DNA from: Streptomyces sp. NBC_00690
GTDB lineage: Bacteria; Actinomycetota; Actinomycetes; Streptomycetales; Streptomycetaceae
DNA length: 64,000 nucleotides
Assembly (NCBI RefSeq): GCF_036226685.1
Contig: NZ_CP109009.1
Span: 6,413,501-6,477,500 of the forward strand
Direction of reading: 5' to 3'
The translations under genes and the position numbers were made by a program. Below, in pieces: positions 1 through 64,000 of this stretch. Within the stretch, counting starts at the first letter, position 1. Each line of letters starts with the position of its first letter. The notes beneath the pieces were generated by a model. It was given only the letters and a program-made list of their open reading frames with translations. It searched no databases and was not told the DNA's origin.

Positions 1-2
1 GC

Positions 3-1661
3 GAGCACTCCCTCAACAGACCCGACGGGCCGAGCCTGCGCATCGCCCTGCCGGCCAGCGACACGGCACTGCTCGTACCCGTCCGCTACTGGTCGCCCAC
101 CGGTTGGCACCGCTTCGACCCTCCGAGCTGGGAGGGCACTCCCGACGACGCGCCCCGAGTCGATGCCGTCACGCTGGCCTGTCTGTTGAGCCGCGAAGCA
201 CACGAGGGCACCGAAACCGACGGCGCCGAACTGGTGGCCCAGGTCCATGACTCCGTCCGCCACACCACCACCTTCATCGCCGCCCGTCGCCGCCACCCCG
301 AACCGGCCCCCCAAGCAGATCTCTTCCTGACCGCCGAGCAGTCCCTGTTGCTGGGGCATCCCCTCCATCCGACACCCAAGAGCCGCGAGGGATTCACCGC
401 GAGTGAACTGCCCCGCTACTCGCCCGAGGCGTACGGCTCCTTCCCCCTGCACTGGCTCGCCGTCCACCGGTCCGTCCTGGCCAGCGAATCTGCATGGACG
501 GAACAGGGCCGAGCCCTGCCCGCCGACCAACTCATCACCCGACTCTGCGGGGATCTCCGCTACCCCCAGCACACCGTCCCCCTCCCTCTCCATCCCTGGC
601 AGGCGCGCGAACTGCGCCACCGCCCCGCTGCCGCAGCCCTGTTTGACTCCGGACTGCTCCACGACCTGGGACCCCACGGTGGCCCCTGGCACCCGACGTC
701 CTCGCTCCGCACCGTGCACAGACCCGGCTCACCAGCCATGCTCAAGCTGTCGCTGGGTGTGCGCATCACCAACTCCCGACGCGAGAACCTCCGCAAGGAA
801 CTCCACCGAGGCGTCGAGGTCCATCGGCTGCTGCGCACGGGCCTCGCCGGCCAATGGCAAGCCGCCCACCCCGGCTTTGACATCGTGCGCGACCCTGCCT
901 GGTTGGCAGTTGACACCTGCGATGCACACGGCCAGCAGGAACCCGTGCCCGGACTTGACGTCGTGCTGCGCCACAACCCCTTCCGCCCCCACGACGACGT
1001 GGTCTGTGTCGCCGCGCTGACGGCTCCACGCCCCTGGCCGGGCCGCACGGGCATGCACTCCCGCCTCAGCAATGTCGTCGAACGGCTGACGGCGAAGACG
1101 GGCCGCCCGTCGAGCGCCGTCGCCGCCGAGTGGTTCCTGCGCTACCTCGACCACGTGGTGCGCCCGGTGCTCTGGCTGGACGCCGTGGCCGGTGTCGCGC
1201 TGGAGGCGCACCAGCAGAACACCTTGGTGATCCTCGATCGCGATGGTTGGCCCATCGGCGGTCGATACCGCGACAACCAGGGCTACTACTTCCGAGAGTC
1301 GCGCCGCGAGGAGTTGCATCGGCGGCTGCCCGGTATCGGACGGGCCAGCGACACCTTTGTCTCGGACGACGTCGCCGACGAGAGATTCGCCTACTACCTG
1401 GCGGTCAACAACGTCTTCGGTCTCGTCGGAGCCTTCGGATCACAAGGTCTGGTCGACGAACACGTACTGCTCGCAGCCTTCCGGCAGTTCCTCCTCTCCA
1501 CTCGCGCACTCGGCTCCCCCCTGCCGGCTCTGTTGCTGGAGGCACCGGCCCTTCGAGCCAAGGCCAACCTGCTCACGCGGCTCCATGGCCTCGATGAACT
1601 CGTCGGACCCGTCGACACTCAGTCCGTATACGTCACCATCACCAACCCTCTCCATCGCTGA
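3..1661 (+). CDS. IucA/IucC-family siderophore synthetase (5' end outside window)
   Basis: NRPS-independent siderophore synthetases of this family use ATP to condense a carboxylate such as citrate or a succinyl group with an amine or hydroxamate in the cytoplasm. The frame is open from the left edge, so the N-terminus is missing; about 552 residues are visible. Family hallmarks are present: an HPLHP-x-PKSREG motif near position 360, a KLSLGVRITNSR motif near 745, and EAHQQN followed by an RDNQG motif near 1205-1280. The family usually has about 580-620 residues, so little is missing. A GNAT acetyltransferase gene follows about 200 bp downstream, which fits a small hydroxamate-type siderophore operon. 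The product cannot be told from sequence alone. Family call is secure, substrate is not. Confidence 0.9.
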   Translation, partial: EHSLNRPDGPSLRIALPASDTALLVPVRYWSPTGWHRFDPPSWEGTPDDAPRVDAVTLACLLSREAHEGTETDGAELVAQVHDSVRHTTTFIAARRRHPEPAPQADLFLTAEQSLLLGHPLHPTPKSREGFTASELPRYSPEAYGSFPLHWLAVHRSVLASESAWTEQGRALPADQLITRLCGDLRYPQHTVPLPLHPWQARELRHRPAAAALFDSGLLHDLGPHGGPWHPTSSLRTVHRPGSPAMLKLSLGVRITNSRRENLRKELHRGVEVHRLLRTGLAGQWQAAHPGFDIVRDPAWLAVDTCDAHGQQEPVPGLDVVLRHNPFRPHDDVVCVAALTAPRPWPGRTGMHSRLSNVVERLTAKTGRPSSAVAAEWFLRYLDHVVRPVLWLDAVAGVALEAHQQNTLVILDRDGWPIGGRYRDNQGYYFRESRREELHRRLPGIGRASDTFVSDDVADERFAYYLAVNNVFGLVGAFGSQGLVDEHVLLAAFRQFLLSTRALGSPLPALLLEAPALRAKANLLTRLHGLDELVGPVDTQSVYVTITNPLHR

Positions 1662-1858
1662 GGCCGCCGCACCGTGTTACCGCACCCCGTTCATGTATCG
1701 ATCGTCGAAGCACACCGGGACCCCATCGTTCCGCGGGACTTCCCCGATCTGAAAGCACAGACCGGTCCGCTCACCATGGAGAGACATCCAAGAGGGCCGT
1801 TTCTCTCGGCGAGGGCAGCCCGCCGCCAGGTTGCGGGGGCGCTCCCCGTAGGCAACGC

Positions 1859-2587
1859 ATGAGCGGCCCCACAGCGTGGTTCTCCGACACCGGCGTCATC
1901 CGTTCGGGCCCCGGCACCACGTCAGCCGACACGATTCCGGGTAGCTCCGCGCGGTCACCCTCGATCCCGCACCCACCCGCACCACGTGACGTCTCGCCCG
2001 GTGCCGCCACCCCGACTCACCCCCTGGACGACCCCGCCCACTGGGCCGCCACCTTGACTCCGGCCGGCCGATTCCAACTGGAGCCCGTGTCCATCGAACG
2101 GGATCTGCGCCGCCTCAGCCGCTGGATGAACGACCCCGCCGTGTCCGCGTACTGGGAGCTGGCCGGACCCCCGTCGATCACGCTGGCGCACGTGCGCCAG
2201 CAACTCGACGGCGACGGACGGAGCGTCCCTTGCCTTGGACTCCTCGACGGCAGGGCGATGAGCTACTTCGAGATCTACCGAGCCGATCTCGACCCCCTCG
2301 GTCGGTACTACTCCGCGCGCACCGACGACACCGGTATCCATGTCCTGATCGGCAGCGATTCCGACCGGGGGCGCGGTCTGGGCTCCGTCCTCATCCGGGC
2401 GGTCGCAGATCTCGTGCTCGACCACCGCCCACGCTGCGGACGGGTCCTCGCAGAACCGGACATACGCAACACTCCCTCGCTCGCCGCCTTCCTCGCGGCC
2501 GGCTTCCGCTACTCCTCGGAGATCGATCTCCCGGACAAGCGAGCCGCCCTGCTGGTGCGCGATCGGGGACATCGGAACCAGCTGTGA
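1859..2587 (+). CDS. GNAT acetyltransferase, IucB/siderophore type
   Basis: Predicted 242-residue acyl-CoA-dependent N-acyltransferase. The first ~60 residues are a Ser/Pro/Thr-rich extension, and the catalytic domain runs from about 65 to 240. The acetyl-CoA-binding loop is visible as a DRGRGLGSVLIRA motif near residue 165. The WMNDPAVSAYWELAG region resembles the N6-hydroxylysine acetyltransferase (IucB/RhbD) type, which acylates hydroxamate precursors. Its position directly downstream of an IucA/IucC gene supports a role in the same siderophore pathway. ATG 1859 was chosen because a GTAGG element lies about 7 bp upstream. A shorter start inside the low-complexity N-terminus cannot be excluded. 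Confidence 0.75.
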   Translation: MSGPTAWFSDTGVIRSGPGTTSADTIPGSSARSPSIPHPPAPRDVSPGAATPTHPLDDPAHWAATLTPAGRFQLEPVSIERDLRRLSRWMNDPAVSAYWELAGPPSITLAHVRQQLDGDGRSVPCLGLLDGRAMSYFEIYRADLDPLGRYYSARTDDTGIHVLIGSDSDRGRGLGSVLIRAVADLVLDHRPRCGRVLAEPDIRNTPSLAAFLAAGFRYSSEIDLPDKRAALLVRDRGHRNQL

Positions 2588-2712
2588 AGCACTCGCTGCC
2601 TTTGATACACCGCTCAGGCCGTATCGGTTCCTTGACAGCCGAAGGTCGTCTTCCCGCCACGATCGTGACGGGTGGACTTCCGGGGTCTGCCGCTGCCCGT
2701 GCCCGTGTCTCC

Positions 2713-2820
2713 CCCGCCAGGTTGCACCGCTTCGACGTACGAGCCGCCCTGGGGCACCTCCTCCCGCCGCGACGCCGGTCCCGGTGCGCGGGTGCCTCCG
2801 GGGCGGTGCAACCTGGCGGG
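2713..2820. repeat. Long perfect inverted repeat, 18-bp arms
   Basis: The arms at 2713-2730 and 2803-2820 are exact reverse complements (left arm CCCGCCAGGTTGCACCGC). They are separated by 72 bp that contain a further GGCACC/GGTGCC pair (2753-2758 and 2791-2796), so the whole block can fold into one extended hairpin or cruciform. It lies between the siderophore GNAT gene and the dinG-like gene. It is larger than a normal terminator stem and has no T-tract. It could be a REP/MITE-like element, a structured RNA or an unusual terminator. Confidence 0.7.
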
Positions 2821-2863
2821 ATCGGATCTGAATGTCAGTCCTGAGCCTTAGGGTGGTCGGCCT

Positions 2864-4834
2864 ATGACGAAGCCATCCCTCCCTGAACTACTCCATGCCG
2901 CCGTGACCGCCGTCGGCGGTGTGGAGCGGCCCGGCCAGGTCAGCATGGCCGAGGCCGTGGCCCAAGCCGTCGACGACGGTTCTCACCTCCTGGTGCAGGC
3001 GGGCACCGGCACCGGAAAGTCGCTGGGCTATCTCGTGCCCGCCGTGGCCCACGGGGAGCGCGTCGTCATCGCGACGGCCACGCTGGCCCTCCAACGCCAG
3101 CTCGTCGAGCGCGACCTGCCCCGCACGGTGGACGCCTTGCACCCCCTGCTGCGCCGGCGGCCGGAGTTCGCCATGCTCAAGGGTCGTTCCAACTACCTCT
3201 GCCTCCATCGGCTCCACGAGGGTGTGCCGCAGGAAGAGGAGGAGGGACTCTTCGACCCCTTCGAGGCGGCGACACCGACCAGCAAGCTCGGACAGGACCT
3301 TCTGCGGCTGAGGGACTGGGCGGACGAGACGGAGACAGGTGACCGTGATGCCCTGACACCGGGAATCTCCGACCGCGCATGGTCCCAGGTCTCTGTTTCG
3401 TCCCGGGAGTGCCTGGGGGCGACCAAGTGCGCCTACGGCGCTGAGTGCTTTGCCGAGATGGCGCGGGAGCGGGCCAAACTCGCCGATGTGGTGGTGACGA
3501 ACCACGCGCTGTTGGCCATCGACGCCATCGAGGGCGCGCCCGTCCTCCCGCCGCACGAGGTCCTGGTGATCGACGAGGCCCACGAGCTGGTTTCCCGGGT
3601 CACCGGAGCCGCGACGGGCGAGTTGACCCCCGGCCAGGTGAACCGGGCTGTGCGACGGGCCGCGAAGTTGGTCAACGAGAAGGCCGCGGACTCTCTCCAG
3701 ACGGCGGCCGAGACCTTTGAGCGGCTGATGGAGCTGGCATTGCCGGGGCGCTTGGAGGAGATCCCCGAAGACCTCAGCTATGCCCTTCTCGCGCTGCGGG
3801 ATGCTGCGCGTACCGTCATTTCCGGGCTCGGCGCCACCCGAGACAAGTCAGTGCAGGACGAGGACGCCGTCCGCAAGCAGGCACTCGCCTCCGTGGAAGG
3901 CATCCACGATGTCGCGGAGCGCATCACTCAGGGCTCCGAATACGACGTGGTCTGGTACGAACGCCATGATCGATTCGGGGCGTCGTTGCGGGTGGCCCCG
4001 ATGAATGTGTCGGGTCTGCTGCGGGAGAAGCTCTTCAATGAGCGCTCCGTGGTCCTGACCTCAGCGACCTTGAAACTCGGCGGTGATTTCAATGGAGTCG
4101 GCGCATCGCTGGGACTCTCTCCCGAAGGGACCGAAGGAGAGGACGCTCCTCCGTGGAAGGGTCTCGACGTCGGTTCGCCGTTCGACTATCCGAAGCAGGG
4201 CATTCTTTATGTCGCACGCCATTTGACGGCACCGGGCCGTGAGGGCTCTCGTACGGACATGATGGACGAGCTGGCGGAACTGGTCGAAGCCGCCGGTGGG
4301 CGCACACTGGGGCTGTTCTCGTCCATGCGGGCCGCGCAGGCCGCCGCCGAGGAGCTCCGCAGCAGGCTCGACCATCCGATCCTGCTTCAGGGCGAGGAAA
4401 CCCTGGGTGAGCTGATCAAGTCCTTCGCGGCGGATTCCCGCACCTGCCTCTTCGGCACCCTGTCCCTCTGGCAGGGCGTGGATGTTCCAGGGCCCAGCTG
4501 TCAATTGGTGATCATGGACCGGATTCCCTTTCCCCGTCCTGACGATCCACTGATGAGTGCCCGACAGAAAGCCGTGGAGGAAGCGGGCGGCAATGGGTTC
4601 ATGGCCGTCGCGGCCACTCACGCCGCGCTGCTCATGGCGCAGGGCGCCGGTCGTCTTGTGCGGGCCACGGAGGACCGGGGAGTCGTGGCGGTGCTGGACC
4701 CGAGGCTGGCCAACGCCCGGTACGGGAGCTTCCTCCGGGCCTCCCTCCCGGACTTCTGGTACACCACGGACCGTAACCAGGTGCGACGCTCCCTGGCGGC
4801 GATCGATTCGGTGGCGAAGGCGGACGGCGCATAG
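2864..4834 (+). CDS. dinG: DinG/XPD-like ATP-dependent DNA helicase
   Basis: A 656-residue superfamily 2 helicase of the DinG/YoaA type, a 5'-3' helicase family that resolves D-loops and R-loops during repair. Walker A (GTGTGKS) is at residues ~47-53. The iron-sulfur-type cysteines appear as one Cys in SNYLCLHRL and three in the ECLGATKC...ECF stretch near residues 185-197. The DEAH box lies in VIDEAHEL and motif III in TSATLK. No N-terminal exonuclease domain is present. The neighbour on the other strand is lexA, convergent, so the gene sits beside the SOS regulator, but I see no SOS box upstream of it. Start ATG 2864 follows GGGTGG. Confidence 0.9.
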   Translation: MTKPSLPELLHAAVTAVGGVERPGQVSMAEAVAQAVDDGSHLLVQAGTGTGKSLGYLVPAVAHGERVVIATATLALQRQLVERDLPRTVDALHPLLRRRPEFAMLKGRSNYLCLHRLHEGVPQEEEEGLFDPFEAATPTSKLGQDLLRLRDWADETETGDRDALTPGISDRAWSQVSVSSRECLGATKCAYGAECFAEMARERAKLADVVVTNHALLAIDAIEGAPVLPPHEVLVIDEAHELVSRVTGAATGELTPGQVNRAVRRAAKLVNEKAADSLQTAAETFERLMELALPGRLEEIPEDLSYALLALRDAARTVISGLGATRDKSVQDEDAVRKQALASVEGIHDVAERITQGSEYDVVWYERHDRFGASLRVAPMNVSGLLREKLFNERSVVLTSATLKLGGDFNGVGASLGLSPEGTEGEDAPPWKGLDVGSPFDYPKQGILYVARHLTAPGREGSRTDMMDELAELVEAAGGRTLGLFSSMRAAQAAAEELRSRLDHPILLQGEETLGELIKSFAADSRTCLFGTLSLWQGVDVPGPSCQLVIMDRIPFPRPDDPLMSARQKAVEEAGGNGFMAVAATHAALLMAQGAGRLVRATEDRGVVAVLDPRLANARYGSFLRASLPDFWYTTDRNQVRRSLAAIDSVAKADGA

Positions 4835-4839
4835 AGAAA

Positions 4840-4873
4840 CAGCGGGACCCATGGCTTCCCATGGGTCCCGCTG
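4840..4873. terminator. Bidirectional terminator between dinG and lexA
   Basis: A perfect 15-bp stem (arms 4840-4854 and 4859-4873) closes a CTTC tetraloop. It sits 6 bp after the dinG stop and about 87 bp past the lexA stop on the opposite strand. The right side continues into GTTCTTGT and the left flank is A-rich, so it can serve both convergent genes. Confidence 0.85.
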
Positions 4874-4959
4874 GTTCTTGTAGGAGACCTGCCCGCATGC
4901 GGCAGGCCCCGAGACCAGGCGCAGTGGGTCCCGGGGCCCGGTCAGGGGCGGCGGATGCC

Positions 4960-5754
4960 TCACACCCGCCGCAGCACCGCCACGACCTTGCCGAGGATCG
5001 TGGCGTCGTCACCGGGGATCGGCTGGTACGCCGCATTGTGGGGGAGGAGCCACACGTGCCCGTTCTCCCGCTTGAAGCGCTTGACCGTGGCCTCTCCGTC
5101 GAGCATGGCCGCCACGATGTCACCGTTTTCGGCGACGGGCTGGCGGCGCACGGTCACCCAGTCGCCGTCACAGATGGCGGCCTCGATCATGGAGTCCCCG
5201 ACGACCTTCAACACGAAGAGCTCGCCGTCACCGACTAGCTGCCGCGGAAGGGGAAAGACGTCCTCTACCGATTCCTCCGCGAGGATCGGACCGCCAGCCG
5301 CAATGCGCCCGACGAGCGGAACGTACGAGGCTGCCGGCTTGCCCGTGGTGTCGGTCGCTTGGGTGTTGGGCTGGTCGGAACCCCTCACCTCATAGGCTCG
5401 TGGCCGATGCGGGTCACGGCGAAGGAATCCCTTCCGCTCCAGCGCCATCAATTGATGGGCTACAGAAGAAGTGCTCGACAGCCCCACGGCCTGCCCGATT
5501 TCACGCATCGACGGCGGGTAGCCGCGCCGTTGCACGGAGTCGCGGATCACCTCGATGACACGCCTTTGTCGATCCGTGAGTCCGGAACTGTCCGCCCTGA
5601 TCCCTGGAGGTCGGCCGGGCAGCGAACGTGTGGGCCGAGAAGGCTCCGCCCCCTCAGGGGTCGTGGCTGCGTCATTCATGGTGTGCACCGGCTCGAATCG
5701 ATTCTGGGAGCGGTCTTGGGCAGTAATGGTGGCTGCGTCTGCGGTGGTGGTCAC
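4960..5754 (-). CDS. lexA: SOS repressor LexA
   Basis: Transcriptional repressor of the SOS regulon, self-cleaved when RecA is activated on single-stranded DNA. The 264-residue product has an unstructured N-terminal extension (~1-55), a winged helix DNA-binding domain (~57-122, with [17 protein letters not shown] as the recognition region) and a C-terminal S24 peptidase domain. The Ala153-Gly154 cleavage site, nucleophile Ser188 (GDSM) and Lys225 are all present, so it should be cleavable. The start is GTG 5754, preceded by GAGGGG 6 bp upstream. An internal ATG at residue 26 would give a shorter protein. A near-consensus SOS box lies 63 bp upstream of the start, so autoregulation is expected. 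Confidence 0.97.
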
Positions 5755-5816
5755 GTCGGCCCCTCTCGAATGGTCTCCCTAGCTGGACAACGGTAGTTGC
5801 TTTCGAAAGGTTGCGC

Positions 5817-5830
5817 CAAACACACGTTCG
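5817..5830. promoter_or_regulatory. LexA-binding SOS box (lexA autoregulation)
   Basis: CAAACACACGTTCG matches the actinobacterial SOS consensus CGAAC-N4-GTTCG at all but one position (G to A in the left half). It lies in the lexA upstream region, as expected for autorepression. Confidence 0.75.
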
Positions 5831-6291
5831 AGTGAAAAATCGTAGATTCGCTTACGTGGACATGGGGTTGGGTGTATGTGCGAACGGTTCACCCCGAAGG
5901 GCGGGAACCCGACTTCTGTCGTCGCCCTATTGTCGGCGAAACGGCTCGGTCGGCCATGGCTGCGTCGAGTCGGGATTACGGGGTGAATCCCGGTCGGCCG
6001 TGAATTGCCTTGGCTCCACGTTAGCCTCCTTGCGTCGCACTCAGGGGCGTCGGGTGACAGTTTGGCATCGGCGGCACCGGATTTCGGGGAGCCGGACCCG
6101 AAGTCCTGGCGACCAGGCGTGTCCCGTACGCTCGACGTCGGTCCTCGCACGGGCAGGTTTTCGGCCGGGTGTTTGAAGGGCCGCAGGGCGTTGCCCGTCC
6201 CGCCGCCCGCGGCGCACTGTCACCGCTCGAACGCCGACTGCGATCTGACTGAACTCCGCGACACGCGCTGGGCCGAGAAGTACGGCCAAAC
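5831..6291. other. Intergenic region between lexA and nrdR
   Basis: This is the distal part of a ~690-bp divergent gap. I see no coding signal and no cobalamin-riboswitch B12-box. The only supported elements in the whole gap are the SOS box at its left end and the NrdR-box pair at its right end. Confidence 0.5.
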
Positions 6292-6338
6292 CCCAGATCT
6301 AGTGGTTGGATTGTGTACGCAGCCCAGAAGTTGTGGTC
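6292..6338 (+). promoter_or_regulatory. Pair of NrdR boxes upstream of nrdRJ
   Basis: Two related 16-mers, CCCAGATCTAGTGGTT (6292-6307) and CCCAGAAGTTGTGGTC (6323-6338), share the CCCAGA...GTGG frame and are 31 bp apart, i.e. three helical turns. Paired boxes at about this spacing are the known arrangement for NrdR operators in ribonucleotide reductase promoters. They lie ~110-155 bp upstream of nrdR, consistent with autorepression of nrdRJ by NrdR. Confidence 0.75.
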
Positions 6339-6445
6339 CCTGGTCTTTCAAGACGGCGGCCATCGCCTATGCTTGGGCTTGCTTCGGAGGTCCTCACGGG
6401 CCTGTTGAGGCTCGTCAGTCGTGCCATGAAGGAGGGTTGGGAACC

Positions 6446-6958
6446 ATGCACTGCCCCTTCTGCAGGCACCCCGACAGCCGTGTCGTCGACAGCCGTACCA
6501 CCGACGACGGGACGTCGATCCGGCGCCGCCGGCAGTGCCCGGACTGCGCTCGCCGATTCACCACGGTGGAGACGGCCTCGTTGATGGTGATCAAGCGCAG
6601 CGGGGTCACCGAGCCCTTCAGTCGCACCAAGGTCATCTCCGGAGTGCGCAAGGCGTGCCAGGGGCGACCGGTCACCGAGGATGCACTCGCCCAGCTCGGC
6701 CAACGGGTCGAGGAAGCGTTGCGCGCCACCGGTAGTGCCGAGCTGACCACGCACGATGTGGGGCTGGCCATACTCGGCCCTTTGCAGGAGCTCGACCTCG
6801 TGGCCTACCTGCGCTTCGCGTCCGTCTATCGGGCGTTCAACTCACTCGAAGACTTCGAGGCGGCCATCGCGGAGCTCCGCGTGAACAGGCCGCCCGCAGA
6901 TGTGGGCGGGCCCGGCGAGACCCTTGAGGTCCCGGTGCCCGCAGCCGCCACCGACTAG
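6446..6958 (+). CDS. nrdR: Transcriptional repressor NrdR
   Basis: A 170-residue repressor of ribonucleotide reductase genes that senses ATP/dATP. The N-terminal zinc ribbon uses Cys3, Cys6, Cys31 and Cys34 (CPFC and CPDC), and an ATP-cone domain occupies ~49-139. A C-terminal tail rich in Pro/Gly/Ala is typical of streptomycetes. ATG 6446 is preceded by AAGGAGGG and gives the canonical MHCPFC start, so upstream in-frame codons are untranslated. It is followed 169 bp later by nrdJ, the classical nrdRJ operon, and preceded by two NrdR boxes. Confidence 0.98.
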
Positions 6959-7127
6959 GCGACGTCGAGCGACACCGCTCGACCCCGCCGGCCGAAGATC
7001 CCGGCCGGAAGCGGGGCGGCAACAAGATCTGTCCCGGGCGCCGTGCTGCGCCCGAGACATCAGACACAGATGCCCACGGGAAGATCTGGGCACTTCAGGG
7101 CGTTTTTGCCCGTATATGGGAGGCGGC

Positions 7128-10013
7128 ATGACAGAGACGACGAGCGGTCCGGCACGAGGGTCCCGTACCAAGGGAGCCAAGGCGACCAAGGGCCTTCGTA
7201 TCGAGCGCATCCACACCACCCCCGGCGTGCACCCGTACGACGAGGTGGTCTGGGAGCGGCGTGACGTCGTCATGACCAACTGGCGCGACGGCTCGGTCAA
7301 CTTTGAGCAGCGTGGCGTCGAGTTCCCCGACTTCTGGTCGGTGAACGCGGTCAACATCGTCACCAGCAAGTACTTCCGCGGTGCAGTCGGTACCCCGCAG
7401 CGTGAAACTAGCCTGAGGCAACTGATCGACCGGATCGTGAAGACGTACCGCAAGGGCGGCGAGGACCACAAGTACTTCGCCTCTCCCGCGGACGCCGAGA
7501 TCTTCGAGCACGAGCTGGCGTACGCCCTCCTGCACCAGGTCTTCAGCTTCAACTCGCCGGTCTGGTTCAACGTCGGCACGCCGCAGCCCCAGCAGGTCTC
7601 GGCCTGTTTCATCCTCTCGGTCGACGACTCCATGGAGTCCATCCTCGACTGGTACAAGGAAGAGGGCATGATCTTCAAGGGCGGCTCGGGCGCCGGCCTG
7701 AACCTGTCCCGCATCCGTTCCTCCAAGGAACTGCTCTCCTCCGGTGGCAACGCCTCCGGTCCCGTCTCCTTCATGCGGGGCGCCGACGCCTCCGCCGGAA
7801 CGATCAAGTCCGGTGGGGCGACCCGTCGCGCCGCCAAGATGGTGATCCTCGACGTCGACCACCCCGACATCGAGGGCTTCATCGAGACCAAGGTCAAGGA
7901 AGAGGAGAAGATCCGCGCCCTGCGGGACGCGGGCTTCGACATGGACCTGGGCGGCGACGACATCACGTCCGTCCAGTACCAGAACGCCAATAACTCGGTC
8001 CGGGTGAACGACGAGTTCATGAAGGCCGTCGAGTCCGGTGGCAAGTTCGGTCTCCGGGCCCGGATGACCGGTGATGTCATCGAGGAGGTCGACGCCAAGG
8101 GCCTCTTCCGTAAGATGGCCGAGGCCGCCTGGGCCTGCGCCGACCCCGGCATCCAGTACGACGACACGATCAACCACTGGCACACCTGCCCCGAGTCCGG
8201 TCGTATCAACGGCTCGAACCCGTGCAGTGAGTACATGCACCTGGACAACACGTCCTGCAACCTCGCCTCGCTGAACCTCATGAAGTTCCTCAAGGACGAC
8301 GGTGAGGGCCACCAGTCCTTCGAGATCGAGCGCTTCGCGCAGGTCGTCGAGCTGGTCATCACCGCGATGGACATCTCGATCTGCTTCGCGGACTTCCCGA
8401 CCCAGAAGATCGGCGAGAACACCCGCGCCTTCCGTCAGCTGGGCATCGGGTACGCCAACCTCGGCGCGCTCCTGATGGCCACGGGCCACGCCTACGACAG
8501 TGACGGTGGCCGCGCCCTCGCCGGTGCCATCACCTCCTTGATGACGAGCACCTCCTACCGGCGCTCCGCGGAGCTCGCGGCCGTGGTGGGTCCGTACGAC
8601 GGTTACGCCAGGAACGCTGCACCCCATAACCGGGTTATGCGGCAGCACGCCGACGCCAACACCAAGGCGATCCGCGTGGACGATCTGGACTCCCCGATCT
8701 GGGCCGCCGCCACCGAGGCATGGCAGGACGTGGTCCGCCTCGGGGAGCGGAACGGCTTCCGCAACGCGCAGGCGTCCGTCATCGCGCCCACCGGCACCAT
8801 CGGTCTCGCGATGTCATGCGACACCACCGGTCTGGAGCCCGACCTCGCCCTGGTGAAGTTCAAGAAGCTCGTCGGCGGCGGCTCGATGCAGATCGTCAAT
8901 GGCACGGTTCCGCAGGCCCTGCGCCGCCTGGGCTACCAGCCCGAGCAGATCGAGGCGATCGTCGCCCACATCGCCGAGAACGGCAACGTGGTCGACGCCC
9001 CGGCGCTCAAGACCGAGCACTACGACGTCTTCGACTGCGCCATGGGCGAGCGTTCCATCTCCGCGATGGGTCACGTCCGCATGATGGCCGCGATCCAGCC
9101 GTGGATCTCGGGCGCGCTGTCCAAGACGGTGAACATGCCCGAGTCGGCCACCGTCGAAGAGGTCGAGGAGATCTACTTCGAGGCGTGGAAGATGGGCGTC
9201 AAGGCGCTCGCGATCTACCGCGACAACTGCAAGGTCGGCCAGCCCCTCTCCGCGAAGACCAAGGAGAAGGTCGAGGTCACCGACATCACCAAGAAGACCG
9301 ACGACACCATTCGGTCCGCGGTGGAGAAGGTCGTCGAGTACCGTCCGGTCCGCAAGCGTCTGCCCAAGGGCCGTCCCGGCATCACCACCTCCTTCACGGT
9401 CGGTGGAGCCGAGGGTTACATGACGGCGAACTCCTACCCGGACGACGGTCTGGGCGAGGTCTTCCTGAAGATGTCCAAGCAGGGCTCGACCCTCGCGGGC
9501 ATGATGGACGCCTTCTCCATCGCCGTCTCCGTCGGCCTCCAGTACGGGGTTCCGCTCGAAACGTACGTCTCGAAGTTCACCAACATGCGCTTCGAGCCCG
9601 CGGGAATGACGGACGACCCGGACCTGCGGATGGCGCAGTCGATCGTCGACTACATCTTCCGCCGGCTGGCACTGGACTTCCTCCCCTTCGAGACGAGGTC
9701 CGCCCTCGGGATCCACTCGGTCGAGGAGCGCCAGCGCCACCTGGAGACCGGTTCATACGAGCCCACCGACGAAGAGCTCGACGTCGAGGGCTTGTCCCAG
9801 TCGGCACCGCTCCAGCAGGACCTGACGGTGGCGGCCCCGCCGCAGGCCGCCGCTCCTGCACCACAGCAGGTGCACACCTCCGCCGAACTGGTCGAAATGC
9901 AGTTGGGCATCAGCGCGGACGCCCCGCTGTGCTTCTCCTGCGGTACGAAGATGCAGCGCGCGGGTTCCTGCTACATCTGTGAGGGCTGCGGTTCGACCAG
10001 CGGTTGCAGCTAG
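7128..10013 (+). CDS. nrdJ: Adenosylcobalamin-dependent class II ribonucleotide reductase
   Basis: Reduces ribonucleoside di/triphosphates to deoxyribonucleotides using coenzyme B12, independent of oxygen. It is 961 residues, the length I recall for Streptomyces NrdJ. Visible motifs include the NSPVWFNVG and SACFILSVDDSMESI active-site region, the NPCSEY radical-transfer/catalytic Cys-Glu motif, and APTGTIG. The C-terminus carries a Cys-rich tail (CFSCG...CYICEGCGSTSGCS) that re-reduces the active-site disulfide. A start at ATG 7128 follows GGGAGG. It is the second gene of nrdRJ and ends before a strong hairpin. Confidence 0.98.
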   Translation: MTETTSGPARGSRTKGAKATKGLRIERIHTTPGVHPYDEVVWERRDVVMTNWRDGSVNFEQRGVEFPDFWSVNAVNIVTSKYFRGAVGTPQRETSLRQLIDRIVKTYRKGGEDHKYFASPADAEIFEHELAYALLHQVFSFNSPVWFNVGTPQPQQVSACFILSVDDSMESILDWYKEEGMIFKGGSGAGLNLSRIRSSKELLSSGGNASGPVSFMRGADASAGTIKSGGATRRAAKMVILDVDHPDIEGFIETKVKEEEKIRALRDAGFDMDLGGDDITSVQYQNANNSVRVNDEFMKAVESGGKFGLRARMTGDVIEEVDAKGLFRKMAEAAWACADPGIQYDDTINHWHTCPESGRINGSNPCSEYMHLDNTSCNLASLNLMKFLKDDGEGHQSFEIERFAQVVELVITAMDISICFADFPTQKIGENTRAFRQLGIGYANLGALLMATGHAYDSDGGRALAGAITSLMTSTSYRRSAELAAVVGPYDGYARNAAPHNRVMRQHADANTKAIRVDDLDSPIWAAATEAWQDVVRLGERNGFRNAQASVIAPTGTIGLAMSCDTTGLEPDLALVKFKKLVGGGSMQIVNGTVPQALRRLGYQPEQIEAIVAHIAENGNVVDAPALKTEHYDVFDCAMGERSISAMGHVRMMAAIQPWISGALSKTVNMPESATVEEVEEIYFEAWKMGVKALAIYRDNCKVGQPLSAKTKEKVEVTDITKKTDDTIRSAVEKVVEYRPVRKRLPKGRPGITTSFTVGGAEGYMTANSYPDDGLGEVFLKMSKQGSTLAGMMDAFSIAVSVGLQYGVPLETYVSKFTNMRFEPAGMTDDPDLRMAQSIVDYIFRRLALDFLPFETRSALGIHSVEERQRHLETGSYEPTDEELDVEGLSQSAPLQQDLTVAAPPQAAAPAPQQVHTSAELVEMQLGISADAPLCFSCGTKMQRAGSCYICEGCGSTSGCS

Positions 10014-10073
10014 GACAAACCGCTAGGACAAGAGCTAGGACAAAACGCCCCCCGGGTGTAGTGATCACGGCTC

Positions 10074-10109
10074 AGAGCGGCCCGGTCGAGAATTCGACCG
10101 GGCCGCTCT
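10074..10109. terminator. Terminator after nrdJ
   Basis: A perfect 16-bp GC-rich stem (10074-10089 with 10094-10109) around a GAAT loop, 60 bp after the nrdJ stop. It lies in the convergent gap with terD and could also stop transcription from that side. Confidence 0.8.
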
Positions 10110-10306
10110 CTGTGGGTCGCTTCGTCGCAGTCGGGTGGCAGGGAGCCGACCGCCGGCTTGGCCCAAGGCCCCGCGCCTGATGAGAAGACGTCCTGTTCAG
10201 CCGGCTTGCAGCATTCGCACGGCGCGGGCCGAGTAGTTGGCCGAGTGCCCGTACGGACTCGACCCATCGGTTTCGGCCATGCCGGGTTCGGGTGCCAGAT
10301 GAAGGC

Positions 10307-10831
10307 TCAGTTCCGGCCCATCAGGCCGATGAACGCCTCGGGATCGGTGTCGAGGCCACGAACCGTCTCATGGAACAGCCAGGTGCCCGATTCGCCCCGA
10401 ACGAACTCCGCGACCACTGCGGCCGTGGAGTGGGGCACCTCGGACAGCGTGCTCTTCCACAGCTCCGTCGGGCCCTCCGCGATGCGTACCACCGTGTTGT
10501 TCACATCGCTGAACGCGCGCCGACGGTCGCGTTGCTGAATGACCACCCCGACGACGACCCGCCCGTAGGTCGCTGCGAGTCGCTCGAACTCCAGGGTCAG
10601 CACCTCGTCGGCGCCGAAGCCCTGCCCCGTCTGGCTGTCCCTGGTCAGGGTGATCGTCCCGTCGGGCGACCGACTGTCGAAGTGGACCACGTAGGCCGGG
10701 TCGCCGTGCGGTTCGTCCACGGTGTAGGTCGCAGCGACGAGATCGAGGTCGTGGGCGGGTTCACCCAGCGGACTCGGATCCCATCGAAGACTCACCTCGA
10801 CCTTGCCGACGCCCTTGCTCAGGCTGCTCAA
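10307..10831 (-). CDS. TerD-family protein
   Basis: A 174-residue single-domain TerD/TerZ protein. The family binds Ca2+ and is linked to tellurite resistance, stress and, in streptomycetes, development; the biochemical role is unsettled. Family features are the KVEVSLRWDPSP start, DLDLVAATY, an HFDSRSPDGTITL segment and the closing FHETVRGLDTDPEAF motif. A TTG at 10831 was preferred over an upstream TTG at 10861 because GAAGGGA lies 6 bp before it and the translation begins at the conserved domain edge. It is divergent from the DUF4937 gene. Confidence 0.85.
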   Translation of the reverse strand: MSSLSKGVGKVEVSLRWDPSPLGEPAHDLDLVAATYTVDEPHGDPAYVVHFDSRSPDGTITLTRDSQTGQGFGADEVLTLEFERLAATYGRVVVGVVIQQRDRRRAFSDVNNTVVRIAEGPTELWKSTLSEVPHSTAAVVAEFVRGESGTWLFHETVRGLDTDPEAFIGLMGRN

Positions 10832-11046
10832 CAGATGTCCCTTCCCCGTAACTTCCAGCAATTCTGGTTCTGTTGACCGTATCCGCTTGGTACCGGTCGG
10901 GGCGAGGAAATGTCTGGTCTACGCCCGTTCCGGGGGCGCGGGAGCCGGTGGGGGCGCGGGTTCTCTTTCGGCCGGTGCACCACAAGCACGGAGTACGCCC
11001 GGTAGCAGAGTGACCTCGGCCACCCCCTGGGCCTTACGATGGCGCG

Positions 11047-11652
11047 GTGCTGGTCAAGTGGATTCGTTGCACCGTGGTGGACCGTCGTGGGTTCGAGCGG
11101 GGGCAGCGGAAGTGGGCGGGGCTGCTGGGTGAGCCGGGGTTTCGGGGGCAGAGTGGTGGGTGGAGCAGAGTACGACCCCACACCGCTCACATATTCGCGT
11201 TCTGGGAATCCCGAGCGTTCTACGACTCCTTCATGGCGCGTTCCCACGATCGCTTGGCCTCAGGGCAGTCGGGGACGTTCAAGGACATGCAGGTCAAGTT
11301 GTTCGACTACCGATTCGATGTGAAGACGGGCTTCGAGCCGCGATTCACCGACGTCGATGTGGTCCGGGTCGCGCACTGCACGGTCCGTGCGGAGCGGGTC
11401 GAGCACTATGCGTTGATGCAGGAGAAGGTCTGGAACCCGGCGATGGCCGGCTCGCCCGGGATGGTGCGGGGATTCTTCGGAGAAGCGCCGGGCCACGAGT
11501 TCTTGGTGATGTCGATGTGGAAGTCCGCCGCCGAGCACGGCAAGTACCGCCGGGAACGCGTGGAGCGACTGCTTCTGCGGGCTCAGGCGGAAGCCGACAT
11601 CGAGGCGCTCGCCGGTGATGTCGTCGCCCTCGAACCGTCCTGGACGGTCTGA
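11047..11652 (+). CDS. DUF4937-type (YdbC-like) protein
   Basis: A 201-residue cytoplasmic protein with two related halves, residues ~1-95 and ~105-180. Each resembles a dimeric alpha/beta-barrel (antibiotic biosynthesis monooxygenase-like) fold and holds a WxxAxxHxxYR-like end (SAAEHGKYRRE in the second half). I recognise it as the DUF4937/YdbC family, whose function is unknown. The start is GTG 11047. There is no operon partner: terD is divergent and the phosphatase gene follows after 205 bp. Confidence 0.6.
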   Translation: MLVKWIRCTVVDRRGFERGQRKWAGLLGEPGFRGQSGGWSRVRPHTAHIFAFWESRAFYDSFMARSHDRLASGQSGTFKDMQVKLFDYRFDVKTGFEPRFTDVDVVRVAHCTVRAERVEHYALMQEKVWNPAMAGSPGMVRGFFGEAPGHEFLVMSMWKSAAEHGKYRRERVERLLLRAQAEADIEALAGDVVALEPSWTV

Positions 11653-11857
11653 GCCCTAGCGCGGCGCTCTGGCGGGGGCGGTCCCTCAGGGCCTGCTGGT
11701 GGTCTCGTGTCAGCGGGGAAGGCATGGGCGGCTGCTACTACCCTGTACTGATTTCTTCCGGTTTGTCGCTTCCGATGTGCCGCACCTCACCCGAGATGCG
11801 GGCCGGATCGAGCCGCCCGACCGCCCGCTTCGGCCGGGCCCGATCTAGGGTCGACGT

Positions 11858-12517
11858 ATGGCAAGACCGCGACGCATCGTCCTCGTCCGACATGGTGAGT
11901 CGGAGGGGAACGCCGACGACACCGTGTACGAGCGCGAGCCCGATCACGCCCTGCGGCTGACGAGTACCGGAGTGGTACAGGCCGAAGAGGCGGGCGTTCG
12001 GCTCCGTGAATTGTTCGGGGGCGAACAGGTCAGCGTGTACGTCTCGCCCTATCGGCGCACCCATGAGACCTTCCGGGCGTTCGACCTCGATCCGTCCTTG
12101 GTCCGGGTGCGTGAGGAGCCCCGACTTCGCGAGCAGGACTGGGGAAACTGGCAGGACAAGGACGATGTCCAACTGCAGAAGACCTATCGGGACACGTACG
12201 GGCACTTCTTCTACCGCTTCGCCCAGGGCGAGTCGGGCGCCGATGTGTACGACCGAGTGGGCGCCTTCCTGGAAAGCCTTCATCGCAGTTTCGAATCCCC
12301 AGACCATCCGCCCAATGTGCTGCTGGTGACGCACGGTCTGACCATGCGGCTGTTCTGCATGCGTTGGTTCCATTGGACGGTCGCGGAATTCGAATCCCTC
12401 TCCAATCCCCGCAATGGAGAGATGCGGGTGCTTCAGTTGGGGGATGACGGGCGCTACACCCTTGACCTGCCCTTTGACCGCTGGCGCACCCCCGAACCGT
12501 ATGGGACGGGCGGATAG
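11858..12517 (+). CDS. Histidine phosphatase (phosphoglycerate mutase-like)
   Basis: A 219-residue branch-1 histidine phosphatase. The phosphohistidine motif LVRHGESEGN is at residues ~9-18 and the second catalytic His is in VTHGLTMRLF near residue 152. These enzymes dephosphorylate small phospho-metabolites; the substrate is not predictable from sequence, and cofactor-dependent mutase activity is unlikely for this short GpmB-like form. The next gene starts 12 bp downstream, so it is probably co-transcribed with the ADP-ribosylglycohydrolase. Confidence 0.9.
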   Translation: MARPRRIVLVRHGESEGNADDTVYEREPDHALRLTSTGVVQAEEAGVRLRELFGGEQVSVYVSPYRRTHETFRAFDLDPSLVRVREEPRLREQDWGNWQDKDDVQLQKTYRDTYGHFFYRFAQGESGADVYDRVGAFLESLHRSFESPDHPPNVLLVTHGLTMRLFCMRWFHWTVAEFESLSNPRNGEMRVLQLGDDGRYTLDLPFDRWRTPEPYGTGG

Positions 12518-12529
12518 GGTGACAGGAAG

Positions 12530-13447
12530 ATGATCACTGACCTCTCTCCCGCCCGGCGACTCGCCCGGGCCCTGGACAGCCTGCGCGGCCTGGCCGTGGG
12601 GGATGCCCTGGGTGCCCGGTTCTTCGTGCCGTCCAACCATCCGCTGCTGAAGCGACGCGAAGTGCCGCCCGGTGACTGGCCGTGGACCGACGACACCGAG
12701 ATGGCCTGTTCAGTCGTGGCCGTACTCGCCGAACACGGCAGGATCGACCAGGACGCCCTCGCCAGCTCCTTCGCCCGCCACCATGACATAGACCGCGGCT
12801 ACAGCCCCACGGTCAACCGGATGCTGCGGCTCATCGGAGAGGGCGGCGATTGGCGGGAACTCGCGGTGGGTCTGTTCCAGGGGCAGGGTTCCTGGGGCAA
12901 TGGTTCAGCCATGCGGACCGCCCCGCTCGGGGCCTGGTACGCCGATGACCCCGAGCAGGCCACGCACCAGGCTGAGATCTCCTCGTACACCACGCACCAG
13001 CACCGCGAGGCCGTGGTGGGCGCCATGGCCGTGGCCGGCGCCGCCGCCCTTGCTGCGGCTCCGACGGGTCCACCGTCGGCGGAGGAACTGTTGGACGGTG
13101 TGATCGCGCTGCTGCCGCGCAGTGCTGTGGGGGCGGGACTGCGCCGGGCCCGCGACATGCTCGACTACGACGACGCGGCGACCGTCGCCGCCGTCCTCGG
13201 CAGCGGACGACGGGCCAGCGCCCATGACACGGTTCCGTTCGCCCTCTGGTCGGCGGCACGGTCGCTGGGAGACTTCGAGAACGCGTTCTGGACCACGGTC
13301 GAGGTCGGCGGGGACATGGACACGACCTGTGCGATCGCGTGTGGAGTGGTCGCCGCCAGCAGTGGTGGGCAGCCGCCCGAGGCATGGCGCGGGCGGACCG
13401 AGGAACTCCCTGACTGGCTCCTGCGAATCCCTGACCGAGGGAAGTGA
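12530..13447 (+). CDS. ADP-ribosylglycohydrolase family protein
   Basis: A 305-residue DraG/ARH-type hydrolase that removes ADP-ribose from proteins or small molecules using two Mg2+ ions. The metal-binding motifs are WTDDTEMA near residue 50 and GGDMDTTCAIACG near 262, so it should be catalytically competent. The ATG at 12530 lies 12 bp after the phosphatase stop, with AGGAAG immediately upstream. Pairing with a histidine phosphatase suggests handling of ADP-ribose derivatives, which is inference only. Confidence 0.9.
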   Translation: MITDLSPARRLARALDSLRGLAVGDALGARFFVPSNHPLLKRREVPPGDWPWTDDTEMACSVVAVLAEHGRIDQDALASSFARHHDIDRGYSPTVNRMLRLIGEGGDWRELAVGLFQGQGSWGNGSAMRTAPLGAWYADDPEQATHQAEISSYTTHQHREAVVGAMAVAGAAALAAAPTGPPSAEELLDGVIALLPRSAVGAGLRRARDMLDYDDAATVAAVLGSGRRASAHDTVPFALWSAARSLGDFENAFWTTVEVGGDMDTTCAIACGVVAASSGGQPPEAWRGRTEELPDWLLRIPDRGK

Positions 13448-13680
13448 TCGCCGCCCGTACGAGGTTCCTTCTGCTGCGAAGGCGCCCGGAGTGCGGGAAG
13501 CGTCCCCGGTGCGGGAAGTGTCACGGTCCTCATCCTGGAGGCCCGCGGCCGACGCACTACGTGCTGGCCTGAGCCTATCCTTCCGTCACGTGCGCCCCTG
13601 GATCACCGCCACTGATCCTCGTACGGCGTACGCAGACGAGTCTTCGCGGTCGTCGGGCTCCCTGGTCGAGCAACCCGACC

Positions 13681-15092
13681 TGTGGGGGAGGGGGATACGC
13701 GTCCGACGTACGCGCCGCAGGAGACACAGCCGACGAACCAGAGCCGTCGCCGAAGAGCGCCGAGGCGCCCGCGCCGTCCGGTGAGTCGAACGACCCATGG
13801 GCAACACCCGGCCCGAAGAAGCACCGGAGCGAATCCACCTCCTGGGCCGTGACCGTACGCTCTTGACCCCCGGCCCCGGCCGCCACCTTGTGGTCAGCGC
13901 TGGCCACCGGTGTGCTCTGTGCCTCGCTCCTGGGCGAAGGGCTCGGGGTGAATCTGCTGCTCGTGGCCATGACCACCACGCTCGCAGCTTCCTTCGCCGC
14001 ACGTCGGGCGGGCCGCAGACCGCGGCCCTGGACATGGGGGTGGGCCCTGGGCGGAGTCGCCCTCCTGGCGGTGCCCGCCCTACGGGACGCCGGGTGGCCC
14101 ACCTTCCTCGCCGTGATCGCCGCGCTCGCCGCCGCCACCCTCGCCCTGCACGGAAGCCGCACCTGGCTCGGGGAGTCCTCCTCGGCTCGGTGGGATTGCT
14201 GAACTCGCTCATCCTCGGCGTCGAGTGGGCGCGGCGCGGGCTCCCCGATCGTCTCAGCGGCTCCCGTGGACGCTGGGGGCCGGCGGTGCGCACCCTGGCG
14301 ATCGCCGCCGTACTGCTGGACCTGCTCTTCGCGGTGTTCATCGCCGTGCAACTCGCGGTCCTCTTCGGGGCTACGACAAGATCTTGAAGGAGACCGGTCT
14401 CACCTACGCCGAGTACGCCCGCCAGGGCTTCTGGCAACTCCTGTGCGCGACCCTGCTGACGCTGCTCGTGATCGCACTAGCCCTGCGCTGGGCACCGCGA
14501 GCAGACCCGCGCGATCGGACCCTCGTACGAGCGGTTCTGGGGGCCCTGTGCCTGCTCACCCTTGTCGTTGTGCTGGCCGCCCTACGACGCATGAACCTGT
14601 ACGTCGATGCCTACGGGCTCACTCGACTGCGGATCTCGGTCGCCGCCATGGAGATCTGGTTGGGGCTGGTGATCGTACTGATCATGGTCGCCGGTCTGGT
14701 CGGGGCCACCTGGCCTGCCTCGCGCGGTCGCTGCGAGCGCCGGAGCGGCCGTCCTCGCCTTCGGACTGATGTCGCCGGACGTCATCGTGGCCGAGTGGTA
14801 CGTACAGCGCTTCGAGCGCACCGGCAAGATCGACATCGAGCACTTCCAGCAACTCTCAGCGGACGCCGTGCCCGCTCTTGACCAACTGCCCGAGCCGTGG
14901 CGCTCCTGCGCCCTGAAGGGGATCGCCACGGACCTCAAGGGCGACGAAAGGGCTTGGTACGCGACCAGTTGGGGGCAGGTCCGCGCTCGGGAGATCCTGG
15001 CGCAACGCGGGATCGGAGCCCGTCCGGTCTGTGCCGATGGCAACGGATACCGTGCAGTGAACGGTGACCGTGCGGCGTCGGGCACTGGCTGA
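13681..15092 (+). pseudogene. Decayed DUF4153/DUF4173 membrane protein gene
   Basis: One hydrophobic protein can be followed only by changing frame repeatedly. Transmembrane segments from LWSALATGVLCASL to SRTWLG read in frame 1 (to ~14175), VLLGSVGLLNSL to AVQLAVLFG in frame 0 (to ~14370), YDKILKETGLTYAEYARQG to VGATW in frame 2 (to ~14720), and the tail from LMSPDV through ALKGIATDLKGDE in frame 0 to the stop at 15092. More shifts are likely near 13820 and 13872. The join at ~14315 between AIAAVLL and DLLFAVF looks like an in-frame loss of a large block compared with my recollection of intact homologues. The YVDAYGLTRLRIS segment is the family hallmark. Multiple independent lesions argue for genuine decay. 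The upstream boundary is uncertain. Confidence 0.8.
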
Positions 15093-15584
15093 AGCTGCTC
15101 GGCGCCGCGGAGTGGATTCCGAGAAGGATCGCCCTGGGCGGTAGTCCCGGTCGTCCGATCATGACCAGATGCCACGCGGTTGTGTCGCTCGATTCTTTGC
15201 GTTCCCAAAGATCTAGAAGGCTCTCGGATGTGGTGGTGATGGGTGGCCGCAAAGGTCTGCTCACCGCTCAATTTCACTGTCAGAATGGGGATGATGGTGT
15301 CCAGGGGGGAGGTAGCTCCATGCCTGGTGATCAAGCCGATCTGATGAGTCAGTGTGCGTAAGTGAATACTTACCTAGGGTCTCTTTCGGTGTGAAGGGTG
15401 AGAGCTCTCGGCACTGCGGCTCCCGGCGGCGGCGGGGGACCCGACACCTCCGTGCAGGCCGTGAATCGGCAACGGGTTTCACCAGCAGGACACCGATGGG
15501 CCGCCCCGAATTCGCGAGTGACGACAGCAAGAAGGGAATCCGGTTGCCGTGGTCCGGGTGGGGCGGCGTAACCTGGCTGGCGCC
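15093..15584. other. Intergenic gap before rnhB with hyphenated palindrome
   Basis: I find no convincing gene in these ~490 bp. GTAAGTGAATACTTAC (15358-15373) is a hyphenated palindrome with 6-bp arms and a GAAT spacer, in an AT-richer patch, and could be a regulator site or overlap a promoter. The rest is GC-rich with no coding signal. Confidence 0.4.
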
Positions 15585-16286
15585 ATGCCGTACGAACCAC
15601 CCACACACACAGTCGAGCGCTCGATCCGAGCGACCACCGGCGCCAAGGTCATTGCTGGTGTCGACGAGGTCGGACGGGGGGCGTGGGCCGGTCCCGTCAC
15701 GGTGTGCGCAGCCATCACCGGACTGCGCCAGCCTCCCGCCGGACTCACCGACTCCAAGCTGCTGAGCCCCAAGCGTCGCAATCAAATCGCGGCCGAACTG
15801 GAAACCTGGGTCACCGCCCATGCACTCGGGCACGCCTCGCCCGAAGAGATCGACCAGCTGGGGATGACCGCAGCCCTACGGCTCGCAGCGTGCCGCGCAC
15901 TCGATGCGCTACCGGTGCGCCCGGACGCGGTCATCCTCGACGGGAAGCACGACTACCTCGGCTCTCCCTGGCAGGTCCGCACGGTGATCAAAGGGGACCG
16001 CTCGTGCATCGCGGTGGCGGCAGCGTCCGTCATCGCCAAGGTACGTCGCGACGCGATGATGGCCGAGCTGCCCGGCGAGTTCGCGGACTTCGCCTTCGCC
16101 GCCAATGCGGGATACCCCTCGCCCGTGCACAGGGCCGCGCTGGAAGAACTGGGGCCCACGCCCTACCACCGACTTTCCTGGGCCTATTTGGACGCGCTGC
16201 CCCGGTGGCAGCACCTCAAGAAGGTCCGGGTTCCCGTCAACGCGGCGGAAGGCGAGAGCGAGGGCCAGCTCGGCTTCGACTTCTGA
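15585..16286 (+). CDS. rnhB: Ribonuclease HII
   Basis: Type 2 RNase H that cleaves the RNA strand of RNA-DNA hybrids and initiates removal of misincorporated ribonucleotides. The 233-residue protein has the catalytic [13 protein letters not shown] motif near residue 27, the third acidic residue in ILDGKHD near residue 120, and the [11 protein letters not shown] segment. The start ATG 15585 gives [13 protein letters not shown], a sensible leader to the domain; upstream in-frame codons look non-coding. It is the first of a run of nucleic-acid genes (recQ downstream). Confidence 0.96.
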
Positions 16287-16288
16287 AC

Positions 16289-16307
16289 CGGTCCGTCGAA
16301 CGGACCG
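16289..16307 (+). terminator. Short hairpin after rnhB
   Basis: An 8-bp perfect stem, CGGTCCGT with ACGGACCG, and a CGA loop start 2 bp after the rnhB stop. No T-tract follows, so it may only be an attenuating or mRNA-end structure. Confidence 0.4.
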
Positions 16308-16368
16308 ATCGCACTTTCGTGCCCACCCGCCTATGCCATTCGAACCGGCATTTGATAGACATCCACCC

Positions 16369-16986
16369 ATGCCTCTCATCCCCGAGGAGCCTCACATTCA
16401 CGAGAGCGCCCAGGGTCCCCGCGTCACTCCGGCCACCGGCCGCACCGCGCCGACCCCTCGTCCCGTACCCGGTCCGCGTTCCATGGCGACCCCCCGTCCC
16501 AGCGGCCAGGGGGCCACGGCGGTCAAGCCCGCACCGCCACAACGCACGTCGTCCCCTGGCGGCCAGCCCCTCACTGCTGTCGCCGAGGCCGGCCCTCAGC
16601 CCCAGATCCAACTGATCCCCGCGCCCGCGGAAGGCGCACTCGACGCCGCCGACGAGACGGTGGACCTCCTGCTCGACACGGGGCGCGCTCCCGGTGATGT
16701 GCTGGTGCTGACCACGGGGCAATCGCACCCGTGGGCCGCGCACGAGAGGTCCTTCGGCGAAGCGGCCTACTGGGCCCAGCACGACGCCGGTGATGATGTC
16801 TTCTATGCGGACGTCACCGCCGTCGAGCGCGCTCGGTCGAGGCCGGTGGTGATCGTGGCCGTCAACGGTGGCGGCGACGATGACGCCGCGCGTACCTTGC
16901 CGGCCGCGCTGGCCAAAGCGGGTGCACTGTTGATCGTGTGCGGAGATCCGCAGCGCGTCAACAGCGCCCTGGGCGTTGCCGTCTGA
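16369..16986 (+). CDS. Unassigned protein, Pro-rich N-terminus, helicase-C-terminus-like domain
   Basis: A 205-residue protein without a family I can name firmly. Residues 1-75 are Pro/Ala/Arg/Thr-rich and probably disordered. Residues ~85-205 form an alpha/beta domain with DVLVLTTGQSHPWAAHE, DDVFYADVTAVERARSRPVVIVAVNGG and AGALLIVCGDP. This pattern resembles the C-terminal RecA-like half of UvrD/Rep-type helicases, without any Walker A motif, so it cannot be an ATPase alone. The start is ATG 16369; an ATG at 16333 in the same frame is possible, and neither has a clear ribosome site. It lies between rnhB and the recQ region. Confidence 0.65.
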   Translation: MPLIPEEPHIHESAQGPRVTPATGRTAPTPRPVPGPRSMATPRPSGQGATAVKPAPPQRTSSPGGQPLTAVAEAGPQPQIQLIPAPAEGALDAADETVDLLLDTGRAPGDVLVLTTGQSHPWAAHERSFGEAAYWAQHDAGDDVFYADVTAVERARSRPVVIVAVNGGGDDDAARTLPAALAKAGALLIVCGDPQRVNSALGVAV

Positions 16987-17250
16987 GGCTGTGCGCGCGC
17001 ACTGCTCGGACATGTATCTCGCCGGTGCTCATGCCTTGGCGCGGAACGTCGGTGGGTACGGTGCGGCTCGCCGTTCTGCTGTGTCAGCAGTCGGCGGCGA
17101 GCCGACGAACGATGCTCTGAGCGCGGCGGAGTGAGTTCGTGGGCCACCGTGTGGCGTCGACCGCTGGTCGCCCCGAGGCGCAGAAGTCCTGTCGAGCGGG
17201 CAGGGCCGTGCGGCGGCTCGTACGGGTCTTGATCAGAGCAAATGTCAGAG

Positions 17251-17275
17251 GTCCCCGGGCATGGTGCCCGGGGAC
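17251..17275. terminator. Terminator hairpin between convergent genes
   Basis: A perfect 10-bp stem GTCCCCGGGC/GCCCGGGGAC with an ATGGT loop. It lies just past the stop of the minus-strand gene at 17277 and ~265 bp after the plus-strand gene, so it chiefly serves the minus strand. Confidence 0.6.
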
Positions 17276-17276
17276 A

Positions 17277-17906
17277 TCAGCGTGCTGCCGTGCGACGCAG
17301 CATCTCGGATGCGCCGCTGGCGGTGCGTAGTTTCATCGGCTCGGCCGCTGCCGATACTTCGGCCAGGTCACCAGGGGTCGAGGTGGAGTTGGGGCGTCGC
17401 CCGCCCCGCCCCTCTCCCAGTACCTGCCAGCCGCCCCGGGTCAGAGTGATGTAGGCACCGCACCGCAACCCGTGCAGGGTGCACGCATCGCGGAGCCCCC
17501 ACATCCAGGCACCGTCCTCCTCGGTCCACCGCTCGTCACCCTCACGGCAGTAGAGGAGCACGGCCGTTCGCACCGGGGTGCGGCGGCGTAGATCGTGCGG
17601 AATCACCCGACGGAGATTGGCCAGCAGCGCGTTTCGAAACTCCCAGCCGTCCGCCAAGGCGGTACGACGGGTGAACGATGCACTGGCGGTGAGCCGTTCC
17701 TCGGGATCGAGCACAGCGACGACGGCTGTCGTCAACGTCGGCTGGTGGCGGGCATGCAGCCCGCTGACCACCTCTCTGGGGTTACGCAGGAGCGGGATAC
17801 CCGCTTCCGCCCATTCCCCAGGTTGAAGCATCCTGGCGAGGCGGCTGGCGGAGTTGGCCCTGGCGGTGATTGAGGTGGCTGCGGACGAAGCGAATCCGAA
17901 GGTCAC
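17277..17906 (-). CDS. Unassigned protein, possible degenerate RadC/JAB-like domain
   Basis: A 209-residue protein. Residues ~45-165 contain LHARHQPTLTTAVVAVLDPEER, then FRNALLANLRRVIPHDL and a WTEEDGAWMWGLRDACTLHGLRCGAYITLT segment. The order of elements recalls the RadC/JAB (MPN) domain, where a D-x-x-LT-x-x-L helix precedes a GI-x-LLDH strand, but the metal-binding HxH...SxxxxD set is missing, so this would be an inactive relative at best. The GTG start at 17906 is preceded by AAGGGAGG. It lies between recQ and the helicase-like fragment gene. Function unknown. Confidence 0.6.
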   Translation of the reverse strand: MTFGFASSAATSITARANSASRLARMLQPGEWAEAGIPLLRNPREVVSGLHARHQPTLTTAVVAVLDPEERLTASASFTRRTALADGWEFRNALLANLRRVIPHDLRRRTPVRTAVLLYCREGDERWTEEDGAWMWGLRDACTLHGLRCGAYITLTRGGWQVLGEGRGGRRPNSTSTPGDLAEVSAAAEPMKLRTASGASEMLRRTAAR

Positions 17907-18136
17907 AGTCCTCCCTTCGCATACGCGCCCACAGTGCGGGCAGGGTCGGGTGAGGGCGCACCGCGACACAGCCCTGTGAGACCGCGAACGGGCTGTGCGG
18001 GGAGCAGTTCAATTCTTCCTGGCCCGTCCGGATGCGGCAACGAGCAATTTGGCATCAGCGGCGGGAATCTGCGGGTATGCCTCTCATATCCCTTCCCACA
18101 AAAGCCGCCTGTGACCCCTCCTGTGTCCTCCTGATG

Positions 18137-20362
18137 TCACGCCTGAACCGCCAGGACCAGCGGAAACACCCCCGTCGCTCCAGCCTTCAGCAGGAGTCGG
18201 GCCGCCACAGCCAAGGTCCAACCAGATTCAGAAATATCATCGACCAGGAGAACGGGGCCGCCCCCGCTGAGGGCCTCCGCCAGACCTGGCGGTACGACGA
18301 AGGCGTCGTACAAGGTTCGCACGCGCTGAGCGCTGTTCGTACGCGAGGGTCGGGACTCCATGCCCTCCGGGGTGTAGGCCACCGAGCCCAGCAGCGGCAA
18401 GCGACCCACCTCGGCGATGCGCGCACCCAGAGAACCGACCAACTCAGGGCGGCTTCGGGAAGCCACGGTCACCACGCCGATCGGACGGGCAGGCGCGTCA
18501 GCTGCCCCGGACGCCCAGCCCCCCGGGCCCTTCGCCCAGTCGGCGAGCACTGTCACGACAGCCTGGGCCACATCATCCGGGATGGGGCCGTCGGACGCCT
18601 GCGGAGCCAGCAGCGGCCGTAGCCGGTTGCCCCAGCCGATGTCGGAGAGCCGGCCCAGCGCCCGCCCGGCGGAAGCCTGCTCGGAGACGGGGATCCGGCC
18701 CTTGAGCCCGACGCCCACGGACGCGAGCCCCGTCGGCCACATCTTCCGGGGCTCCACCTCGACACCCGGCCGGCTGAGCTCACCGCGGGCGGCTTCCAGG
18801 GCCGCATCCGAAACCTTGTCGCTGAACCGACCGCCCGCACAGTTGTCGCAGCGCCCACAGGGTGTTGCTGCCTCGTCGTCCAACTGCCTTCGGAGGAACT
18901 CCATCCGGCACGCCGAGGATCGCGCGTACTCCCGCATCGCCTGCTGTTCGACCTCCCGCTGCTTGGCCACCCGGGCGAAACGGTCGGCGTCGTAGGTCCA
19001 GGGCTGACCGGTGGCCGTCCAACCGCCCTTGACCCGCCGCACCGCCCCGTCCACGTCCAGCACCTTCAGCATGGTCTCCAGCCTGGTGCGCCGCAGGTCC
19101 ACGAGCGGTTCGAGCGCGGGCAGGGAGAGCGGACGATCCGAACGCGCCAACACATCGAGCGTGCGCCGGACCAACTCCTCAGGAGGAAAGGCGACCGAGG
19201 CGAAGTACTTCCAGATCGCTTCGTCCTCCTTGCCCGGCAACAGGAGCACCTCGGCGTGCTCCACACCACGGCCGGCGCGCCCCACCTGCTGGTAGTAGGC
19301 GATCGGCGAGGAAGGTGAGCCCAGGTGGACGACGAATCCGAGGTCGGGCTTGTCGAAACCCATGCCGAGCGCGGAGGTTGCCACGAGGGCCTTGACCCGG
19401 TTGGCGAGGAGGTCGTCCTCGGCCTGCTGGCGGTCGGCGTTCTCCGTGCGACCGGTGTACGAGGTGACCACATGCCCGCTGCGGCGAAGGCTGGTGGTGA
19501 CTTCCTCGGCCGCGGCGACCGTGAGTGTGTAGATGATTCCGGATCCTGGCAGCTCCCCGAGATGGTCGGCGAGCCAGGCCAGCCGGGTGGCCGCATCGGG
19601 CAGTTGCAGGACGCCCAGACTCAGGCTCTCCCGATCCAACGGGCCGCGGAGCACCAGGGCTTCGGACTCTCCACCTGCGCCACCACCCGTGCCCAGCTGT
19701 TCGGCGACGTCAGCCGTGACACGGGCGTTGGCCGTCGCAGTCGTCGCCAGCACGGGAACATCAGAGGGCAGTTCGGCCAACATGGTGCGAAGCCGACGGT
19801 AGTCGGGGCGGAAGTCGTGACCCCAGTCGGAGATGCAGTGGGCCTCGTCCACCACGAGCAGCCCGGTGGCGGCGGCGAGTTGGGGCAGCACCTCGTCCCG
19901 GAAGCCAGGGTTGTTCAGACGCTCCGGGCTGACGAGCAGAACATCGACGCCGCCTGCGGCGATCTCCTGTTGGATCTGGGCCCACTCCTCGCTGTTCGAC
20001 GAGTTGATCGTCCGGGCGTTGATCCTCGCCTTGGCGGCTGCTTCCACCTGGTTGCGCATGAGGGCGAGCAGTGGGGACACGATGACGGTCGGGCCGCTGC
20101 CCCGTCGACGCAGCAACGAGGTCGCCACGAAGTAGACCGCGGACTTGCCCCACCCCGTCCGTTGAACGACCAGCGCCCGACGTTTCTGAGCGACGAGCGC
20201 CTCGATCGCACGCCACTGGTCGTCACGCAGCCGAGCTCGGCCCGTGTCGTCCGAGACGAGACGGGCCAGGACGGCGTCGGCCTCCGCCCGCAGACCCGCG
20301 AGGTCAGTGATGTCGACCGGGTCGGTGGAACGCCTGTCATCCGTTTGGTCTGCGTTGGTCAT
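18137..20362 (-). CDS. recQ: RecQ-family helicase with phosphoribosyltransferase-like C-terminus
   Basis: A 741-residue 3'-5' DNA helicase of the RecQ group. Walker A appears as RTGWGKS (usual TGGGKS altered), the DEAH box as VVDEAHCISDWGHDFRPDYRRL, and motif VI as QQVGRAGRG. The zinc-binding cysteines follow in CRMEF...CGRCDNC. Instead of an HRDC domain, residues ~600-741 look like a ComF-type phosphoribosyltransferase, with the PRPP-loop-like VLLVDDISESGWT and the following AARLLLKAGA helix. ATG 20362 was chosen; the longer upstream frame runs through the DnaA-box palindrome and looks non-coding. It is divergent from the DUF4192 gene, sharing a 111-bp promoter region. Confidence 0.9.
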   Translation of the reverse strand: MTNADQTDDRRSTDPVDITDLAGLRAEADAVLARLVSDDTGRARLRDDQWRAIEALVAQKRRALVVQRTGWGKSAVYFVATSLLRRRGSGPTVIVSPLLALMRNQVEAAAKARINARTINSSNSEEWAQIQQEIAAGGVDVLLVSPERLNNPGFRDEVLPQLAAATGLLVVDEAHCISDWGHDFRPDYRRLRTMLAELPSDVPVLATTATANARVTADVAEQLGTGGGAGGESEALVLRGPLDRESLSLGVLQLPDAATRLAWLADHLGELPGSGIIYTLTVAAAEEVTTSLRRSGHVVTSYTGRTENADRQQAEDDLLANRVKALVATSALGMGFDKPDLGFVVHLGSPSSPIAYYQQVGRAGRGVEHAEVLLLPGKEDEAIWKYFASVAFPPEELVRRTLDVLARSDRPLSLPALEPLVDLRRTRLETMLKVLDVDGAVRRVKGGWTATGQPWTYDADRFARVAKQREVEQQAMREYARSSACRMEFLRRQLDDEAATPCGRCDNCAGGRFSDKVSDAALEAARGELSRPGVEVEPRKMWPTGLASVGVGLKGRIPVSEQASAGRALGRLSDIGWGNRLRPLLAPQASDGPIPDDVAQAVVTVLADWAKGPGGWASGAADAPARPIGVVTVASRSRPELVGSLGARIAEVGRLPLLGSVAYTPEGMESRPSRTNSAQRVRTLYDAFVVPPGLAEALSGGGPVLLVDDISESGWTLAVAARLLLKAGATGVFPLVLAVQA

Positions 20363-20410
20363 GGCTCCATGCAACAGGACGACACCGACAATGCGCGAAC
20401 GGTGTCTCCA

Positions 20411-20436
20411 CCCTGTGGATAACGTTATCCACAGGG
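20411..20436. promoter_or_regulatory. Perfect palindrome of two inverted DnaA boxes
   Basis: A 26-bp perfect palindrome made of TGTGGATAA (20414-20422), CG, and TTATCCACA (20425-20433), flanked by CCC/GGG. Both halves are exact copies of the strong DnaA box TTATCCACA in inverted orientation, 2 bp apart. It lies 49 bp upstream of the recQ start and 38 bp upstream of the DUF4192 start, i.e. within both divergent promoters. Confidence 0.8.
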
Positions 20437-20473
20437 GTCGCGGGGCTGGAGGCGGCACGGGATCGTCGTGGCC

Positions 20474-21997
20474 ATGAACAGCCACCATGAATCCATGGGT
20501 ACCGATGAGCAGCAGGTCACCCTGCGTAGTGCCGCCGAACTGGCCGATGCGCTGCCCTACGTCCTGGGATATCACCCGAGCGACTCGATCGTCGTCGTAG
20601 CACTGCATGGCAGCCGGGGCCGCTTCGGCGCCCGCGTGCAGCTGGGCATTCCGCCCTCACCGTTGGAATGGCCCTCGGTCTCGCAGCAACTCGCGGAATG
20701 CCTGATCGAAGGCAGCGAGCGTCACGGCCGCCGCCCCGACGGCATCGTCGTCTTTCTCTGCCAGGACCCCGCCGACAACGAGAGCGCCCGAGCGGCGATG
20801 GAGCGGCTACGACCGCTCTCCCACTCGCTGAGGACCGCGTGCGGTGCTCTCGACGTCCCGGTCTACGAGGCGCTGTGCATCTCCGCAGGACAGTTCTGGT
20901 CGTACTGCTGCCCCGATGACCGTTGCTGCCCCTCGGAGGGAAACGAGCTGGCGATTCCGGGTACGTCCGTCATGGCCGCTGCGGCGGCCTACGCAGGAGT
21001 CCAGGTGCGGGGATCGCAACGGGAGCTGGAGGCGCGACTACGGCCTCCCTCGGTGGGATCCAAGACGGATCAGCGCAGGGCGCTGGACAGGGCGGGCACC
21101 GCGATGGTGACCCGACTGCTCGAAGGAGGTGCACGGACGGCGATCTCCGACGAGACCCTGGCGCTGGCGGGTGTGGTGATGGCGCGGATCGCCGGAACGC
21201 ACCCATCGGCGGCTGACTACGAGGCTGACGTCGAGGACGACTCCCTCCTCACGGTGGACGAGGCCGCCCTCCTGATCCATGGACTTCAGGACCGGGAAAC
21301 CCGGGACAAAGCCGCCCGATGGTCCGAAGGCTCCGCCGCCGAATCTGCACTGCGGCTCTGGCGGGCCCTGTCGCGACGGTGCGTCAGCCCGTACGCGGAG
21401 TATGCCGCTCCAACCCTGACCCTCGCGGGCTGGACGACATGGTCCCTCGGGGACAAACCCGCTGCCAGGGTCGCCTTCGGACTCGCCCTCAGCAGGGACC
21501 CTCAATACATCCTTGCCCGACTTTTCCAACAGGCGTGCAACCAGGATCTCGACGTGGAGACCGTCCGCCAGTGCCTTCGCGTGGGTCACGGCCAGGCCAT
21601 CGCCGCCACCACAGTGGCTGGACGAACGGCATCGGAGGCGCGAGAAGATCAGTCGTCAACGGTGCTCCCGCCCGTGCCCGAGGCGAACGCACGGTCGAAG
21701 GCGACCGCCGAAACCGTTGAGAGCACCGATACGGGCAAACCCTCCGAGGTGCAGATGACTATCGCCATCTCGGCGGAGAAGTCCGCACCGATCATCGCGC
21801 AGCACGACTCCACGGACTCCCGGCGGCGCCCGAGGCAGGCTCCGAAGAAGCACCCGGAGCCTTTGCGAACAGGGCGCAGTCGACCGCCTTCGCCCGCGAA
21901 GCCGCGCAAGGCCGACCGGGCCCGGCCTGGCAGCACTCGCGTCGACCGGGCACGGCGGCACGATCCGGATCGCCGGGAAACGGAGAAGGAGGGATGA
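20474..21997 (+). CDS. DUF4192 family protein
   Basis: A 507-residue cytoplasmic actinobacterial protein of unknown function. The N-terminal region carries the family signature VTLRSAAELADALPYVLGYHPSDSIV, and residues ~20-380 form the conserved domain with a WTTWSLGDKPAARVAFGLALSRDP helical-repeat-like part. The last ~120 residues are low complexity, basic and Pro-rich, with RRPRQAPKKHPEPLR and PPSPAKPRKADRARPG, suggesting nucleic-acid contact or disorder. The start may be ATG 20474 or GTG 20468. The recQ-DUF4192 divergent arrangement and shared DnaA-box palindrome hint at a DNA-metabolism context. Confidence 0.8.
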   Translation: MNSHHESMGTDEQQVTLRSAAELADALPYVLGYHPSDSIVVVALHGSRGRFGARVQLGIPPSPLEWPSVSQQLAECLIEGSERHGRRPDGIVVFLCQDPADNESARAAMERLRPLSHSLRTACGALDVPVYEALCISAGQFWSYCCPDDRCCPSEGNELAIPGTSVMAAAAAYAGVQVRGSQRELEARLRPPSVGSKTDQRRALDRAGTAMVTRLLEGGARTAISDETLALAGVVMARIAGTHPSAADYEADVEDDSLLTVDEAALLIHGLQDRETRDKAARWSEGSAAESALRLWRALSRRCVSPYAEYAAPTLTLAGWTTWSLGDKPAARVAFGLALSRDPQYILARLFQQACNQDLDVETVRQCLRVGHGQAIAATTVAGRTASEAREDQSSTVLPPVPEANARSKATAETVESTDTGKPSEVQMTIAISAEKSAPIIAQHDSTDSRRRPRQAPKKHPEPLRTGRSRPPSPAKPRKADRARPGSTRVDRARRHDPDRRETEKEG

Positions 21998-22190
21998 AGA
22001 TCGTCACCGTGCGCCAGTCTGCTGCGCCCAGACCTGATCGCACCTCATTCGTGTCAAACGCACCGCAGGCGCGGAGAGACGAAGCAGGCTTGCCCAGGAG
22101 CCTCTTCGGTCCGGGCGAAGCGGAAGTAAAGAAGAGCTCCCGGGCAGGGAAAGCCGCGTTTATCGTCAGGCAGACGACTATGATCACGGC

Positions 22191-22955
22191 ATGCCTCCCT
22201 ACGACCCGTCGGCCTATCCCCCCTTCGCAGTCACCGTCGACCTGGTCGTGCTCACCGTGCGACGTCATGCGCTCTGTGCACTGGTCGTACGCCGTGGAGA
22301 GTCGCCCTTCCAGGGACGCTGGGCCCTTCCCGGCGGCTTCGTGCGGGGAGAGGAGGACCTGGCGGCTGCCGCAGCCCGAGAACTCGCCGAGGAGACCGGG
22401 CTCTATGCCCACGATCCCCACTCCCCGGCCTCCGGCAACGGTGCGCACCTGGAGCAACTCGCCACCTACGGTGACCCGATGCGTGACCCCCGTATGAGAG
22501 TGGTGAGCGTCGCGCACCTGGTGCTGGCTCCGGATCTGCCCGCACCACGACCGGGCGGCGATGCGAACAGCGCGCGGTGGGCCTTCGTTGAGGATCTGCT
22601 CAGTCAGGACAGCGGATCGGGACGCGAGGGGGAGTCGCCCGCACCACTGGCGTTCGACCATGCGCGCATCCTTGCGGACGGAGTGGAGCGCGCCCGGTCA
22701 AAGATCGAGTACTCCTCCCTGGCTACCGCCTTCTGCCCACCGGAGTTCACGGTGGGGGAGTTGCGCAGGGTGTACGAGGCCGTGTGGGGGGTCGCGCTCG
22801 ACCCGAGGAACTTCCACCGCAAGGTGACCGGCACGCCAGGGTTCCTGGTGCCATCCGGTGGCACCACCACGCGGCAGGGAGGGCGTCCCGCACAACTCTT
22901 TCGGGCCGGTGGCGCCACCGTGCTCAACCCGCCGATGCTCCGACCGGAGGTCTGA
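22191..22955 (+). CDS. Nudix hydrolase/NrtR-like regulator
   Basis: A 254-residue protein with an N-terminal Nudix domain and C-terminal winged helix, as in NrtR regulators of NAD metabolism and ADP-ribose hydrolases. The Nudix box is complete, GGFVRGEEDLAAAA...RELAEETGL at ~54-77, so hydrolase activity is possible. The tail (residues ~180-250) carries FTVGELRRVYEAVWG...RNFHRKV, the DNA-binding part of NrtR proteins. The start is ATG 22191. It is monocistronic, with a repeat-rich gap downstream. Whether it acts as enzyme, repressor or both is not decided by sequence. Confidence 0.88.
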   Translation: MPPYDPSAYPPFAVTVDLVVLTVRRHALCALVVRRGESPFQGRWALPGGFVRGEEDLAAAAARELAEETGLYAHDPHSPASGNGAHLEQLATYGDPMRDPRMRVVSVAHLVLAPDLPAPRPGGDANSARWAFVEDLLSQDSGSGREGESPAPLAFDHARILADGVERARSKIEYSSLATAFCPPEFTVGELRRVYEAVWGVALDPRNFHRKVTGTPGFLVPSGGTTTRQGGRPAQLFRAGGATVLNPPMLRPEV

Positions 22956-23187
22956 CGGGAGTTCTGACGGGAGGTCTGGCACAAGGCGTCTGACGGGTGT
23001 TCAGCCCTGCGCGCCCATGTCGACGGTGGCAAGGGCTCCAGGGGCCGACGCGGGAAGGCGGACGGGCCTCATGGGTCCGGAGCAGGACTTTCGGCGGCGG
23101 CTCTGCGGTGCAGTCGCGGGGGCGAGCCACACATTCATGAACCGTCGCCGATCAACCGTGACCACTGACCTGTAGGGGAGTTCCCTC

Positions 23188-23463
23188 GCCGGGAGCCGGG
23201 AGCCGGGAGCCGGGAGCCGGGAGCCGGGAGCCGGGAGCCGGGAGCCGGGAGCCGGGAGCCGGGAGCCGGGAGCCGGGAGCCGGGAGCCGGGAGCCGGGAG
23301 CCGGGAGCCGGGAGCCGGGAGCCGGGAGCCGGGAGCCGGGAGCCGGGAGCCGGGAGCCGGGAGCCGGGAGCCGGGAGCCGGGAGCCGGGAGCCGGGAGCC
23401 GGGAGCCGGGAGCCGGGAGCCGGGAGCCGGGAGCCGGGAGCCGGGAGCCGGGAGCCGGGAGCC
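23188..23463. repeat. Perfect tandem array, 39 copies of a 7-bp unit
   Basis: The unit GCCGGGA is repeated 39 times without a single substitution from 23188 to 23460, followed by a partial GCC. Because 7 is not a multiple of 3, every frame encodes the same heptapeptide repeat (EPGAGSR on plus, LPAPGSR on minus) with no stop codon. The perfection implies recent expansion or strong homogenisation by slippage; copy number is probably variable between strains. G-runs on one strand could also form quadruplex-like structures. Confidence 0.97.
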
Positions 23464-23833
23464 TTTGGGGCGGGTGCGTTTCGGCGGTGGCGCATGGAGC
23501 CTCAGCGCCGTGATGAAGGGCTCTCGGCACCGAGAGCGCATCTCCTGGGCATGGCCAGGCGTCCGGCGCGGGGCGTTGGACTGGTTGCTCCCGGCTGCGG
23601 TGTACAGGTCGGGGCGTGTGACTGGGGTGAGGGTGCATGTGGTCGTGGGCCCTCGGCGCCTCAATGCCGCCCATGACGCGCTGAGGGGCTGGGTGGTCCG
23701 CTGCGCCGCCCAGGGCTCGCATTGGCACCCCGGGCGCACCGAAGTGCCCGTGGTGCGGCAGGGAGCCTTCTGGGCGCCTTGGCGGGGTCGGTAGGGACTG
23801 GGTCGCGCACCGAGAGAGGCTGGACACGCAAGG

Positions 23834-23875
23834 GTGCTCGGACTCGCCGCCCCTTTCAGGGCGGAGTCCGAGCAC
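23834..23875. terminator. Terminator-like hairpin in the repeat region
   Basis: The arms GTGCTCGGACTC and GAGTCCGAGCAC pair over 12 bp, and an inner CGCCC/GGGCG adds 5 bp after a 2-nt bulge around a CTTTCA loop. No gene with known function ends nearby, so its partner transcript is unclear. Confidence 0.5.
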
Positions 23876-23933
23876 GGGGCAGGCCAGCCAAACACGGGGC
23901 AGGCCAGCCAAACACGGGGCAGGTCAGGCAAAA
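23874..23933. repeat. 20-bp direct repeat, two exact copies plus one degenerate
   Basis: ACGGGGCAGGCCAGCCAAAC occurs at 23874-23893 and 23894-23913, and a diverged copy follows at 23914-23933. It abuts the hairpin and lies about 410 bp from the 7-bp array. Confidence 0.8.
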
Positions 23934-24210
23934 GAGGGGCCGGGGCGGGGGAGGGGAGGGGGCGGGGGCCCAGGCAGGGTGGAACCCGCGGCAAGCGAAT
24001 TCCCACCCTGAACGATCACCACCCCCACCCGCCATCACCAATGCCGCACGGAGCTTTGCCGCGGCCCGCCAGTGCCGCGAGTGAAGCGAGTGCTGAAGCG
24101 AAATCCCTCAGAAGGGCTCTTGCGTAGAAAGTCGCGAATGTCGCGTTATCTTGCTCCGGTGCCCGTGCCGCCGCTCCGCGGTCTTGCTTCCGCCTTCCGG
24201 GAGGGAAGAG

Positions 24211-26190
24211 ATGCTTCAGGCCATCGGACTCACCAGCAGGCCCGGGCGATCGGGCCCACCCGCCGTTCGGGACCTCAGCTTCGAGGCCGGGCCGGGGCAG
24301 GTCACGGCCCTGTTCGGGCCCGCCGGGGCGGGCAAGTCCACGGCGCTTCGCCTCATGTTGGAGCTTGAGCCTGGTCGTGGCATCACCTACTTCCGCGGGA
24401 ACCCCCTCCATCGAATCGCCCATCCGGCCCGGGAGGTGGGGGCGCTCCTGGGCGACGTACCCGGGCATCCGGCCCGCACGGCGCGTGGACAACTCCGGAT
24501 GCTCTGTGCCGCGGCGGGGGTTGCGTTGGCCCGTGCTGATGAGTTGCTCCGGGACATCGGCCTCACAGCTCTGGGCGACCAACGCCTCGACGCCCTGCCG
24601 CTGGCCGCTGACCGCAGACTCGGCATCGCCGCTGCTCTGCTCGGCGCTCCCCAGACCCTGCTGTTGGACGAGCCGGGGAGGGGGCTCACCGCACGGGAAC
24701 AGGCTTGGCAGTACGGATTGATGCGTGCTCACGCAGACCGAGGTGGAACGGTCCTGTGGACGACCCATGACCCGAAGGAGGCGGCCCGGATCGGGGACCG
24801 TGTGGTCACTGTGGACGAGGGAAGATTGATCGCGGACCAGGAGGTCGTTGACTTCGCGCGAACCAGGCTGCGCCCGCGCGTCGTCGTGTGCACTCCCTAT
24901 GCCGCACGCCTGGCCTCACTTCTGCACCGCGAGGCGCGGGTTGCCAGGCGATCCGTCGAAGTGGTCGTTGACGCGGGCAGCGAACTCTCCGTCTACGGCA
25001 GCAACTGCGCCGAGGTGGGGGAGATCGCGTACCGCCATCGTGTCCTCGTACACCGCCTCACAGAGGAGACGGGCGGCTCGATCGTCCCCGGTCACGCGGG
25101 CGGCGGCACGCGGGAGCGGAGCCAACGCCAAGACCGGATTGCCATCGCTCCACTTCCGCCGCAGCTCCAGCAGGCCCCCGACCGCATGCATCCTTCCCAC
25201 TCGGCCAGGGGAAACGGCGAGCATCCAGAAGGTGAGGCCAAGGAGGGTGAGGCCAAGAGCAAGAGCCGGGTGCCCGCTGTTGCGCTGGCCGCGGCTCCCG
25301 GGCAAGGTGTCGAGCGATCCGGACACTCGTCGCCGCCCTCGGCCGGGCCGAGCCCCGGGTCCGTCTCTGCGGTTGAGCTGATTCCGAGCCAGCCGCCGAG
25401 TCAGCCGCCGCGTCGCCCCCTCCGCAGCCCGTTGCGTCCAGTCCGCTATGAACTGTTGCGATTGCTCGGCGTTCGAACCGCTGCGTTGGTCTTCGGCGCC
25501 GCCCTCCTGGTCTCCCCGGTCCTGTGTCTGTTGCTCGCCCGCTCTCGTGAAGTCCCGGTGCCGGTCGCCATCGCTGCCTGGCCAGATTTTCTCCCCCTGC
25601 CTCCAGCGGCTCTCTGCGCCGGTCTGATCGGAGCGCTCTCCTTCGGTGAGGAGTTTCGCTATCCGGTACTGGCCGCTCGCGGCACGGTGCCCCGCAGGGT
25701 TGCCCTGCTGCTCGCCAAGATGCTGGTCACGGGAGCCGTCGCGGTGCTGATCGCGCTGCTGGTCGCGGGCATCGACACACAGGTGCTCGCCGTCGTCTAC
25801 GGCCGGGAGGCGATCGTCGTCCAAGGGAACCTGCCGGCGCTACTGATGCATTGGTGCGCCCTGGCCATTGGGTGTGCCTGGGCCGGACTGCTGGCTGCCG
25901 GTGTCTTCCGTGTCACCGCGGCGGGTGTGGCCGCAGTGATGTTCGTACCGGTCGTCATCGCACCTCTTGTGCGGCAGGCGTCCGTCGTCCCGTCAGCGCG
26001 TTCGACGGCCGGGCTCCCTGACAGGGTGCGTGAGCTGGCCTGGTTCTGGTTGCCGCACCAGACCGACGACCTGCTGCTGGCGGGGGTCCGCATGCTGGCC
26101 CAACCCGTCGGAACAGCCCTGGGGTTGTCGTTGGCTGTCCTGGTCTGCATGTTTGTGTTCGTCGGGCTTCGCCGGAGAACGCATTGCTGA
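24211..26190 (+). CDS. ABC transporter, ATPase fused to permease
   Basis: A 659-residue single-chain ABC exporter half. Residues ~1-230 are the ATPase, with Walker A GPAGAGKST, Walker B TLLLDEPGRGL and the H-loop WTTHDP. The signature motif is degenerate: DALPLAADRR stands where LSGGQ-R is expected. Residues ~310-425 form a low-complexity Pro/Ser/Lys linker with a short EGEAK repeat, and ~430-655 hold about six membrane segments resembling ABC-2 permeases. ATG 24211 follows GGGAGGGAAG. The gene is directly upstream of whiH; a developmental link is only positional. Substrate unknown. Confidence 0.85.
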   Translation: MLQAIGLTSRPGRSGPPAVRDLSFEAGPGQVTALFGPAGAGKSTALRLMLELEPGRGITYFRGNPLHRIAHPAREVGALLGDVPGHPARTARGQLRMLCAAAGVALARADELLRDIGLTALGDQRLDALPLAADRRLGIAAALLGAPQTLLLDEPGRGLTAREQAWQYGLMRAHADRGGTVLWTTHDPKEAARIGDRVVTVDEGRLIADQEVVDFARTRLRPRVVVCTPYAARLASLLHREARVARRSVEVVVDAGSELSVYGSNCAEVGEIAYRHRVLVHRLTEETGGSIVPGHAGGGTRERSQRQDRIAIAPLPPQLQQAPDRMHPSHSARGNGEHPEGEAKEGEAKSKSRVPAVALAAAPGQGVERSGHSSPPSAGPSPGSVSAVELIPSQPPSQPPRRPLRSPLRPVRYELLRLLGVRTAALVFGAALLVSPVLCLLLARSREVPVPVAIAAWPDFLPLPPAALCAGLIGALSFGEEFRYPVLAARGTVPRRVALLLAKMLVTGAVAVLIALLVAGIDTQVLAVVYGREAIVVQGNLPALLMHWCALAIGCAWAGLLAAGVFRVTAAGVAAVMFVPVVIAPLVRQASVVPSARSTAGLPDRVRELAWFWLPHQTDDLLLAGVRMLAQPVGTALGLSLAVLVCMFVFVGLRRRTHC

Positions 26191-26230
26191 TCGCCCGCGA
26201 TCGAGGTGGGGCAATCTGCCGGTAACTCCC

Positions 26231-26257
26231 TTGAGTACGCCCGTTTATCTCCGATAA
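26231..26257 (+). promoter_or_regulatory. Putative WhiG-type promoter of whiH
   Basis: TCCGATAA at 26250-26257 fits the -10 element of WhiG/FliA-type sigma factors (GCCGATAA), about 93 bp upstream of the whiH start. The -35 region (TTGAG, 26231-26235) is a poor match to TAAA at a 15-16 bp distance. whiH is known to depend on sigma WhiG, which supports the call. Confidence 0.5.
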
Positions 26258-26349
26258 GTCGTCAATTATGGGGGAAGCACCGATCACCCTTTCGTGTGCT
26301 TTTCACCAAAGACCTCAAGGGCTGCTGAAGTGGGGCCGACAAAGGATGC

Positions 26350-27237
26350 GTGAGTACCCTTGCGCACACCATGATGACCGCCGCCCGCCCCGCTGACACC
26401 GGCCTCGCAGGTTCGGGCGAACTCGACCGATACCCCTACGGGGAGCAGCCTGCCGCTGAACGTGTGGCTCCGCCCTCCTGGGACGGGCCAGACACAGAGT
26501 TGGGACGCGTTGGCCGCCGCGCTGCCGGTAACCGGGGACGCGGCCTGCACGGCCAACTCGTTCAGCAACTTGGCCAGATGATCGTCTCCGGGGACCTGGG
26601 CGCCGATCGTCCGTTGGTTCCCGAGGAGATCGGACAGCGTTTCGAAGTCTCCCGCACCGTCGTGCGGGAGTCGCTCCGCGTCCTTGAGGCCAAGGGCCTG
26701 GTCAGCGCTCGCCCCAATGTCGGTACCAGGGTCCGTCCCGTTGCCGACTGGAACCTCCTCGACGCCGACATCATCGAATGGCGCGCCTTCGGCCCCCAGC
26801 GCGAGGACCAGCGTCGCGAGCTCTGCGAACTGCGCTGGACCATCGAGCCCCTCGCCGCCCGTCTCGCGGCCGGTCATGGCCGTGAGGACGTTCAGCAGCG
26901 CCTGGGTGACATGGTCGAGATCATGGGCCATGCCCTTGCGCAGGGTGATGGGATCACCTTCTCCCGCGCCGATGCCGAGTTCCATTCCCTGCTCATCCAG
27001 CTCGCCGGCAACCGCATGCTGGAGCACCTCTCCGGCATCGTCTCGTCCGCCTTGCACGTCTCGGGTGGCCCGGTCACCGGCTGTGACCGACCCAATGAGG
27101 CGTCCCTGGGTCACCACGCCCGCATCGCCGACGCCCTCGCCGCCGGCGACTCCCAGGCCGCCGAATCCGCGATGCGCCAGCTGCTGACGGTCCACCCGGA
27201 AGGGGAGCGCGTCGTGCCCGCACCCCGCGAGCACTGA
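26350..27237 (+). CDS. whiH: Sporulation regulator WhiH (GntR/FadR family)
   Basis: A 295-residue GntR-family regulator of sporulation septation in aerial hyphae. It has a divergent N-terminal tail (~1-55), a winged helix (~60-130, with RFEVSRTVVRESLRVLEAKGLVSARPNVGTRV as GntR signature region) and an all-helical FCD ligand-binding domain (~150-280). The FCD metal-site residues D/H/H are suggested by DAEFHSLL and the LGHHARI region; the ligand is unknown. GTG 26350 is preceded by AAAGGA. Placement directly upstream of hrdB is the Streptomyces arrangement, so the assignment is firm. Confidence 0.92.
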   Translation: MSTLAHTMMTAARPADTGLAGSGELDRYPYGEQPAAERVAPPSWDGPDTELGRVGRRAAGNRGRGLHGQLVQQLGQMIVSGDLGADRPLVPEEIGQRFEVSRTVVRESLRVLEAKGLVSARPNVGTRVRPVADWNLLDADIIEWRAFGPQREDQRRELCELRWTIEPLAARLAAGHGREDVQQRLGDMVEIMGHALAQGDGITFSRADAEFHSLLIQLAGNRMLEHLSGIVSSALHVSGGPVTGCDRPNEASLGHHARIADALAAGDSQAAESAMRQLLTVHPEGERVVPAPREH

Positions 27238-27660
27238 ACCCGGCCGCGAGGTCGCGTGCGGAGGCGTACATCGGCCGGTTCGGGGCAGGTGTACAGCTGC
27301 TGGCCCCGCAGCGGCATGCGGTGGGCCGGGCGTGCGGAGTCGTACCTGCGGAGTGCCACCGGATTCCACGGGGGTCCGGCGGCGCAAATGTACGCTCTGC
27401 ACCCTCTATGAGTAATTTGCCGCAAATGGGGTGTGACTCGGGCCACGCGAATTGGGCGTAACACTCCTCGGAACAGGGCGATGACCTAAGAGGTGATAGC
27501 CGAGGAAGGAATACAGCCGTCGTTCATGACGCTGTGTAGTTCCGCGCAGTTCTGAGGTTCAGCCGCCCGCGCCACCGGCCATCCGCAGCCTGTGGTCGTC
27601 GGCTCAAGCCCGATCATGGGCGGGGCCGGAAGCCGTTTCCATCGTTCCGAGAGGTTGTTC
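27238..27660 (+). promoter_or_regulatory. hrdB upstream region with candidate ECF-type promoter
   Basis: A ~420-bp gap ahead of hrdB. GTAAC (27458-27462) and CGATGA (27479-27484), 16 bp apart, resemble an ECF-sigma promoter (AAC-type -35). In S. griseus hrdB is transcribed by the ECF sigma factor ShbA, so such an element is expected here; the exact ShbA consensus is from memory. The leader from there to the start is about 175 nt, long enough for regulation. Confidence 0.45.
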
Positions 27661-29211
27661 GTGTCGGCCAGCACATCCCGTACGCTCCCGCCGGAGATCG
27701 CCGAGTCCGAGTCTGTGATGGCGCTCATCGAGCGGGGAAAGGCTGATGGGCAGATCGCCGGCGATGACGTGCGTCGCGCCTTCGAGGCCGACCAGATTCC
27801 GCAAACCCAGTGGAAGAATGTTCTGCGCAGCCTCAACCAGATCCTTGAGGAAGAGGGTGTGACGCTGATGGTGAATGCCGCAGAGTCGCCCAGGCGCGCC
27901 CGTAAGAGCGTCGCTGCGAAGAGCCCGGCAAAGCGCACCGCCACCAAGACCGTCGCGGCCAAGACGACCACGGCGAAGACCGTCGCGGCCACGTCGGCGA
28001 CCGAATCCGTCGACGCCCAGGCCGGCGACGAGGTCTCGGGTGCCGCGCCTGCCAAGAAGGCCGCCGCCAAGAAGGCGACGGCCAAGAAGGCGACGGTGAA
28101 GAAGACCGCCGCCAAGAAGACGACGGCCAAGAAGACCGCCGCCAAGAAGGACTCCGACGAGCCCGGCGACGGCGAAGAGCTGCTCGACGAGGTGCAGCCG
28201 GGCAAGGGCGACGACGAAGAGGCCGAAGGCGAGAGCAAGGGCTTCGTCCTGTCCGACGAGGACGAAGACGACGCTCCTGCGCAGCAGGTCGCCGTCGCCG
28301 GAGCCACCGCCGACCCGGTCAAGGACTACCTCAAGCAGATCGGCAAGGTTCCCCTCCTCAACGCCGAGCAGGAGGTCGAGCTCGCCAAGCGCATCGAGGC
28401 GGGACTGTTCGCCGAGGACAAGCTGGCGAACTCCGACAAGCTGGCGCCCAAGCTCAAGCGCGAGCTGGAGATCATCGCCGAGGACGGTCGCCGCGCCAAG
28501 AACCACCTGCTGGAGGCCAACCTCCGACTGGTCGTCTCGCTGGCCAAGCGCTACACCGGCCGCGGCATGCTCTTCCTGGACCTGATCCAGGAGGGCAACC
28601 TCGGTCTGATCCGTGCGGTCGAGAAGTTCGACTACACCAAGGGCTACAAGTTCTCCACGTACGCGACATGGTGGATCCGTCAGGCCATCACCCGCGCGAT
28701 GGCCGACCAGGCCCGCACCATCCGTATCCCGGTGCACATGGTCGAGGTCATCAACAAGCTTGCGCGCGTCCAGCGCCAGATGCTCCAGGACCTGGGCCGT
28801 GAGCCCACCCCGGAGGAGTTGGCCAAGGAGCTCGACATGACCCCGGAAAAGGTCATCGAGGTCCAGAAGTACGGTCGTGAGCCGATCTCCCTGCACACCC
28901 CACTGGGCGAGGACGGCGACAGCGAGTTCGGTGACCTCATCGAGGACTCCGAGGCCGTGGTGCCCGCCGACGCGGTGAGTTTCACGCTTCTCCAGGAGCA
29001 GCTCCACTCGGTTCTCGACACGCTTTCCGAGCGGGAGGCCGGTGTCGTTTCCATGCGGTTCGGTCTCACGGACGGCCAGCCGAAGACCCTCGACGAGATC
29101 GGCAAGGTCTACGGCGTGACGCGTGAGCGCATCCGCCAGATCGAGTCGAAGACCATGTCGAAGCTGCGCCATCCGTCGCGTTCGCAGGTCCTGCGCGACT
29201 ACCTCGACTAA
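27661..29211 (+). CDS. hrdB: Principal sigma factor HrdB
   Basis: The primary (group 1) sigma-70 factor that directs RNA polymerase to housekeeping promoters. The 516-residue protein has region 1.1 (~1-75), a very basic histone-H1-like stretch of Ala-Lys-Lys repeats (~130-163), an acidic segment (~165-205), then region 1.2 from [16 protein letters not shown], region 2 ([28 protein letters not shown]), region 3 and region 4 with the [12 protein letters not shown] helix-turn-helix. GTG 27661 gives the known [16 protein letters not shown] start; the frame opens 69 bp further upstream but without support. Confidence 0.98.
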
Positions 29212-29242
29212 GGGCTCGCACGCCCTGAGCAACCGCGTTCCC

Positions 29243-29279
29243 CGAAGGGTCCGGCTTCCTGGTGAAGTCGGACCCTTCG
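29243..29279 (+). terminator. hrdB terminator
   Basis: CGAAGGGTCCG pairs perfectly with CGGACCCTTCG (11 bp), and the stem continues with CTTC/GAAG after one mismatch around a CTGGT loop, 31 bp past the stop. A TCGTGTCG tail follows. Confidence 0.75.
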
Positions 29280-29424
29280 TCGTGTCGCGTCGTGCCGTGT
29301 CGATGGATGCGATCAACGGAAGTGGTGGCTCCGGAGCGGCGTGGGGCCGGGCGCCGCAGGTGCGTACACCAGCGTGTTGAATGACTCTGGGTGGACTCCC
29401 ATTCACGCAAAGTCAGGAGACCCG

Positions 29425-30237
29425 ATGTGTCGTTCTCTCGTACGAGCCCTGACCGGGGCGCTGGCTCTGATCGCCGCGGTGGCAGTGGCCCCGTTGGCGG
29501 CGCCCGTACCGGCCCTCGCCGACAGCGTGGTGGTGGGAGGGTTTCCCGTGCGGGCGGCCGATAGTCCCTGGGTGGTGGCGCTGGCCAGTCGTGACCGGTT
29601 CGGGGGAACGCGCTCGGGGCAGTTCTGCGGCGGAGTGGTGGTCGCTCCGACCAAGGTGATGACCGCGGCCCACTGTCTGAGTCGGACGGTGCTCGGAGAG
29701 GAAGAGATCCCCGACCTCCGGGTGATCGTCGGGCGTACGGAGCTGACCGGTGAGGCCGGTCAGGAGATTCCCGTAACGGAGCGTTGGGTCTCACCTGACT
29801 ACGATCCGTTCACCAGTAGCTCCGATCTTGCCGTGGTGACCCTTGCGGAAGCTTTGCCGTCGACCCATGTGATCGAGGTTGCTGGTGACGGAGACCCTGC
29901 CTATCGGCCGGGGGTGGCCGCGGCCGTCTACGGCTGGGGGGACACCGAGGGCAATGGCAACTACGCCACGTCCCTACGCGCCGCCCAGGTGACCGTGCTT
30001 TCTGATGAGACCTGTGAGCGGGCTTATCCGGGGGGTCTGAGCGGGCGCTACGCCGCCGAGACGATGGTCTGCGCCGGAGCCCCTGCAGGCGGCCGTGACG
30101 CCTGTCAGGGGGACAGCGGTGGGCCACTGGTGGCAGAGGGGCGGCTGATCGGCCTGGTGTCCTGGGGGAGCGGGTGCGGCCGGGCGGACAGCCCCGGGGT
30201 GTACGCGCGGGTCTCAGCACTGCCGGTGCCCCAGTAG
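29425..30237 (+). CDS. Secreted trypsin-like serine protease
   Basis: A 270-residue S1 family protease exported by a Sec signal peptide (residues 1-32, cleavage after PALA). The triad is complete: His83 in TAAHC, Asp134 in SSSDLAVV, Ser231 in GDSGGP. Asp225, six residues before the nucleophile, predicts trypsin-like Arg/Lys specificity. Mature N-terminus VVVGGFPV resembles the I/V-V-G-G neo-terminus of activated trypsins, so the short segment after the signal peptide may act as propeptide. ATG 29425 has AGGAGA upstream. It is downstream of hrdB but separated by a terminator. Confidence 0.93.
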   Translation: MCRSLVRALTGALALIAAVAVAPLAAPVPALADSVVVGGFPVRAADSPWVVALASRDRFGGTRSGQFCGGVVVAPTKVMTAAHCLSRTVLGEEEIPDLRVIVGRTELTGEAGQEIPVTERWVSPDYDPFTSSSDLAVVTLAEALPSTHVIEVAGDGDPAYRPGVAAAVYGWGDTEGNGNYATSLRAAQVTVLSDETCERAYPGGLSGRYAAETMVCAGAPAGGRDACQGDSGGPLVAEGRLIGLVSWGSGCGRADSPGVYARVSALPVPQ

Positions 30238-30403
30238 GGGCAGGGCGACCCGCGCGGATGGTCTCTGGCAGGGGGCCGCGGGGCCCTTGCGCGCCGAGCG
30301 TCCGCGCAAGATCCACTCCGCGGCCTCTACGGCTCTTGGCTTTCAGCCGGAGGCGGGCCGACGGTCGTGGCGACCGTACCGGGTTCTTGTGACGGTACGA
30401 GAG

Positions 30404-30442
30404 CGGGCGGTTGCTCCTGATGGGATCAGGAGCAACCGCCCG
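30404..30442. terminator. Bidirectional terminator (protease / DUF7455 gene)
   Basis: A perfect 18-bp stem (30404-30421 with 30425-30442) around a GGG loop, between two convergent genes. It is one of the longest perfect stems in the window. Confidence 0.85.
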
Positions 30443-30486
30443 TCAGCCGATCTCAGATCGACCTAGCTCGTCGTGGATGTGAGGTG

Positions 30487-30717
30487 TCAGTGATCCTCTT
30501 CGCCGGCACCGGCGGGAACGGCCGTCAGCCGGTCGCTCTCATCCTGTATTTCCGCGGCGATCTTCTTGAGTTCCGGCTCAAACTTGCGTCCGTGGTGGGC
30601 GCAGAAGAGCAGTTCACCGCCGCTGGTCAGGACGACACGCAGATATGCCTGGGCGCCGCACCTGTCGCAGCGGTCAGCGGCCGTCAGCGGGCTCGCGGGG
30701 GTCAGAACAGTAGTCAC
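30487..30717 (-). CDS. Small zinc-binding DUF7455-type protein
   Basis: A 76-residue protein with a likely treble-clef/zinc-ribbon arrangement: DRCDRCGAQAYL provides CxxC near residues 17-20 and LLFCAHHGRKFEP provides a Cys-x-His-His near 39. The C-terminus is acidic and helical. The family is widespread in actinobacteria and of unknown function. A GTG start at 30717 follows AGAGG. It lies between the protease and parE and has its own promoter region shared with a ~455-bp gap. Confidence 0.8.
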   Translation of the reverse strand: MTTVLTPASPLTAADRCDRCGAQAYLRVVLTSGGELLFCAHHGRKFEPELKKIAAEIQDESDRLTAVPAGAGEEDH

Positions 30718-31173
30718 GTCGCCTCTTCTCTAGCTCGACGAGCTGTCGTACCAGGGTCAACATCCAACCAGCCCGAAAACGTTCCCGCTCGGGGCTTTTC
30801 CTCGAAACTTCTTCTCAAGGCGGCTGTCTGCTGCCGGGTGGCGGCGAATGAGCCGTATTGCTGTGCGCTACGGGTTTCGCGTTGCTTGTGGGTTGCTTGG
30901 TCTTGCTCGTACCGGGGACTGCCCTCCCGGCTGGGTTGCCGGTTGTTCATGAGGACGTGCCCGGAGCCTAAATGGTTCATGCCTCGAAGGGAACGTGATG
31001 TTCGCGTCACCCCTTCGAGGGATCGAACAAGTATGCGAGGTTGGACTAGCATCGAAAATCTCATGGGTGGCGTTACACCGGCTCTACCAGGCATCGGTAC
31101 GCTCTGAGCCGGCAACCGACGCCGGGCCTTACCCCACGAGGCCACATTTGAAATTCAGCGAGGAGCGAACCGC
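30718..31173. other. Intergenic region before parE
   Basis: About 455 bp between divergent genes. A locally lower GC content (TTGTGGGTTGCTTGGTCTTG area, ~30886) suggests promoters for both directions, but I see no clean consensus element and no coding signal. Confidence 0.4.
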
Positions 31174-33291
31174 GTGACCGCCGAAACGTCCGTGCCGTCC
31201 ACAGCATTGCTGACCGCGGAGCGTGACGGCTCCAACTACACAGCGCGGCACCTGCTCGTACTCGAAGGCTTGGAAGCGGTCCGTAAGCGTCCCGGCATGT
31301 ACATCGGGTCCACCGACAGCCGCGGCCTGATGCACTGCATCTGGGAGATCATCGACAACTCGGTCGACGAGGCCCTCGGGGGCTACTGCGACCACATCGA
31401 GGTCATCCTCCACGAGGACGGCTCGGTCGAGGTCCAGGACAACGGGCGAGGCATCCCGGTCGACGTCGAGCCCAAGACGGGTCTCTCGGGTGTCGAGGTC
31501 GTCCTGACCAAGCTGCACGCCGGAGGAAAGTTCGGTGGTGGCTCCTATGCCGCTTCCGGCGGTCTCCACGGCGTCGGAGCCTCCGTGGTGAACGCGCTGT
31601 CGGCCCGTCTCGACGTCGAGGTCGACCGCAACGGCACCATCAACTCGATCAGCTTCCGACGTGGTGTGCCCGGCATCTTCACCGAGCAGGGCCCCGACTC
31701 CCCCTTCGACCCGGGCAACGGGCTGCGGAAGGCCAAGCGGATCCCCAAGGCGCGCACCGGCACCCGCGTCCGGTACTGGGCGGACCGCCAGATCTTCCTC
31801 AAGGACGCCAAGCTCTCGCTGGAGACGCTGCACCAGCGCGCCCGGCAGACGGCGTTCCTGGTGCCGGGGCTGACGATCGTGGTGCGGGATGAGCGCGATC
31901 TCGCCGGCGAGGGCAAGAGCCAGGAGATCTTCCGCTTCGATGGCGGTATCAGCGAGTTCTGCGAGTACCTTGCGCAGGACAAGGCCGTCTGCGATGTGTT
32001 GCGGCTCACCGGGCAGGGGATCTTCAAGGAGACCGTTCCCGTACTCGATGACCGGGGGCACATGACACCCACCGAGGTCACACGGGAACTCGCTGTTGAT
32101 ATCGCTCTGCGATGGGGCACCGGCTACGACACCAACGTCAAGTCCTTTGTGAACATCATCGCCACCCCCAAGGGCGGCACCCATGTCTCGGGTTTCGAGC
32201 GCTCCATCACCAAGACGGTGAACGAGGCGCTGCGATCGGCCAAGATGCTGCGCGTCGCTGAGGACGACATCGTCAAGGACGACGCTCTGGAGGGCCTGAC
32301 CGCCGTGGTCACCGTCCGTTTGGCCGAACCCCAGTTCGAGGGGCAGACCAAGGAGGTCCTGGGCACGTCCGCCGCGAACCGGATCGTCGCCACGGTCGTG
32401 GCGAAGGAGCTCAAGGCGTTCCTGACCTCCACCAAGCGCGACGCCAAGGCGCAGGCCCGTGCAGTGCTGGAGAAGGCCGTCGCCGCGGCGCGTACCAGGA
32501 TCGCCGCACGTCAGCACAAGGAAGCGCAGCGTCGCAAGACCGCGCTGGAGACGTCCTCGCTACCGGCGAAGCTGGCCGACTGCCGCAGTGACGACGTCGA
32601 GCGCAGTGAGCTGTTCATTGTGGAGGGGGACTCCGCGCTCGGCACCGCCAAGCTCGCCCGCAACAGTGAGTTCCAGGCGCTGCTGCCGATCCGCGGAAAG
32701 ATCCTCAACGTTCAGAAGTCGTCTGTTTCGGACATGCTGAAGAACAACGAGTGCGGTGCGATCATTCAGGTCATAGGGGCCGGATCCGGACGCACGTTCG
32801 ACATCGACGCTGCTCGCTACGGCAAGATCGTCCTTCTTGTCGACGCCGATGTGGACGGCGCGCACATCCGATGTCTCCTGCTGACGCTCTTCCAGCGGTA
32901 CATGCGGCCCATGGTGCAAGCGGGCCGGGTCTTCGCCGCCGTGCCGCCGCTGCACCGGATCGAGCTTGTCCAGCCCAAGAAGGGCCAGGACAAGTACGTC
33001 TACACCTACTCCGACAACGAGCTGCGTCAGACGCTGCTGGAGTACCAGCGCAAGAACATCCGCTACAAGGACTCGATCCAGCGCTACAAGGGCCTCGGCG
33101 AGATGGACGCCGACCAACTCGCGGAGACCACGATGGACCCGCGCCACCGGACGCTGCGCCGGATCAACATCGGTGACCTCGACTCCGCCGAGCAGGTTTT
33201 CGATCTCTTGATGGGGAATGAGGTCGCCCCCCGCAAGGAGTTCATCACCAGTTCCGCGGCGACCCTGGACCGCTCCCGCATCGACGCCTGA
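31174..33291 (+). CDS. parE: DNA topoisomerase IV subunit B (GyrB paralogue)
   Basis: The ATPase subunit of topoisomerase IV, which decatenates chromosomes. The 705-residue protein has the GHKL ATPase at the N-terminus (EIIDNSVDEALGG, DNGRGIPVD, GGLHGVGASVVNALS), a transducer domain, and the TOPRIM domain with EGDSALG and DADVDGAH. GTG 31174 gives MTAETSVPSTALLT, with GAGGAGCG upstream. The partner parC lies 11 kb away on the other strand, as in other Streptomyces. It could be mistaken for gyrB, but gyrB normally sits near oriC and recF. Confidence 0.92.
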   Translation: MTAETSVPSTALLTAERDGSNYTARHLLVLEGLEAVRKRPGMYIGSTDSRGLMHCIWEIIDNSVDEALGGYCDHIEVILHEDGSVEVQDNGRGIPVDVEPKTGLSGVEVVLTKLHAGGKFGGGSYAASGGLHGVGASVVNALSARLDVEVDRNGTINSISFRRGVPGIFTEQGPDSPFDPGNGLRKAKRIPKARTGTRVRYWADRQIFLKDAKLSLETLHQRARQTAFLVPGLTIVVRDERDLAGEGKSQEIFRFDGGISEFCEYLAQDKAVCDVLRLTGQGIFKETVPVLDDRGHMTPTEVTRELAVDIALRWGTGYDTNVKSFVNIIATPKGGTHVSGFERSITKTVNEALRSAKMLRVAEDDIVKDDALEGLTAVVTVRLAEPQFEGQTKEVLGTSAANRIVATVVAKELKAFLTSTKRDAKAQARAVLEKAVAAARTRIAARQHKEAQRRKTALETSSLPAKLADCRSDDVERSELFIVEGDSALGTAKLARNSEFQALLPIRGKILNVQKSSVSDMLKNNECGAIIQVIGAGSGRTFDIDAARYGKIVLLVDADVDGAHIRCLLLTLFQRYMRPMVQAGRVFAAVPPLHRIELVQPKKGQDKYVYTYSDNELRQTLLEYQRKNIRYKDSIQRYKGLGEMDADQLAETTMDPRHRTLRRINIGDLDSAEQVFDLLMGNEVAPRKEFITSSAATLDRSRIDA

Positions 33292-33383
33292 CCCGCGGCC
33301 GGCATCGCGGAACCTTCCCTTCCATGTGGCCGGAAATCGGTGCTCGGGACGTCGTACAGCGTCTTGGAGTCACATGAACACCA

Positions 33384-33416
33384 CCCGTGGGTGGAGCCCA
33401 AGGCTCCACCCACGGG
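33384..33416 (+). terminator. parE terminator
   Basis: A perfect 15-bp stem, CCCGTGGGTGGAGCC with its complement, closes a CAA triloop 92 bp after the parE stop and is followed by CTGTTCTG. Confidence 0.8.
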
Positions 33417-33517
33417 CTGTTCTGCGGGTTGCTCCCGCTCCGTAGCATCGGCGATGACCGAGGGGTCCGGGAGCGAGTGCCCGGCCCCTTCCTAGCCGAC
33501 AGAGGGGGAGGGCACGC

Positions 33518-34678
33518 GTGCGGAGCAACAAGTGGACCGCCTGGCCCATACAGGAGTCGCTGACCCATCTCGGCATGCCCCGTGGGCGTACCGTCCTCGA
33601 CCTGGTGCTGATGGCCGCCCTGTCGGCATGGGCCCTGTTCGGCGCCTATGTGTCCGGGGACTTCTCCGGCGCGGCGGGTGTGATTCCACCCCTGGCGCTC
33701 CTGTGCTGCATTGCCGCGGTCTTCGCCTACCACCACACCACCCTCGACAATCGGCTGCTGCCCTCCCTCGCGCTGCTCGCTGGGATCGCCGCCATGGGCT
33801 GGGGTGCCTCGGTAGCTGGCGGCCTGGTCCCCTCGACCGTGCTGTGGATCACCACCGCCCTCAGCGCCATGGAACGGCTCCCACTGGCTTCCGGCCTCGG
33901 CGCCGGGCTCCTCGCCCTGGCCTTCGTCGTGATGGGGTTCGACTACGCGCCGGGTTCCTGGCTCACGGTAGGCGCGGTGCTCCTCGGCGGCTTCTCCCTG
34001 CGGCTCGACGCCCAGGCGCGCGGTGCAGGGTTCCGTCTGCTGGCCCAGGAACGGACGGCGCGTGAGGCCGAAGCCAGGTCCGCCGCCCTCGCCGAGAGGG
34101 CACGCATCGCCCGGGAGATCCACGACGTCCTCGCGCACAGCCTCTCCGCGCAACTCGTCCATCTGGAGGCGGCGCGACTCCAGATCGAACGCGGCCCCGA
34201 AGGCCCCTTTCGTGACCAGATCCTCGAACGCGTTGTCGCCGCCCGTGGGATGGCCCGCGAGGGACTCGCCGAGACCCGCCAGGCACTCTCCGCGCTCCGT
34301 GGCGAGATCGCTCCCGTCGAGGACTACCTACGCGAGCTGGCCGGGGCCGATGGGACGGAATCCGAGGTCAGGGGCGAGCGCCAGCCGCTGACCGCCGAGA
34401 TCTCGCAGACAGTGCGACGCGTGGCACAGGAGGCGCTGACGAATGCCCGCAAGCACGCGCCGGGCGCCAAGGTGCGGATGCTGTTGGCGTACGAGACGTC
34501 CGGGGTGACCCTGGAGGTCCGGGACGCCGGTGCCCAACGGGACAGCGGGGAGCTGGGTTCATCCGGATCCGGGTACGGTCTGTTGGGGATGCGCGAGCGG
34601 GCGGAACTGCTCGGCGGCACCCTGGAGGCGGGACCGGAGGGGGACGGCTTCGTGGTGCGACTGAGAGTGCCGGTATGA
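33518..34678 (+). CDS. NarL-type sensor histidine kinase
   Basis: A 386-residue membrane sensor kinase. About five to six transmembrane segments occupy residues ~25-165 with almost no extracellular loop, followed by a short coiled coil (QERTAREAEARSAALAERARI), the HisKA_3 dimerisation box with phospho-acceptor His in EIHDVLAHSL (~residue 207), and a HATPase_c domain ending in SGYGLLGMRERAELLGG. GTG 33518 follows GAGGGGGAG. It overlaps the response regulator gene by 4 bp (ATGA), so the pair is translationally coupled. The signal is unknown; membrane-embedded stress is typical of such loop-less kinases. Confidence 0.92.
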   Translation: MRSNKWTAWPIQESLTHLGMPRGRTVLDLVLMAALSAWALFGAYVSGDFSGAAGVIPPLALLCCIAAVFAYHHTTLDNRLLPSLALLAGIAAMGWGASVAGGLVPSTVLWITTALSAMERLPLASGLGAGLLALAFVVMGFDYAPGSWLTVGAVLLGGFSLRLDAQARGAGFRLLAQERTAREAEARSAALAERARIAREIHDVLAHSLSAQLVHLEAARLQIERGPEGPFRDQILERVVAARGMAREGLAETRQALSALRGEIAPVEDYLRELAGADGTESEVRGERQPLTAEISQTVRRVAQEALTNARKHAPGAKVRMLLAYETSGVTLEVRDAGAQRDSGELGSSGSGYGLLGMRERAELLGGTLEAGPEGDGFVVRLRVPV

Positions 34679-35472
34679 CCGAGGAATCGATCGGGGGGAC
34701 GCCGATGGACCCCTGGCCAGGCATGGGGGCCGACGGCGCCGGCGGAGCGAAGGCGCCGGGCCACTCGGTCCGCAGCCACCTGGAGGGCATCGAGCCCACC
34801 ACATCCGCACCCGCCCGTGTGGTCGTCGCCGACGATCAGACCGTGGTGCGCGAGGGCATCGTGATGCTGCTCGGACTGCTGCCCGGGATCGAGGTCGTCG
34901 GTACGGCGAAGGACGGTGCCGAGGCGGTCGCCCTGGTCGCCGAACTCGCTCCCGATGTGGTCCTGATGGACCTGCGGATGCCCCGGTGCGACGGGGTGGA
35001 GGCCACTCGCCGCATCCGTGAGACGTACCCCGGGACCCAGGTGGTGGTCCTCACGACGTACGCGGACGACGCCTCACTCTTTCCCGCCTTGCGCGCCGGA
35101 GCCCGCGGCTATCTGACCAAGGACGCGGACGGCGATGAGATCGCCCGCGCGGTCCGTGATGTCATCGAAGGGCGGGCCTGGTTGACGCCCGTGGTGCAGC
35201 GAAGGCTTCTGGAGCAGCTCACGGCGGGCCAGGCACCGGCCGCTCCCCGGCTCCCCGACGGGCTGACCAGCCGTGAGGGGGAGGTGCTGGCACTGATCGC
35301 AGACGGCCTCACCAACGGCGAGATCGCCCGCCGGTTGCACATCTCCAACGCCACGGTGAAGACCCATATCAACAATCTCTTCGCGAAGGCCGACCTCCAC
35401 GATCGGGCGCAGGCCGTGCGCTATGCCTATCGGGAGGGCCTCGCGCAGCCACCTGGCTCCAGCATCACCTGA
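34675..35472 (+). CDS. NarL-type response regulator
   Basis: A 265-residue DNA-binding response regulator paired with the upstream kinase. The receiver domain (~48-165) has the acidic pair in VVADDQ, phospho-acceptor Asp99 in VLMDLRMP and a Lys in LTKDAD. A LuxR-type helix-turn-helix occupies ~198-258 (GLTSREGEVLALIADGLTNGEIA). The first ~46 residues are an unusual Gly/Pro-rich extension; an internal start nearer the receiver cannot be excluded, but the 4-bp ATGA overlap with the kinase favours the long form. Confidence 0.92.
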   Translation: MTEESIGGTPMDPWPGMGADGAGGAKAPGHSVRSHLEGIEPTTSAPARVVVADDQTVVREGIVMLLGLLPGIEVVGTAKDGAEAVALVAELAPDVVLMDLRMPRCDGVEATRRIRETYPGTQVVVLTTYADDASLFPALRAGARGYLTKDADGDEIARAVRDVIEGRAWLTPVVQRRLLEQLTAGQAPAAPRLPDGLTSREGEVLALIADGLTNGEIARRLHISNATVKTHINNLFAKADLHDRAQAVRYAYREGLAQPPGSSIT

Positions 35473-35571
35473 TGGTGTGAAGCACTTCTGCACATGAGTC
35501 CGGGATCTTCCCCTTCTGTCCATCCTGAGGCACGCGGCCGAAAAGGTTCGCTGACCAAGGGGTGTTGAGCG

Positions 35572-36213
35572 GTGGAGAAGCAGGCAGGACAGTGGGCAGC
35601 GTCGGTGCGGCCCGAGGGGGCGTGGGACGGCGCAGCCGCCTCCGGCCGGATCGATCGCCTGGCCAGGCACGATTCACGGGCCGATGAGGGCCCGGTACCG
35701 AGCATCGAAACGGGGCCCGGCATCTCGTTTCGGGGCGAGGGGGAACCACCGTATCCGGGGGGTCTCTTCGGCTGGAACCAGCCACTCGTCCAGGCTTCCG
35801 TACCGCCCGGATCGGCGCGGCTCGTCGACTCCCCGAGCACCGTGGACGTCTACCGGGAGGTGCAGCGCGGGGCCGCCTTCCAACAGGTGCGCCGCCGCTA
35901 TCGCCGGTTCGTCGGACCGGCCGCCGTCGCCTTTCTGCTCTGGTACTTCGGCTATGTGGTGGCCGTCGTCACCGCACCGGGGCTGATGGCCCGACCGGTG
36001 ATCGGCGCGCTGAACGTGGCCCTGCTCGCCGGCCTGGCGCAGTTCCTCACCACCTTCCTGCTCACCTGGGCCTACGCCGGTCATGCGCGGCGCTACCGGG
36101 ACCGTGCGGCACTGGAGTTGCGGTGGACGGTGTACGAGCGGGCCGGCGCACACCGGTCGGCAGCCGCCGTGCACGACGGATCGCACCGGATGGGATCGGG
36201 GGCCGGCCGATGA
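35572..36213 (+). CDS. DUF485 membrane protein, symporter companion
   Basis: A 213-residue protein. The N-terminal ~95 residues are hydrophilic and disordered. The DUF485 domain (~98-190) begins YREVQRGAAFQQVRRRYRRFVGPAA and contains two transmembrane helices with the family motif FLLTWAYAGHARRYRD. DUF485 proteins are generally encoded just before acetate/pyruvate symporters of the ActP type and are thought to form part of them. The stop overlaps the symporter start (ATGA, 36210-36213), implying translational coupling. The start is GTG 35572. Confidence 0.88.
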   Translation: MEKQAGQWAASVRPEGAWDGAAASGRIDRLARHDSRADEGPVPSIETGPGISFRGEGEPPYPGGLFGWNQPLVQASVPPGSARLVDSPSTVDVYREVQRGAAFQQVRRRYRRFVGPAAVAFLLWYFGYVVAVVTAPGLMARPVIGALNVALLAGLAQFLTTFLLTWAYAGHARRYRDRAALELRWTVYERAGAHRSAAAVHDGSHRMGSGAGR

Positions 36214-37802
36214 GCGGCGATCACCAGGTCCTTGCGCTGTTGCTGTTCGGTGCGTTCATCGCGGCCACCTTGTGCATCACCAGCCGGGTCGGCCGCGGCA
36301 AACAGGGGTCACCGGAGGAGTTCTACGCGGGCGGGCGGCAGTTCTCCGCGATGGAGAATGGATTCGCCATCGCGGGGGACTATCTGTCGGCCGCCTCCTT
36401 CCTGGGGATCTCCGGAGCGATCGCACTCTTCGGCTACGACGGGATGCTGTACTCGATCGGCTTTCTCGTCGCCTGGCTCGTAGTGCTGTTCTTCACCGCC
36501 GAACTCGTCCGCAACTGCGGCCGTTTCACCCTGGCCGACGTGATCGCGTCCCGGTTGCGGGAGCGCCCGGTGCGCCGCGCAGTGGGTACGTCATCCCTCG
36601 TCGTCTCGCTCCTGTACCTGGTGGCGCAGATGGTGGGTGCGGGCAGTCTGGTGGCGCTGCTCCTCGGCGGTACGAGCGGTCAAACGCGCTGCTGGGCGAT
36701 GGTCGCGGTCGGTGCGCTGATGGTGATTCACGTGTCATTCGGCGGGATGCGGGCCACCACCTGGATCCAGATCGTGAAGGCCGCCCTGCTGCTGGCGGGG
36801 ACGCTCGCGCTGACTGTCCTCGTACTCATTCGGTTCCACGGGGACGTCAACGCCCTGCTCAACTCGGCCGCGGAGCACAGCGGTCACGGCCGTGCCTTTC
36901 TCGCGCCCGGACTCCACTACGGCGGGAACTGGACCGCGCGGCTGGATTTCATCAGCCTCGCACTGGCGCTGGTCCTGGGCACGGCGGGTCTGCCGCACAT
37001 TCTGTCTCGATTCTCCACCGTGCCGACGGCGCGGGCGGCGCGGCGCTCGACCGTGTGGGCCATCGGTCTCGTCGGCAGCTTCTCTGTGATGACGATCGTG
37101 CTCGGGTTCGGTGCCGCCGCGGTGGTCGGCAGCGACCGGGTGCGCGCGGCGCACGCGGCGGGCAACACGGCCGTTCCCCTGCTGGCGCTCGACCTCGGGG
37201 GCGGCGCCGGCTCCACCTCGGGAACCGTGCTGTTCGCGGTGGTGGTCTCGATCGCCTTCGCGACCGTTCTGGCCGTGGTTGCGGGGATCACCCTGGCCTG
37301 TTCGGCGTCGATCGCGCACGATCTCCATCGCTCTGTGCAGCGTCCGGGATCCCGACCGCGCAGCGAGGTCGCCGTCGCACGCGTCGCCGCGGTCGGTGTC
37401 GGGGCGGTCGCCATCGTGCTCGGACTGCTTGCCCGCGATCTGAACGTGGCGTTCCTGGTCGGGTTGGCGTTCGCGGTTGCGGCGTCCGCCAACCTCCCGG
37501 CCCTCGTCTACTCCCTGTTCTGGCGGGACTTCACCACACGCGGTGCCGTGTGGGCGGTGTACGGGGGCTTGGGGTCGGCGGTCCTGCTCGTGGTGTTCTC
37601 CCCGGTGGTGTCGGGGAGTGCGGAGTCGCTCGTGCCTGGGTGGGACTTCCATCTCTTCCCGCTCCAGAACCCCGCACTGGTCTCCGTGCCGCTTGGATTC
37701 ATGAGCGGTTGGCTCGGTACCCGACTGTCCGTCGAGCCGGGCGACGCGGATGCTTACGCCGAGACGGAGGTGCGGGCCCTGACGGGGGCGGGTTCCGTAT
37801 GA
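36210..37802 (+). CDS. Sodium:solute symporter, ActP-like (acetate/monocarboxylate)
   Basis: A 530-residue inner-membrane transporter of the SSS family with about 13 transmembrane helices. Features include the GRGKQGSPEEFYAGGRQ loop, NGFAIAGDYLSAASFLGISG, and GTAGLPHILSRFSTVPTARAARRS, which is typical of ActP/MctC carboxylate symporters. It is cotranslated with a DUF485 protein. Likely substrates are acetate, pyruvate or similar short acids. It lies next to a CitA/DcuS-like two-component system and citrate synthase genes, supporting a carboxylate role. It ends at 37802, convergent with the response regulator gene. Confidence 0.9.
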   Translation: MSGDHQVLALLLFGAFIAATLCITSRVGRGKQGSPEEFYAGGRQFSAMENGFAIAGDYLSAASFLGISGAIALFGYDGMLYSIGFLVAWLVVLFFTAELVRNCGRFTLADVIASRLRERPVRRAVGTSSLVVSLLYLVAQMVGAGSLVALLLGGTSGQTRCWAMVAVGALMVIHVSFGGMRATTWIQIVKAALLLAGTLALTVLVLIRFHGDVNALLNSAAEHSGHGRAFLAPGLHYGGNWTARLDFISLALALVLGTAGLPHILSRFSTVPTARAARRSTVWAIGLVGSFSVMTIVLGFGAAAVVGSDRVRAAHAAGNTAVPLLALDLGGGAGSTSGTVLFAVVVSIAFATVLAVVAGITLACSASIAHDLHRSVQRPGSRPRSEVAVARVAAVGVGAVAIVLGLLARDLNVAFLVGLAFAVAASANLPALVYSLFWRDFTTRGAVWAVYGGLGSAVLLVVFSPVVSGSAESLVPGWDFHLFPLQNPALVSVPLGFMSGWLGTRLSVEPGDADAYAETEVRALTGAGSV

Positions 37803-37928
37803 GGGCCTCACCTCGCCGTCCGGTGGCCCACAGTCCGTCTCGGCGTGGGCGTGGCGTAGGCGTACCGTTCCGGCAGTTCGGCGGAAGGGGCCGTTCAGGC
37901 GCGAAGGTTGTCCCGGTGCAAGGTTTCT

Positions 37929-38678
37929 TCAGGTACTCGGGGCCCAGCGGTAGAGGTGCTCGGGCCGTCCTGTGTCGCCGTACCGCAGGCTCAGCCGGAC
38001 CCGATTGGTGCGCTCCAGCAGCTTCAGGTAGCGCTGGGCGGTCTGCCTGCTCAGTCCCGTACGGTCGGCGATCTCCTGGGCGGACAACGGATCCTCGGCC
38101 GCCAGGAGGACCTGACGAACGGTGGCAGCCGTCGTCGGCGAGTGGCCCTTGGGGAGGTCGGGGGTGAGGGAACTGGCCGACAGGGCCCCGAAGATGCGGT
38201 CGACTTCGGCTTGTTCCGCCTCCCCGCCGCGGCTCAGGGTTCGTCGTAGGCCGGCGTACGCCTCCAGCTTGGTCCGCAGCCCGGCGAAGTTGAACGGCTT
38301 CACCAGGTACTGGAGTGCGCCGTGCCGCATGGCCGCCTGCACGGTGGCCACATCGCGGGCCGCCGTCACCATGATCACATCGGTCTGATGGCCGAGGCGG
38401 CGCAGTTCGCGCACGACGGCGAGGCCATTGCCGTCCGGGAGGTAGTGGTCCATGAGGATGAGGTCCACCGATGAATCGTTCATCCTCGCCAGCGCATCCG
38501 CGGCGGAATGCGCCTTCGCGGAGACATGGAAGCCGGGCACCTTCGCGGCGTAGGCGGCATTGATCTCCGCCACCCGTACATCGTCGTCCACGACCAGGAC
38601 ATCAATGGGGCGATGGGGGCGGCCGTCTCCAGGGCCCGTGCAGCCGCGCCCCGCTCCCGTCGCGTATCCGTCCCTCAT
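37929..38678 (-). CDS. CitB/DcuR-type response regulator
   Basis: A 249-residue response regulator of the citrate/C4-dicarboxylate type. The receiver (~24-140) has VLVVDDDVRV, phospho-acceptor Asp in DLILMDHYLPDGNG and Lys in LVKPFN. The C-terminal HTH (~170-245) contains LSAQEIADRTGLSRQTAQRYLKLLERT and ends in YRW, as in DpiA/CitB relatives. The start overlaps the kinase stop by 4 bp (ATGA). The kinase gene is upstream on the same strand, giving a coupled two-gene operon. Confidence 0.92.
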   Translation of the reverse strand: MRDGYATGAGRGCTGPGDGRPHRPIDVLVVDDDVRVAEINAAYAAKVPGFHVSAKAHSAADALARMNDSSVDLILMDHYLPDGNGLAVVRELRRLGHQTDVIMVTAARDVATVQAAMRHGALQYLVKPFNFAGLRTKLEAYAGLRRTLSRGGEAEQAEVDRIFGALSASSLTPDLPKGHSPTTAATVRQVLLAAEDPLSAQEIADRTGLSRQTAQRYLKLLERTNRVRLSLRYGDTGRPEHLYRWAPST

Positions 38679-40342
38679 CGCGCCTCCCCGGAGGCGACGG
38701 GCTCGGGCTCGACCATCTCGGGCCCGGAGAGTTCGCTCAGGGCTTCCGGGAGGACGACGGTGAACTCCGCTCCGCCGCCCGGCGCTTCGTGTACCTGGGC
38801 GCTACCGCCCTGACGCTCCGCCGCCCTGCGCACCAGCGCCAACCCGAGGCCGCGCTTGCCGTGGGCGGGGAGCTTCTTGGTGGTCCAGCCCTCCGTGAAG
38901 ATCAACTCGCGTTGTGCCTCGGGGACCCCGGGACCGGTGTCCGTCACTCTGAGGACCACGGTGCGGCCCTCGACATGCAGTTCCACTTCGATATGGGCGT
39001 CTTCGCAGCCGGCCGCCGCGTCCATGGCGTTGTCCACGAGGTTGCCGACCACCGTGACCAGTCCACGGGGGTCGACCAGCCGGTCAGGCAACAGCGATTC
39101 CGGCGATACGCGCAGGGAGACACCGCGCTCGGCGGCCACCGTCGCCTTGCCGACCAGCAGCGAGGCGAGGAGCGGATCGTGGATCTTCTCCGTGACCTGC
39201 TCGGCGGTGGCCCGGTGGACGCCCACCACCTCGGTGATGAACTCGACCGCCTCGTGGTGCATCTCCAGTTCCAGCAGGCCGAGCACGGTGTGCATGCGGT
39301 TGGCGTGCTCGTGGTCCTGGGCCCGGAGCGCGTCGATCAGACCGCGGGTCGAGTCCAGCTCCCGCCCCAGCTGTTCCAGTTCGGTGCGATCGCGCAGGGT
39401 GGCCACCGCACCTCCGTCATCGGTGGGCATCCGGTTGGCTATGAGGACCCGGTGGCCGCGCACGGTCACCAGATCGACGCCGGTGACCCGTCCGGCCAGG
39501 ACATCGGTGGTACGGCCCTCGCCGAGCACCTGGTCGAGGGGGAGCCCCTTGGCGTCCGGGCCGATGCCCAGCAGTCGCTGTGCCTCGTCGTTCATCAGCC
39601 GTATCCGGCCATGGGCGTCGAGTGCGACCACCCCTTCGCGTATTCCGTGCAGCATGGCTTCTCGCTCGGCCAGCAGTGCCGAGATATCGGAGAAGGCCAG
39701 GTCATGGGTTTGACGCTGAAGCCTGCGGGAGATCAGGTATGCGGCGAGAGAGCCCGCGGCAAGTGCGCCACCCGCGTAGAGCAGCAGCCCAGGAATGGCG
39801 GAGAACAGTCGGTCCCGGACGCTGTCGTATTCGATGCCGACCGAGACCGCGCCGACGATCCGACCGGTCCCGTCCCGAAGCGGAACCTTTCCTCTGGCCG
39901 AGCGGCCTAGGGTGCCGCTGTCGATCTCCATGATCTCTTCGCCGGCCAGGGGCACGCTCGGGTCGGTGGAGACGACCCGGCCGATCTCCTTGAGCGAGGT
40001 GTGCGACCAGCGGACCCCACCCGTGTCCATGATCACGATGTACTCGGCGTCCGTGGCCTGCCTGATGCGTTCGGCATCCGCCTGGACCGGCCCCTGTGGC
40101 GTGGGGCGGCTGTTCATCAGCTTGTCGGCGATCTCCGGCGACGCGGTGGTCTGCGCGATCGCCAGGGCGCGGCGCATCGCCTGATCGTCCAGTTGGGCAC
40201 TGAGCGGGGCCAGGAAGAAGCCGGTGGCCAGTACGGTGACCCCGGCGGCGATGGCCAGCTGCATCAGTAGGACTTGGGAGAAGACCCGCTGCGGCCAGCC
40301 GAACCGCCGTCGTCTGGCCGGGGCGGTCGGTTCGGGGCTCAT
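38675..40342 (-). CDS. CitA/DcuS-type sensor histidine kinase
   Basis: A 555-residue membrane kinase. It has an N-terminal transmembrane helix (~20-42), an extracytoplasmic PDC/Cache sensor (~45-180, with DGTGRIVGAVSVG near the end), a second helix, a cytoplasmic PAS domain (~225-320) and a SPOB-type kinase core with the phospho-acceptor in QDHEHANRMHTVLGLLELE, then HATPase_c (DNAMDAAAG, GPGVPEAQR, RGLGLALVRR). CitA/DcuS sensors bind citrate or C4-dicarboxylates periplasmically. The start ATG 40342 (MSPEPTAP) was chosen at the domain edge; a longer frame runs to 40393. Confidence 0.92.
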   Translation of the reverse strand: MSPEPTAPARRRRFGWPQRVFSQVLLMQLAIAAGVTVLATGFFLAPLSAQLDDQAMRRALAIAQTTASPEIADKLMNSRPTPQGPVQADAERIRQATDAEYIVIMDTGGVRWSHTSLKEIGRVVSTDPSVPLAGEEIMEIDSGTLGRSARGKVPLRDGTGRIVGAVSVGIEYDSVRDRLFSAIPGLLLYAGGALAAGSLAAYLISRRLQRQTHDLAFSDISALLAEREAMLHGIREGVVALDAHGRIRLMNDEAQRLLGIGPDAKGLPLDQVLGEGRTTDVLAGRVTGVDLVTVRGHRVLIANRMPTDDGGAVATLRDRTELEQLGRELDSTRGLIDALRAQDHEHANRMHTVLGLLELEMHHEAVEFITEVVGVHRATAEQVTEKIHDPLLASLLVGKATVAAERGVSLRVSPESLLPDRLVDPRGLVTVVGNLVDNAMDAAAGCEDAHIEVELHVEGRTVVLRVTDTGPGVPEAQRELIFTEGWTTKKLPAHGKRGLGLALVRRAAERQGGSAQVHEAPGGGAEFTVVLPEALSELSGPEMVEPEPVASGEAR

Positions 40343-40519
40343 GGATAGGAACGGTAAGGGGCAAGCGGCCCTTTCCGAAATCATGCATCTCACAGTCGAC
40401 GCTCTGCGAGGTCATGAATACAGGGGCGACATGATGCGGATCTTGGCTCTCCGGTTGATGGCGCGAGCATGGTCCCCACGACGGCTCAGGTCGAGGCGGA
40501 CGCCCGCCGCCCGGACCGC

Positions 40520-41752
40520 CTAGGGCACGGCCCTGGGCGGTTGCGGACCGTCGTACTGGCCGCTGGTGCGCAACCGCAGCCCCGGCTCCCCGTACTCCTC
40601 CAGCGCATGGGCGATCCAGCCGGCGGTCCTGGCCACGGCGAACACGGTCTCGCCCGCTTCAGGCCGCATCCGGGAGGCCAATGACAGGGTGGCCAGCGCC
40701 AGGTCCACATTGCCGCACAGCTGTGTCTGGCGGGCGGTCGCCGCCTCCACCGCACGGGCTGCCCCCAGGGCCGCTCCCGCCGTCGGCATCCGCTCCAGGG
40801 CGGCGAAGAGGGCTTCTGCGCGGGGGTCGGGACCCGAGTAGAGACGGTGCCCCAATCCCGGTACCGGTCGGCCCGCCCGCAGATGGTCCGCCACGACCGC
40901 CGCCGCGCTGCCCCGCTCCAGTACTTCGGCCAGCATCCGGTGGGCGAGCCCGCTGGCCGCCCCGTGCAGCGGCCCGTCCAGGGTCCCGAGCCCTGCTGAC
41001 ACCACGGCGTACGGATGGGCCCGCGCGGACGCCGCGACCCGTACGGCCAGGGTGGAGGCGGCCAGATCGTGGTCGATGAGCAGCGAGAGCGCCAGATCCA
41101 GGGCCCGCAGGGATGCGGTGTCCGGGCGATTCGCGGTCAGCCGGCTCCAGAGCCGCTCGGCGATCGGGGCATCGGGGTGAGGCGGCTCACCGCACGGCGG
41201 CAGGGCGTCGACCAGGGTGGGGATCAGCATCCGGGCGACGCCCAGCACCGCGTCCCGCCCCAGATCGAAGCGCAGGGGGTCGGTCACCCCGGCGGCGATG
41301 GCCGCGACGCGCAGCCGGTCCGCCGAACCGCTGCTCTCGGGCAGCGCCTCGATCGAGCGTCGAGCCGCTGCCAGGGCTTCGGGGGGCGCGGTGAAACGGA
41401 CCTCGGTGTGCAGGGTCCCGGTCCATAGCCACTCCGCGATCTGCTCGTAGTGGTGGCGCCCGGCCAGTTCGGTGGCGTCCACCCCGCGGAAGTAGTAGCG
41501 GTCGCCGTCGATCAGTGTGATGCGGGTACGGATGCGGGGGGTGTCGCCACCCGCGGCCGGTTCCCGTCGGCCCTTGCGGGCGAGCGCCTCGACCTCGCGG
41601 GCGTCGAAGGTGCTGCCGCGTCCCTCCGGATCGCGGCGGCTGGTCAGCTGCCCCCGGCTCGCATAGGCGTACACCGTCGCGGGTTTCACCCCGAGCCGGT
41701 CGGCGGTTTCGCGGGTGGTCAGCCGGGGCGCGTCGGCCGAGTGGTCGGTCAT
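40520..41752 (-). CDS. Citrate synthase with N-terminal MerR-like DNA-binding domain
   Basis: A 410-residue protein. Residues ~10-60 form a helix-turn-helix of the MerR/excisionase type (TTRETADRLGVKPATVYAYASRGQL). Residues ~75-400 are a citrate synthase fold that condenses acetyl-CoA with oxaloacetate. The catalytic His263 (GPLHGAA), His302 (GLGHRLY) and Asp350 (GNVDLAL) are all present, so activity is plausible. ATG 41752 was preferred to an upstream ATG at 41815, since it leads directly into the HTH. It is divergent from a second citrate synthase; the 98-bp gap contains an AT-rich palindrome that could be its own operator. Confidence 0.88.
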   Translation of the reverse strand: MTDHSADAPRLTTRETADRLGVKPATVYAYASRGQLTSRRDPEGRGSTFDAREVEALARKGRREPAAGGDTPRIRTRITLIDGDRYYFRGVDATELAGRHHYEQIAEWLWTGTLHTEVRFTAPPEALAAARRSIEALPESSGSADRLRVAAIAAGVTDPLRFDLGRDAVLGVARMLIPTLVDALPPCGEPPHPDAPIAERLWSRLTANRPDTASLRALDLALSLLIDHDLAASTLAVRVAASARAHPYAVVSAGLGTLDGPLHGAASGLAHRMLAEVLERGSAAAVVADHLRAGRPVPGLGHRLYSGPDPRAEALFAALERMPTAGAALGAARAVEAATARQTQLCGNVDLALATLSLASRMRPEAGETVFAVARTAGWIAHALEEYGEPGLRLRTSGQYDGPQPPRAVP

Positions 41753-41778
41753 AAGGACACCGTACCCACTCCATAGGC

Positions 41779-41797
41779 ATATTGATTCAATCAATAT
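41779..41797. promoter_or_regulatory. AT-rich palindromic operator candidate
   Basis: ATATTGATTCAATCAATAT is a perfect 9-bp inverted repeat around one C, conspicuous in a 70% GC genome. It lies 27 bp upstream of the HTH-citrate synthase start and 54 bp upstream of the divergent paralogue start. A half-related TTGACAATGATTG follows to the right. Confidence 0.65.
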
Positions 41798-41850
41798 TGA
41801 CAATGATTGCGTCAAGCATGGACAGTCGAATCATGTCTGAGGAGGAGACC

Positions 41851-43014
41851 ATGCACACCACTGCCGAAGCGATCTCAGCCCCCGCCGTACCGCGCGGACT
41901 CGCGGGCGTCATCGTCACCGACACCGGGATCGGGGACGTCCGCGGCCGGGAGGGCTTCTACCACTACCGCCAGTACAACGCCGTGGAACTGGCCGCCAAC
42001 CGCAGCTTCGAGGACGTCTGGCACCTGATGGTGCACGGACGGCTGCCCGATGCCGCCGAACAGGCCGACTTCCTCGCCCGCACCGCCGCGCTGCGGGCCC
42101 TCCCCGCGGAGATGCGCTCCGTACTGCCCGCCATCTCCCGGGCTACCTCCCCTTCCGGGCCCCTCGCCGGACTGCGCACCGCCCTGTCGATGTTCGGCGC
42201 GCTCGCCGGGCTGAGCCCGGTGTACGACCTGGACGACGAAGGGCGCCGCAATGATGCACTCGCCGCCTGCGCTGTCGTACCCACCCTGCTCACCGCCCTG
42301 TACCGGCTGGGTCAGGGGCTCGCCCCCGTCGAACCGCGCACCGATCTGCCGTACGCCGCCAACTACCTCTACATGCTCACCGGCACCGAGCCGGACCCCG
42401 GCCGCGCACGGGCGATCGAGCAGTACCTCATCTCCACCATCGACCACGGTTTCAACGCCTCCACCTTCACCGGTCGGGTCATCGCCTCCACCGGGGCGGA
42501 CGTCGTCGCCTGTCTGACCGGCGCGATCGGTGCGCTCTCCGGACCGCTGCACGGTGGCGCCCCGAGCCGTGCACTGGATGCTCTGGACGCCATCGGCACC
42601 CCCGACCGCATCCGCCCCTGGGTGCGGGAACGGGTCATCGCGGGTGATCGGATCATGGGCTTCGGGCACCCCGTCTACCGCACTCAAGACCCTCGCTCGC
42701 AGATGCTGCGCACCATCGCGGAGGGCTTCGGCGGACCGCTGGTCGACTTCGCCGTACAGATGGAGGCGGAGGTGGAACAGCTCCTGGCCGAGCTCAAACC
42801 GGGACGCGAACTGCACACGAACGTCGAGTTCTACGCGGGCGTCGTGATGGAGCTGTGCGGACTGCCGCGGTCGATGTTCACCCCGACGTTCTGTGCGGCC
42901 CGAGTGATCGGCTGGAGCGCCAATATCCTGGAGCAGGCGGCCGACTCCAAGATCATCCGCCCGGCGGCCCGCTATGCGGGTCCGCCCCCGCCCCAGCCCG
43001 TGCCCGTCCTGTGA
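41851..43014 (+). CDS. Citrate synthase-like protein
   Basis: A 387-residue citrate synthase homologue without the N-terminal HTH. The two catalytic histidines are present: His234 in GPLHGGA and His273 in GFGHPVY. The usual catalytic Asp of NVDFYSG is replaced by Glu326 (NVEFYAG), and the WSAH-ILEQ motif reads WSANILEQ. It may therefore be a slow citrate synthase, a 2-methylcitrate-type enzyme or a different condensing enzyme. ATG 41851 is preceded by AGGAGGAG; an ATG at 41833 is less likely. The cobW gene starts 10 bp downstream, so they may be co-transcribed. Confidence 0.85.
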   Translation: MHTTAEAISAPAVPRGLAGVIVTDTGIGDVRGREGFYHYRQYNAVELAANRSFEDVWHLMVHGRLPDAAEQADFLARTAALRALPAEMRSVLPAISRATSPSGPLAGLRTALSMFGALAGLSPVYDLDDEGRRNDALAACAVVPTLLTALYRLGQGLAPVEPRTDLPYAANYLYMLTGTEPDPGRARAIEQYLISTIDHGFNASTFTGRVIASTGADVVACLTGAIGALSGPLHGGAPSRALDALDAIGTPDRIRPWVRERVIAGDRIMGFGHPVYRTQDPRSQMLRTIAEGFGGPLVDFAVQMEAEVEQLLAELKPGRELHTNVEFYAGVVMELCGLPRSMFTPTFCAARVIGWSANILEQAADSKIIRPAARYAGPPPPQPVPVL

Positions 43015-43024
43015 GAGGCCCCAG

Positions 43025-44218
43025 GTGAGTTCGCTTCCAGATCCGAGCCGACAGATCCCCGTCATCGTCCTCGCGGGCTTCCTCGGATCGGGGAAGACCA
43101 CCTTGCTCAACCATCTGTTGCGGGCGAGCCGAGGCACCCGCATCGGAGCGATCGTCAACGACTTCGGGTCGATCGAGATCGACGCCATGACGGTCGCCGG
43201 TCAACTCGGCGACTCCACGGTCTCGCTCGGCAACGGCTGTCTGTGCTGCGCCGTGGACGCCAGCGAACTCGATGTCTTCCTCGACAAGCTCACCCGGCCC
43301 GCTGCCCGCCTCGATGTGATCGTCATCGAGGCCAGCGGGCTCGCCGAACCCTCCGAACTGGTCCGGATGCTGCTCGCCAGCGAGAACGAACGGATGGTCT
43401 ACGGCGGGCTCGTGGAAGTGGTCGACGCCGCCGAGTACGAGACCACCCGCGAACGCCACCCCGAGATCGACCGCCACCTCGCCCTCGCCGACCTGGTGGT
43501 GCTCAACAAGACCGACCGGGTCGACCGGGACGCGCTCGACCGGCTGCGGAAGGAACTCAAGGCCCCGGGGACCCTGGTCGAATCCCGCTACGGACGGGTT
43601 GACCCGGAGCTGTTCTTCGATCGCAGGCCCAGTACGGAACGGGTCGGCCAACTCGCCTTCGATGACCTTCTGACGGACGACCTTCTGACGGACGACGTCT
43701 GCGAGGGCCGGTCCGGCTGCGGCCATGAACACCACCTCCACACCTCGTACGAGAGCGTCGCCTTCACCTCCAGCGCGCCCCTGCATCCGCGTCGACTGCT
43801 GGACTTCCTCGACACCCGGCCCGAGGGGCTCTACCGGATCAAGGGGTTCATCGACTTCGGGGCGGCCGACCCCCGCAACCGCTACGCCGTGCACGCGGTC
43901 GGGCGGTTCCTGCGGTTCTATCCCGAACCCTGGCCGCGCGGTGCCGAGCGGCTGAGTCAACTGGTCCTCATCGGCGCCGGCGTCGACGGGCCGACCCTGC
44001 TGGGGGAGTTGGACGCCACGCGCGTCCACGACCAGGACGAAGCGTCCGACGAGCGCAGCATGTGGGGTGTGCTGCGCTATGTGCAGGAGCCGTCAGAGGA
44101 ATCCGACGACGCCCATGACGCTGACGGCTCTGACCGCGATTCGGCGCCGGACGCCGTGGCCCGGAGCCGGGAGACGATCGAGTCGTACGCCTGGACCGGT
44201 CCAGGCGAGGAGGCGTAG
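43025..44218 (+). CDS. CobW/COG0523 GTPase (metal chaperone family)
   Basis: A 397-residue G3E GTPase that loads or traffics metal ions, commonly Zn2+, in the cytoplasm. Walker A is GFLGSGKTT near residue 20; the metal-binding GNGCLCCAV motif (CxCC) is at ~73-80; the NKTD specificity motif is at ~160. A CGHEHHLH stretch near residue 235 adds further ligands, and the CobW C-terminal domain follows. Start GTG 43025 was chosen on GAGAGG upstream. An in-frame 15-bp tandem duplication encodes DDLLT-DDLLT (43664-43693). It is close behind the citrate synthase-like gene. No Zur box is obvious. Confidence 0.9.
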   Translation: MSSLPDPSRQIPVIVLAGFLGSGKTTLLNHLLRASRGTRIGAIVNDFGSIEIDAMTVAGQLGDSTVSLGNGCLCCAVDASELDVFLDKLTRPAARLDVIVIEASGLAEPSELVRMLLASENERMVYGGLVEVVDAAEYETTRERHPEIDRHLALADLVVLNKTDRVDRDALDRLRKELKAPGTLVESRYGRVDPELFFDRRPSTERVGQLAFDDLLTDDLLTDDVCEGRSGCGHEHHLHTSYESVAFTSSAPLHPRRLLDFLDTRPEGLYRIKGFIDFGAADPRNRYAVHAVGRFLRFYPEPWPRGAERLSQLVLIGAGVDGPTLLGELDATRVHDQDEASDERSMWGVLRYVQEPSEESDDAHDADGSDRDSAPDAVARSRETIESYAWTGPGEEA

Positions 44219-44486
44219 GCCGCCGCTCTGCCGTCAAGGGCTCGTTCGATCGCGTGGGCCCGTGCGTGGTCAGAGATGGGTACGGGCCTGGTGGGCCGGG
44301 CTCCCGCGGTGATCCGGCCCTCGCGAACCTTGCAGCGGGCGTCCCCGACCTGAGCCACCGACGCGAGCGCCCGCCCCAGCCCCACAGCCCCCACTACGGG
44401 GTTCCACGGGCCTGGGGTACCTCGTCAGCGGGACCACACCCAAGGCGATAGAGCCCCTGCCGAGTACCGAGTACCGAGCACCGAAG

Positions 44487-44524
44487 GGTCTCGTCGGCCC
44501 GACCCGAGGCGGGCCGACGAGACC
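44487..44524. terminator. Bidirectional terminator (cobW / parC)
   Basis: A 15-bp perfect stem GGTCTCGTCGGCCCG with its complement and an 8-nt loop sits 13 bp past the parC stop and follows a short CGAGTAC triple repeat (44461-44481). Flanking AAG/CTTT extend the pairing. Confidence 0.8.
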
Positions 44525-44537
44525 TTTCGGCACGTCC

Positions 44538-46988
44538 TCAGCTCGGTGGACCGGCCAGCACCGCCACCGCCACGTCGAACGGGGTCCCCGAGCCATCGCG
44601 GCGCGGATCTGGCTCGGGAAGGTCGGTCGGCGTGCCGGTCTTCAGCGCCGCACGGACCGGAGTCGCCCCCGCCCACGCGAGGAGCAGCACATCCTCGCCC
44701 TTGAGGAACCGTTGGCAGCGCACACCGCCGGTCGCCCGACCCTTGCGCGGGTACTGGTCGAACGGTGTCAGCTTCGCCGTGGTGAACGAGTCGTCCAAAG
44801 CCCCGGTGGAGCCGGCAGCCGTGAACACCACCGCGTCCACCGCCGGGTCAACCGCGGTGAACGAGATCACCTGGGCGTCCGCCGTCAATTTGATGCCGGC
44901 CATGCCGCCCGCCGCCCGACCCTGGGGCCTCACCTGCGCGGCGGGGAAGCGCAGGAGTTGGGCGTCGGAGCTGATGAAGACCAGATCCTCCTCGCCGGTC
45001 CGCAACTCGATACCCCCGACGATGCGGTCACCGTCCCTGAGGGAGATGACCTCCAGTTCGTCCTTGTTCGTCGGATAGTCCGGGACGACGCGCTTGACCA
45101 CGCCCTGAAGAGTGCCGAGCGCGAGCCCGGGCGACGACTCCTCCAGGGTGGTCAGACAGATGACCGTCTCGTCCGCCTCCAGCGACAAGAACTCCGCCAG
45201 TGGAGCACCACCGGAGAGGTTTGGCGCACTCGCGGTCTGCGGCAGCTGCGGTAGGTCGATCACCGACAGGCGCAGCAGCCGGCCACTGGAGGTGACCGCG
45301 CCCACATCGCTGCGGGCGGTCGACAGAACCCCGGAAACGATCACGTCGTGCTTGGCGCGCCTGGTGCCGCCGTCCGGCAGGGGTTCGCCGGTCGCCGTCC
45401 GTGCGAGCAGTCCCGTGGACGAGAGGAGCACTCGGCAGGGGTCGTCCGCGACCTCCAGTGCCGCAGCGGCGACCGGGGTGGACGCCGACTCCAGCAGGAC
45501 CGTCCGTCGATCGGTGCCGAACTTCTTCGCCACGGACGCCAGTTCTCCGGAGACCAGCTTGCGCAGTTCGGCGTCCGAATCCAGGATGCGGGTCAACGCC
45601 TCGATCTCCGAGGTCAGCCGGTCCCGCTCGCTCTCCAGCTCGATCCGGTCGAACCGGGTGAGCCGACGCAGCGGGGTGTCCAGGATGTACTGCGTCTGGA
45701 TCTCGGACAGGGAGAAGTGCTCGATCAGCCGCTCCTTGGCCTGGGCCGAGTTGTCGCTGGAGCGGATCAGCCGGATGACCTCGTCGATGTCGAGCAGGGC
45801 CACCAACAGGCCCTCGACCAGGTGCAGCCGGTTGCGACGCTTGGTGCGCCGGAACTCGCTGCGCCTGCGCACCACGGTGAACCGGTGGTCGAGATAGACC
45901 TCCAGCAGCTCCTTCAGCCCCAGCGTCAGCGGCTGGCCGTCGACCAGCGCCACATTGTTGATGCCGAAGGACTCCTCCATCGGCGTCAGCTTGTAGAGCT
46001 GCTCCAACACGGCCTCCGGGATGAAGCCGTTCTTGATCTCGATGACCAGACGCAGCCCGTGGGCGCGGTCGGTGAGGTCCTTGACGTCCGCGATGCCCTG
46101 GAGCTTCTTCGCCCCCACCAGGTCCTTGATCTTGGAGATCACCTTCTCCGGACCGACAGTGAAGGGCAGCTCCGTGATCACCAGGCCCTTGCGGCGCGGA
46201 GTGACGTCCTCGACGGTGGCCGTGGCGCGGATCTTGAAGGTGCCCCGACCGGTCGCGTACGCGTCCTTGATGCCGGACAGCCCCACGACTCGGCCGCCCG
46301 TGGGCAGGTCGGGGCCGGGGACGAAGCGCATCAACGTGGCCAGGTCGGCGCCCGGATAGCGGATGAGATGACGGGCGGCGGCGATCACCTCGCCCAGATT
46401 GTGCGGCGGCATGTTCGTCGCCATGCCCACCGCGATCCCGGACGCGCCGTTGACCAGGAGGTTGGGGTACGCGGCGGGGAGCGCGACGGGTTCGCGCTCC
46501 TGCCCGTCGTAGTTCGGGGAGAAGTCGACGGTGTCCTCGTCGATGGACTCCGTCATCAACGAGGTGGCGTCGGCCATTCGGCATTCGGTGTACCGCATGG
46601 CGGCGGGCGGGTCGTCATTGCCCAGCGAGCCGAAGTTCCCGTGGCCGTCGACCAGGGGGACCCGCATCGAGAACGGCTGTGCCATCCGCACCAGGGCGTC
46701 ATAGATCGACGCGTCCCCGTGCGGATGCAGCTTGCCCATCACCTCGCCCACGACCCGGGCGCACTTCACATAGCCGCGCTCGGGGCGCAGCCCCATCTCG
46801 TTCATCTGGTAGACGATCCGACGCTGGACCGGCTTCATGCCGTCACGGGCGTCGGGCAGGGCACGGGAGTAGATCACCGAATAGGCGTACTCAAGGAAGG
46901 AGCCCTGCATCTCGTCGACGACGTCGATGTCGAGGATCTTCTCCTCGAAATCGTCGGGCGGCGGGGTTTTCGTGCTGCGGCGGGCCAT
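44538..46988 (-). CDS. parC: DNA topoisomerase IV subunit A (GyrA paralogue)
   Basis: The DNA cleavage/rejoining subunit of topoisomerase IV, partner of the parE product, needed for chromosome segregation. The 816-residue protein has the winged-helix domain with catalytic Tyr133 (AMRYTECR), the tower and coiled-coil region, and a C-terminal beta-pinwheel with repeated GGT/TRRAK-type blades. In the quinolone-pocket helix [13 protein letters not shown], the usual Ser is Ala93 and Asp97 is conserved. Start ATG 46988 gives [16 protein letters not shown]. It is divergent from the M16 peptidase gene. Confidence 0.94.
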
Positions 46989-47158
46989 CGCGGCTGCTGC
47001 TCCTTCACGTACCGGATCGGGAACTGATGCCGACCATTGTGGACCGTCCCACTGACAACGCCGACCGCGACCCGGGAACTTCGCCAGGTGTCAGCCTGCT
47101 TGCATACAGTGGCAGTGCTGCGAAGACAACCAACAGCATCGCGATCGAAGGGACGTAC

Positions 47159-48517
47159 ATGCCCATGGGTCATACGGCCACAGCGCAGGCCGGTTCCGGC
47201 GGCCTGACAGCGACGGAGCACCGATTGGCCAACGGCCTGCGGGTGGTGCTCTCCGAGGACCACCTGACCCCGGTCGCCGCGGTCTGCCTCTGGTACGACG
47301 TCGGCTCGCGCCACGAGGTCAAGGGCCGCACGGGCCTCGCCCACCTCTTCGAGCACCTGATGTTCCAGGGGTCGAAGCAGGTCCACGGCAACGGTCACTT
47401 CGAACTGGTGCAGGGTGCCGGCGGTTCGCTGAACGGCACCACGAGCTTCGAGCGCACCAACTACTTCGAGACCATGCCCACCCATCAGCTTGAGCTCGCG
47501 CTCTGGCTGGAGGCCGACCGCATGGGCTCGCTGCTGGCCGCGCTCGACGACGAATCGATGGAGAACCAGCGGGACGTCGTGAAGAACGAGCGCCGCCAGC
47601 GCTACGACAACGTCCCCTACGGCACCGCCTTCGAACGGCTGACCGCCCTCGCGTACCCGGAGGGCCACCCGTACCACCACACCCCCATCGGCTCCATGGC
47701 CGATCTGGACGCGGCGACCCTGGAGGACGCCCGCGCCTTCTTCCGCACGTACTACGCGCCGAACAACGCGGTCCTGTCGGTCGTCGGGGACATCGACCCC
47801 GAGCAGACCCTCGCCTGGATCGAGAAGTACTTCGGTTCCATCACCTCCCACGACGGCAAGCAGCCCCCGCGCGACGGTTCCCTGCCGGAGAACATCGGCA
47901 GGCAGCTGCGCGAGGTCATCGAGGAGGAAGTGCCCGCCCGCGCGCTGATGGCCGCCTACCGGCTGCCCCACGACGGCACCCGCGAGTGCGACGCCGTGGA
48001 CATCGCGCTCACCATCCTCGGCGGCGGAGAGTCCTCCAGGCTCCACAACCGTCTGGTGCGCCGTGACCAGACGGCGGTGGCCGCAGGCTTCGGACTGCTG
48101 CGCCTGGCCGGAGCCCCGTCCCTGGGCTGGCTGGACGTCAAGACCTCCGGTGGAGTGGAGGTCCCGCAGATCGAGTCCGCCGTCGATGAGGAGCTCGCCC
48201 GCTTCGGCGAGGAGGGCCCCACCCCCGAGGAGATGGAGCGTGCTCAGGCCCAGCTGGAGCGCGAATGGCTGGACCGCCTCTCCACCGTCGCCGGCCGTGC
48301 CGATGAACTGTGCCGGTACGCGGTGCTCTTCGGCGACCCCCAGCTGGCGCTGACGGCCGTGGACCGCGTCCTGAGCGTCACCGCTGACGAGGTGCAGGCG
48401 ATCGCCAAGGCCCGACTGCGCCCGGACAACAGGGCGGTGCTGGTGTACGAACCGGTGTCCGCGGAGCAGGACGCCGCGGACGAGCAGAACGACGCAGAAG
48501 AGGGGGCGGACCAGTGA
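47159..48517 (+). CDS. M16 zinc metallopeptidase, catalytic subunit
   Basis: A 452-residue inverzincin (M16B). The zinc motif HxxEH is intact (His62, Glu65, His66 in HLFEHLMF), with the distal Glu in ENQRDVVKNE near 140. The start ATG 47159 has GAAGGGA 6 bp upstream; ATG 47165 is an alternative. The stop overlaps the GTG start of the next gene (GTGA). No signal peptide is visible, so it acts in the cytoplasm or is exported by a non-classical route. It pairs with the downstream homologue as the active half of a heterodimer. Confidence 0.92.
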   Translation: MPMGHTATAQAGSGGLTATEHRLANGLRVVLSEDHLTPVAAVCLWYDVGSRHEVKGRTGLAHLFEHLMFQGSKQVHGNGHFELVQGAGGSLNGTTSFERTNYFETMPTHQLELALWLEADRMGSLLAALDDESMENQRDVVKNERRQRYDNVPYGTAFERLTALAYPEGHPYHHTPIGSMADLDAATLEDARAFFRTYYAPNNAVLSVVGDIDPEQTLAWIEKYFGSITSHDGKQPPRDGSLPENIGRQLREVIEEEVPARALMAAYRLPHDGTRECDAVDIALTILGGGESSRLHNRLVRRDQTAVAAGFGLLRLAGAPSLGWLDVKTSGGVEVPQIESAVDEELARFGEEGPTPEEMERAQAQLEREWLDRLSTVAGRADELCRYAVLFGDPQLALTAVDRVLSVTADEVQAIAKARLRPDNRAVLVYEPVSAEQDAADEQNDAEEGADQ

Positions 48518-49911
48518 CCGATGCAGCGCAGGCGCTGACCACCATGGAGTTCCACCCGCAGCCCCAGCCGGGCGAGGCCAGGCCCTGGGCCTTCCCCGCT
48601 CCCGACCGGGGGACCCTGCCCAACGGTCTGACCGTGCTTCGCTGCCACCGCCCCGGCCAGCAGGTCGTGGCCGTGGAGATCTCCCTCGTCGCACCGCTGG
48701 ACGCCGAGCCCGAGGGCCTGGACGGCGTGGCCACCATCATGGCGCGCGCCCTGTCGGAGGGCACCGACAAGCGTTCGGCCGAGGAGTTCGCGGCCGAGTT
48801 GGAGCGCTGCGGCGCCACGCTGGACGCCCACGCGGACCACGCCGGGGTCCGGGTTTCCCTGGAAGTGCCCGTGTCCCGGTTGCTGAAGGCGCTGGGGCTG
48901 CTCGCGGAGGCCCTGCGCGCGCCTGCGTTCGCCGACAGCGAGATCGAGCGGCTGGTACGCAACCGCCTGGACGAGATCCCGCACGAGTCGGCCAACCCGG
49001 GCCGACGGGCGGCCAAGGAGCTGTACAAGCAGCTCTTCCCGGCCACGCTGCGCATCTCGCGTCCTCGGCTCGGCACCGAGGAGACGGTCTCCCGGATCGA
49101 CTCCGCGGCCGTGCGCGCCTTCTTCGATGCGCACGTGCGACCCGCCACCGCCACCGCGGTGGTCGTCGGTGACCTCACCGACGTCGATGTCGACGCCGTG
49201 CTCGCCGAAACCCTCGGCGACTGGTCGGGCGACAGCGGCGCGCCCCGTCCCGTCCCCGCGATCACCGGCGATGACCGCGGCCGGGTCGTCATCGTGGACC
49301 GGCCCGGTGCCGTGCAGACGCAACTGCTGATCGGCCGGGTCGGCGCGGACCGGCACGACCGGGTGTGGCCGGCGCAGGTCCTCGGTACGTACTGCCTGGG
49401 CGGCACCCTCACCTCGCGCCTGGACCGGGTGCTGCGGGAGGAGAAGGGCTACACGTACGGCGTCAGGGCCTTCGGGCAGGTCCTGCGGTCGACCGCCGAC
49501 GGGACGGGTGCGTCCCTGCTGGGCATCAGCGGCTCGGTGGACACGCCCAACACCGGGCCGGCGCTCGACGATCTGTGGAAGGTGCTGCGCACCCTCGCTG
49601 CCGAGGGCCTGACGGACGCCGAGCGCGATGTCGCCGTCCAGAACCTGGTCGGGGTGGCTCCGCTGAAGTACGAGACCGCGGCTTCCGTGGCGAGCACGCT
49701 CGCCGACCAGGTGGAGCAGCACCTCGCGGATGACTACCAGGCCCAGTTGTATCTGCGGCTCGCCCAGACGGGCACCGTGGAGGCGACCGCCGCCGTGGTC
49801 AACGCCTTCCCCCAGGACCGGCTGGTCACGGTCCTGGTGGGCGATGCCGCGCAGATCGAGGAGCCGGTGCGGGCTCTCGGCATCGGAGAAGTGACCGTGG
49901 TGGCGGGCTGA
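48514..49911 (+). CDS. M16 peptidase-like non-catalytic subunit
   Basis: A 465-residue M16 homologue in which HxxEH is absent: the corresponding segment reads GLDGVATIMARALSEGT. It keeps the conserved Arg/Tyr substrate-binding pair in KGYTYGVRAFG near residue 315. In two-gene M16 systems one subunit carries zinc and the other contributes the R/Y motif, so this is the non-catalytic partner. The 4-bp GTGA overlap with the preceding gene enforces equal expression. Substrates are unknown; peptides are likely. Confidence 0.9.
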   Translation: MTDAAQALTTMEFHPQPQPGEARPWAFPAPDRGTLPNGLTVLRCHRPGQQVVAVEISLVAPLDAEPEGLDGVATIMARALSEGTDKRSAEEFAAELERCGATLDAHADHAGVRVSLEVPVSRLLKALGLLAEALRAPAFADSEIERLVRNRLDEIPHESANPGRRAAKELYKQLFPATLRISRPRLGTEETVSRIDSAAVRAFFDAHVRPATATAVVVGDLTDVDVDAVLAETLGDWSGDSGAPRPVPAITGDDRGRVVIVDRPGAVQTQLLIGRVGADRHDRVWPAQVLGTYCLGGTLTSRLDRVLREEKGYTYGVRAFGQVLRSTADGTGASLLGISGSVDTPNTGPALDDLWKVLRTLAAEGLTDAERDVAVQNLVGVAPLKYETAASVASTLADQVEQHLADDYQAQLYLRLAQTGTVEATAAVVNAFPQDRLVTVLVGDAAQIEEPVRALGIGEVTVVAG

Positions 49912-50164
49912 TTGACCGCTTCCGGTCGGACGGCCTGCCGTCTGCTGCAGGGCCCCGGTAGCCAGCTGGCGCCGGGGCCCCGCCGTGTCCCGGGAGTGCG
50001 AGCGACCCGAACAGGAAGGAAACCTGTCCGTTTTACGGGGAAGGCCACCGTCTCGACTGTGGCGTGGGCAACAAAAATGCCGGTCTGTTTGGCGCCTGGC
50101 GGTCCGTCCGCTTAGCGTCAGTGCGGCTGTTCGCGGGCAGTACGCCGCATCCGCGGCACGGACA

Positions 50165-50309
50165 GTCATCGCCGAGTCCCCGTCAGACGCGAGTCTGGGG
50201 AGCCGGGGACCCAGGTCCCTTGGGGTGAATCGGGTGCCTTCGCCACCGTGCGGAGGGACTCGTAGGAGACCTTCCTGCTCCGAACCCGTCAGCTAACCCG
50301 GTAGGCGAG
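50165..50309 (+). promoter_or_regulatory. ydaO-type (c-di-AMP) riboswitch
   Basis: The leader of the M23 gene contains the conserved ydaO elements in order: CGCCGAGTCCCC (from 50170), GGGGACCCAGGTCCC, GGGTGAATCGGGTGCC, and near the 3' end CCGAACCCGTCAGCTAACC...GGTAGGCG (to 50307). The outer CGCC (50170-50173) pairs with GGCG (50304-50307). ydaO riboswitches bind cyclic di-AMP and turn off cell-wall hydrolase genes in actinobacteria. It ends 27 bp before the start codon, so terminator or ribosome-site control is possible. Confidence 0.9.
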
Positions 50310-50334
50310 AAGGAAGGAAAGGACCAGCCTCTAC

Positions 50335-51225
50335 ATGGCGCTCGCCCGTTCCACCGGGAGACACCGTGCCCCGGGCCGCAAGACGCGTACGAGTGCGGGA
50401 TTCGCCTCCGCCGCGGCCCTCGCCACCACCGGAGTCGTCGGGACCCTGGCAGGTCCGGCCCTGGCCACCGATGACAGCTTTGCCGCCGATGCCGGCTCGG
50501 TCGCCACCCCCGATAGCCCCGATAGCACCGAGAGCGCTGAAGGCACCACCGCGGGTGCCACCCCGGTGACGATGGATGCGGCCGTGACCGGCTCGACCAT
50601 CGTTCAGACGGCGCGTACCCAGCACACCCTGACGGCCCAGATGCTGTCCGCGCAGTCCTTGTCGGACGAGGTCGCCGACCAGGCCGTCATCCAAAAGCGC
50701 GAGGCACTGGCCCGGATGGAGGCGGCTGCGGAGGCCCGGCGCAAGGCCGAGGCCCGCGCCAACGAGATACGCGAGGCCAAGGAGCGTGCGGCCCGTGAGG
50801 CCGAGCGCCAGCGCTTGAACGCCTACCGGCTGCCGATCGCCGGATCCCACGTCACCACGGACTACCGTGCGGGTGGCTCGCAGTGGTCATCCGGCAGCCA
50901 CTCCGGCATCGACTTCCACGCCTCCACGGGGACCCCGGTGGTGGCGGTGGGCGCGGGCACGGTCGTCGAAGCGGGCTGGGGCGGGGCGTACGGCTACAAC
51001 GTCGTCCTCAAGATGAACGACGGTTCGTACACGCAGTACGGGCACTTGTCGTCGCTGAGTGTCTCCGTCGGTCGGAGCGTGATGCCGGGTGACCAACTCG
51101 GCCGCGCCGGCTCCACCGGCAATTCCACGGGGGCGCATCTGCACTTCGAGGCCCGGACGAGCGCGGACTACGGGTCGGACGTCAATCCGCTCGCGTATCT
51201 GCGCGCCCACGGTGTGAAGATCTGA
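50335..51225 (+). CDS. Secreted M23 peptidoglycan endopeptidase
   Basis: A 296-residue cell-wall hydrolase. A Tat- or Sec-type signal peptide covers ~1-42 (ending in GPALA), then an acidic Asp/Thr/Ala-rich linker, a coiled coil (EALARMEAAAEARRKAEARANEI and onwards to residue ~160), and a LytM/M23 domain (~165-290). Zinc ligands are present in SGSHSGIDFHA and HLHFEA. These enzymes cut peptide cross-bridges during growth, germination and spore formation. It has GGAAGGAAAGGA upstream and a c-di-AMP riboswitch in its leader. It resembles the Swl group of S. coelicolor. Confidence 0.92.
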   Translation: MALARSTGRHRAPGRKTRTSAGFASAAALATTGVVGTLAGPALATDDSFAADAGSVATPDSPDSTESAEGTTAGATPVTMDAAVTGSTIVQTARTQHTLTAQMLSAQSLSDEVADQAVIQKREALARMEAAAEARRKAEARANEIREAKERAAREAERQRLNAYRLPIAGSHVTTDYRAGGSQWSSGSHSGIDFHASTGTPVVAVGAGTVVEAGWGGAYGYNVVLKMNDGSYTQYGHLSSLSVSVGRSVMPGDQLGRAGSTGNSTGAHLHFEARTSADYGSDVNPLAYLRAHGVKI

Positions 51226-51356
51226 ACCGGGCCGCGCTGGCGGCCGGCGAGCGGTCGTCAGTGCGGGCGAGGTAGGCGCCAGCGCCTACCGACGGAATCC
51301 CACGGGGCCCTGAGCCCTCGGCTGGATCTGATGTCTCAAGGCATCCACAAGCACAG

Positions 51357-51395
51357 AAAGCCGCGGCCTCCCCGATCCGGGGATGCCGCGGCTTT
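51357..51395. terminator. Bidirectional terminator (M23 / ptsH)
   Basis: AAAGCCGCGGC pairs with GCCGCGGCTTT, and an inner TCCCCG/CGGGGA stem follows after single-base mismatches around an ATC loop. It is flanked by A- and T-rich ends on both strands, matching convergent gene ends. Confidence 0.85.
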
Positions 51396-51519
51396 GTTGC
51401 GTCCGACCCTGAGGGCCGGTGTCGCCAAGGGGTCGGTACCGCGGAGGGTCGTCCGCGGAGTGCGTCGGTCCGGTGGGGTGCCTGACCCGCGAGCGCCGGG
51501 GGTTCGGACGAGTGCCGGG

Positions 51520-51801
51520 TCAGACCGTCTCGGGAAGCTCGTCCAGGCCCTCGGCCACCAGCTTCGCCAGTCGGTCGAGCGCTTCGTCAGCGCCGGGTGC
51601 GTCGGAAGCGAGGACGATCTCCTCGCCGCCCTGCGCGCCCAGCCCGAGGACGGCGAGCATGGAGGCGGCATTGACCGGGGTGTCATCGACCTTGGCGATC
51701 GTCACGGGGACGCCGGAGGCCGTGGCGGCACGGACGAAGATGGAGGCGGGACGGGCGTGAAGGCCCTCGGCCCAGCCGACGTTGACGCGGCGCTCAGCCA
51801 T
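51520..51801 (-). CDS. ptsH: Phosphocarrier protein HPr
   Basis: A 93-residue HPr, the phosphotransfer protein of the PEP:sugar phosphotransferase system, accepting phosphate from enzyme I and passing it to EIIA. Active His15 is in EGLHARPA. A regulatory-site-like Ser47 lies in NAASMLAVLGLGA, although actinobacteria usually lack HPr kinase. ATG 51801 gives the standard length. A DasR-type operator lies 23-38 bp upstream of the start, fitting the known DasR control of pts genes by N-acetylglucosamine metabolites. Confidence 0.97.
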   Translation of the reverse strand: MAERRVNVGWAEGLHARPASIFVRAATASGVPVTIAKVDDTPVNAASMLAVLGLGAQGGEEIVLASDAPGADEALDRLAKLVAEGLDELPETV

Positions 51802-51823
51802 GGTGTTGCCCTTCGAATTCAAC

Positions 51824-51839
51824 GGTTGTCTAGACCAGT
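51824..51839. promoter_or_regulatory. DasR (dre) operator of ptsH
   Basis: GGTTGTCTAGACCAGT matches the dre consensus ACTGGTCTAGACCAGT at 13 of 16 positions, with a single mismatch in the TGGTCTAGACCA core. It sits just upstream of ptsH, where DasR control is established in Streptomyces. Confidence 0.8.
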
Positions 51840-52168
51840 CTCTCACGCTGGTCCCTCCGGGAGCCGGCATCCCGACCTGTGGCGCGTGCCCCCAGGTCAG
51901 CGGCACAGGGCGGGATAAATCCCGTTCATTCGCACTGCTCAGCGCCTCCTGAATGTTGATCTTCCACAACTGCGGGGAGCCTCCCCTCGCTGGGCGAATC
52001 CACGACCGGGCCCCGACGTGCGCGCCGCCACCGCCCTTCGGCTCTTCGCAGGTGGGGCATCGCCCGCCCCGGGCCGGATGCCTCCCGGTCGCGCACCCCC
52101 GACGGTCCGCCCCCGCGGACTGTGCCGGGTAGCCCTCACGATCGGTCGGCGCGCTTTAGGCTTTCGGC
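51840..52168. other. Intergenic region between ptsH and the acetyltransferase gene
   Basis: About 330 bp between divergent genes with no coding signal. The left part holds the ptsH promoter; I see nothing else specific. Confidence 0.4.
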
Positions 52169-55105
52169 ATGCAGACCACGCCCGAGCACGCGTACCCCGA
52201 TCACTGGGAAGCGGATGTGGTGCTGCGTGATGGCGCCACAGCGCGCATCAGACCCATCACCACCGAGGACGCGGACCGTTTGGTCAGCTTCTACGAACAG
52301 GTCTCGGACGAGTCCAAGTACTACCGTTTCTTCGCGCCCTACCCCCGGCTCTCCGCCAAGGACGTCCACCGGTTCACCCACCACGACTACGTGGACCGGG
52401 TGGGGCTCGCCGTCACCGTCGGCGGCGAGTTCATCGCCACCGTCCGCTACGACCGCATCGACTCCCGGGGCCGGCCCGCCAGCGCTCCCGCGGATGAGGC
52501 GGAGGTCGCGTTCCTGGTCCAGGACGCCCACCAGGGTCGAGGTGTGGCCTCCGCCCTGCTGGAGCACATCGCGGCGGTGGCCCGGGAGCGGGGGGTACGC
52601 CGTTTCGCGGCGGAGGTGCTTCCCGCCAACGCCAAGATGATCAAGGTGTTCCGGGATGCGGGCTACACCCAGAAGCGCAGCTTCGAGGACGGGTCCGTCC
52701 ATCTGACCCTCGACCTCGAACCGACCGCCGAGTCCCTGGCCGTGCAGCGGGCGCGTGAACAACGGGCTGAGGCACGCTCCGTCCAGCGGCTGCTCGCACC
52801 CGGTTCGGTCGTCGTGATCGGCACCGGACGGTCGATCGGCGGGGTGGGCCGGGCGGTCCTGCGCAATCTCATCGGCTCCGGATACACCGGCCGTACCTAT
52901 GCCGTGAACCGTTCCTTCCCTCCCGACCAGCGCGACGTCGACGGTGTTCCGGCCTTCCGATCCGTCGCGGAGATCGCCGCCGAGACCACCGAGGGCGTCG
53001 ATCTGGCCGTCGTCGCGGTGCCCGCCGAACACGTACCGGACGTGGTCGCCGACTGCGGCGAGAACGGGGTGCGCGGGCTGATCGTGGTCTCCGCGGGATA
53101 TGCCGAGAGCGGGCCGGAGGGACGGGATCGCCAACGCGATCTCGTACGACAGGCCCGCTCCTACGGCATGCGGATCATCGGGCCCAACTCCTTCGGCATC
53201 ATCAGCACCGCAGAAGCCGTCCGTCTCAACGCCTCGCTCGCGCCCCACTCTCCGGCGCCGGGCCGCATCGGTCTGTTCACCCAGTCCGGCGCGATCGGCA
53301 TGGCCCTGCTGTCGGGGCTCCACCGCCGCGGCGCCGGCCTCTCCACCTTCATCTCCTCCGGCAACCGTGCGGACGTGTCCGGGAACGACTTCCTCCAGTA
53401 CTGGTACGAGGACCCCGAGACCGATGTCGTCCTGCTGTACCTCGAATCGATCGGCAACCCGCGCAAGTTCACCCGGCTTGCCCGGCGCACCGCGGCGGTC
53501 AAACCCGTCGTGGTCGTCAAGGGGGCTCGCCACAGCGGCAGCGAGCCGCCCGGTCACGCCGTCCCCGTCACCCGCATTCCCGACGCGGCCGTCGGCGCGC
53601 TGCTGCGCCAGGCGGGCGTGCTCCGCGTCGACACCGTCACCGAACTCGTCGACGCCGGCCTTCTCCTGGCCGGCCAACCGCTGCCCGCAGGTCCCAGGAT
53701 CGCGATCCTGGGCAACTCGGAATCCCTTGGACTGCTGACCTACGACGCCTGCCTGACCGAAGGACTGCGCCCCCTGCCACCGCTCGACCTGACCACCGAC
53801 GCCACCCCGGCCGACTTCGGGGCGGCGCTCACCCGGGCCCTCGCGGACGACGGCTGCGACGCGGTCGTGGTGACGGCGATCCCCTGGGTGGGGGACGACG
53901 GCGATCTTCGGGCAGGCGACGCCGAGGTCCTGGCCGCGGCCCTGAGTGAGGCGGCGGCTTCCGCCCCAGCGAAGCCGGTGGCCGTGGTCCATGTGGAACT
54001 CGGCGGTCTCTCCTCGGCACTGGCCGCGCTCCAGCCGCGCGCCACCGGCCGTCGGAGCGCGTCCGGTGGGACGGTCGGTGCTCCGGAAACCGTCCACCAG
54101 CCCGGGACCAGTGATGAGCGCTCCACGCCGACCGCTGGCACGGCCCACCCGGGTGGACAGGTCCCTGCCACGGGTGCCCCGGTCCCCACGAAGCACGAGA
54201 CCGTGGTCGAAGGCTCGGGCGCGCCCGAGCCCGGGCGCCGCATCCCCACCTATCCGGCCGCCGAGCGTGCCGTCCGGGCCCTGTCCCAAGCCGTTTCCTA
54301 CGCCCGCTGGCGACGGGACGCGGCCGAGCCGGGGAAGGTCCCGGCGTACGACGACATCGACGAGAGCGGTGCCGCCGCGCAGATCCACGACCTGCTCGGG
54401 GATGTGGAGGACGCCCAGGCGGCCACGCTCCCGGCCGCCGAGGCCCACCGGCTGCTCGCGCGCTACGGGATCGAGGTGCGGAGCGCGCTGGCCGCACCCG
54501 GCCCCGACGAAGCAGTCGCCGCGGCCGAGGAGCTGGGGTATCCGGTGGCGCTGAAGACCACCGCCCCCCATCTGCGGCATCGCCCCGATCTCGGTGGTGT
54601 GCGTCTCGACCTCGCGAACGAGACCCAGCTGCGGCAGGCGTACGGGGAGCTCACCGCCCTGCTCGGAAAGCCCGTCGAGCTGCAACCCGTCGTCCAGGCG
54701 ATGGCCCCCCGGGGCGTGGACACGGTCGTTCGTGCGGTCATCGATCCCGCCGTGGGCGCCGTGCTCTCGTTCGGGCTCGCCGGTGCTGCTTCCGAGCTGC
54801 TCGGCGACACCTCGCACCGATTGGTCCCCGTCACCGACCGCGATGCCGCCGAGCTGATCAGAGCAATCCGGACTGCTCCGCTCCTCTTCGGTTGGCGCGG
54901 CTCGGCGCCGGTGGACACCGCGGCCCTGGAACAGCTGCTGTTGCGCGTATCACGTTTGGTCGACGATCACCCGGAAGTAGTCGGAATCAGTCTTGAACCC
55001 GTCGTTGTGGCTCAGCATGGCCTCTCCGTGCTCGGTGCATCCGTGCGACTCGCACCGCCCGCCGCCTTCACTGACCTGGGCCCACGTCGACTCCCGAGCT
55101 ACTGA
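52169..55105 (+). CDS. Pat-like protein: GNAT plus NDP-forming acyl-CoA synthetase-like domains
   Basis: A 978-residue cytoplasmic protein. Residues ~20-175 are a GNAT domain (acetyl-CoA loop QDAHQGRGVASALLEH). Residues ~205-300 are a CoA-binding domain (GSVVVIGTGRSIGGVGRAVL), ~320-560 a succinyl-CoA-synthetase-like alpha region, a poorly conserved Pro/Gly linker at ~620-700, and ~740-970 an ATP-grasp-like domain. Such proteins acetylate lysines of acetyl-CoA synthetase and other enzymes. Here the GNAT domain is N-terminal, the reverse of E. coli PatZ. Start ATG 52169. Monocistronic. Confidence 0.87.
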   Translation: MQTTPEHAYPDHWEADVVLRDGATARIRPITTEDADRLVSFYEQVSDESKYYRFFAPYPRLSAKDVHRFTHHDYVDRVGLAVTVGGEFIATVRYDRIDSRGRPASAPADEAEVAFLVQDAHQGRGVASALLEHIAAVARERGVRRFAAEVLPANAKMIKVFRDAGYTQKRSFEDGSVHLTLDLEPTAESLAVQRAREQRAEARSVQRLLAPGSVVVIGTGRSIGGVGRAVLRNLIGSGYTGRTYAVNRSFPPDQRDVDGVPAFRSVAEIAAETTEGVDLAVVAVPAEHVPDVVADCGENGVRGLIVVSAGYAESGPEGRDRQRDLVRQARSYGMRIIGPNSFGIISTAEAVRLNASLAPHSPAPGRIGLFTQSGAIGMALLSGLHRRGAGLSTFISSGNRADVSGNDFLQYWYEDPETDVVLLYLESIGNPRKFTRLARRTAAVKPVVVVKGARHSGSEPPGHAVPVTRIPDAAVGALLRQAGVLRVDTVTELVDAGLLLAGQPLPAGPRIAILGNSESLGLLTYDACLTEGLRPLPPLDLTTDATPADFGAALTRALADDGCDAVVVTAIPWVGDDGDLRAGDAEVLAAALSEAAASAPAKPVAVVHVELGGLSSALAALQPRATGRRSASGGTVGAPETVHQPGTSDERSTPTAGTAHPGGQVPATGAPVPTKHETVVEGSGAPEPGRRIPTYPAAERAVRALSQAVSYARWRRDAAEPGKVPAYDDIDESGAAAQIHDLLGDVEDAQAATLPAAEAHRLLARYGIEVRSALAAPGPDEAVAAAEELGYPVALKTTAPHLRHRPDLGGVRLDLANETQLRQAYGELTALLGKPVELQPVVQAMAPRGVDTVVRAVIDPAVGAVLSFGLAGAASELLGDTSHRLVPVTDRDAAELIRAIRTAPLLFGWRGSAPVDTAALEQLLLRVSRLVDDHPEVVGISLEPVVVAQHGLSVLGASVRLAPPAAFTDLGPRRLPSY

Positions 55106-55151
55106 GCGGACTGAACGCTTGACCCCCCACTGGCCCCGTAGGATGGACCGC

Positions 55152-55766
55152 ATGGCGAAGACCGGTACGACGACCCAGGGGCTGCGCGCGGCGATCGAGC
55201 GCAGCGGCTACTACCCGGCTCTCGTGGCCGAGGCGGTGGAAGCCGCCGTCGGCGGCGAGCAGATCGGTTCGTACCTGGTGCACCAGGAGACCACCTTCGA
55301 CGCCAACGAAGTACGGCGTCATGTCACCGTCCTCGTCCTGACGAGCCATCGCTTCATCGTGAGCCACACCGATGAACAGACGGCCGACTCCAGTTCCCCC
55401 ACGCCCTACGCCACGACCTCGACCGAGTCCGTGAAACTCGATCGGATCTCCTCGGTCGTGGTCAGCCGGGTGGTGGCGAACCCCGAGTCCTACACCCCAG
55501 GCACCCTGCCGCGCGAGGTCGTCCTGACCATCGGCTGGGGCGCGGTCGCCCGACTCGACCTGGAGCCCGCCGCCTGCGGCGACCCCAACTGCGAAGCTGA
55601 CCACGGCTACACCGGCAACTCCACCGCCGATGACTTGAGCCTGCGCGTCAGCGAAGCGGGCGACGGCCCCGACACCGTCCGACAGACGCTGGTCTTCGCC
55701 CAGGCCCTGTCCGAGGCGACCGCGGCCACGGCGTCCGCACCCTCCGGCCGGGCGACCGGTCGCTGA
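55152..55766 (+). CDS. DUF5998 family protein
   Basis: A 204-residue cytoplasmic protein of an actinobacterial family of unknown function. Conserved segments are GLRAAIERSGYYPALVAEAVE at the start, SYLVHQETTFDANEVRRHVTVLVLTSHRFIVSHTDE, and a CGDPNCEADHGYTG motif that could bind metal (Cys-x4-Cys-x3-DH). ATG 55152 was selected on AGGA spacing; ATG 55143 is 3 codons earlier. The stop overlaps the next ATG by one base (TGATG), indicating coupled translation with the phosphodiesterase-type gene. Confidence 0.8.
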   Translation: MAKTGTTTQGLRAAIERSGYYPALVAEAVEAAVGGEQIGSYLVHQETTFDANEVRRHVTVLVLTSHRFIVSHTDEQTADSSSPTPYATTSTESVKLDRISSVVVSRVVANPESYTPGTLPREVVLTIGWGAVARLDLEPAACGDPNCEADHGYTGNSTADDLSLRVSEAGDGPDTVRQTLVFAQALSEATAATASAPSGRATGR

Positions 55767-56968
55767 TGGTGCAGCACACGCCCCAAGCGGTCTGGCCCGA
55801 CGATCCGACGCCGCTCGCCATCGACACGGCACCCGTACCCGCGTACGGCCGTGGATCGCTCGCCGATCTCCTCCCCACTCTCGTCGCAGGTCAAGGCGTC
55901 CCCGGGTACTCCCGGCTCATGGGAGAGCTCGCCCCGGCCGACCGCAACTGCGTCTTCTTGATCGACGGCCTCGGTTGGCAGCAGATCAAGGACCACCCGG
56001 ACGAAGCGCCGTATCTCACCTCGCTGCTCGCCAGCTCGCGAGGTGCCACCGGGCAGCCCATCACCGTCGGCTTCCCGGCGACCACGGCGACGTCCCTCGC
56101 CTCGGTCGGCACCGGTCTCGCGCCCGGCCAGCACGGTCTGCCCGGCTACACGGTCCGGGACCCCGAGAGCGGCCGGCTGATGAACCAGTTGCGCTGGAAG
56201 CCGTACACCGATCCGCGCAGCTGGCAGCCGTACCCCACCGTCTTCCAGCGCGCTCACGAGGCCGGTGTGCACACCGCGCAGGTCTCGTCCCCCATATTCG
56301 AGCACACGCCGCTCACCGAGATCGCCCTCAGCGGCGGCACGTTCCACGGCCGGCTCAGCGGCGAGGAACGCATGGATCTGGCAGCCGAGCAGTTGGGTGC
56401 CGCCGATCGCTCGCTGGTCTACACCTACTACAGCGAAGTCGACGGCAAGGGGCATCGCTTCGGCATCGAATCCGATGCCTGGCGCGGCCAACTGATGTAC
56501 GTCGACCGGCTGGTCCAGCGGCTGGCCGAGCAACTGCCCCCGCGGTCGGCGCTCTACGTCACCGCCGACCACGGCATGATCGACATTCCCTTCGACGAGG
56601 AGTCGCGGATCGACTTCGACGAGGACTGGGAGTTGCGCGCCGGTGTCGCACTCCTGGGCGGCGAGGGACGAGCCCGTCATGTGTACGCGGTTCCCGGAGC
56701 CCAGTCCGACGTCCTGGCCGTCTGGCGTGAGGTACTCGGCGACCGCTTCTGGGTCGCGAGTCGTGAAGAGGCCGTGACGGCAGGCTGGTTCGGGCCTTCG
56801 GTCGACGAGCGGGTGATCGGGCGCATCGGCGATGTGGTGGCCGCGGCCTGCACCGATGTGGCGATCACTGCATCCATCAACGAGCCGAACGAGTCGGCGA
56901 TGGTGGGGATGCACGGTTCGATGACCGCCACCGAACAACTGGTGCCCCTGCTCGAAGTCCGCACCTGA
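55766..56968 (+). CDS. Nucleotide pyrophosphatase/alkaline-phosphatase superfamily protein
   Basis: A 400-residue member of the alkaline phosphatase superfamily (type I phosphodiesterase/nucleotide pyrophosphatase). Two-metal motifs are visible: an Asp in CVFLIDGLGW near residue 55, the nucleophile Thr/Ser in FPATTATSLASVGTGL near 112, the Asp/His site in YTYYSEVDGKGHRFG near 220 and the second Asp-His in VTADHGM near 270. No signal peptide is visible, so it acts in the cytoplasm. Substrate unknown. Coupled to DUF5998. Confidence 0.88.
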   Translation: MVQHTPQAVWPDDPTPLAIDTAPVPAYGRGSLADLLPTLVAGQGVPGYSRLMGELAPADRNCVFLIDGLGWQQIKDHPDEAPYLTSLLASSRGATGQPITVGFPATTATSLASVGTGLAPGQHGLPGYTVRDPESGRLMNQLRWKPYTDPRSWQPYPTVFQRAHEAGVHTAQVSSPIFEHTPLTEIALSGGTFHGRLSGEERMDLAAEQLGAADRSLVYTYYSEVDGKGHRFGIESDAWRGQLMYVDRLVQRLAEQLPPRSALYVTADHGMIDIPFDEESRIDFDEDWELRAGVALLGGEGRARHVYAVPGAQSDVLAVWREVLGDRFWVASREEAVTAGWFGPSVDERVIGRIGDVVAAACTDVAITASINEPNESAMVGMHGSMTATEQLVPLLEVRT

Positions 56969-57052
56969 CGCCTTACCCGATCCCGTACGTTCTCATCGCA
57001 CCACCCACGATGTGTCCATCACCCCACAGACCTGAAAGGTCCTCACTCCGCC

Positions 57053-57790
57053 ATGCCCGAGCTGGTGTTCTTCTCCGGAACCATGGACTGCGGAAAGTCC
57101 ACCCTGGCTCTGCAGATCGAGCACAACCGTTCGGCGCGCGGTCTCCAGGGCGTGATCTTCACCCGGGACGACCGTGCCGGTGAGGGGAAGCTCTCCTCCC
57201 GGCTCGGACTGGTCACCGATGCGGTGGAGGCCGCCGAGGGGTTCGACCTCTACGGCCACCTCGTCGACCGGCTCTCCCAGGGCGGACGTTGCGACTACGT
57301 CATCGCCGACGAGGCACAGTTCTTCGCGCCGGAGCAGATCGACCAACTGGCCCGGGTGGTGGACGACCTGGAGTTGGACGTCTTCGCCTTCGGTATCACG
57401 ACCGACTTCCGCTCCAAGCTCTTCCCCGGCTCCCAACGCCTGGTGGAACTCGCCGACCGTATTGAGGTCCTCCAGGTGGAAGCCCTGTGCTGGTGCGGAG
57501 CCAGGGCCACGCACAACGCCCGTACGGTCGGTGGGCTGATGGTGGTCGAAGGCGCGCTGGTGGTGATCGGAGATGTCAACGCCGACGGGATGGCCGGAGA
57601 GGTCGGCTACGAGGTGTTGTGCCGACGCCACCACCGACGTCGGATGACGGCCGCCAGCGCCCGGGCTGCGGCGCTCTCCCCGGACGTCCTGCCCGTGGAC
57701 ACCGGCCCGGCGTCCACACACTCCGTCGTGGCGTCCACCGAACCGGTCACCGGGGCCGAGCAGCGGGACGCCACCGCCGGACACCGCTGA
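57053..57790 (+). CDS. tdk: Thymidine kinase
   Basis: A 245-residue type II (TK1-like) thymidine kinase that phosphorylates thymidine for salvage. P-loop GTMDCGKST at ~8-16, Walker B/catalytic Glu in IADEAQFF, the zinc site in CWCGARATHNAR with CRRHHRRRM, and the lasso region ending in EVGYEVL. The last ~40 residues form a variable Pro/Thr/Ala tail beyond the usual domain end. ATG 57053. Its stop codon lies inside a 10-bp tandem repeat. Confidence 0.95.
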   Translation: MPELVFFSGTMDCGKSTLALQIEHNRSARGLQGVIFTRDDRAGEGKLSSRLGLVTDAVEAAEGFDLYGHLVDRLSQGGRCDYVIADEAQFFAPEQIDQLARVVDDLELDVFAFGITTDFRSKLFPGSQRLVELADRIEVLQVEALCWCGARATHNARTVGGLMVVEGALVVIGDVNADGMAGEVGYEVLCRRHHRRRMTAASARAAALSPDVLPVDTGPASTHSVVASTEPVTGAEQRDATAGHR

Positions 57791-57821
57791 TCACCGCTGA
57801 TCACCCCTGATCACCGCTGGG
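57782..57821. repeat. 10-bp tandem repeat overlapping the tdk stop
   Basis: CACCGCTGAT is present four times from 57782, the third copy with one change and the last ending TGG. The tdk TGA (57788-57790) is in the first copy, so unit changes would not lengthen the protein. Confidence 0.8.
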
Positions 57822-57846
57822 TCGAGCGCATCGCGCCGCGCACCCC

Positions 57847-57889
57847 GGGTCGGTTCCGAAGGCGTTTCACACCGCCCCGGAACCGACCC
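57847..57889. terminator. Bidirectional terminator (tdk / VOC gene)
   Basis: GGGTCGGTTCCG pairs with CGGAACCGACCC (12 bp), and an inner GGCG/CGCC pairing follows after a short asymmetric loop. The position between convergent genes supports termination in both directions. Confidence 0.75.
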
Positions 57890-57949
57890 TTGAGCTTCAC
57901 TCACCCGCAGACCCGGCCGCACCGCGTGCCGTCGATCTACGGCACGGCG

Positions 57950-58750
57950 TCAGGGCCGCAGCCGTACGAGGGTGAACACGGCACCCTCGGGGTCGGACAC
58001 GGTGGCCGTGCGGCCGTGCGGACCGTCCCAGGGTGGAGTGATCACATGCCCGCCCAGCTCGATCACCTGGGAGGCACTGCGATCGGTGTCCTCGACCTGG
58101 AAGTACGTCATCCAGGCGGTACCGCGGCGCCGCGACAGGGTGCGGCCCACTCCGTGCAACGCTGCAACGGCTCGGCCGTCCAGCAGCAGCGTCACATGAT
58201 CGTATTCCTCTTCCAGCGGGCTCCCCTCTTTCGGTTCGACGGATGTGTCCGTCCGGGTCTCGTAGCCGAAGACCGTCTCGTAGAACTTGCTCACCGACGT
58301 CGTCGTCGAGGTCAGCAACTCGTGCCAGACCGGGGTGCCGTGGGTGCCATGCAGCGAGATGCCGTGGTGGCTCGCCGGTTGCCAGAGACCGAACACCGCA
58401 CCCGCGGGATCGGTCACGATCGCCATCCGGCCGGCATCGGCTGCATCCAACGGGCCCACGCCCACGGTGCCACCGCTGCATCTGACCAACTCCGCGGTCG
58501 CGTCGGCGTCATCGGTCCACAGATAGGGCGTCCAGGCGATCGGCAGTTGACGGTCCGCGGGTAGCCGTCCGATGCCCGCGACCTCCTTGCCGTCGAGGAG
58601 CCCGCGCACATAGGGGCCGAGTTGGCCCGGCCCGGGGGCGAACTCCCATCCGAACAGCTCGCCGTAGAACATCTGGATCTCATCAAGGCCATGCACCATC
58701 AAGCTCACCCAGCAGGGTGTGCCAGGTGTGCGCCGAGTTGCCTCGGTCAT
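57950..58750 (-). CDS. VOC family protein, two glyoxalase-like domains
   Basis: A 266-residue cytoplasmic protein with two VOC (glyoxalase/bleomycin resistance) domains, residues ~10-125 and ~140-260. Each carries the beta-alpha-beta-beta-beta pattern, with FYGELFGW and FYETVFGY helices. Such tandem proteins bind small molecules or act as metal-dependent lyases; the substrate is unknown. ATG 58750 was chosen over GTG 58756 because GGAG lies 9 bp before it. The C-terminal SDPEGAVFTLVRLRP is typical. Divergent from the rhodanese gene. Confidence 0.85.
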   Translation of the reverse strand: MTEATRRTPGTPCWVSLMVHGLDEIQMFYGELFGWEFAPGPGQLGPYVRGLLDGKEVAGIGRLPADRQLPIAWTPYLWTDDADATAELVRCSGGTVGVGPLDAADAGRMAIVTDPAGAVFGLWQPASHHGISLHGTHGTPVWHELLTSTTTSVSKFYETVFGYETRTDTSVEPKEGSPLEEEYDHVTLLLDGRAVAALHGVGRTLSRRRGTAWMTYFQVEDTDRSASQVIELGGHVITPPWDGPHGRTATVSDPEGAVFTLVRLRP

Positions 58751-58975
58751 CGTCACTCTCTCCTCGGACCATCGTGGTGGCCGTACGGGGGGACGGGGTG
58801 CGCGCCGTCGTGTGGAAAGGGCGTGCGCCCCGAGCGAATGGTTCCATCCCCCGGCGCTCAGTGCGCCCTGGCCGCGCCGCTTTTGGCGGGTTGCCTCCCC
58901 AGCATGCCGGATTTGTCATTGCAGATCTGTTTCGGAGGCATTCTGCGGCGTCGGCGTTGAGCGAGGATGGCCGGC

Positions 58976-59802
58976 ATGAACCCCATCATCTCCGCCGCCG
59001 ATCTCGCCGCTGAACTGGCCGGCGAGCAGCCGCCCGTCCTCCTCGACGTCCGCTACCAGTTGGGGGTCCCCATGGTCGGGACGCCTACGACGCCGGGCAC
59101 ATCCCCGGTGCCGTCTTTATCGATCTGGACGCGGAACTGGCCTCCCCACCCGGGGTCGACGGCCGTCATCCCTTGCCCGATGTCGAAGCCTTCGGTGCGG
59201 CGATGCGGCGTGCCGGGGTCTCGGCTGGGACTCCGGTGGTCACCTATGACGCCGCGCAAGGATGGGGCGCGGCGCGGGCGTGGTGGCTGTTGCGGTGGGC
59301 CGGTCACCGGTCGGTGCGGGTGCTGGACGGCGGGCTCACCGCCTGGGAAGGCCCGTTGGAGAGCGAGACGCCCAAGCCGGCCGAGGGTGACTTCGTTCCC
59401 GAGCCCGGCGCGCTAACGCTGTTGACGGCGGATTCGGCCGCGGCACTGGCCCGCTCGGGGGTGCTCCTCGACGCCCGTGCCGCCGAGCGCTATCGGGGCG
59501 AAGTGGAGCCGATCGACCCCGTGGCGGGTCATATCCCCGGGGCGGTGTCCGCACCCACGTCCGAGAACGTGGACGAGCAGGGGCGTTTTCTGCCCGCTGC
59601 CCGGCTGGCCTCCCGCTTCGAGGCGCTCGGCGCCGAGGCCGGCGCGGAAGTCGGGGTCTATTGCGGCTCCGGGGTCTCCGGCGCGCACCAGGCGGTCGCT
59701 CTGGAGCTCGCCGGATTCACTCCTGCGCTGTACGCGGGGTCCTGGTCGCAGTGGACCCAGGATCCCGGACGGCCGGTGGCGACCGGGCCGGATCGAGGCT
59801 GA
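58976..59802 (+). pseudogene. Rhodanese-type sulfurtransferase with a single frameshift
   Basis: The two halves of a 3-mercaptopyruvate/thiosulfate sulfurtransferase lie in different frames. MNPIISAADLAAELAG...LLDVRYQLG reads from ATG 58976, and the rest (RDAYDAGHIPGAVFIDLDAEL onwards) continues in the next frame to 59802. The break is at a run of five G (59062-59066), where a sixth G would restore LGGPHGRDAYDAGHIPG and a ~275-residue protein. The C-terminal rhodanese domain has active Cys in VGVYCGSGVSG, so the intact enzyme would be active. Only one lesion is visible, so a sequencing or assembly error in a homopolymer is quite possible. Upstream GAGG lies 9 bp before ATG 58976. Confidence 0.8.
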
Positions 59803-59990
59803 GGCGGCAAGCCCGGGCGGTCGGGGTCGGCCGGGCGGATCGGTTGCCACCGGCCGTGCGGGTCGACGGGGGAGGGGTGCATCTCGGACCTATCACATGG
59901 TTATGAGATGGTCAGCTCAGTAGTGCAGCAATACCCCGAGTGCGCCGAAATCCGGCACGACCGTACGCAAGGAAAGGCACCGCCCCGGCC

Positions 59991-60347
59991 ATGGACCAGA
60001 GCTTCTCCGTGCACATCCCCGACGCTTCGCTCGACCCCGACCCGCTCGATCCCGGGCAGATCGTCTCCGGCACCCCCGAGGTCAGCGGCAAGCTCCTGTG
60101 GGAGTCGGCCGACGGCCGGCAGTTGCGCGGTATCTGGCAGATCACCCCCGGTGTGGTCACCGATGTCGAGGAGGAGGAACTCTTTGTCGTCGTCAGTGGC
60201 CGGGCCACGATCGACATCGAGGGCGGCCCCACCCTTGAGGTCGGGCCGGGTGACCTGGGGGTGCTGAGCCGGGGCGACCGTACGACCTGGACCGTCCACG
60301 AGACGCTCCGCAAGGCGTACGCGATCACCCTGCCGCCTAAGGACTGA
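59991..60347 (+). CDS. Cupin-domain protein (DUF861-like)
   Basis: A 118-residue single-domain cupin. The segment GIWQITPGVVTDVEEEELFVVVSGRATIDI and GPGDLGVLSRGDRTTWTVHETLRKAYAI are the two cupin motifs. The usual metal-binding His residues are replaced by an acidic set (EEEE) plus Thr/Trp, so metal use is uncertain. The family includes the EutQ/ureidoglycolate-related (S)-enzymes and many of unknown role. ATG 59991 gives the canonical start; AAGGAAAGG lies 13 bp upstream. Monocistronic. Confidence 0.8.
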   Translation: MDQSFSVHIPDASLDPDPLDPGQIVSGTPEVSGKLLWESADGRQLRGIWQITPGVVTDVEEEELFVVVSGRATIDIEGGPTLEVGPGDLGVLSRGDRTTWTVHETLRKAYAITLPPKD

Positions 60348-60785
60348 GCGCCCGCGGGGGATCACGAGACAGTCCTAGGGCTGCCCACCCCCTCGGCGTT
60401 CCCGTGCTTCTGCCCGCTCCCCGGTACGGCTCGCCGTGCCGGGGAGCGGCGCGTTCACCGGCCGATCAGTCGCCGGGGCGGGCCGAGCATCGCAGTGCCG
60501 ATACGGTCATCGAATCCCACGGCCGGGTGGGCGGCGAGGAGTCGAAGCGGCCGGTGGGGGTGTCTCGCTCGCGGACGGTTGGGCACACAGCCTCCTCCTG
60601 CGTGCCGCGTGCGTTCCTCGTACCCGTACGAGAGTGCCACGACAGGGCCCTGACGGGTGTCGATGCGGGTGCCGCCGACGCGGTGAAAGGTCCGGCCCGA
60701 GGTGCGGGAACAACGCGGTATGACTGCCTCGCGAGAGCTGACGATGTGTCAATAATGCTGCCGTTTCGGCCACTTGAGTCGAGAG
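60348..60785. other. Gap between cupin gene and iron-uptake gene
   Basis: It contains the terminator at 60414-60449 and otherwise no convincing gene; a plus-strand open stretch (60404-60814) has no domain and crosses the terminator and iron box. Confidence 0.5.
60414..60449 (+). terminator. Terminator after the cupin gene
   Basis: A 16-bp stem (60414-60429 with 60434-60449) containing one G-U pair, around a short TCG-type loop, 67 bp past the cupin stop. Confidence 0.65.
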
Positions 60786-60804
60786 TTAGGTTAGCCTCAC
60801 CAAA
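60786..60804 (+). promoter_or_regulatory. Iron box (DmdR1/IdeR operator) of the siderophore-binding protein
   Basis: TTAGGTTAGCCTCACCAAA differs from the consensus TTAGGTTAGGCTCACCTAA at two positions. It lies 51-70 bp upstream of the lipoprotein start, predicting repression when iron is plentiful. Confidence 0.9.
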
Positions 60805-60855
60805 ATGTTCCTAGTGAAGCTCTCCACGGGTTGGACATCGAGAGGAACGGACCAC

Positions 60856-61893
60856 GTGCAGCCACTCTCCCGCACCCCTCACACTCCCAACCGGGGCGAC
60901 CGGAGCCGCCGCAGTTTCTCGGCGCTCATCGCCGTGACGCTCGCCCTCGCTCTCGCCCTGACCGCCTGTGGCAACTCCGACGGCGACGAGCCGACGGATT
61001 CCCACAAGGCCGGGGCGGCCGGGTCCTATCCGGTCTCCATCACCCATGCCAAGGGCAAGACCGTCGTTCCGTCCAAGCCCAAGCGGGTCGTGGCCCTCGG
61101 CTATGTCGACGTCGCGTTGGCCCGGGCGCTGGGTGCTCCGATCGTCGGCGCGCTGAAGTTCTCGGGGGGAGCGGACGGGCGGAACTTCCCCGCCGTCACC
61201 CCGCCCCTCGACGAAGAGGTCGCCGTCCTCGACGAGATCAAGCCCAATGTGGAGAAGATCGCCGCACTGCGCCCCGATCTCATCCTGATGAGCTCCGGCC
61301 AGCCGACGTACCAGGACGCCTACTCCAAGTTGAGTGCGATCGCCCCCACCCTCGGCTACCGCACCAAACTCGCCCAGGACGACCCCACGGAGACCACTCG
61401 GCTCATGGGTGAACTCCTCGGTGAGCAGAAAGCGGCAACCGAGTTGATCGCGTCGTCGGAGCGGGCGATAGCCGACTTCGTGGCCAAGCACCCAGCGGCC
61501 AAGGGGAAGAAGGCGCTGTTCGGGCAGGCCCTACCCGACAACGCCTATCTTCTCGTCACTCCGGATGCACAGGTGAACCGCTTCTTCGCACGACTCGGTC
61601 TCGTGGTGCCCGCCGAATTCGCGGCCCTCGCGGGTGATGTCGGCCCCACCGGAAGTGCGGCGCTCAGCCTGGAGGAACTCGACCGCCTCGACGCGGCCGA
61701 CATTGCGTTCCTGCTCTTCAGGGACGCGAAGATCAAGGACCATGCCCTGGTGAAAGCGCTCGACCTCACCAGGACGGGCCGGTTGGCCAGCCTCGACATG
61801 GGCACGGCGTACGTGGTGCTCCTGCCGAACCCGGCGAACACGGCGTATCTGCTCAGCAAGATAGAACCGACGGTCGCCAAGCTCGCGGAGTAG
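60856..61893 (+). CDS. Iron-siderophore ABC transporter substrate-binding lipoprotein
   Basis: A 345-residue FepB/FecB-type (cluster A-III) periplasmic-type binding protein, anchored in the membrane by a lipid at Cys38 (lipobox LTAC). The mature domain begins after a short acidic linker; SKPKRVVALGYVDVALARALG and KPNVEKIAALRPDLILMSSGQPTYQ are family hallmarks. The GTG start at 60856 follows GAGAGGAACGG. The gene is under an iron box, so it is induced by iron starvation. The permease and ATPase genes are not in the window; the siderophore-interacting reductase follows separately. Confidence 0.93.
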   Translation: MQPLSRTPHTPNRGDRSRRSFSALIAVTLALALALTACGNSDGDEPTDSHKAGAAGSYPVSITHAKGKTVVPSKPKRVVALGYVDVALARALGAPIVGALKFSGGADGRNFPAVTPPLDEEVAVLDEIKPNVEKIAALRPDLILMSSGQPTYQDAYSKLSAIAPTLGYRTKLAQDDPTETTRLMGELLGEQKAATELIASSERAIADFVAKHPAAKGKKALFGQALPDNAYLLVTPDAQVNRFFARLGLVVPAEFAALAGDVGPTGSAALSLEELDRLDAADIAFLLFRDAKIKDHALVKALDLTRTGRLASLDMGTAYVVLLPNPANTAYLLSKIEPTVAKLAE

Positions 61894-61975
61894 CGGCCCG
61901 GGCCATGTACCGGTGAGCACCTTGCCGGTCCGGGCGTCGGTTCGGCCACCGGCGGCGATCGGGTTGACGGTTGCG

Positions 61976-62016
61976 GTGTGGGGTGGGCCCGTGCACCACA
62001 TGGGCCCACCCCACAC
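61976..62016 (+). terminator. Terminator after the binding-protein gene
   Basis: A perfect 15-bp stem, GTGTGGGGTGGGCCC with its complement, and an 11-nt loop, 83 bp past the stop. It separates the lipoprotein from the reductase gene, which has its own iron box. Confidence 0.75.
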
Positions 62017-62269
62017 GGTCTGTTGTGCGCGCTGCGGTCCGCACCCAACGCCATGTGCACCGTACGAATCCGTTAGATGCCGATGCCGATGCCGGTCGGT
62101 ATCGGTGTTGGTGTCGATGGATGCCGCCACAGCTCGTGATCGACCGCGAGGCGCCGCCTGACCTGCGCTATCGCCTCATGGTTCGCCCCCGTTCATCGTC
62201 TCCCGCACCGCGCGGGCAGTGTGTGACGCCCTGCACGGACGGGGGTCGGGAGTCCCGATGATCAGCGAA
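62017..62269. other. Intergenic stretch before the siderophore-interacting protein gene
   Basis: No coding signal. A short run of imperfect GATGCC/GGTATC-like repeats lies around 62075-62125. Confidence 0.4.
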
Positions 62270-62288
62270 TGAGGTTAGCCTAGCCTTA
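62270..62288 (+). promoter_or_regulatory. Iron box (DmdR1/IdeR operator) of the siderophore-interacting protein
   Basis: TGAGGTTAGCCTAGCCTTA matches the iron-box consensus through its AGGTTAG core and the right-half CCT, about 30-48 bp upstream of the GTG start. Confidence 0.85.
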
Positions 62289-62317
62289 TTGTTTACTGAA
62301 CTTCTGGGGGTGGACCC

Positions 62318-63199
62318 GTGGCCGGGACACTGAGGTACTCCGCGTTGCACGTCAGCCGCACCGAACGCATCACCCCGCTCATGCAGCGGGTGACCTTCGG
62401 CGGTGAGGATCTGGCCGACTTCAGCCATGTCAGCCCCGATCAGCACTCCAAGCTGTTCTTCTCCCGACAGGAGGGGCGAGCCCCGGTCGTCCCACCGATG
62501 CCCGCCGACGGCGATGTGGGCCGCTGGTACCGGGACTACCTGGCCATGCCCGAGGCCGAGCGGCCGTGGATGCGCAGCTACACCATCCGCAGCCACGACC
62601 CGGTGCGCCAGGAGATCGACATCGACTTCGTCCTCCACGGCGATGGCGACCACAGCGGCCCGGCCTCGCGTTGGGCCGCCCAGGCCGAACCCGGCGATGT
62701 CGTGGGCATGTACGGGCCCGCGGTCAGCCACTACCGCACCCCCGGACTGCGGGACTGGACGCTGCTCGCCGGTGACGAGACCGCACTACCGGCGATCGGT
62801 GCCCTGATCGAGGCATTGGAACCGGGGGAGCGCGCGATTGCCTACATCGAGGTCGACGGCCCGGCCGAGCAGCAGGAGTTCACCACCGTCGGCGATGCCG
62901 AGGTCCACTGGCTCCACCGTGGTGGCACCGCGGCCGGCCACTCGACCATCCTCGCCGACGCGGTACGGGCCGCGGACTTCCCCTCGGGCGAGGTGTTCGC
63001 CTGGGTCGCCGGGGAGTCCTCGGCTGTCCGCACGCTACGGCGGCATCTGGTCAACGACCGGGGCATCGACAAGCGGGCCGTGGCCTTCACCGGTTACTGG
63101 CGCCTCAAGCTCACCCAGGACGACGCACCGACGACGGATGATCTCGCCGACCAGGCCGAGGCGATGGACGAAGTGCAGGTGGGCAGCGCCCAGGGCTGA
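62318..63199 (+). CDS. Siderophore-interacting protein (FAD-dependent ferric reductase)
   Basis: A 293-residue SIP/ViuB-type flavoprotein that reduces ferric siderophores in the cytoplasm to release iron. The FAD motif RSYTIRSHDP is at ~85-94, followed by the NAD(P)H-binding C-terminal half with GDETALPAIGALIEAL and a WVAGESSAVRTLRRHLV motif, and the closing GYWRLKLTQDDAP. GTG 62318 with a GGGGGTGGA upstream element. It is the second iron-regulated unit here, downstream of the siderophore-binding lipoprotein. Confidence 0.93.
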   Translation: MAGTLRYSALHVSRTERITPLMQRVTFGGEDLADFSHVSPDQHSKLFFSRQEGRAPVVPPMPADGDVGRWYRDYLAMPEAERPWMRSYTIRSHDPVRQEIDIDFVLHGDGDHSGPASRWAAQAEPGDVVGMYGPAVSHYRTPGLRDWTLLAGDETALPAIGALIEALEPGERAIAYIEVDGPAEQQEFTTVGDAEVHWLHRGGTAAGHSTILADAVRAADFPSGEVFAWVAGESSAVRTLRRHLVNDRGIDKRAVAFTGYWRLKLTQDDAPTTDDLADQAEAMDEVQVGSAQG

Positions 63200-63288
63200 C
63201 CGCGCCCCATCGGCACTGGTCGCCGGCGCTGCTCGTCGACACTGCCACAGACGCTCGATCGAGCCGCTAGCGCGGGTGAGGGAGGGGG

Positions 63289-63999
63289 CTACCGTGGAGC
63301 CGTTGGTGTGGTGGCCCCCATCTGGGCGGAGAGCCGTTGGGTCGCTTCCAACAGCACCTGCGCACAGCGCTTCGCTTCGCTCCGGAACCGCTCACGGGGC
63401 CCGCAGATGCTGATCACCCCGACCGGACTGCCGTGGTGGTCGAAGAGGGGGGCCGCCACGGAAGCCGACCCCGACTGGCGTTCAGCGATGGACTGCGCGA
63501 AGCCCCGTCTGCGGATCGTGGCGATGTCCTTGCGCAACGCGGCCTCGTCGGTCACCGTCGATTCGGTGAGGCGGGCGAGTTCCTCGCCCAAGTAGGCGTC
63601 GATCTCGTCGTCGGAGAGGAACGCCAGGAACGCCTTCGACGAGGCACCCGCGTGCAGCGGGTAGGGGATGCCCAGCCGTACCGACATGATCACCTCGCGG
63701 TTGGGGGTCACCTGGTCCACGTACACCCGGCTCCCGGAGGTCAGGATCGAGAGCGTCGCCGTCTCGTCGGTCACGCGTGAGAGCCGTACCAGCTCCGGCG
63801 CCGCGAGGGCGCGGACGTCGATCCGGTCCAAGTAGGCCAGCCCCAGACGCATGGTGCTCAGCCCCAGCGAGTAGCGCCGGGTCTCCTCGTCGACCTCGAC
63901 CAGCCCCCGCACGCGCAGGGCGGCGAGGATGCGGTGCACGGTGGGTTTGGACAGCCCCAACCGCTCGGCGATCTCGGTCACCCCGAGGGTGAGGGTGCC
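63289..63999 (-). CDS. IclR-family transcriptional regulator (N-terminus outside window)
   Basis: At least 236 residues of an IclR repressor/activator. The visible N-terminal winged helix reads TEIAERLGLSKPTVHRILAALRVRGLVE, and the effector-binding domain follows with YPLHAGASSKAFLAFL and AAPLFDHHGSPVGVISICGPRER. The frame remains open to the right edge, so the true start lies beyond it. IclR members control catabolic genes, often adjacent ones, which would lie outside this window. It is convergent with the siderophore-interacting protein gene. Confidence 0.9.
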   Translation of the reverse strand, partial: GTLTLGVTEIAERLGLSKPTVHRILAALRVRGLVEVDEETRRYSLGLSTMRLGLAYLDRIDVRALAAPELVRLSRVTDETATLSILTSGSRVYVDQVTPNREVIMSVRLGIPYPLHAGASSKAFLAFLSDDEIDAYLGEELARLTESTVTDEAALRKDIATIRRRGFAQSIAERQSGSASVAAPLFDHHGSPVGVISICGPRERFRSEAKRCAQVLLEATQRLSAQMGATTPTAPR

Positions 64000-64000
64000 A

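What the first reader, a model, noticed from the sequence alone, without database searches (positions are those of the whole stretch)
20411..20436. Back-to-back perfect DnaA boxes in the recQ/DUF4192 divergent promoter
The sequence shows two exact TTATCCACA boxes in inverted orientation 2 bp apart inside a 26-bp perfect palindrome. Two exact 9-mers adjacent by chance are unlikely in high-GC DNA. The site lies within both promoters of a helicase gene and a gene of unknown function. DnaA may tie recQ/DUF4192 expression to replication initiation, or the site may titrate DnaA. The sequence alone does not choose between these.
Basis: partly seen in the sequence, partly recalled or inferred. Interest (0 to 1): 0.75.

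Follow-up and report, generated by a model that had tools for sequence, protein, structure and literature searches.

The report
Conserved DnaA boxes before DUF4192
A likely binding site for the replication-starting protein DnaA sits at a nearly fixed distance in front of an uncharacterised gene (DUF4192) in many actinobacteria, and in this Streptomyces it lies back to back with a second such site that faces the DNA-repair helicase gene recQ, which suggests that DnaA helps control these genes.

Summary
The 26-bp palindrome is real (window 20411-20436); it is the genome's only divergent TTRTCCACA pair with a 0-30 bp gap. The palindrome is not the conserved unit; each half is. The right box faces DUF4192: an exact TTATCCACA ends 39-41 bp before the DUF4192 ATG in 89 of 97 Streptomyces loci, and in 6 more a reversed or one-mismatch box ends 40 bp before it. 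Outside Streptomyces, TCCACA ends 49-54 bp before a DUF4192 start in 41 of 78 loci, with T, T, R enriched in front as in a DnaA box, against 3 of 28 recQ and 2 of 27 dnaG loci. The left box lies 50-52 bp from the recQ start in 36 of 36 testable Streptomyces loci, while the gap between the boxes ranges from 1 to 47 bp. So two divergent promoters each carry their own box, and here a short intergenic region puts them back to back. Fixed distance to a start codon favours transcriptional control over titration. DnaA binding, and activation versus repression, are not shown. DUF4192's predicted N-terminal domain has a RadC-like MPN fold without a conserved histidine. My searches found no earlier report. 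Verdict: a new, widely conserved candidate DnaA-regulated promoter.

The parts
20411..20436 (.). 26-bp perfect palindrome made of two back-to-back DnaA-box 9-mers, 2 bp apart
20425..20433 (+). right box TTATCCACA, facing DUF4192; 40 bp from box end to ATG
   Evidence: same distance (39-41 bp) in 89 of 97 Streptomyces loci; TCCACA 49-54 bp upstream in 41 of 78 non-Streptomyces loci
20414..20422 (-). left box TTATCCACA, facing recQ; 51 bp from box end to recQ ATG
   Evidence: 50-52 bp in 36 of 36 testable Streptomyces loci
20434..20473 (+). 40-bp stretch from right box to DUF4192 ATG; length held at 39-41 bp, so it probably holds the core promoter (inference)
20363..20413 (-). 51-bp stretch from left box to recQ ATG, with a conserved TGTC-N12-TTGCAT promoter-like block
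   Evidence: window copy read
20474..21997 (+). DUF4192 gene (PF13830); the conserved start is ATG 20474 (the longest ORF begins at GTG 20468)
18137..20362 (-). recQ-type DNA helicase gene, divergent neighbour

Best explanation
Each half of the palindrome is a separate DnaA box that serves one of two divergent promoters. The right box, widely conserved among actinomycetes, lets DnaA bind just upstream of the DUF4192 promoter. The left box does the same for recQ within Streptomyces. In this lineage the intergenic region is so short that the boxes sit 2 bp apart, so two DnaA molecules could bind side by side and link the two promoters. SHOWN: the boxes, their fixed distances to the two start codons, conservation across Streptomyces and, for DUF4192, in at least one locus of 15 of 23 sampled other families, and a DnaA-box-like base preference. 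INFERRED: that DnaA is the binder; that binding controls transcription with the replication cycle or DnaA level; and that the DUF4192 box is an activator-type site (it would lie near -49 to -41 if the transcript is leaderless; start sites are unknown).
For: Exact TTATCCACA facing DUF4192, 39-41 bp from its ATG, in 89 of 97 Streptomyces loci (87 by script; L142 and L146); one more has a one-mismatch box and five a reversed box (four exact, one with a mismatch), all six at 40 bp. Outside Streptomyces TCCACA is the commonest 6-mer at any offset up to 200 bp upstream of DUF4192, 39 of 78 loci at 50-53 bp against a mean of 0.32 for permuted 6-mers; T, T and R are enriched in front (21, 18 and 36 of 41; P 7e-8, 1e-5, 2e-7). 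recQ (3 of 28) and dnaG (2 of 27) do not show it (Fisher P 7e-5 and 2e-5). Left box 50-52 bp from recQ in 36 of 36 while the inter-box gap runs from 1 to 47 bp. E. coli DnaA in vivo prefers two boxes 2-3 bp apart (PMC11317965, Results section read).
Against: No binding or expression data. Outside Streptomyces the first two bases are weakly kept (T in 21 and 18 of 41), and TCCACA elsewhere in the same DNA also tends to follow T (36 of 62; these include further upstream copies), so that enrichment is not an independent control. 37 of 78 non-Streptomyces loci lack the core at 49-54 bp, and in 8 of 23 families no sampled locus has it at 50-54 bp. The loci are related and hand-picked across families, so P values are rough. 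Ten of 50 loci with the close pair lack a divergent recQ but keep the left box (L016 and L028 have contigs of the same length and are probably one genome), which the one-box-per-promoter reading does not explain. 45 of 95 Streptomyces loci have no exact upstream divergent box within 60 bp. E. coli pairs in PMC11317965 are tandem, not back to back.
Confidence: 0.7

Rival explanations
1. Another, unidentified actinomycete transcription factor recognises (NN)RTCCACAG before DUF4192, and the likeness to DnaA boxes is coincidental.
For: The core RTCCACAG is kept better than the leading TT outside Streptomyces; the site is specific to DUF4192 rather than to replication genes in general.
Against: T, T and R are still enriched at the three leading positions; Streptomyces keeps the full consensus; the position is kept with the box reversed in five loci; spacing between the two boxes varies freely, unlike a dimer operator.
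Confidence: 0.18
2. A titration or DnaA-inactivation site (datA-like): the pair soaks up DnaA and the genes nearby are incidental.
For: Two perfect high-affinity-type boxes; few such boxes in the genome (74 exact TTRTCCACA).
Against: Only two boxes, with no further TTRTCCACA in the 64-kb window; fixed distances to two start codons; in many lineages a single exact box remains at the fixed place.
Confidence: 0.06
3. A DARS-like DnaA-reactivating site: opposed boxes hold two DnaA molecules head to head and release ADP.
For: E. [quoted passage not shown]
Against: No third exact box in the window; inter-box spacing from 1 to 47 bp in relatives.
Confidence: 0.03
4. No protein function: a chance or structural palindrome (cruciform or hairpin).
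For: A 26-bp perfect palindrome could form a hairpin.
Against: The palindrome breaks up in relatives while the boxes stay; 0.02 pairs are expected in the window even with 3 mismatches.
Confidence: 0.02

Closest known systems
E. coli DnaA regulon with double DnaA boxes (nrdA, polA, purH; PMC11317965, Results section read)
   Same: Consensus TTATCCACA boxes 2-3 bp apart upstream of genes for replication, repair and nucleotide synthesis.
   Different: E. coli pairs in that paper are tandem and one partner is usually degenerate; here both boxes are perfect and back to back, and the conserved target is DUF4192. Binding is not shown here.
Streptomyces and mycobacterial dnaA autoregulation (review PMC8203912, passages)
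   Same: Actinomycete DnaA binding to a promoter region.
   Different: That is the dnaA promoter itself; this is a distant promoter of an uncharacterised gene.
DARS1/DARS2 of E. coli (PMC8682772, passages)
   Same: Two DnaA boxes in opposing orientation.
   Different: No third exact box; spacing not kept in relatives.
RadC and other MPN/JAB1-fold proteins (PDB 2qlc), for the DUF4192 N-terminal domain
   Different: 7% identity; no invariant or near-invariant histidine in 69 homologues; helical C-terminal part.

Membership tests
DnaA-regulated promoter | match to the DnaA box TTRTCCACA | tested here: met
   two exact boxes
DnaA-regulated promoter | box conserved at a fixed place relative to the gene | tested here: met
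   89 of 97 Streptomyces loci at 39-41 bp; 41 of 78 other loci at 49-54 bp
DnaA-regulated promoter | DnaA binds in vitro or in vivo | not testable with these tools
   needs gel shift or ChIP-seq
DnaA-regulated promoter | transcription responds to DnaA | not testable with these tools
   needs reporter or RNA data
DARS-type site | three DnaA boxes in the core, I and II opposed (PMC8682772) | tested here: not met
   only two exact boxes in the whole window; weak boxes were not searched for near the site
datA-type or titration cluster | dense cluster of boxes (recalled) | tested here: not met
   two boxes only
oriC | many clustered boxes | tested here: not met
   the oriC-like cluster of this genome is at 4,355,941-4,356,503 with 14 boxes of up to one mismatch; flanking dnaA and dnaN were not checked
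RadC/JAMM metalloprotein (DUF4192 protein) | MPN/JAB1 fold | tested here: met
RadC/JAMM metalloprotein (DUF4192 protein) | JAMM H-x-H metal motif (recalled) | tested here: not met
   no histidine invariant or conserved at 90% in 69 homologues

The most novel reading that the evidence does not exclude
DUF4192, a RadC-fold protein of unknown function, is a widely conserved actinomycete member of the DnaA regulon, its expression tied to replication initiation by a box kept at a nearly fixed distance from its start, and it may itself act back on initiation or on fork repair together with recQ.
Probability: 0.25. Interest if true: 0.82.

Novelty: new member of a known kind. Interest (0 to 1): 0.6.

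Why it matters
DnaA as a transcription factor has been studied mostly outside actinomycetes. A single gene of unknown function that keeps a DnaA box at nearly the same distance from its start in almost all sampled Streptomyces loci, and in many other actinomycete families, is a directly testable lead to what couples replication initiation to other events in these bacteria. It also gives a first functional handle on DUF4192, a term found in one paper of the library. The anatomy separates two things that the palindrome hid: one box per promoter, rather than one operator.

Tried and rejected
Palindrome as the conserved operator: rejected, because spacing varies while each box keeps its distance to its own gene.

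Helical phasing of the two boxes: distinct gaps cluster near multiples of about 10.5 bp (exact boxes, 444 of 20000 random sets as extreme; cores, 14 of 20000), but merging neighbouring gaps removes it (5134 of 20000), and gap classes follow the tree (19 changes on an ill-resolved tree of 95 rows). Not claimed.

recQ as the widely conserved target: rejected; TCCACA 49-54 bp upstream in only 3 of 28 non-Streptomyces recQ loci. A general replication-gene box: dnaG 2 of 27 outside Streptomyces and 1 of 3 within; recD2 2 of 10 Streptomyces; not conserved.

Plasmid-borne DUF4192 paralogues: no box in the 200 bp before L276 and L277. For L275 the gene start was not located, so it is no test. No phage relative. 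Sequence search of solved structures gave no real relative.

Rows set aside. Streptomyces count: two second copies (L161, L162) dropped; three of the 100 genomes with DUF4192 (G032, G044, G095) not fetched for it. Of 97 loci, L072 shows no box, L160 could not be tested, L089 has one mismatch, L087, L096, L113, L117 and L159 have a reversed box (L096 with a mismatch). Distance was measured to the first ATGA after the box, 87 by script; L142 and L146 were added after a longer look. Column counts used only the 55 loci whose DNA reached the ATG, all chosen for an exact box, so box invariance there is partly by selection; recQ starts recognised by six sequence variants in 46 of 88 loci; 10 of the 46 have no exact distal box within 60 bp. 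Class set: 3 of 81 loci had no start in reach. mixes loci from two searches, so a few genomes may be counted twice (L016 and L028, L017 and L032 share contig lengths). One search did not list DUF4192 itself, because its locus did not pass the coding filter.

Literature: 'DUF4192' is in one paper. Searches on DnaA with Streptomyces, ChIP-seq, regulon or titration listed no report of this site; I saw listings and passages, not whole papers. Subscription papers on Streptomyces DnaA-box clusters are not in the library, so prior mention there is not excluded.

Full report
The site. CCCTGTGGATAACGTTATCCACAGGG lies at window 20411-20436. Its two TTATCCACA boxes (20414-20422 minus, 20425-20433 plus) are the only TTRTCCACA in the window. 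In the 9.17-Mb genome TTATCCACA occurs 31 times and TTGTCCACA 43 times, and the divergent pair with a gap of 0-30 bp occurs only here. Named relatives found with the DUF4192 protein are all Streptomyces (23 of 23 loci).

Where else the pair occurs. The divergent 2-bp pair is found in 34 of 199 genomes of the genus, with no match to the reversed pattern. These are 35 sites; I looked at 34, and 33 lie before DUF4192 (L027 has only a partial DUF4192 match). The exception, L035, lies inside another coding sequence. One site (G113, contig 277) was not looked at. The convergent 2-bp pair occurs in 8 of 199. With gaps of 0-12 bp the divergent pair is in 58 of 199; some of those further sites are at other loci. 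Of 53 loci first collected, 50 have a 1-3 bp pair before DUF4192; in 40 recQ is the divergent neighbour and in 10 it is not (a few genomes are probably counted twice). So the site goes with DUF4192 first.

The right box. DUF4192 is in 100 of 101 genus genomes. I examined 97 of those 100 primary loci. An exact TTATCCACA facing the gene ends 39-41 bp before its ATG in 89 (87 by script; two more). In one the box has a single mismatch and in five it is reversed (one of these with a mismatch), all six at 40 bp. One locus shows none and one could not be tested. GG follows the box in 86 of 87. In the oriC-like cluster of this genome (4.356 Mb, 14 boxes with up to one mismatch) G follows in 11 of 14.

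Beyond Streptomyces. PF13830 is found in 251 of 296 genomes drawn across the class, 28 of them of the same genus. I collected upstream DNA of 81 non-Streptomyces loci in 23 families. This is not a random draw: 60 were picked from the listed matches to span families, and 21 are the non-Streptomyces loci among the best matches. Of 78 with a usable start, 39 have TCCACA ending 50-53 bp before a candidate start; permuted 6-mers average 0.32. No other 6-mer at any offset up to 200 bp is as common, apart from shifted copies of the same motif. With 50-54 bp, 41 of 81 loci and 15 of 23 families have it. The three bases in front are enriched for T, T and R, so the motif is TTRTCCACA, weaker in its first two letters than in Streptomyces. 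Several loci carry a second copy about 27-31 bp further upstream in the same direction. By one definition (49-54 bp) DUF4192 scores 41 of 78, recQ 3 of 28 and dnaG 2 of 27. In family f4, which includes mycobacteria by the homologues found, only 2 of 21 loci have the core at 50-54 bp; several have it at 59-65 bp.

The left box. In 46 Streptomyces loci the divergent recQ start could be recognised, and 36 of these also have an exact distal box. In all 36 that box is 50-52 bp from the recQ start (51 in 27), although the gap between the two boxes runs from 1 to 47 bp. By position the left box belongs to recQ. Between box and recQ start the sequence is conserved, with TGTC-N12-TTGCAT ending 6 bp before ATG; in the window it reads TTGTCGGTG-N8-TTGCAT. 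This resembles the PafBC-dependent DNA-damage promoter RecA-NDp; passages of two papers confirm that promoter class, but the motif letters are recalled. 45 of 95 Streptomyces loci have no exact upstream divergent box within 60 bp, so the recQ box is the less conserved one, and outside the genus recQ mostly lacks it.

Reading. Two single boxes, each fixed to its own gene, explain the data better than one palindromic operator; a short intergenic region in this lineage makes the palindrome. A fixed distance to a start codon points to control of transcription. If the DUF4192 message is leaderless, the box would cover about -49 to -41, a position common for activators; this is inference. In this genome, 6 of 73 exact boxes have a coding-like start 37-43 bp downstream and 5 of 73 have one at 49-54 bp, against 0 and 0 in the backward direction; they include dnaG and recD2, both at 40 bp. 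Those two boxes are not conserved in relatives, which makes the DUF4192 box stand out. Actinomycete DnaA dimerises through domain I, and Streptomyces DnaA has a long domain II (PMC13270200, passages); this could let molecules on boxes at varied spacing interact, which is inference.

Weak points. There are no binding data. Genomes are related, so counts are not independent. The weak leading T's outside Streptomyces leave room for another factor, and ten loci keep the left box without a divergent recQ. I found nothing in print on this site, but the library lacks most subscription papers.

Noticed in passing
window 20369-20391 (minus): The recQ promoter reads TTGTCGGTG-N8-TTGCAT ending 6 bp before the ATG, like the PafBC-type DNA-damage promoter (motif letters recalled); TGTC-N12-TTGCAT is conserved in 46 Streptomyces loci.
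   Followed up: partly
window 20474-20947: The DUF4192 N-terminal domain is predicted to have a RadC-like MPN fold with no conserved histidine.
   Followed up: partly
L289, L272, L258, L262 (own genome): Exact DnaA boxes lie 40 bp before dnaG and recD2, 51 bp before a RluD-like gene and 89 bp before recA; the dnaG and recD2 boxes are not conserved in relatives.
   Followed up: partly
L165:1420-1751 (G000 4268419-4268750): Five boxes with up to one mismatch lie upstream of serS, a possible extra-oriC cluster.
   Followed up: no
L164:4741-5154 (G000 4403740-4404153): Five boxes with up to one mismatch, four of them exact, lie within about 410 bp.
   Followed up: no
G080, G115, G153, G031: The same divergent pair TGTGGACAAACGGTTATCCACA with a 4-bp gap recurs in four genomes; L063 is one example. 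Its neighbouring genes were not looked at.
   Followed up: no
L035:1501-1520: A divergent 2-bp pair lies inside an open reading frame that looks like an antirepressor-type gene (by eye).
   Followed up: no
L115, L125, L126, L133 upstream of the DUF4192 box: Streptomyces loci without an exact close pair share a block like TGTCCCTGAT just upstream of the proximal box.
   Followed up: no
window about 23001-23911: A run of repeats that reads PAPGSRL over and over in reading frames of the minus strand.
   Followed up: no
PMC10494377: Arthrobacter plasmids are said to share DNA repeats 5' of DUF4192, DprA and ParB genes (passages); whether these repeats are DnaA boxes was not checked.
   Followed up: no
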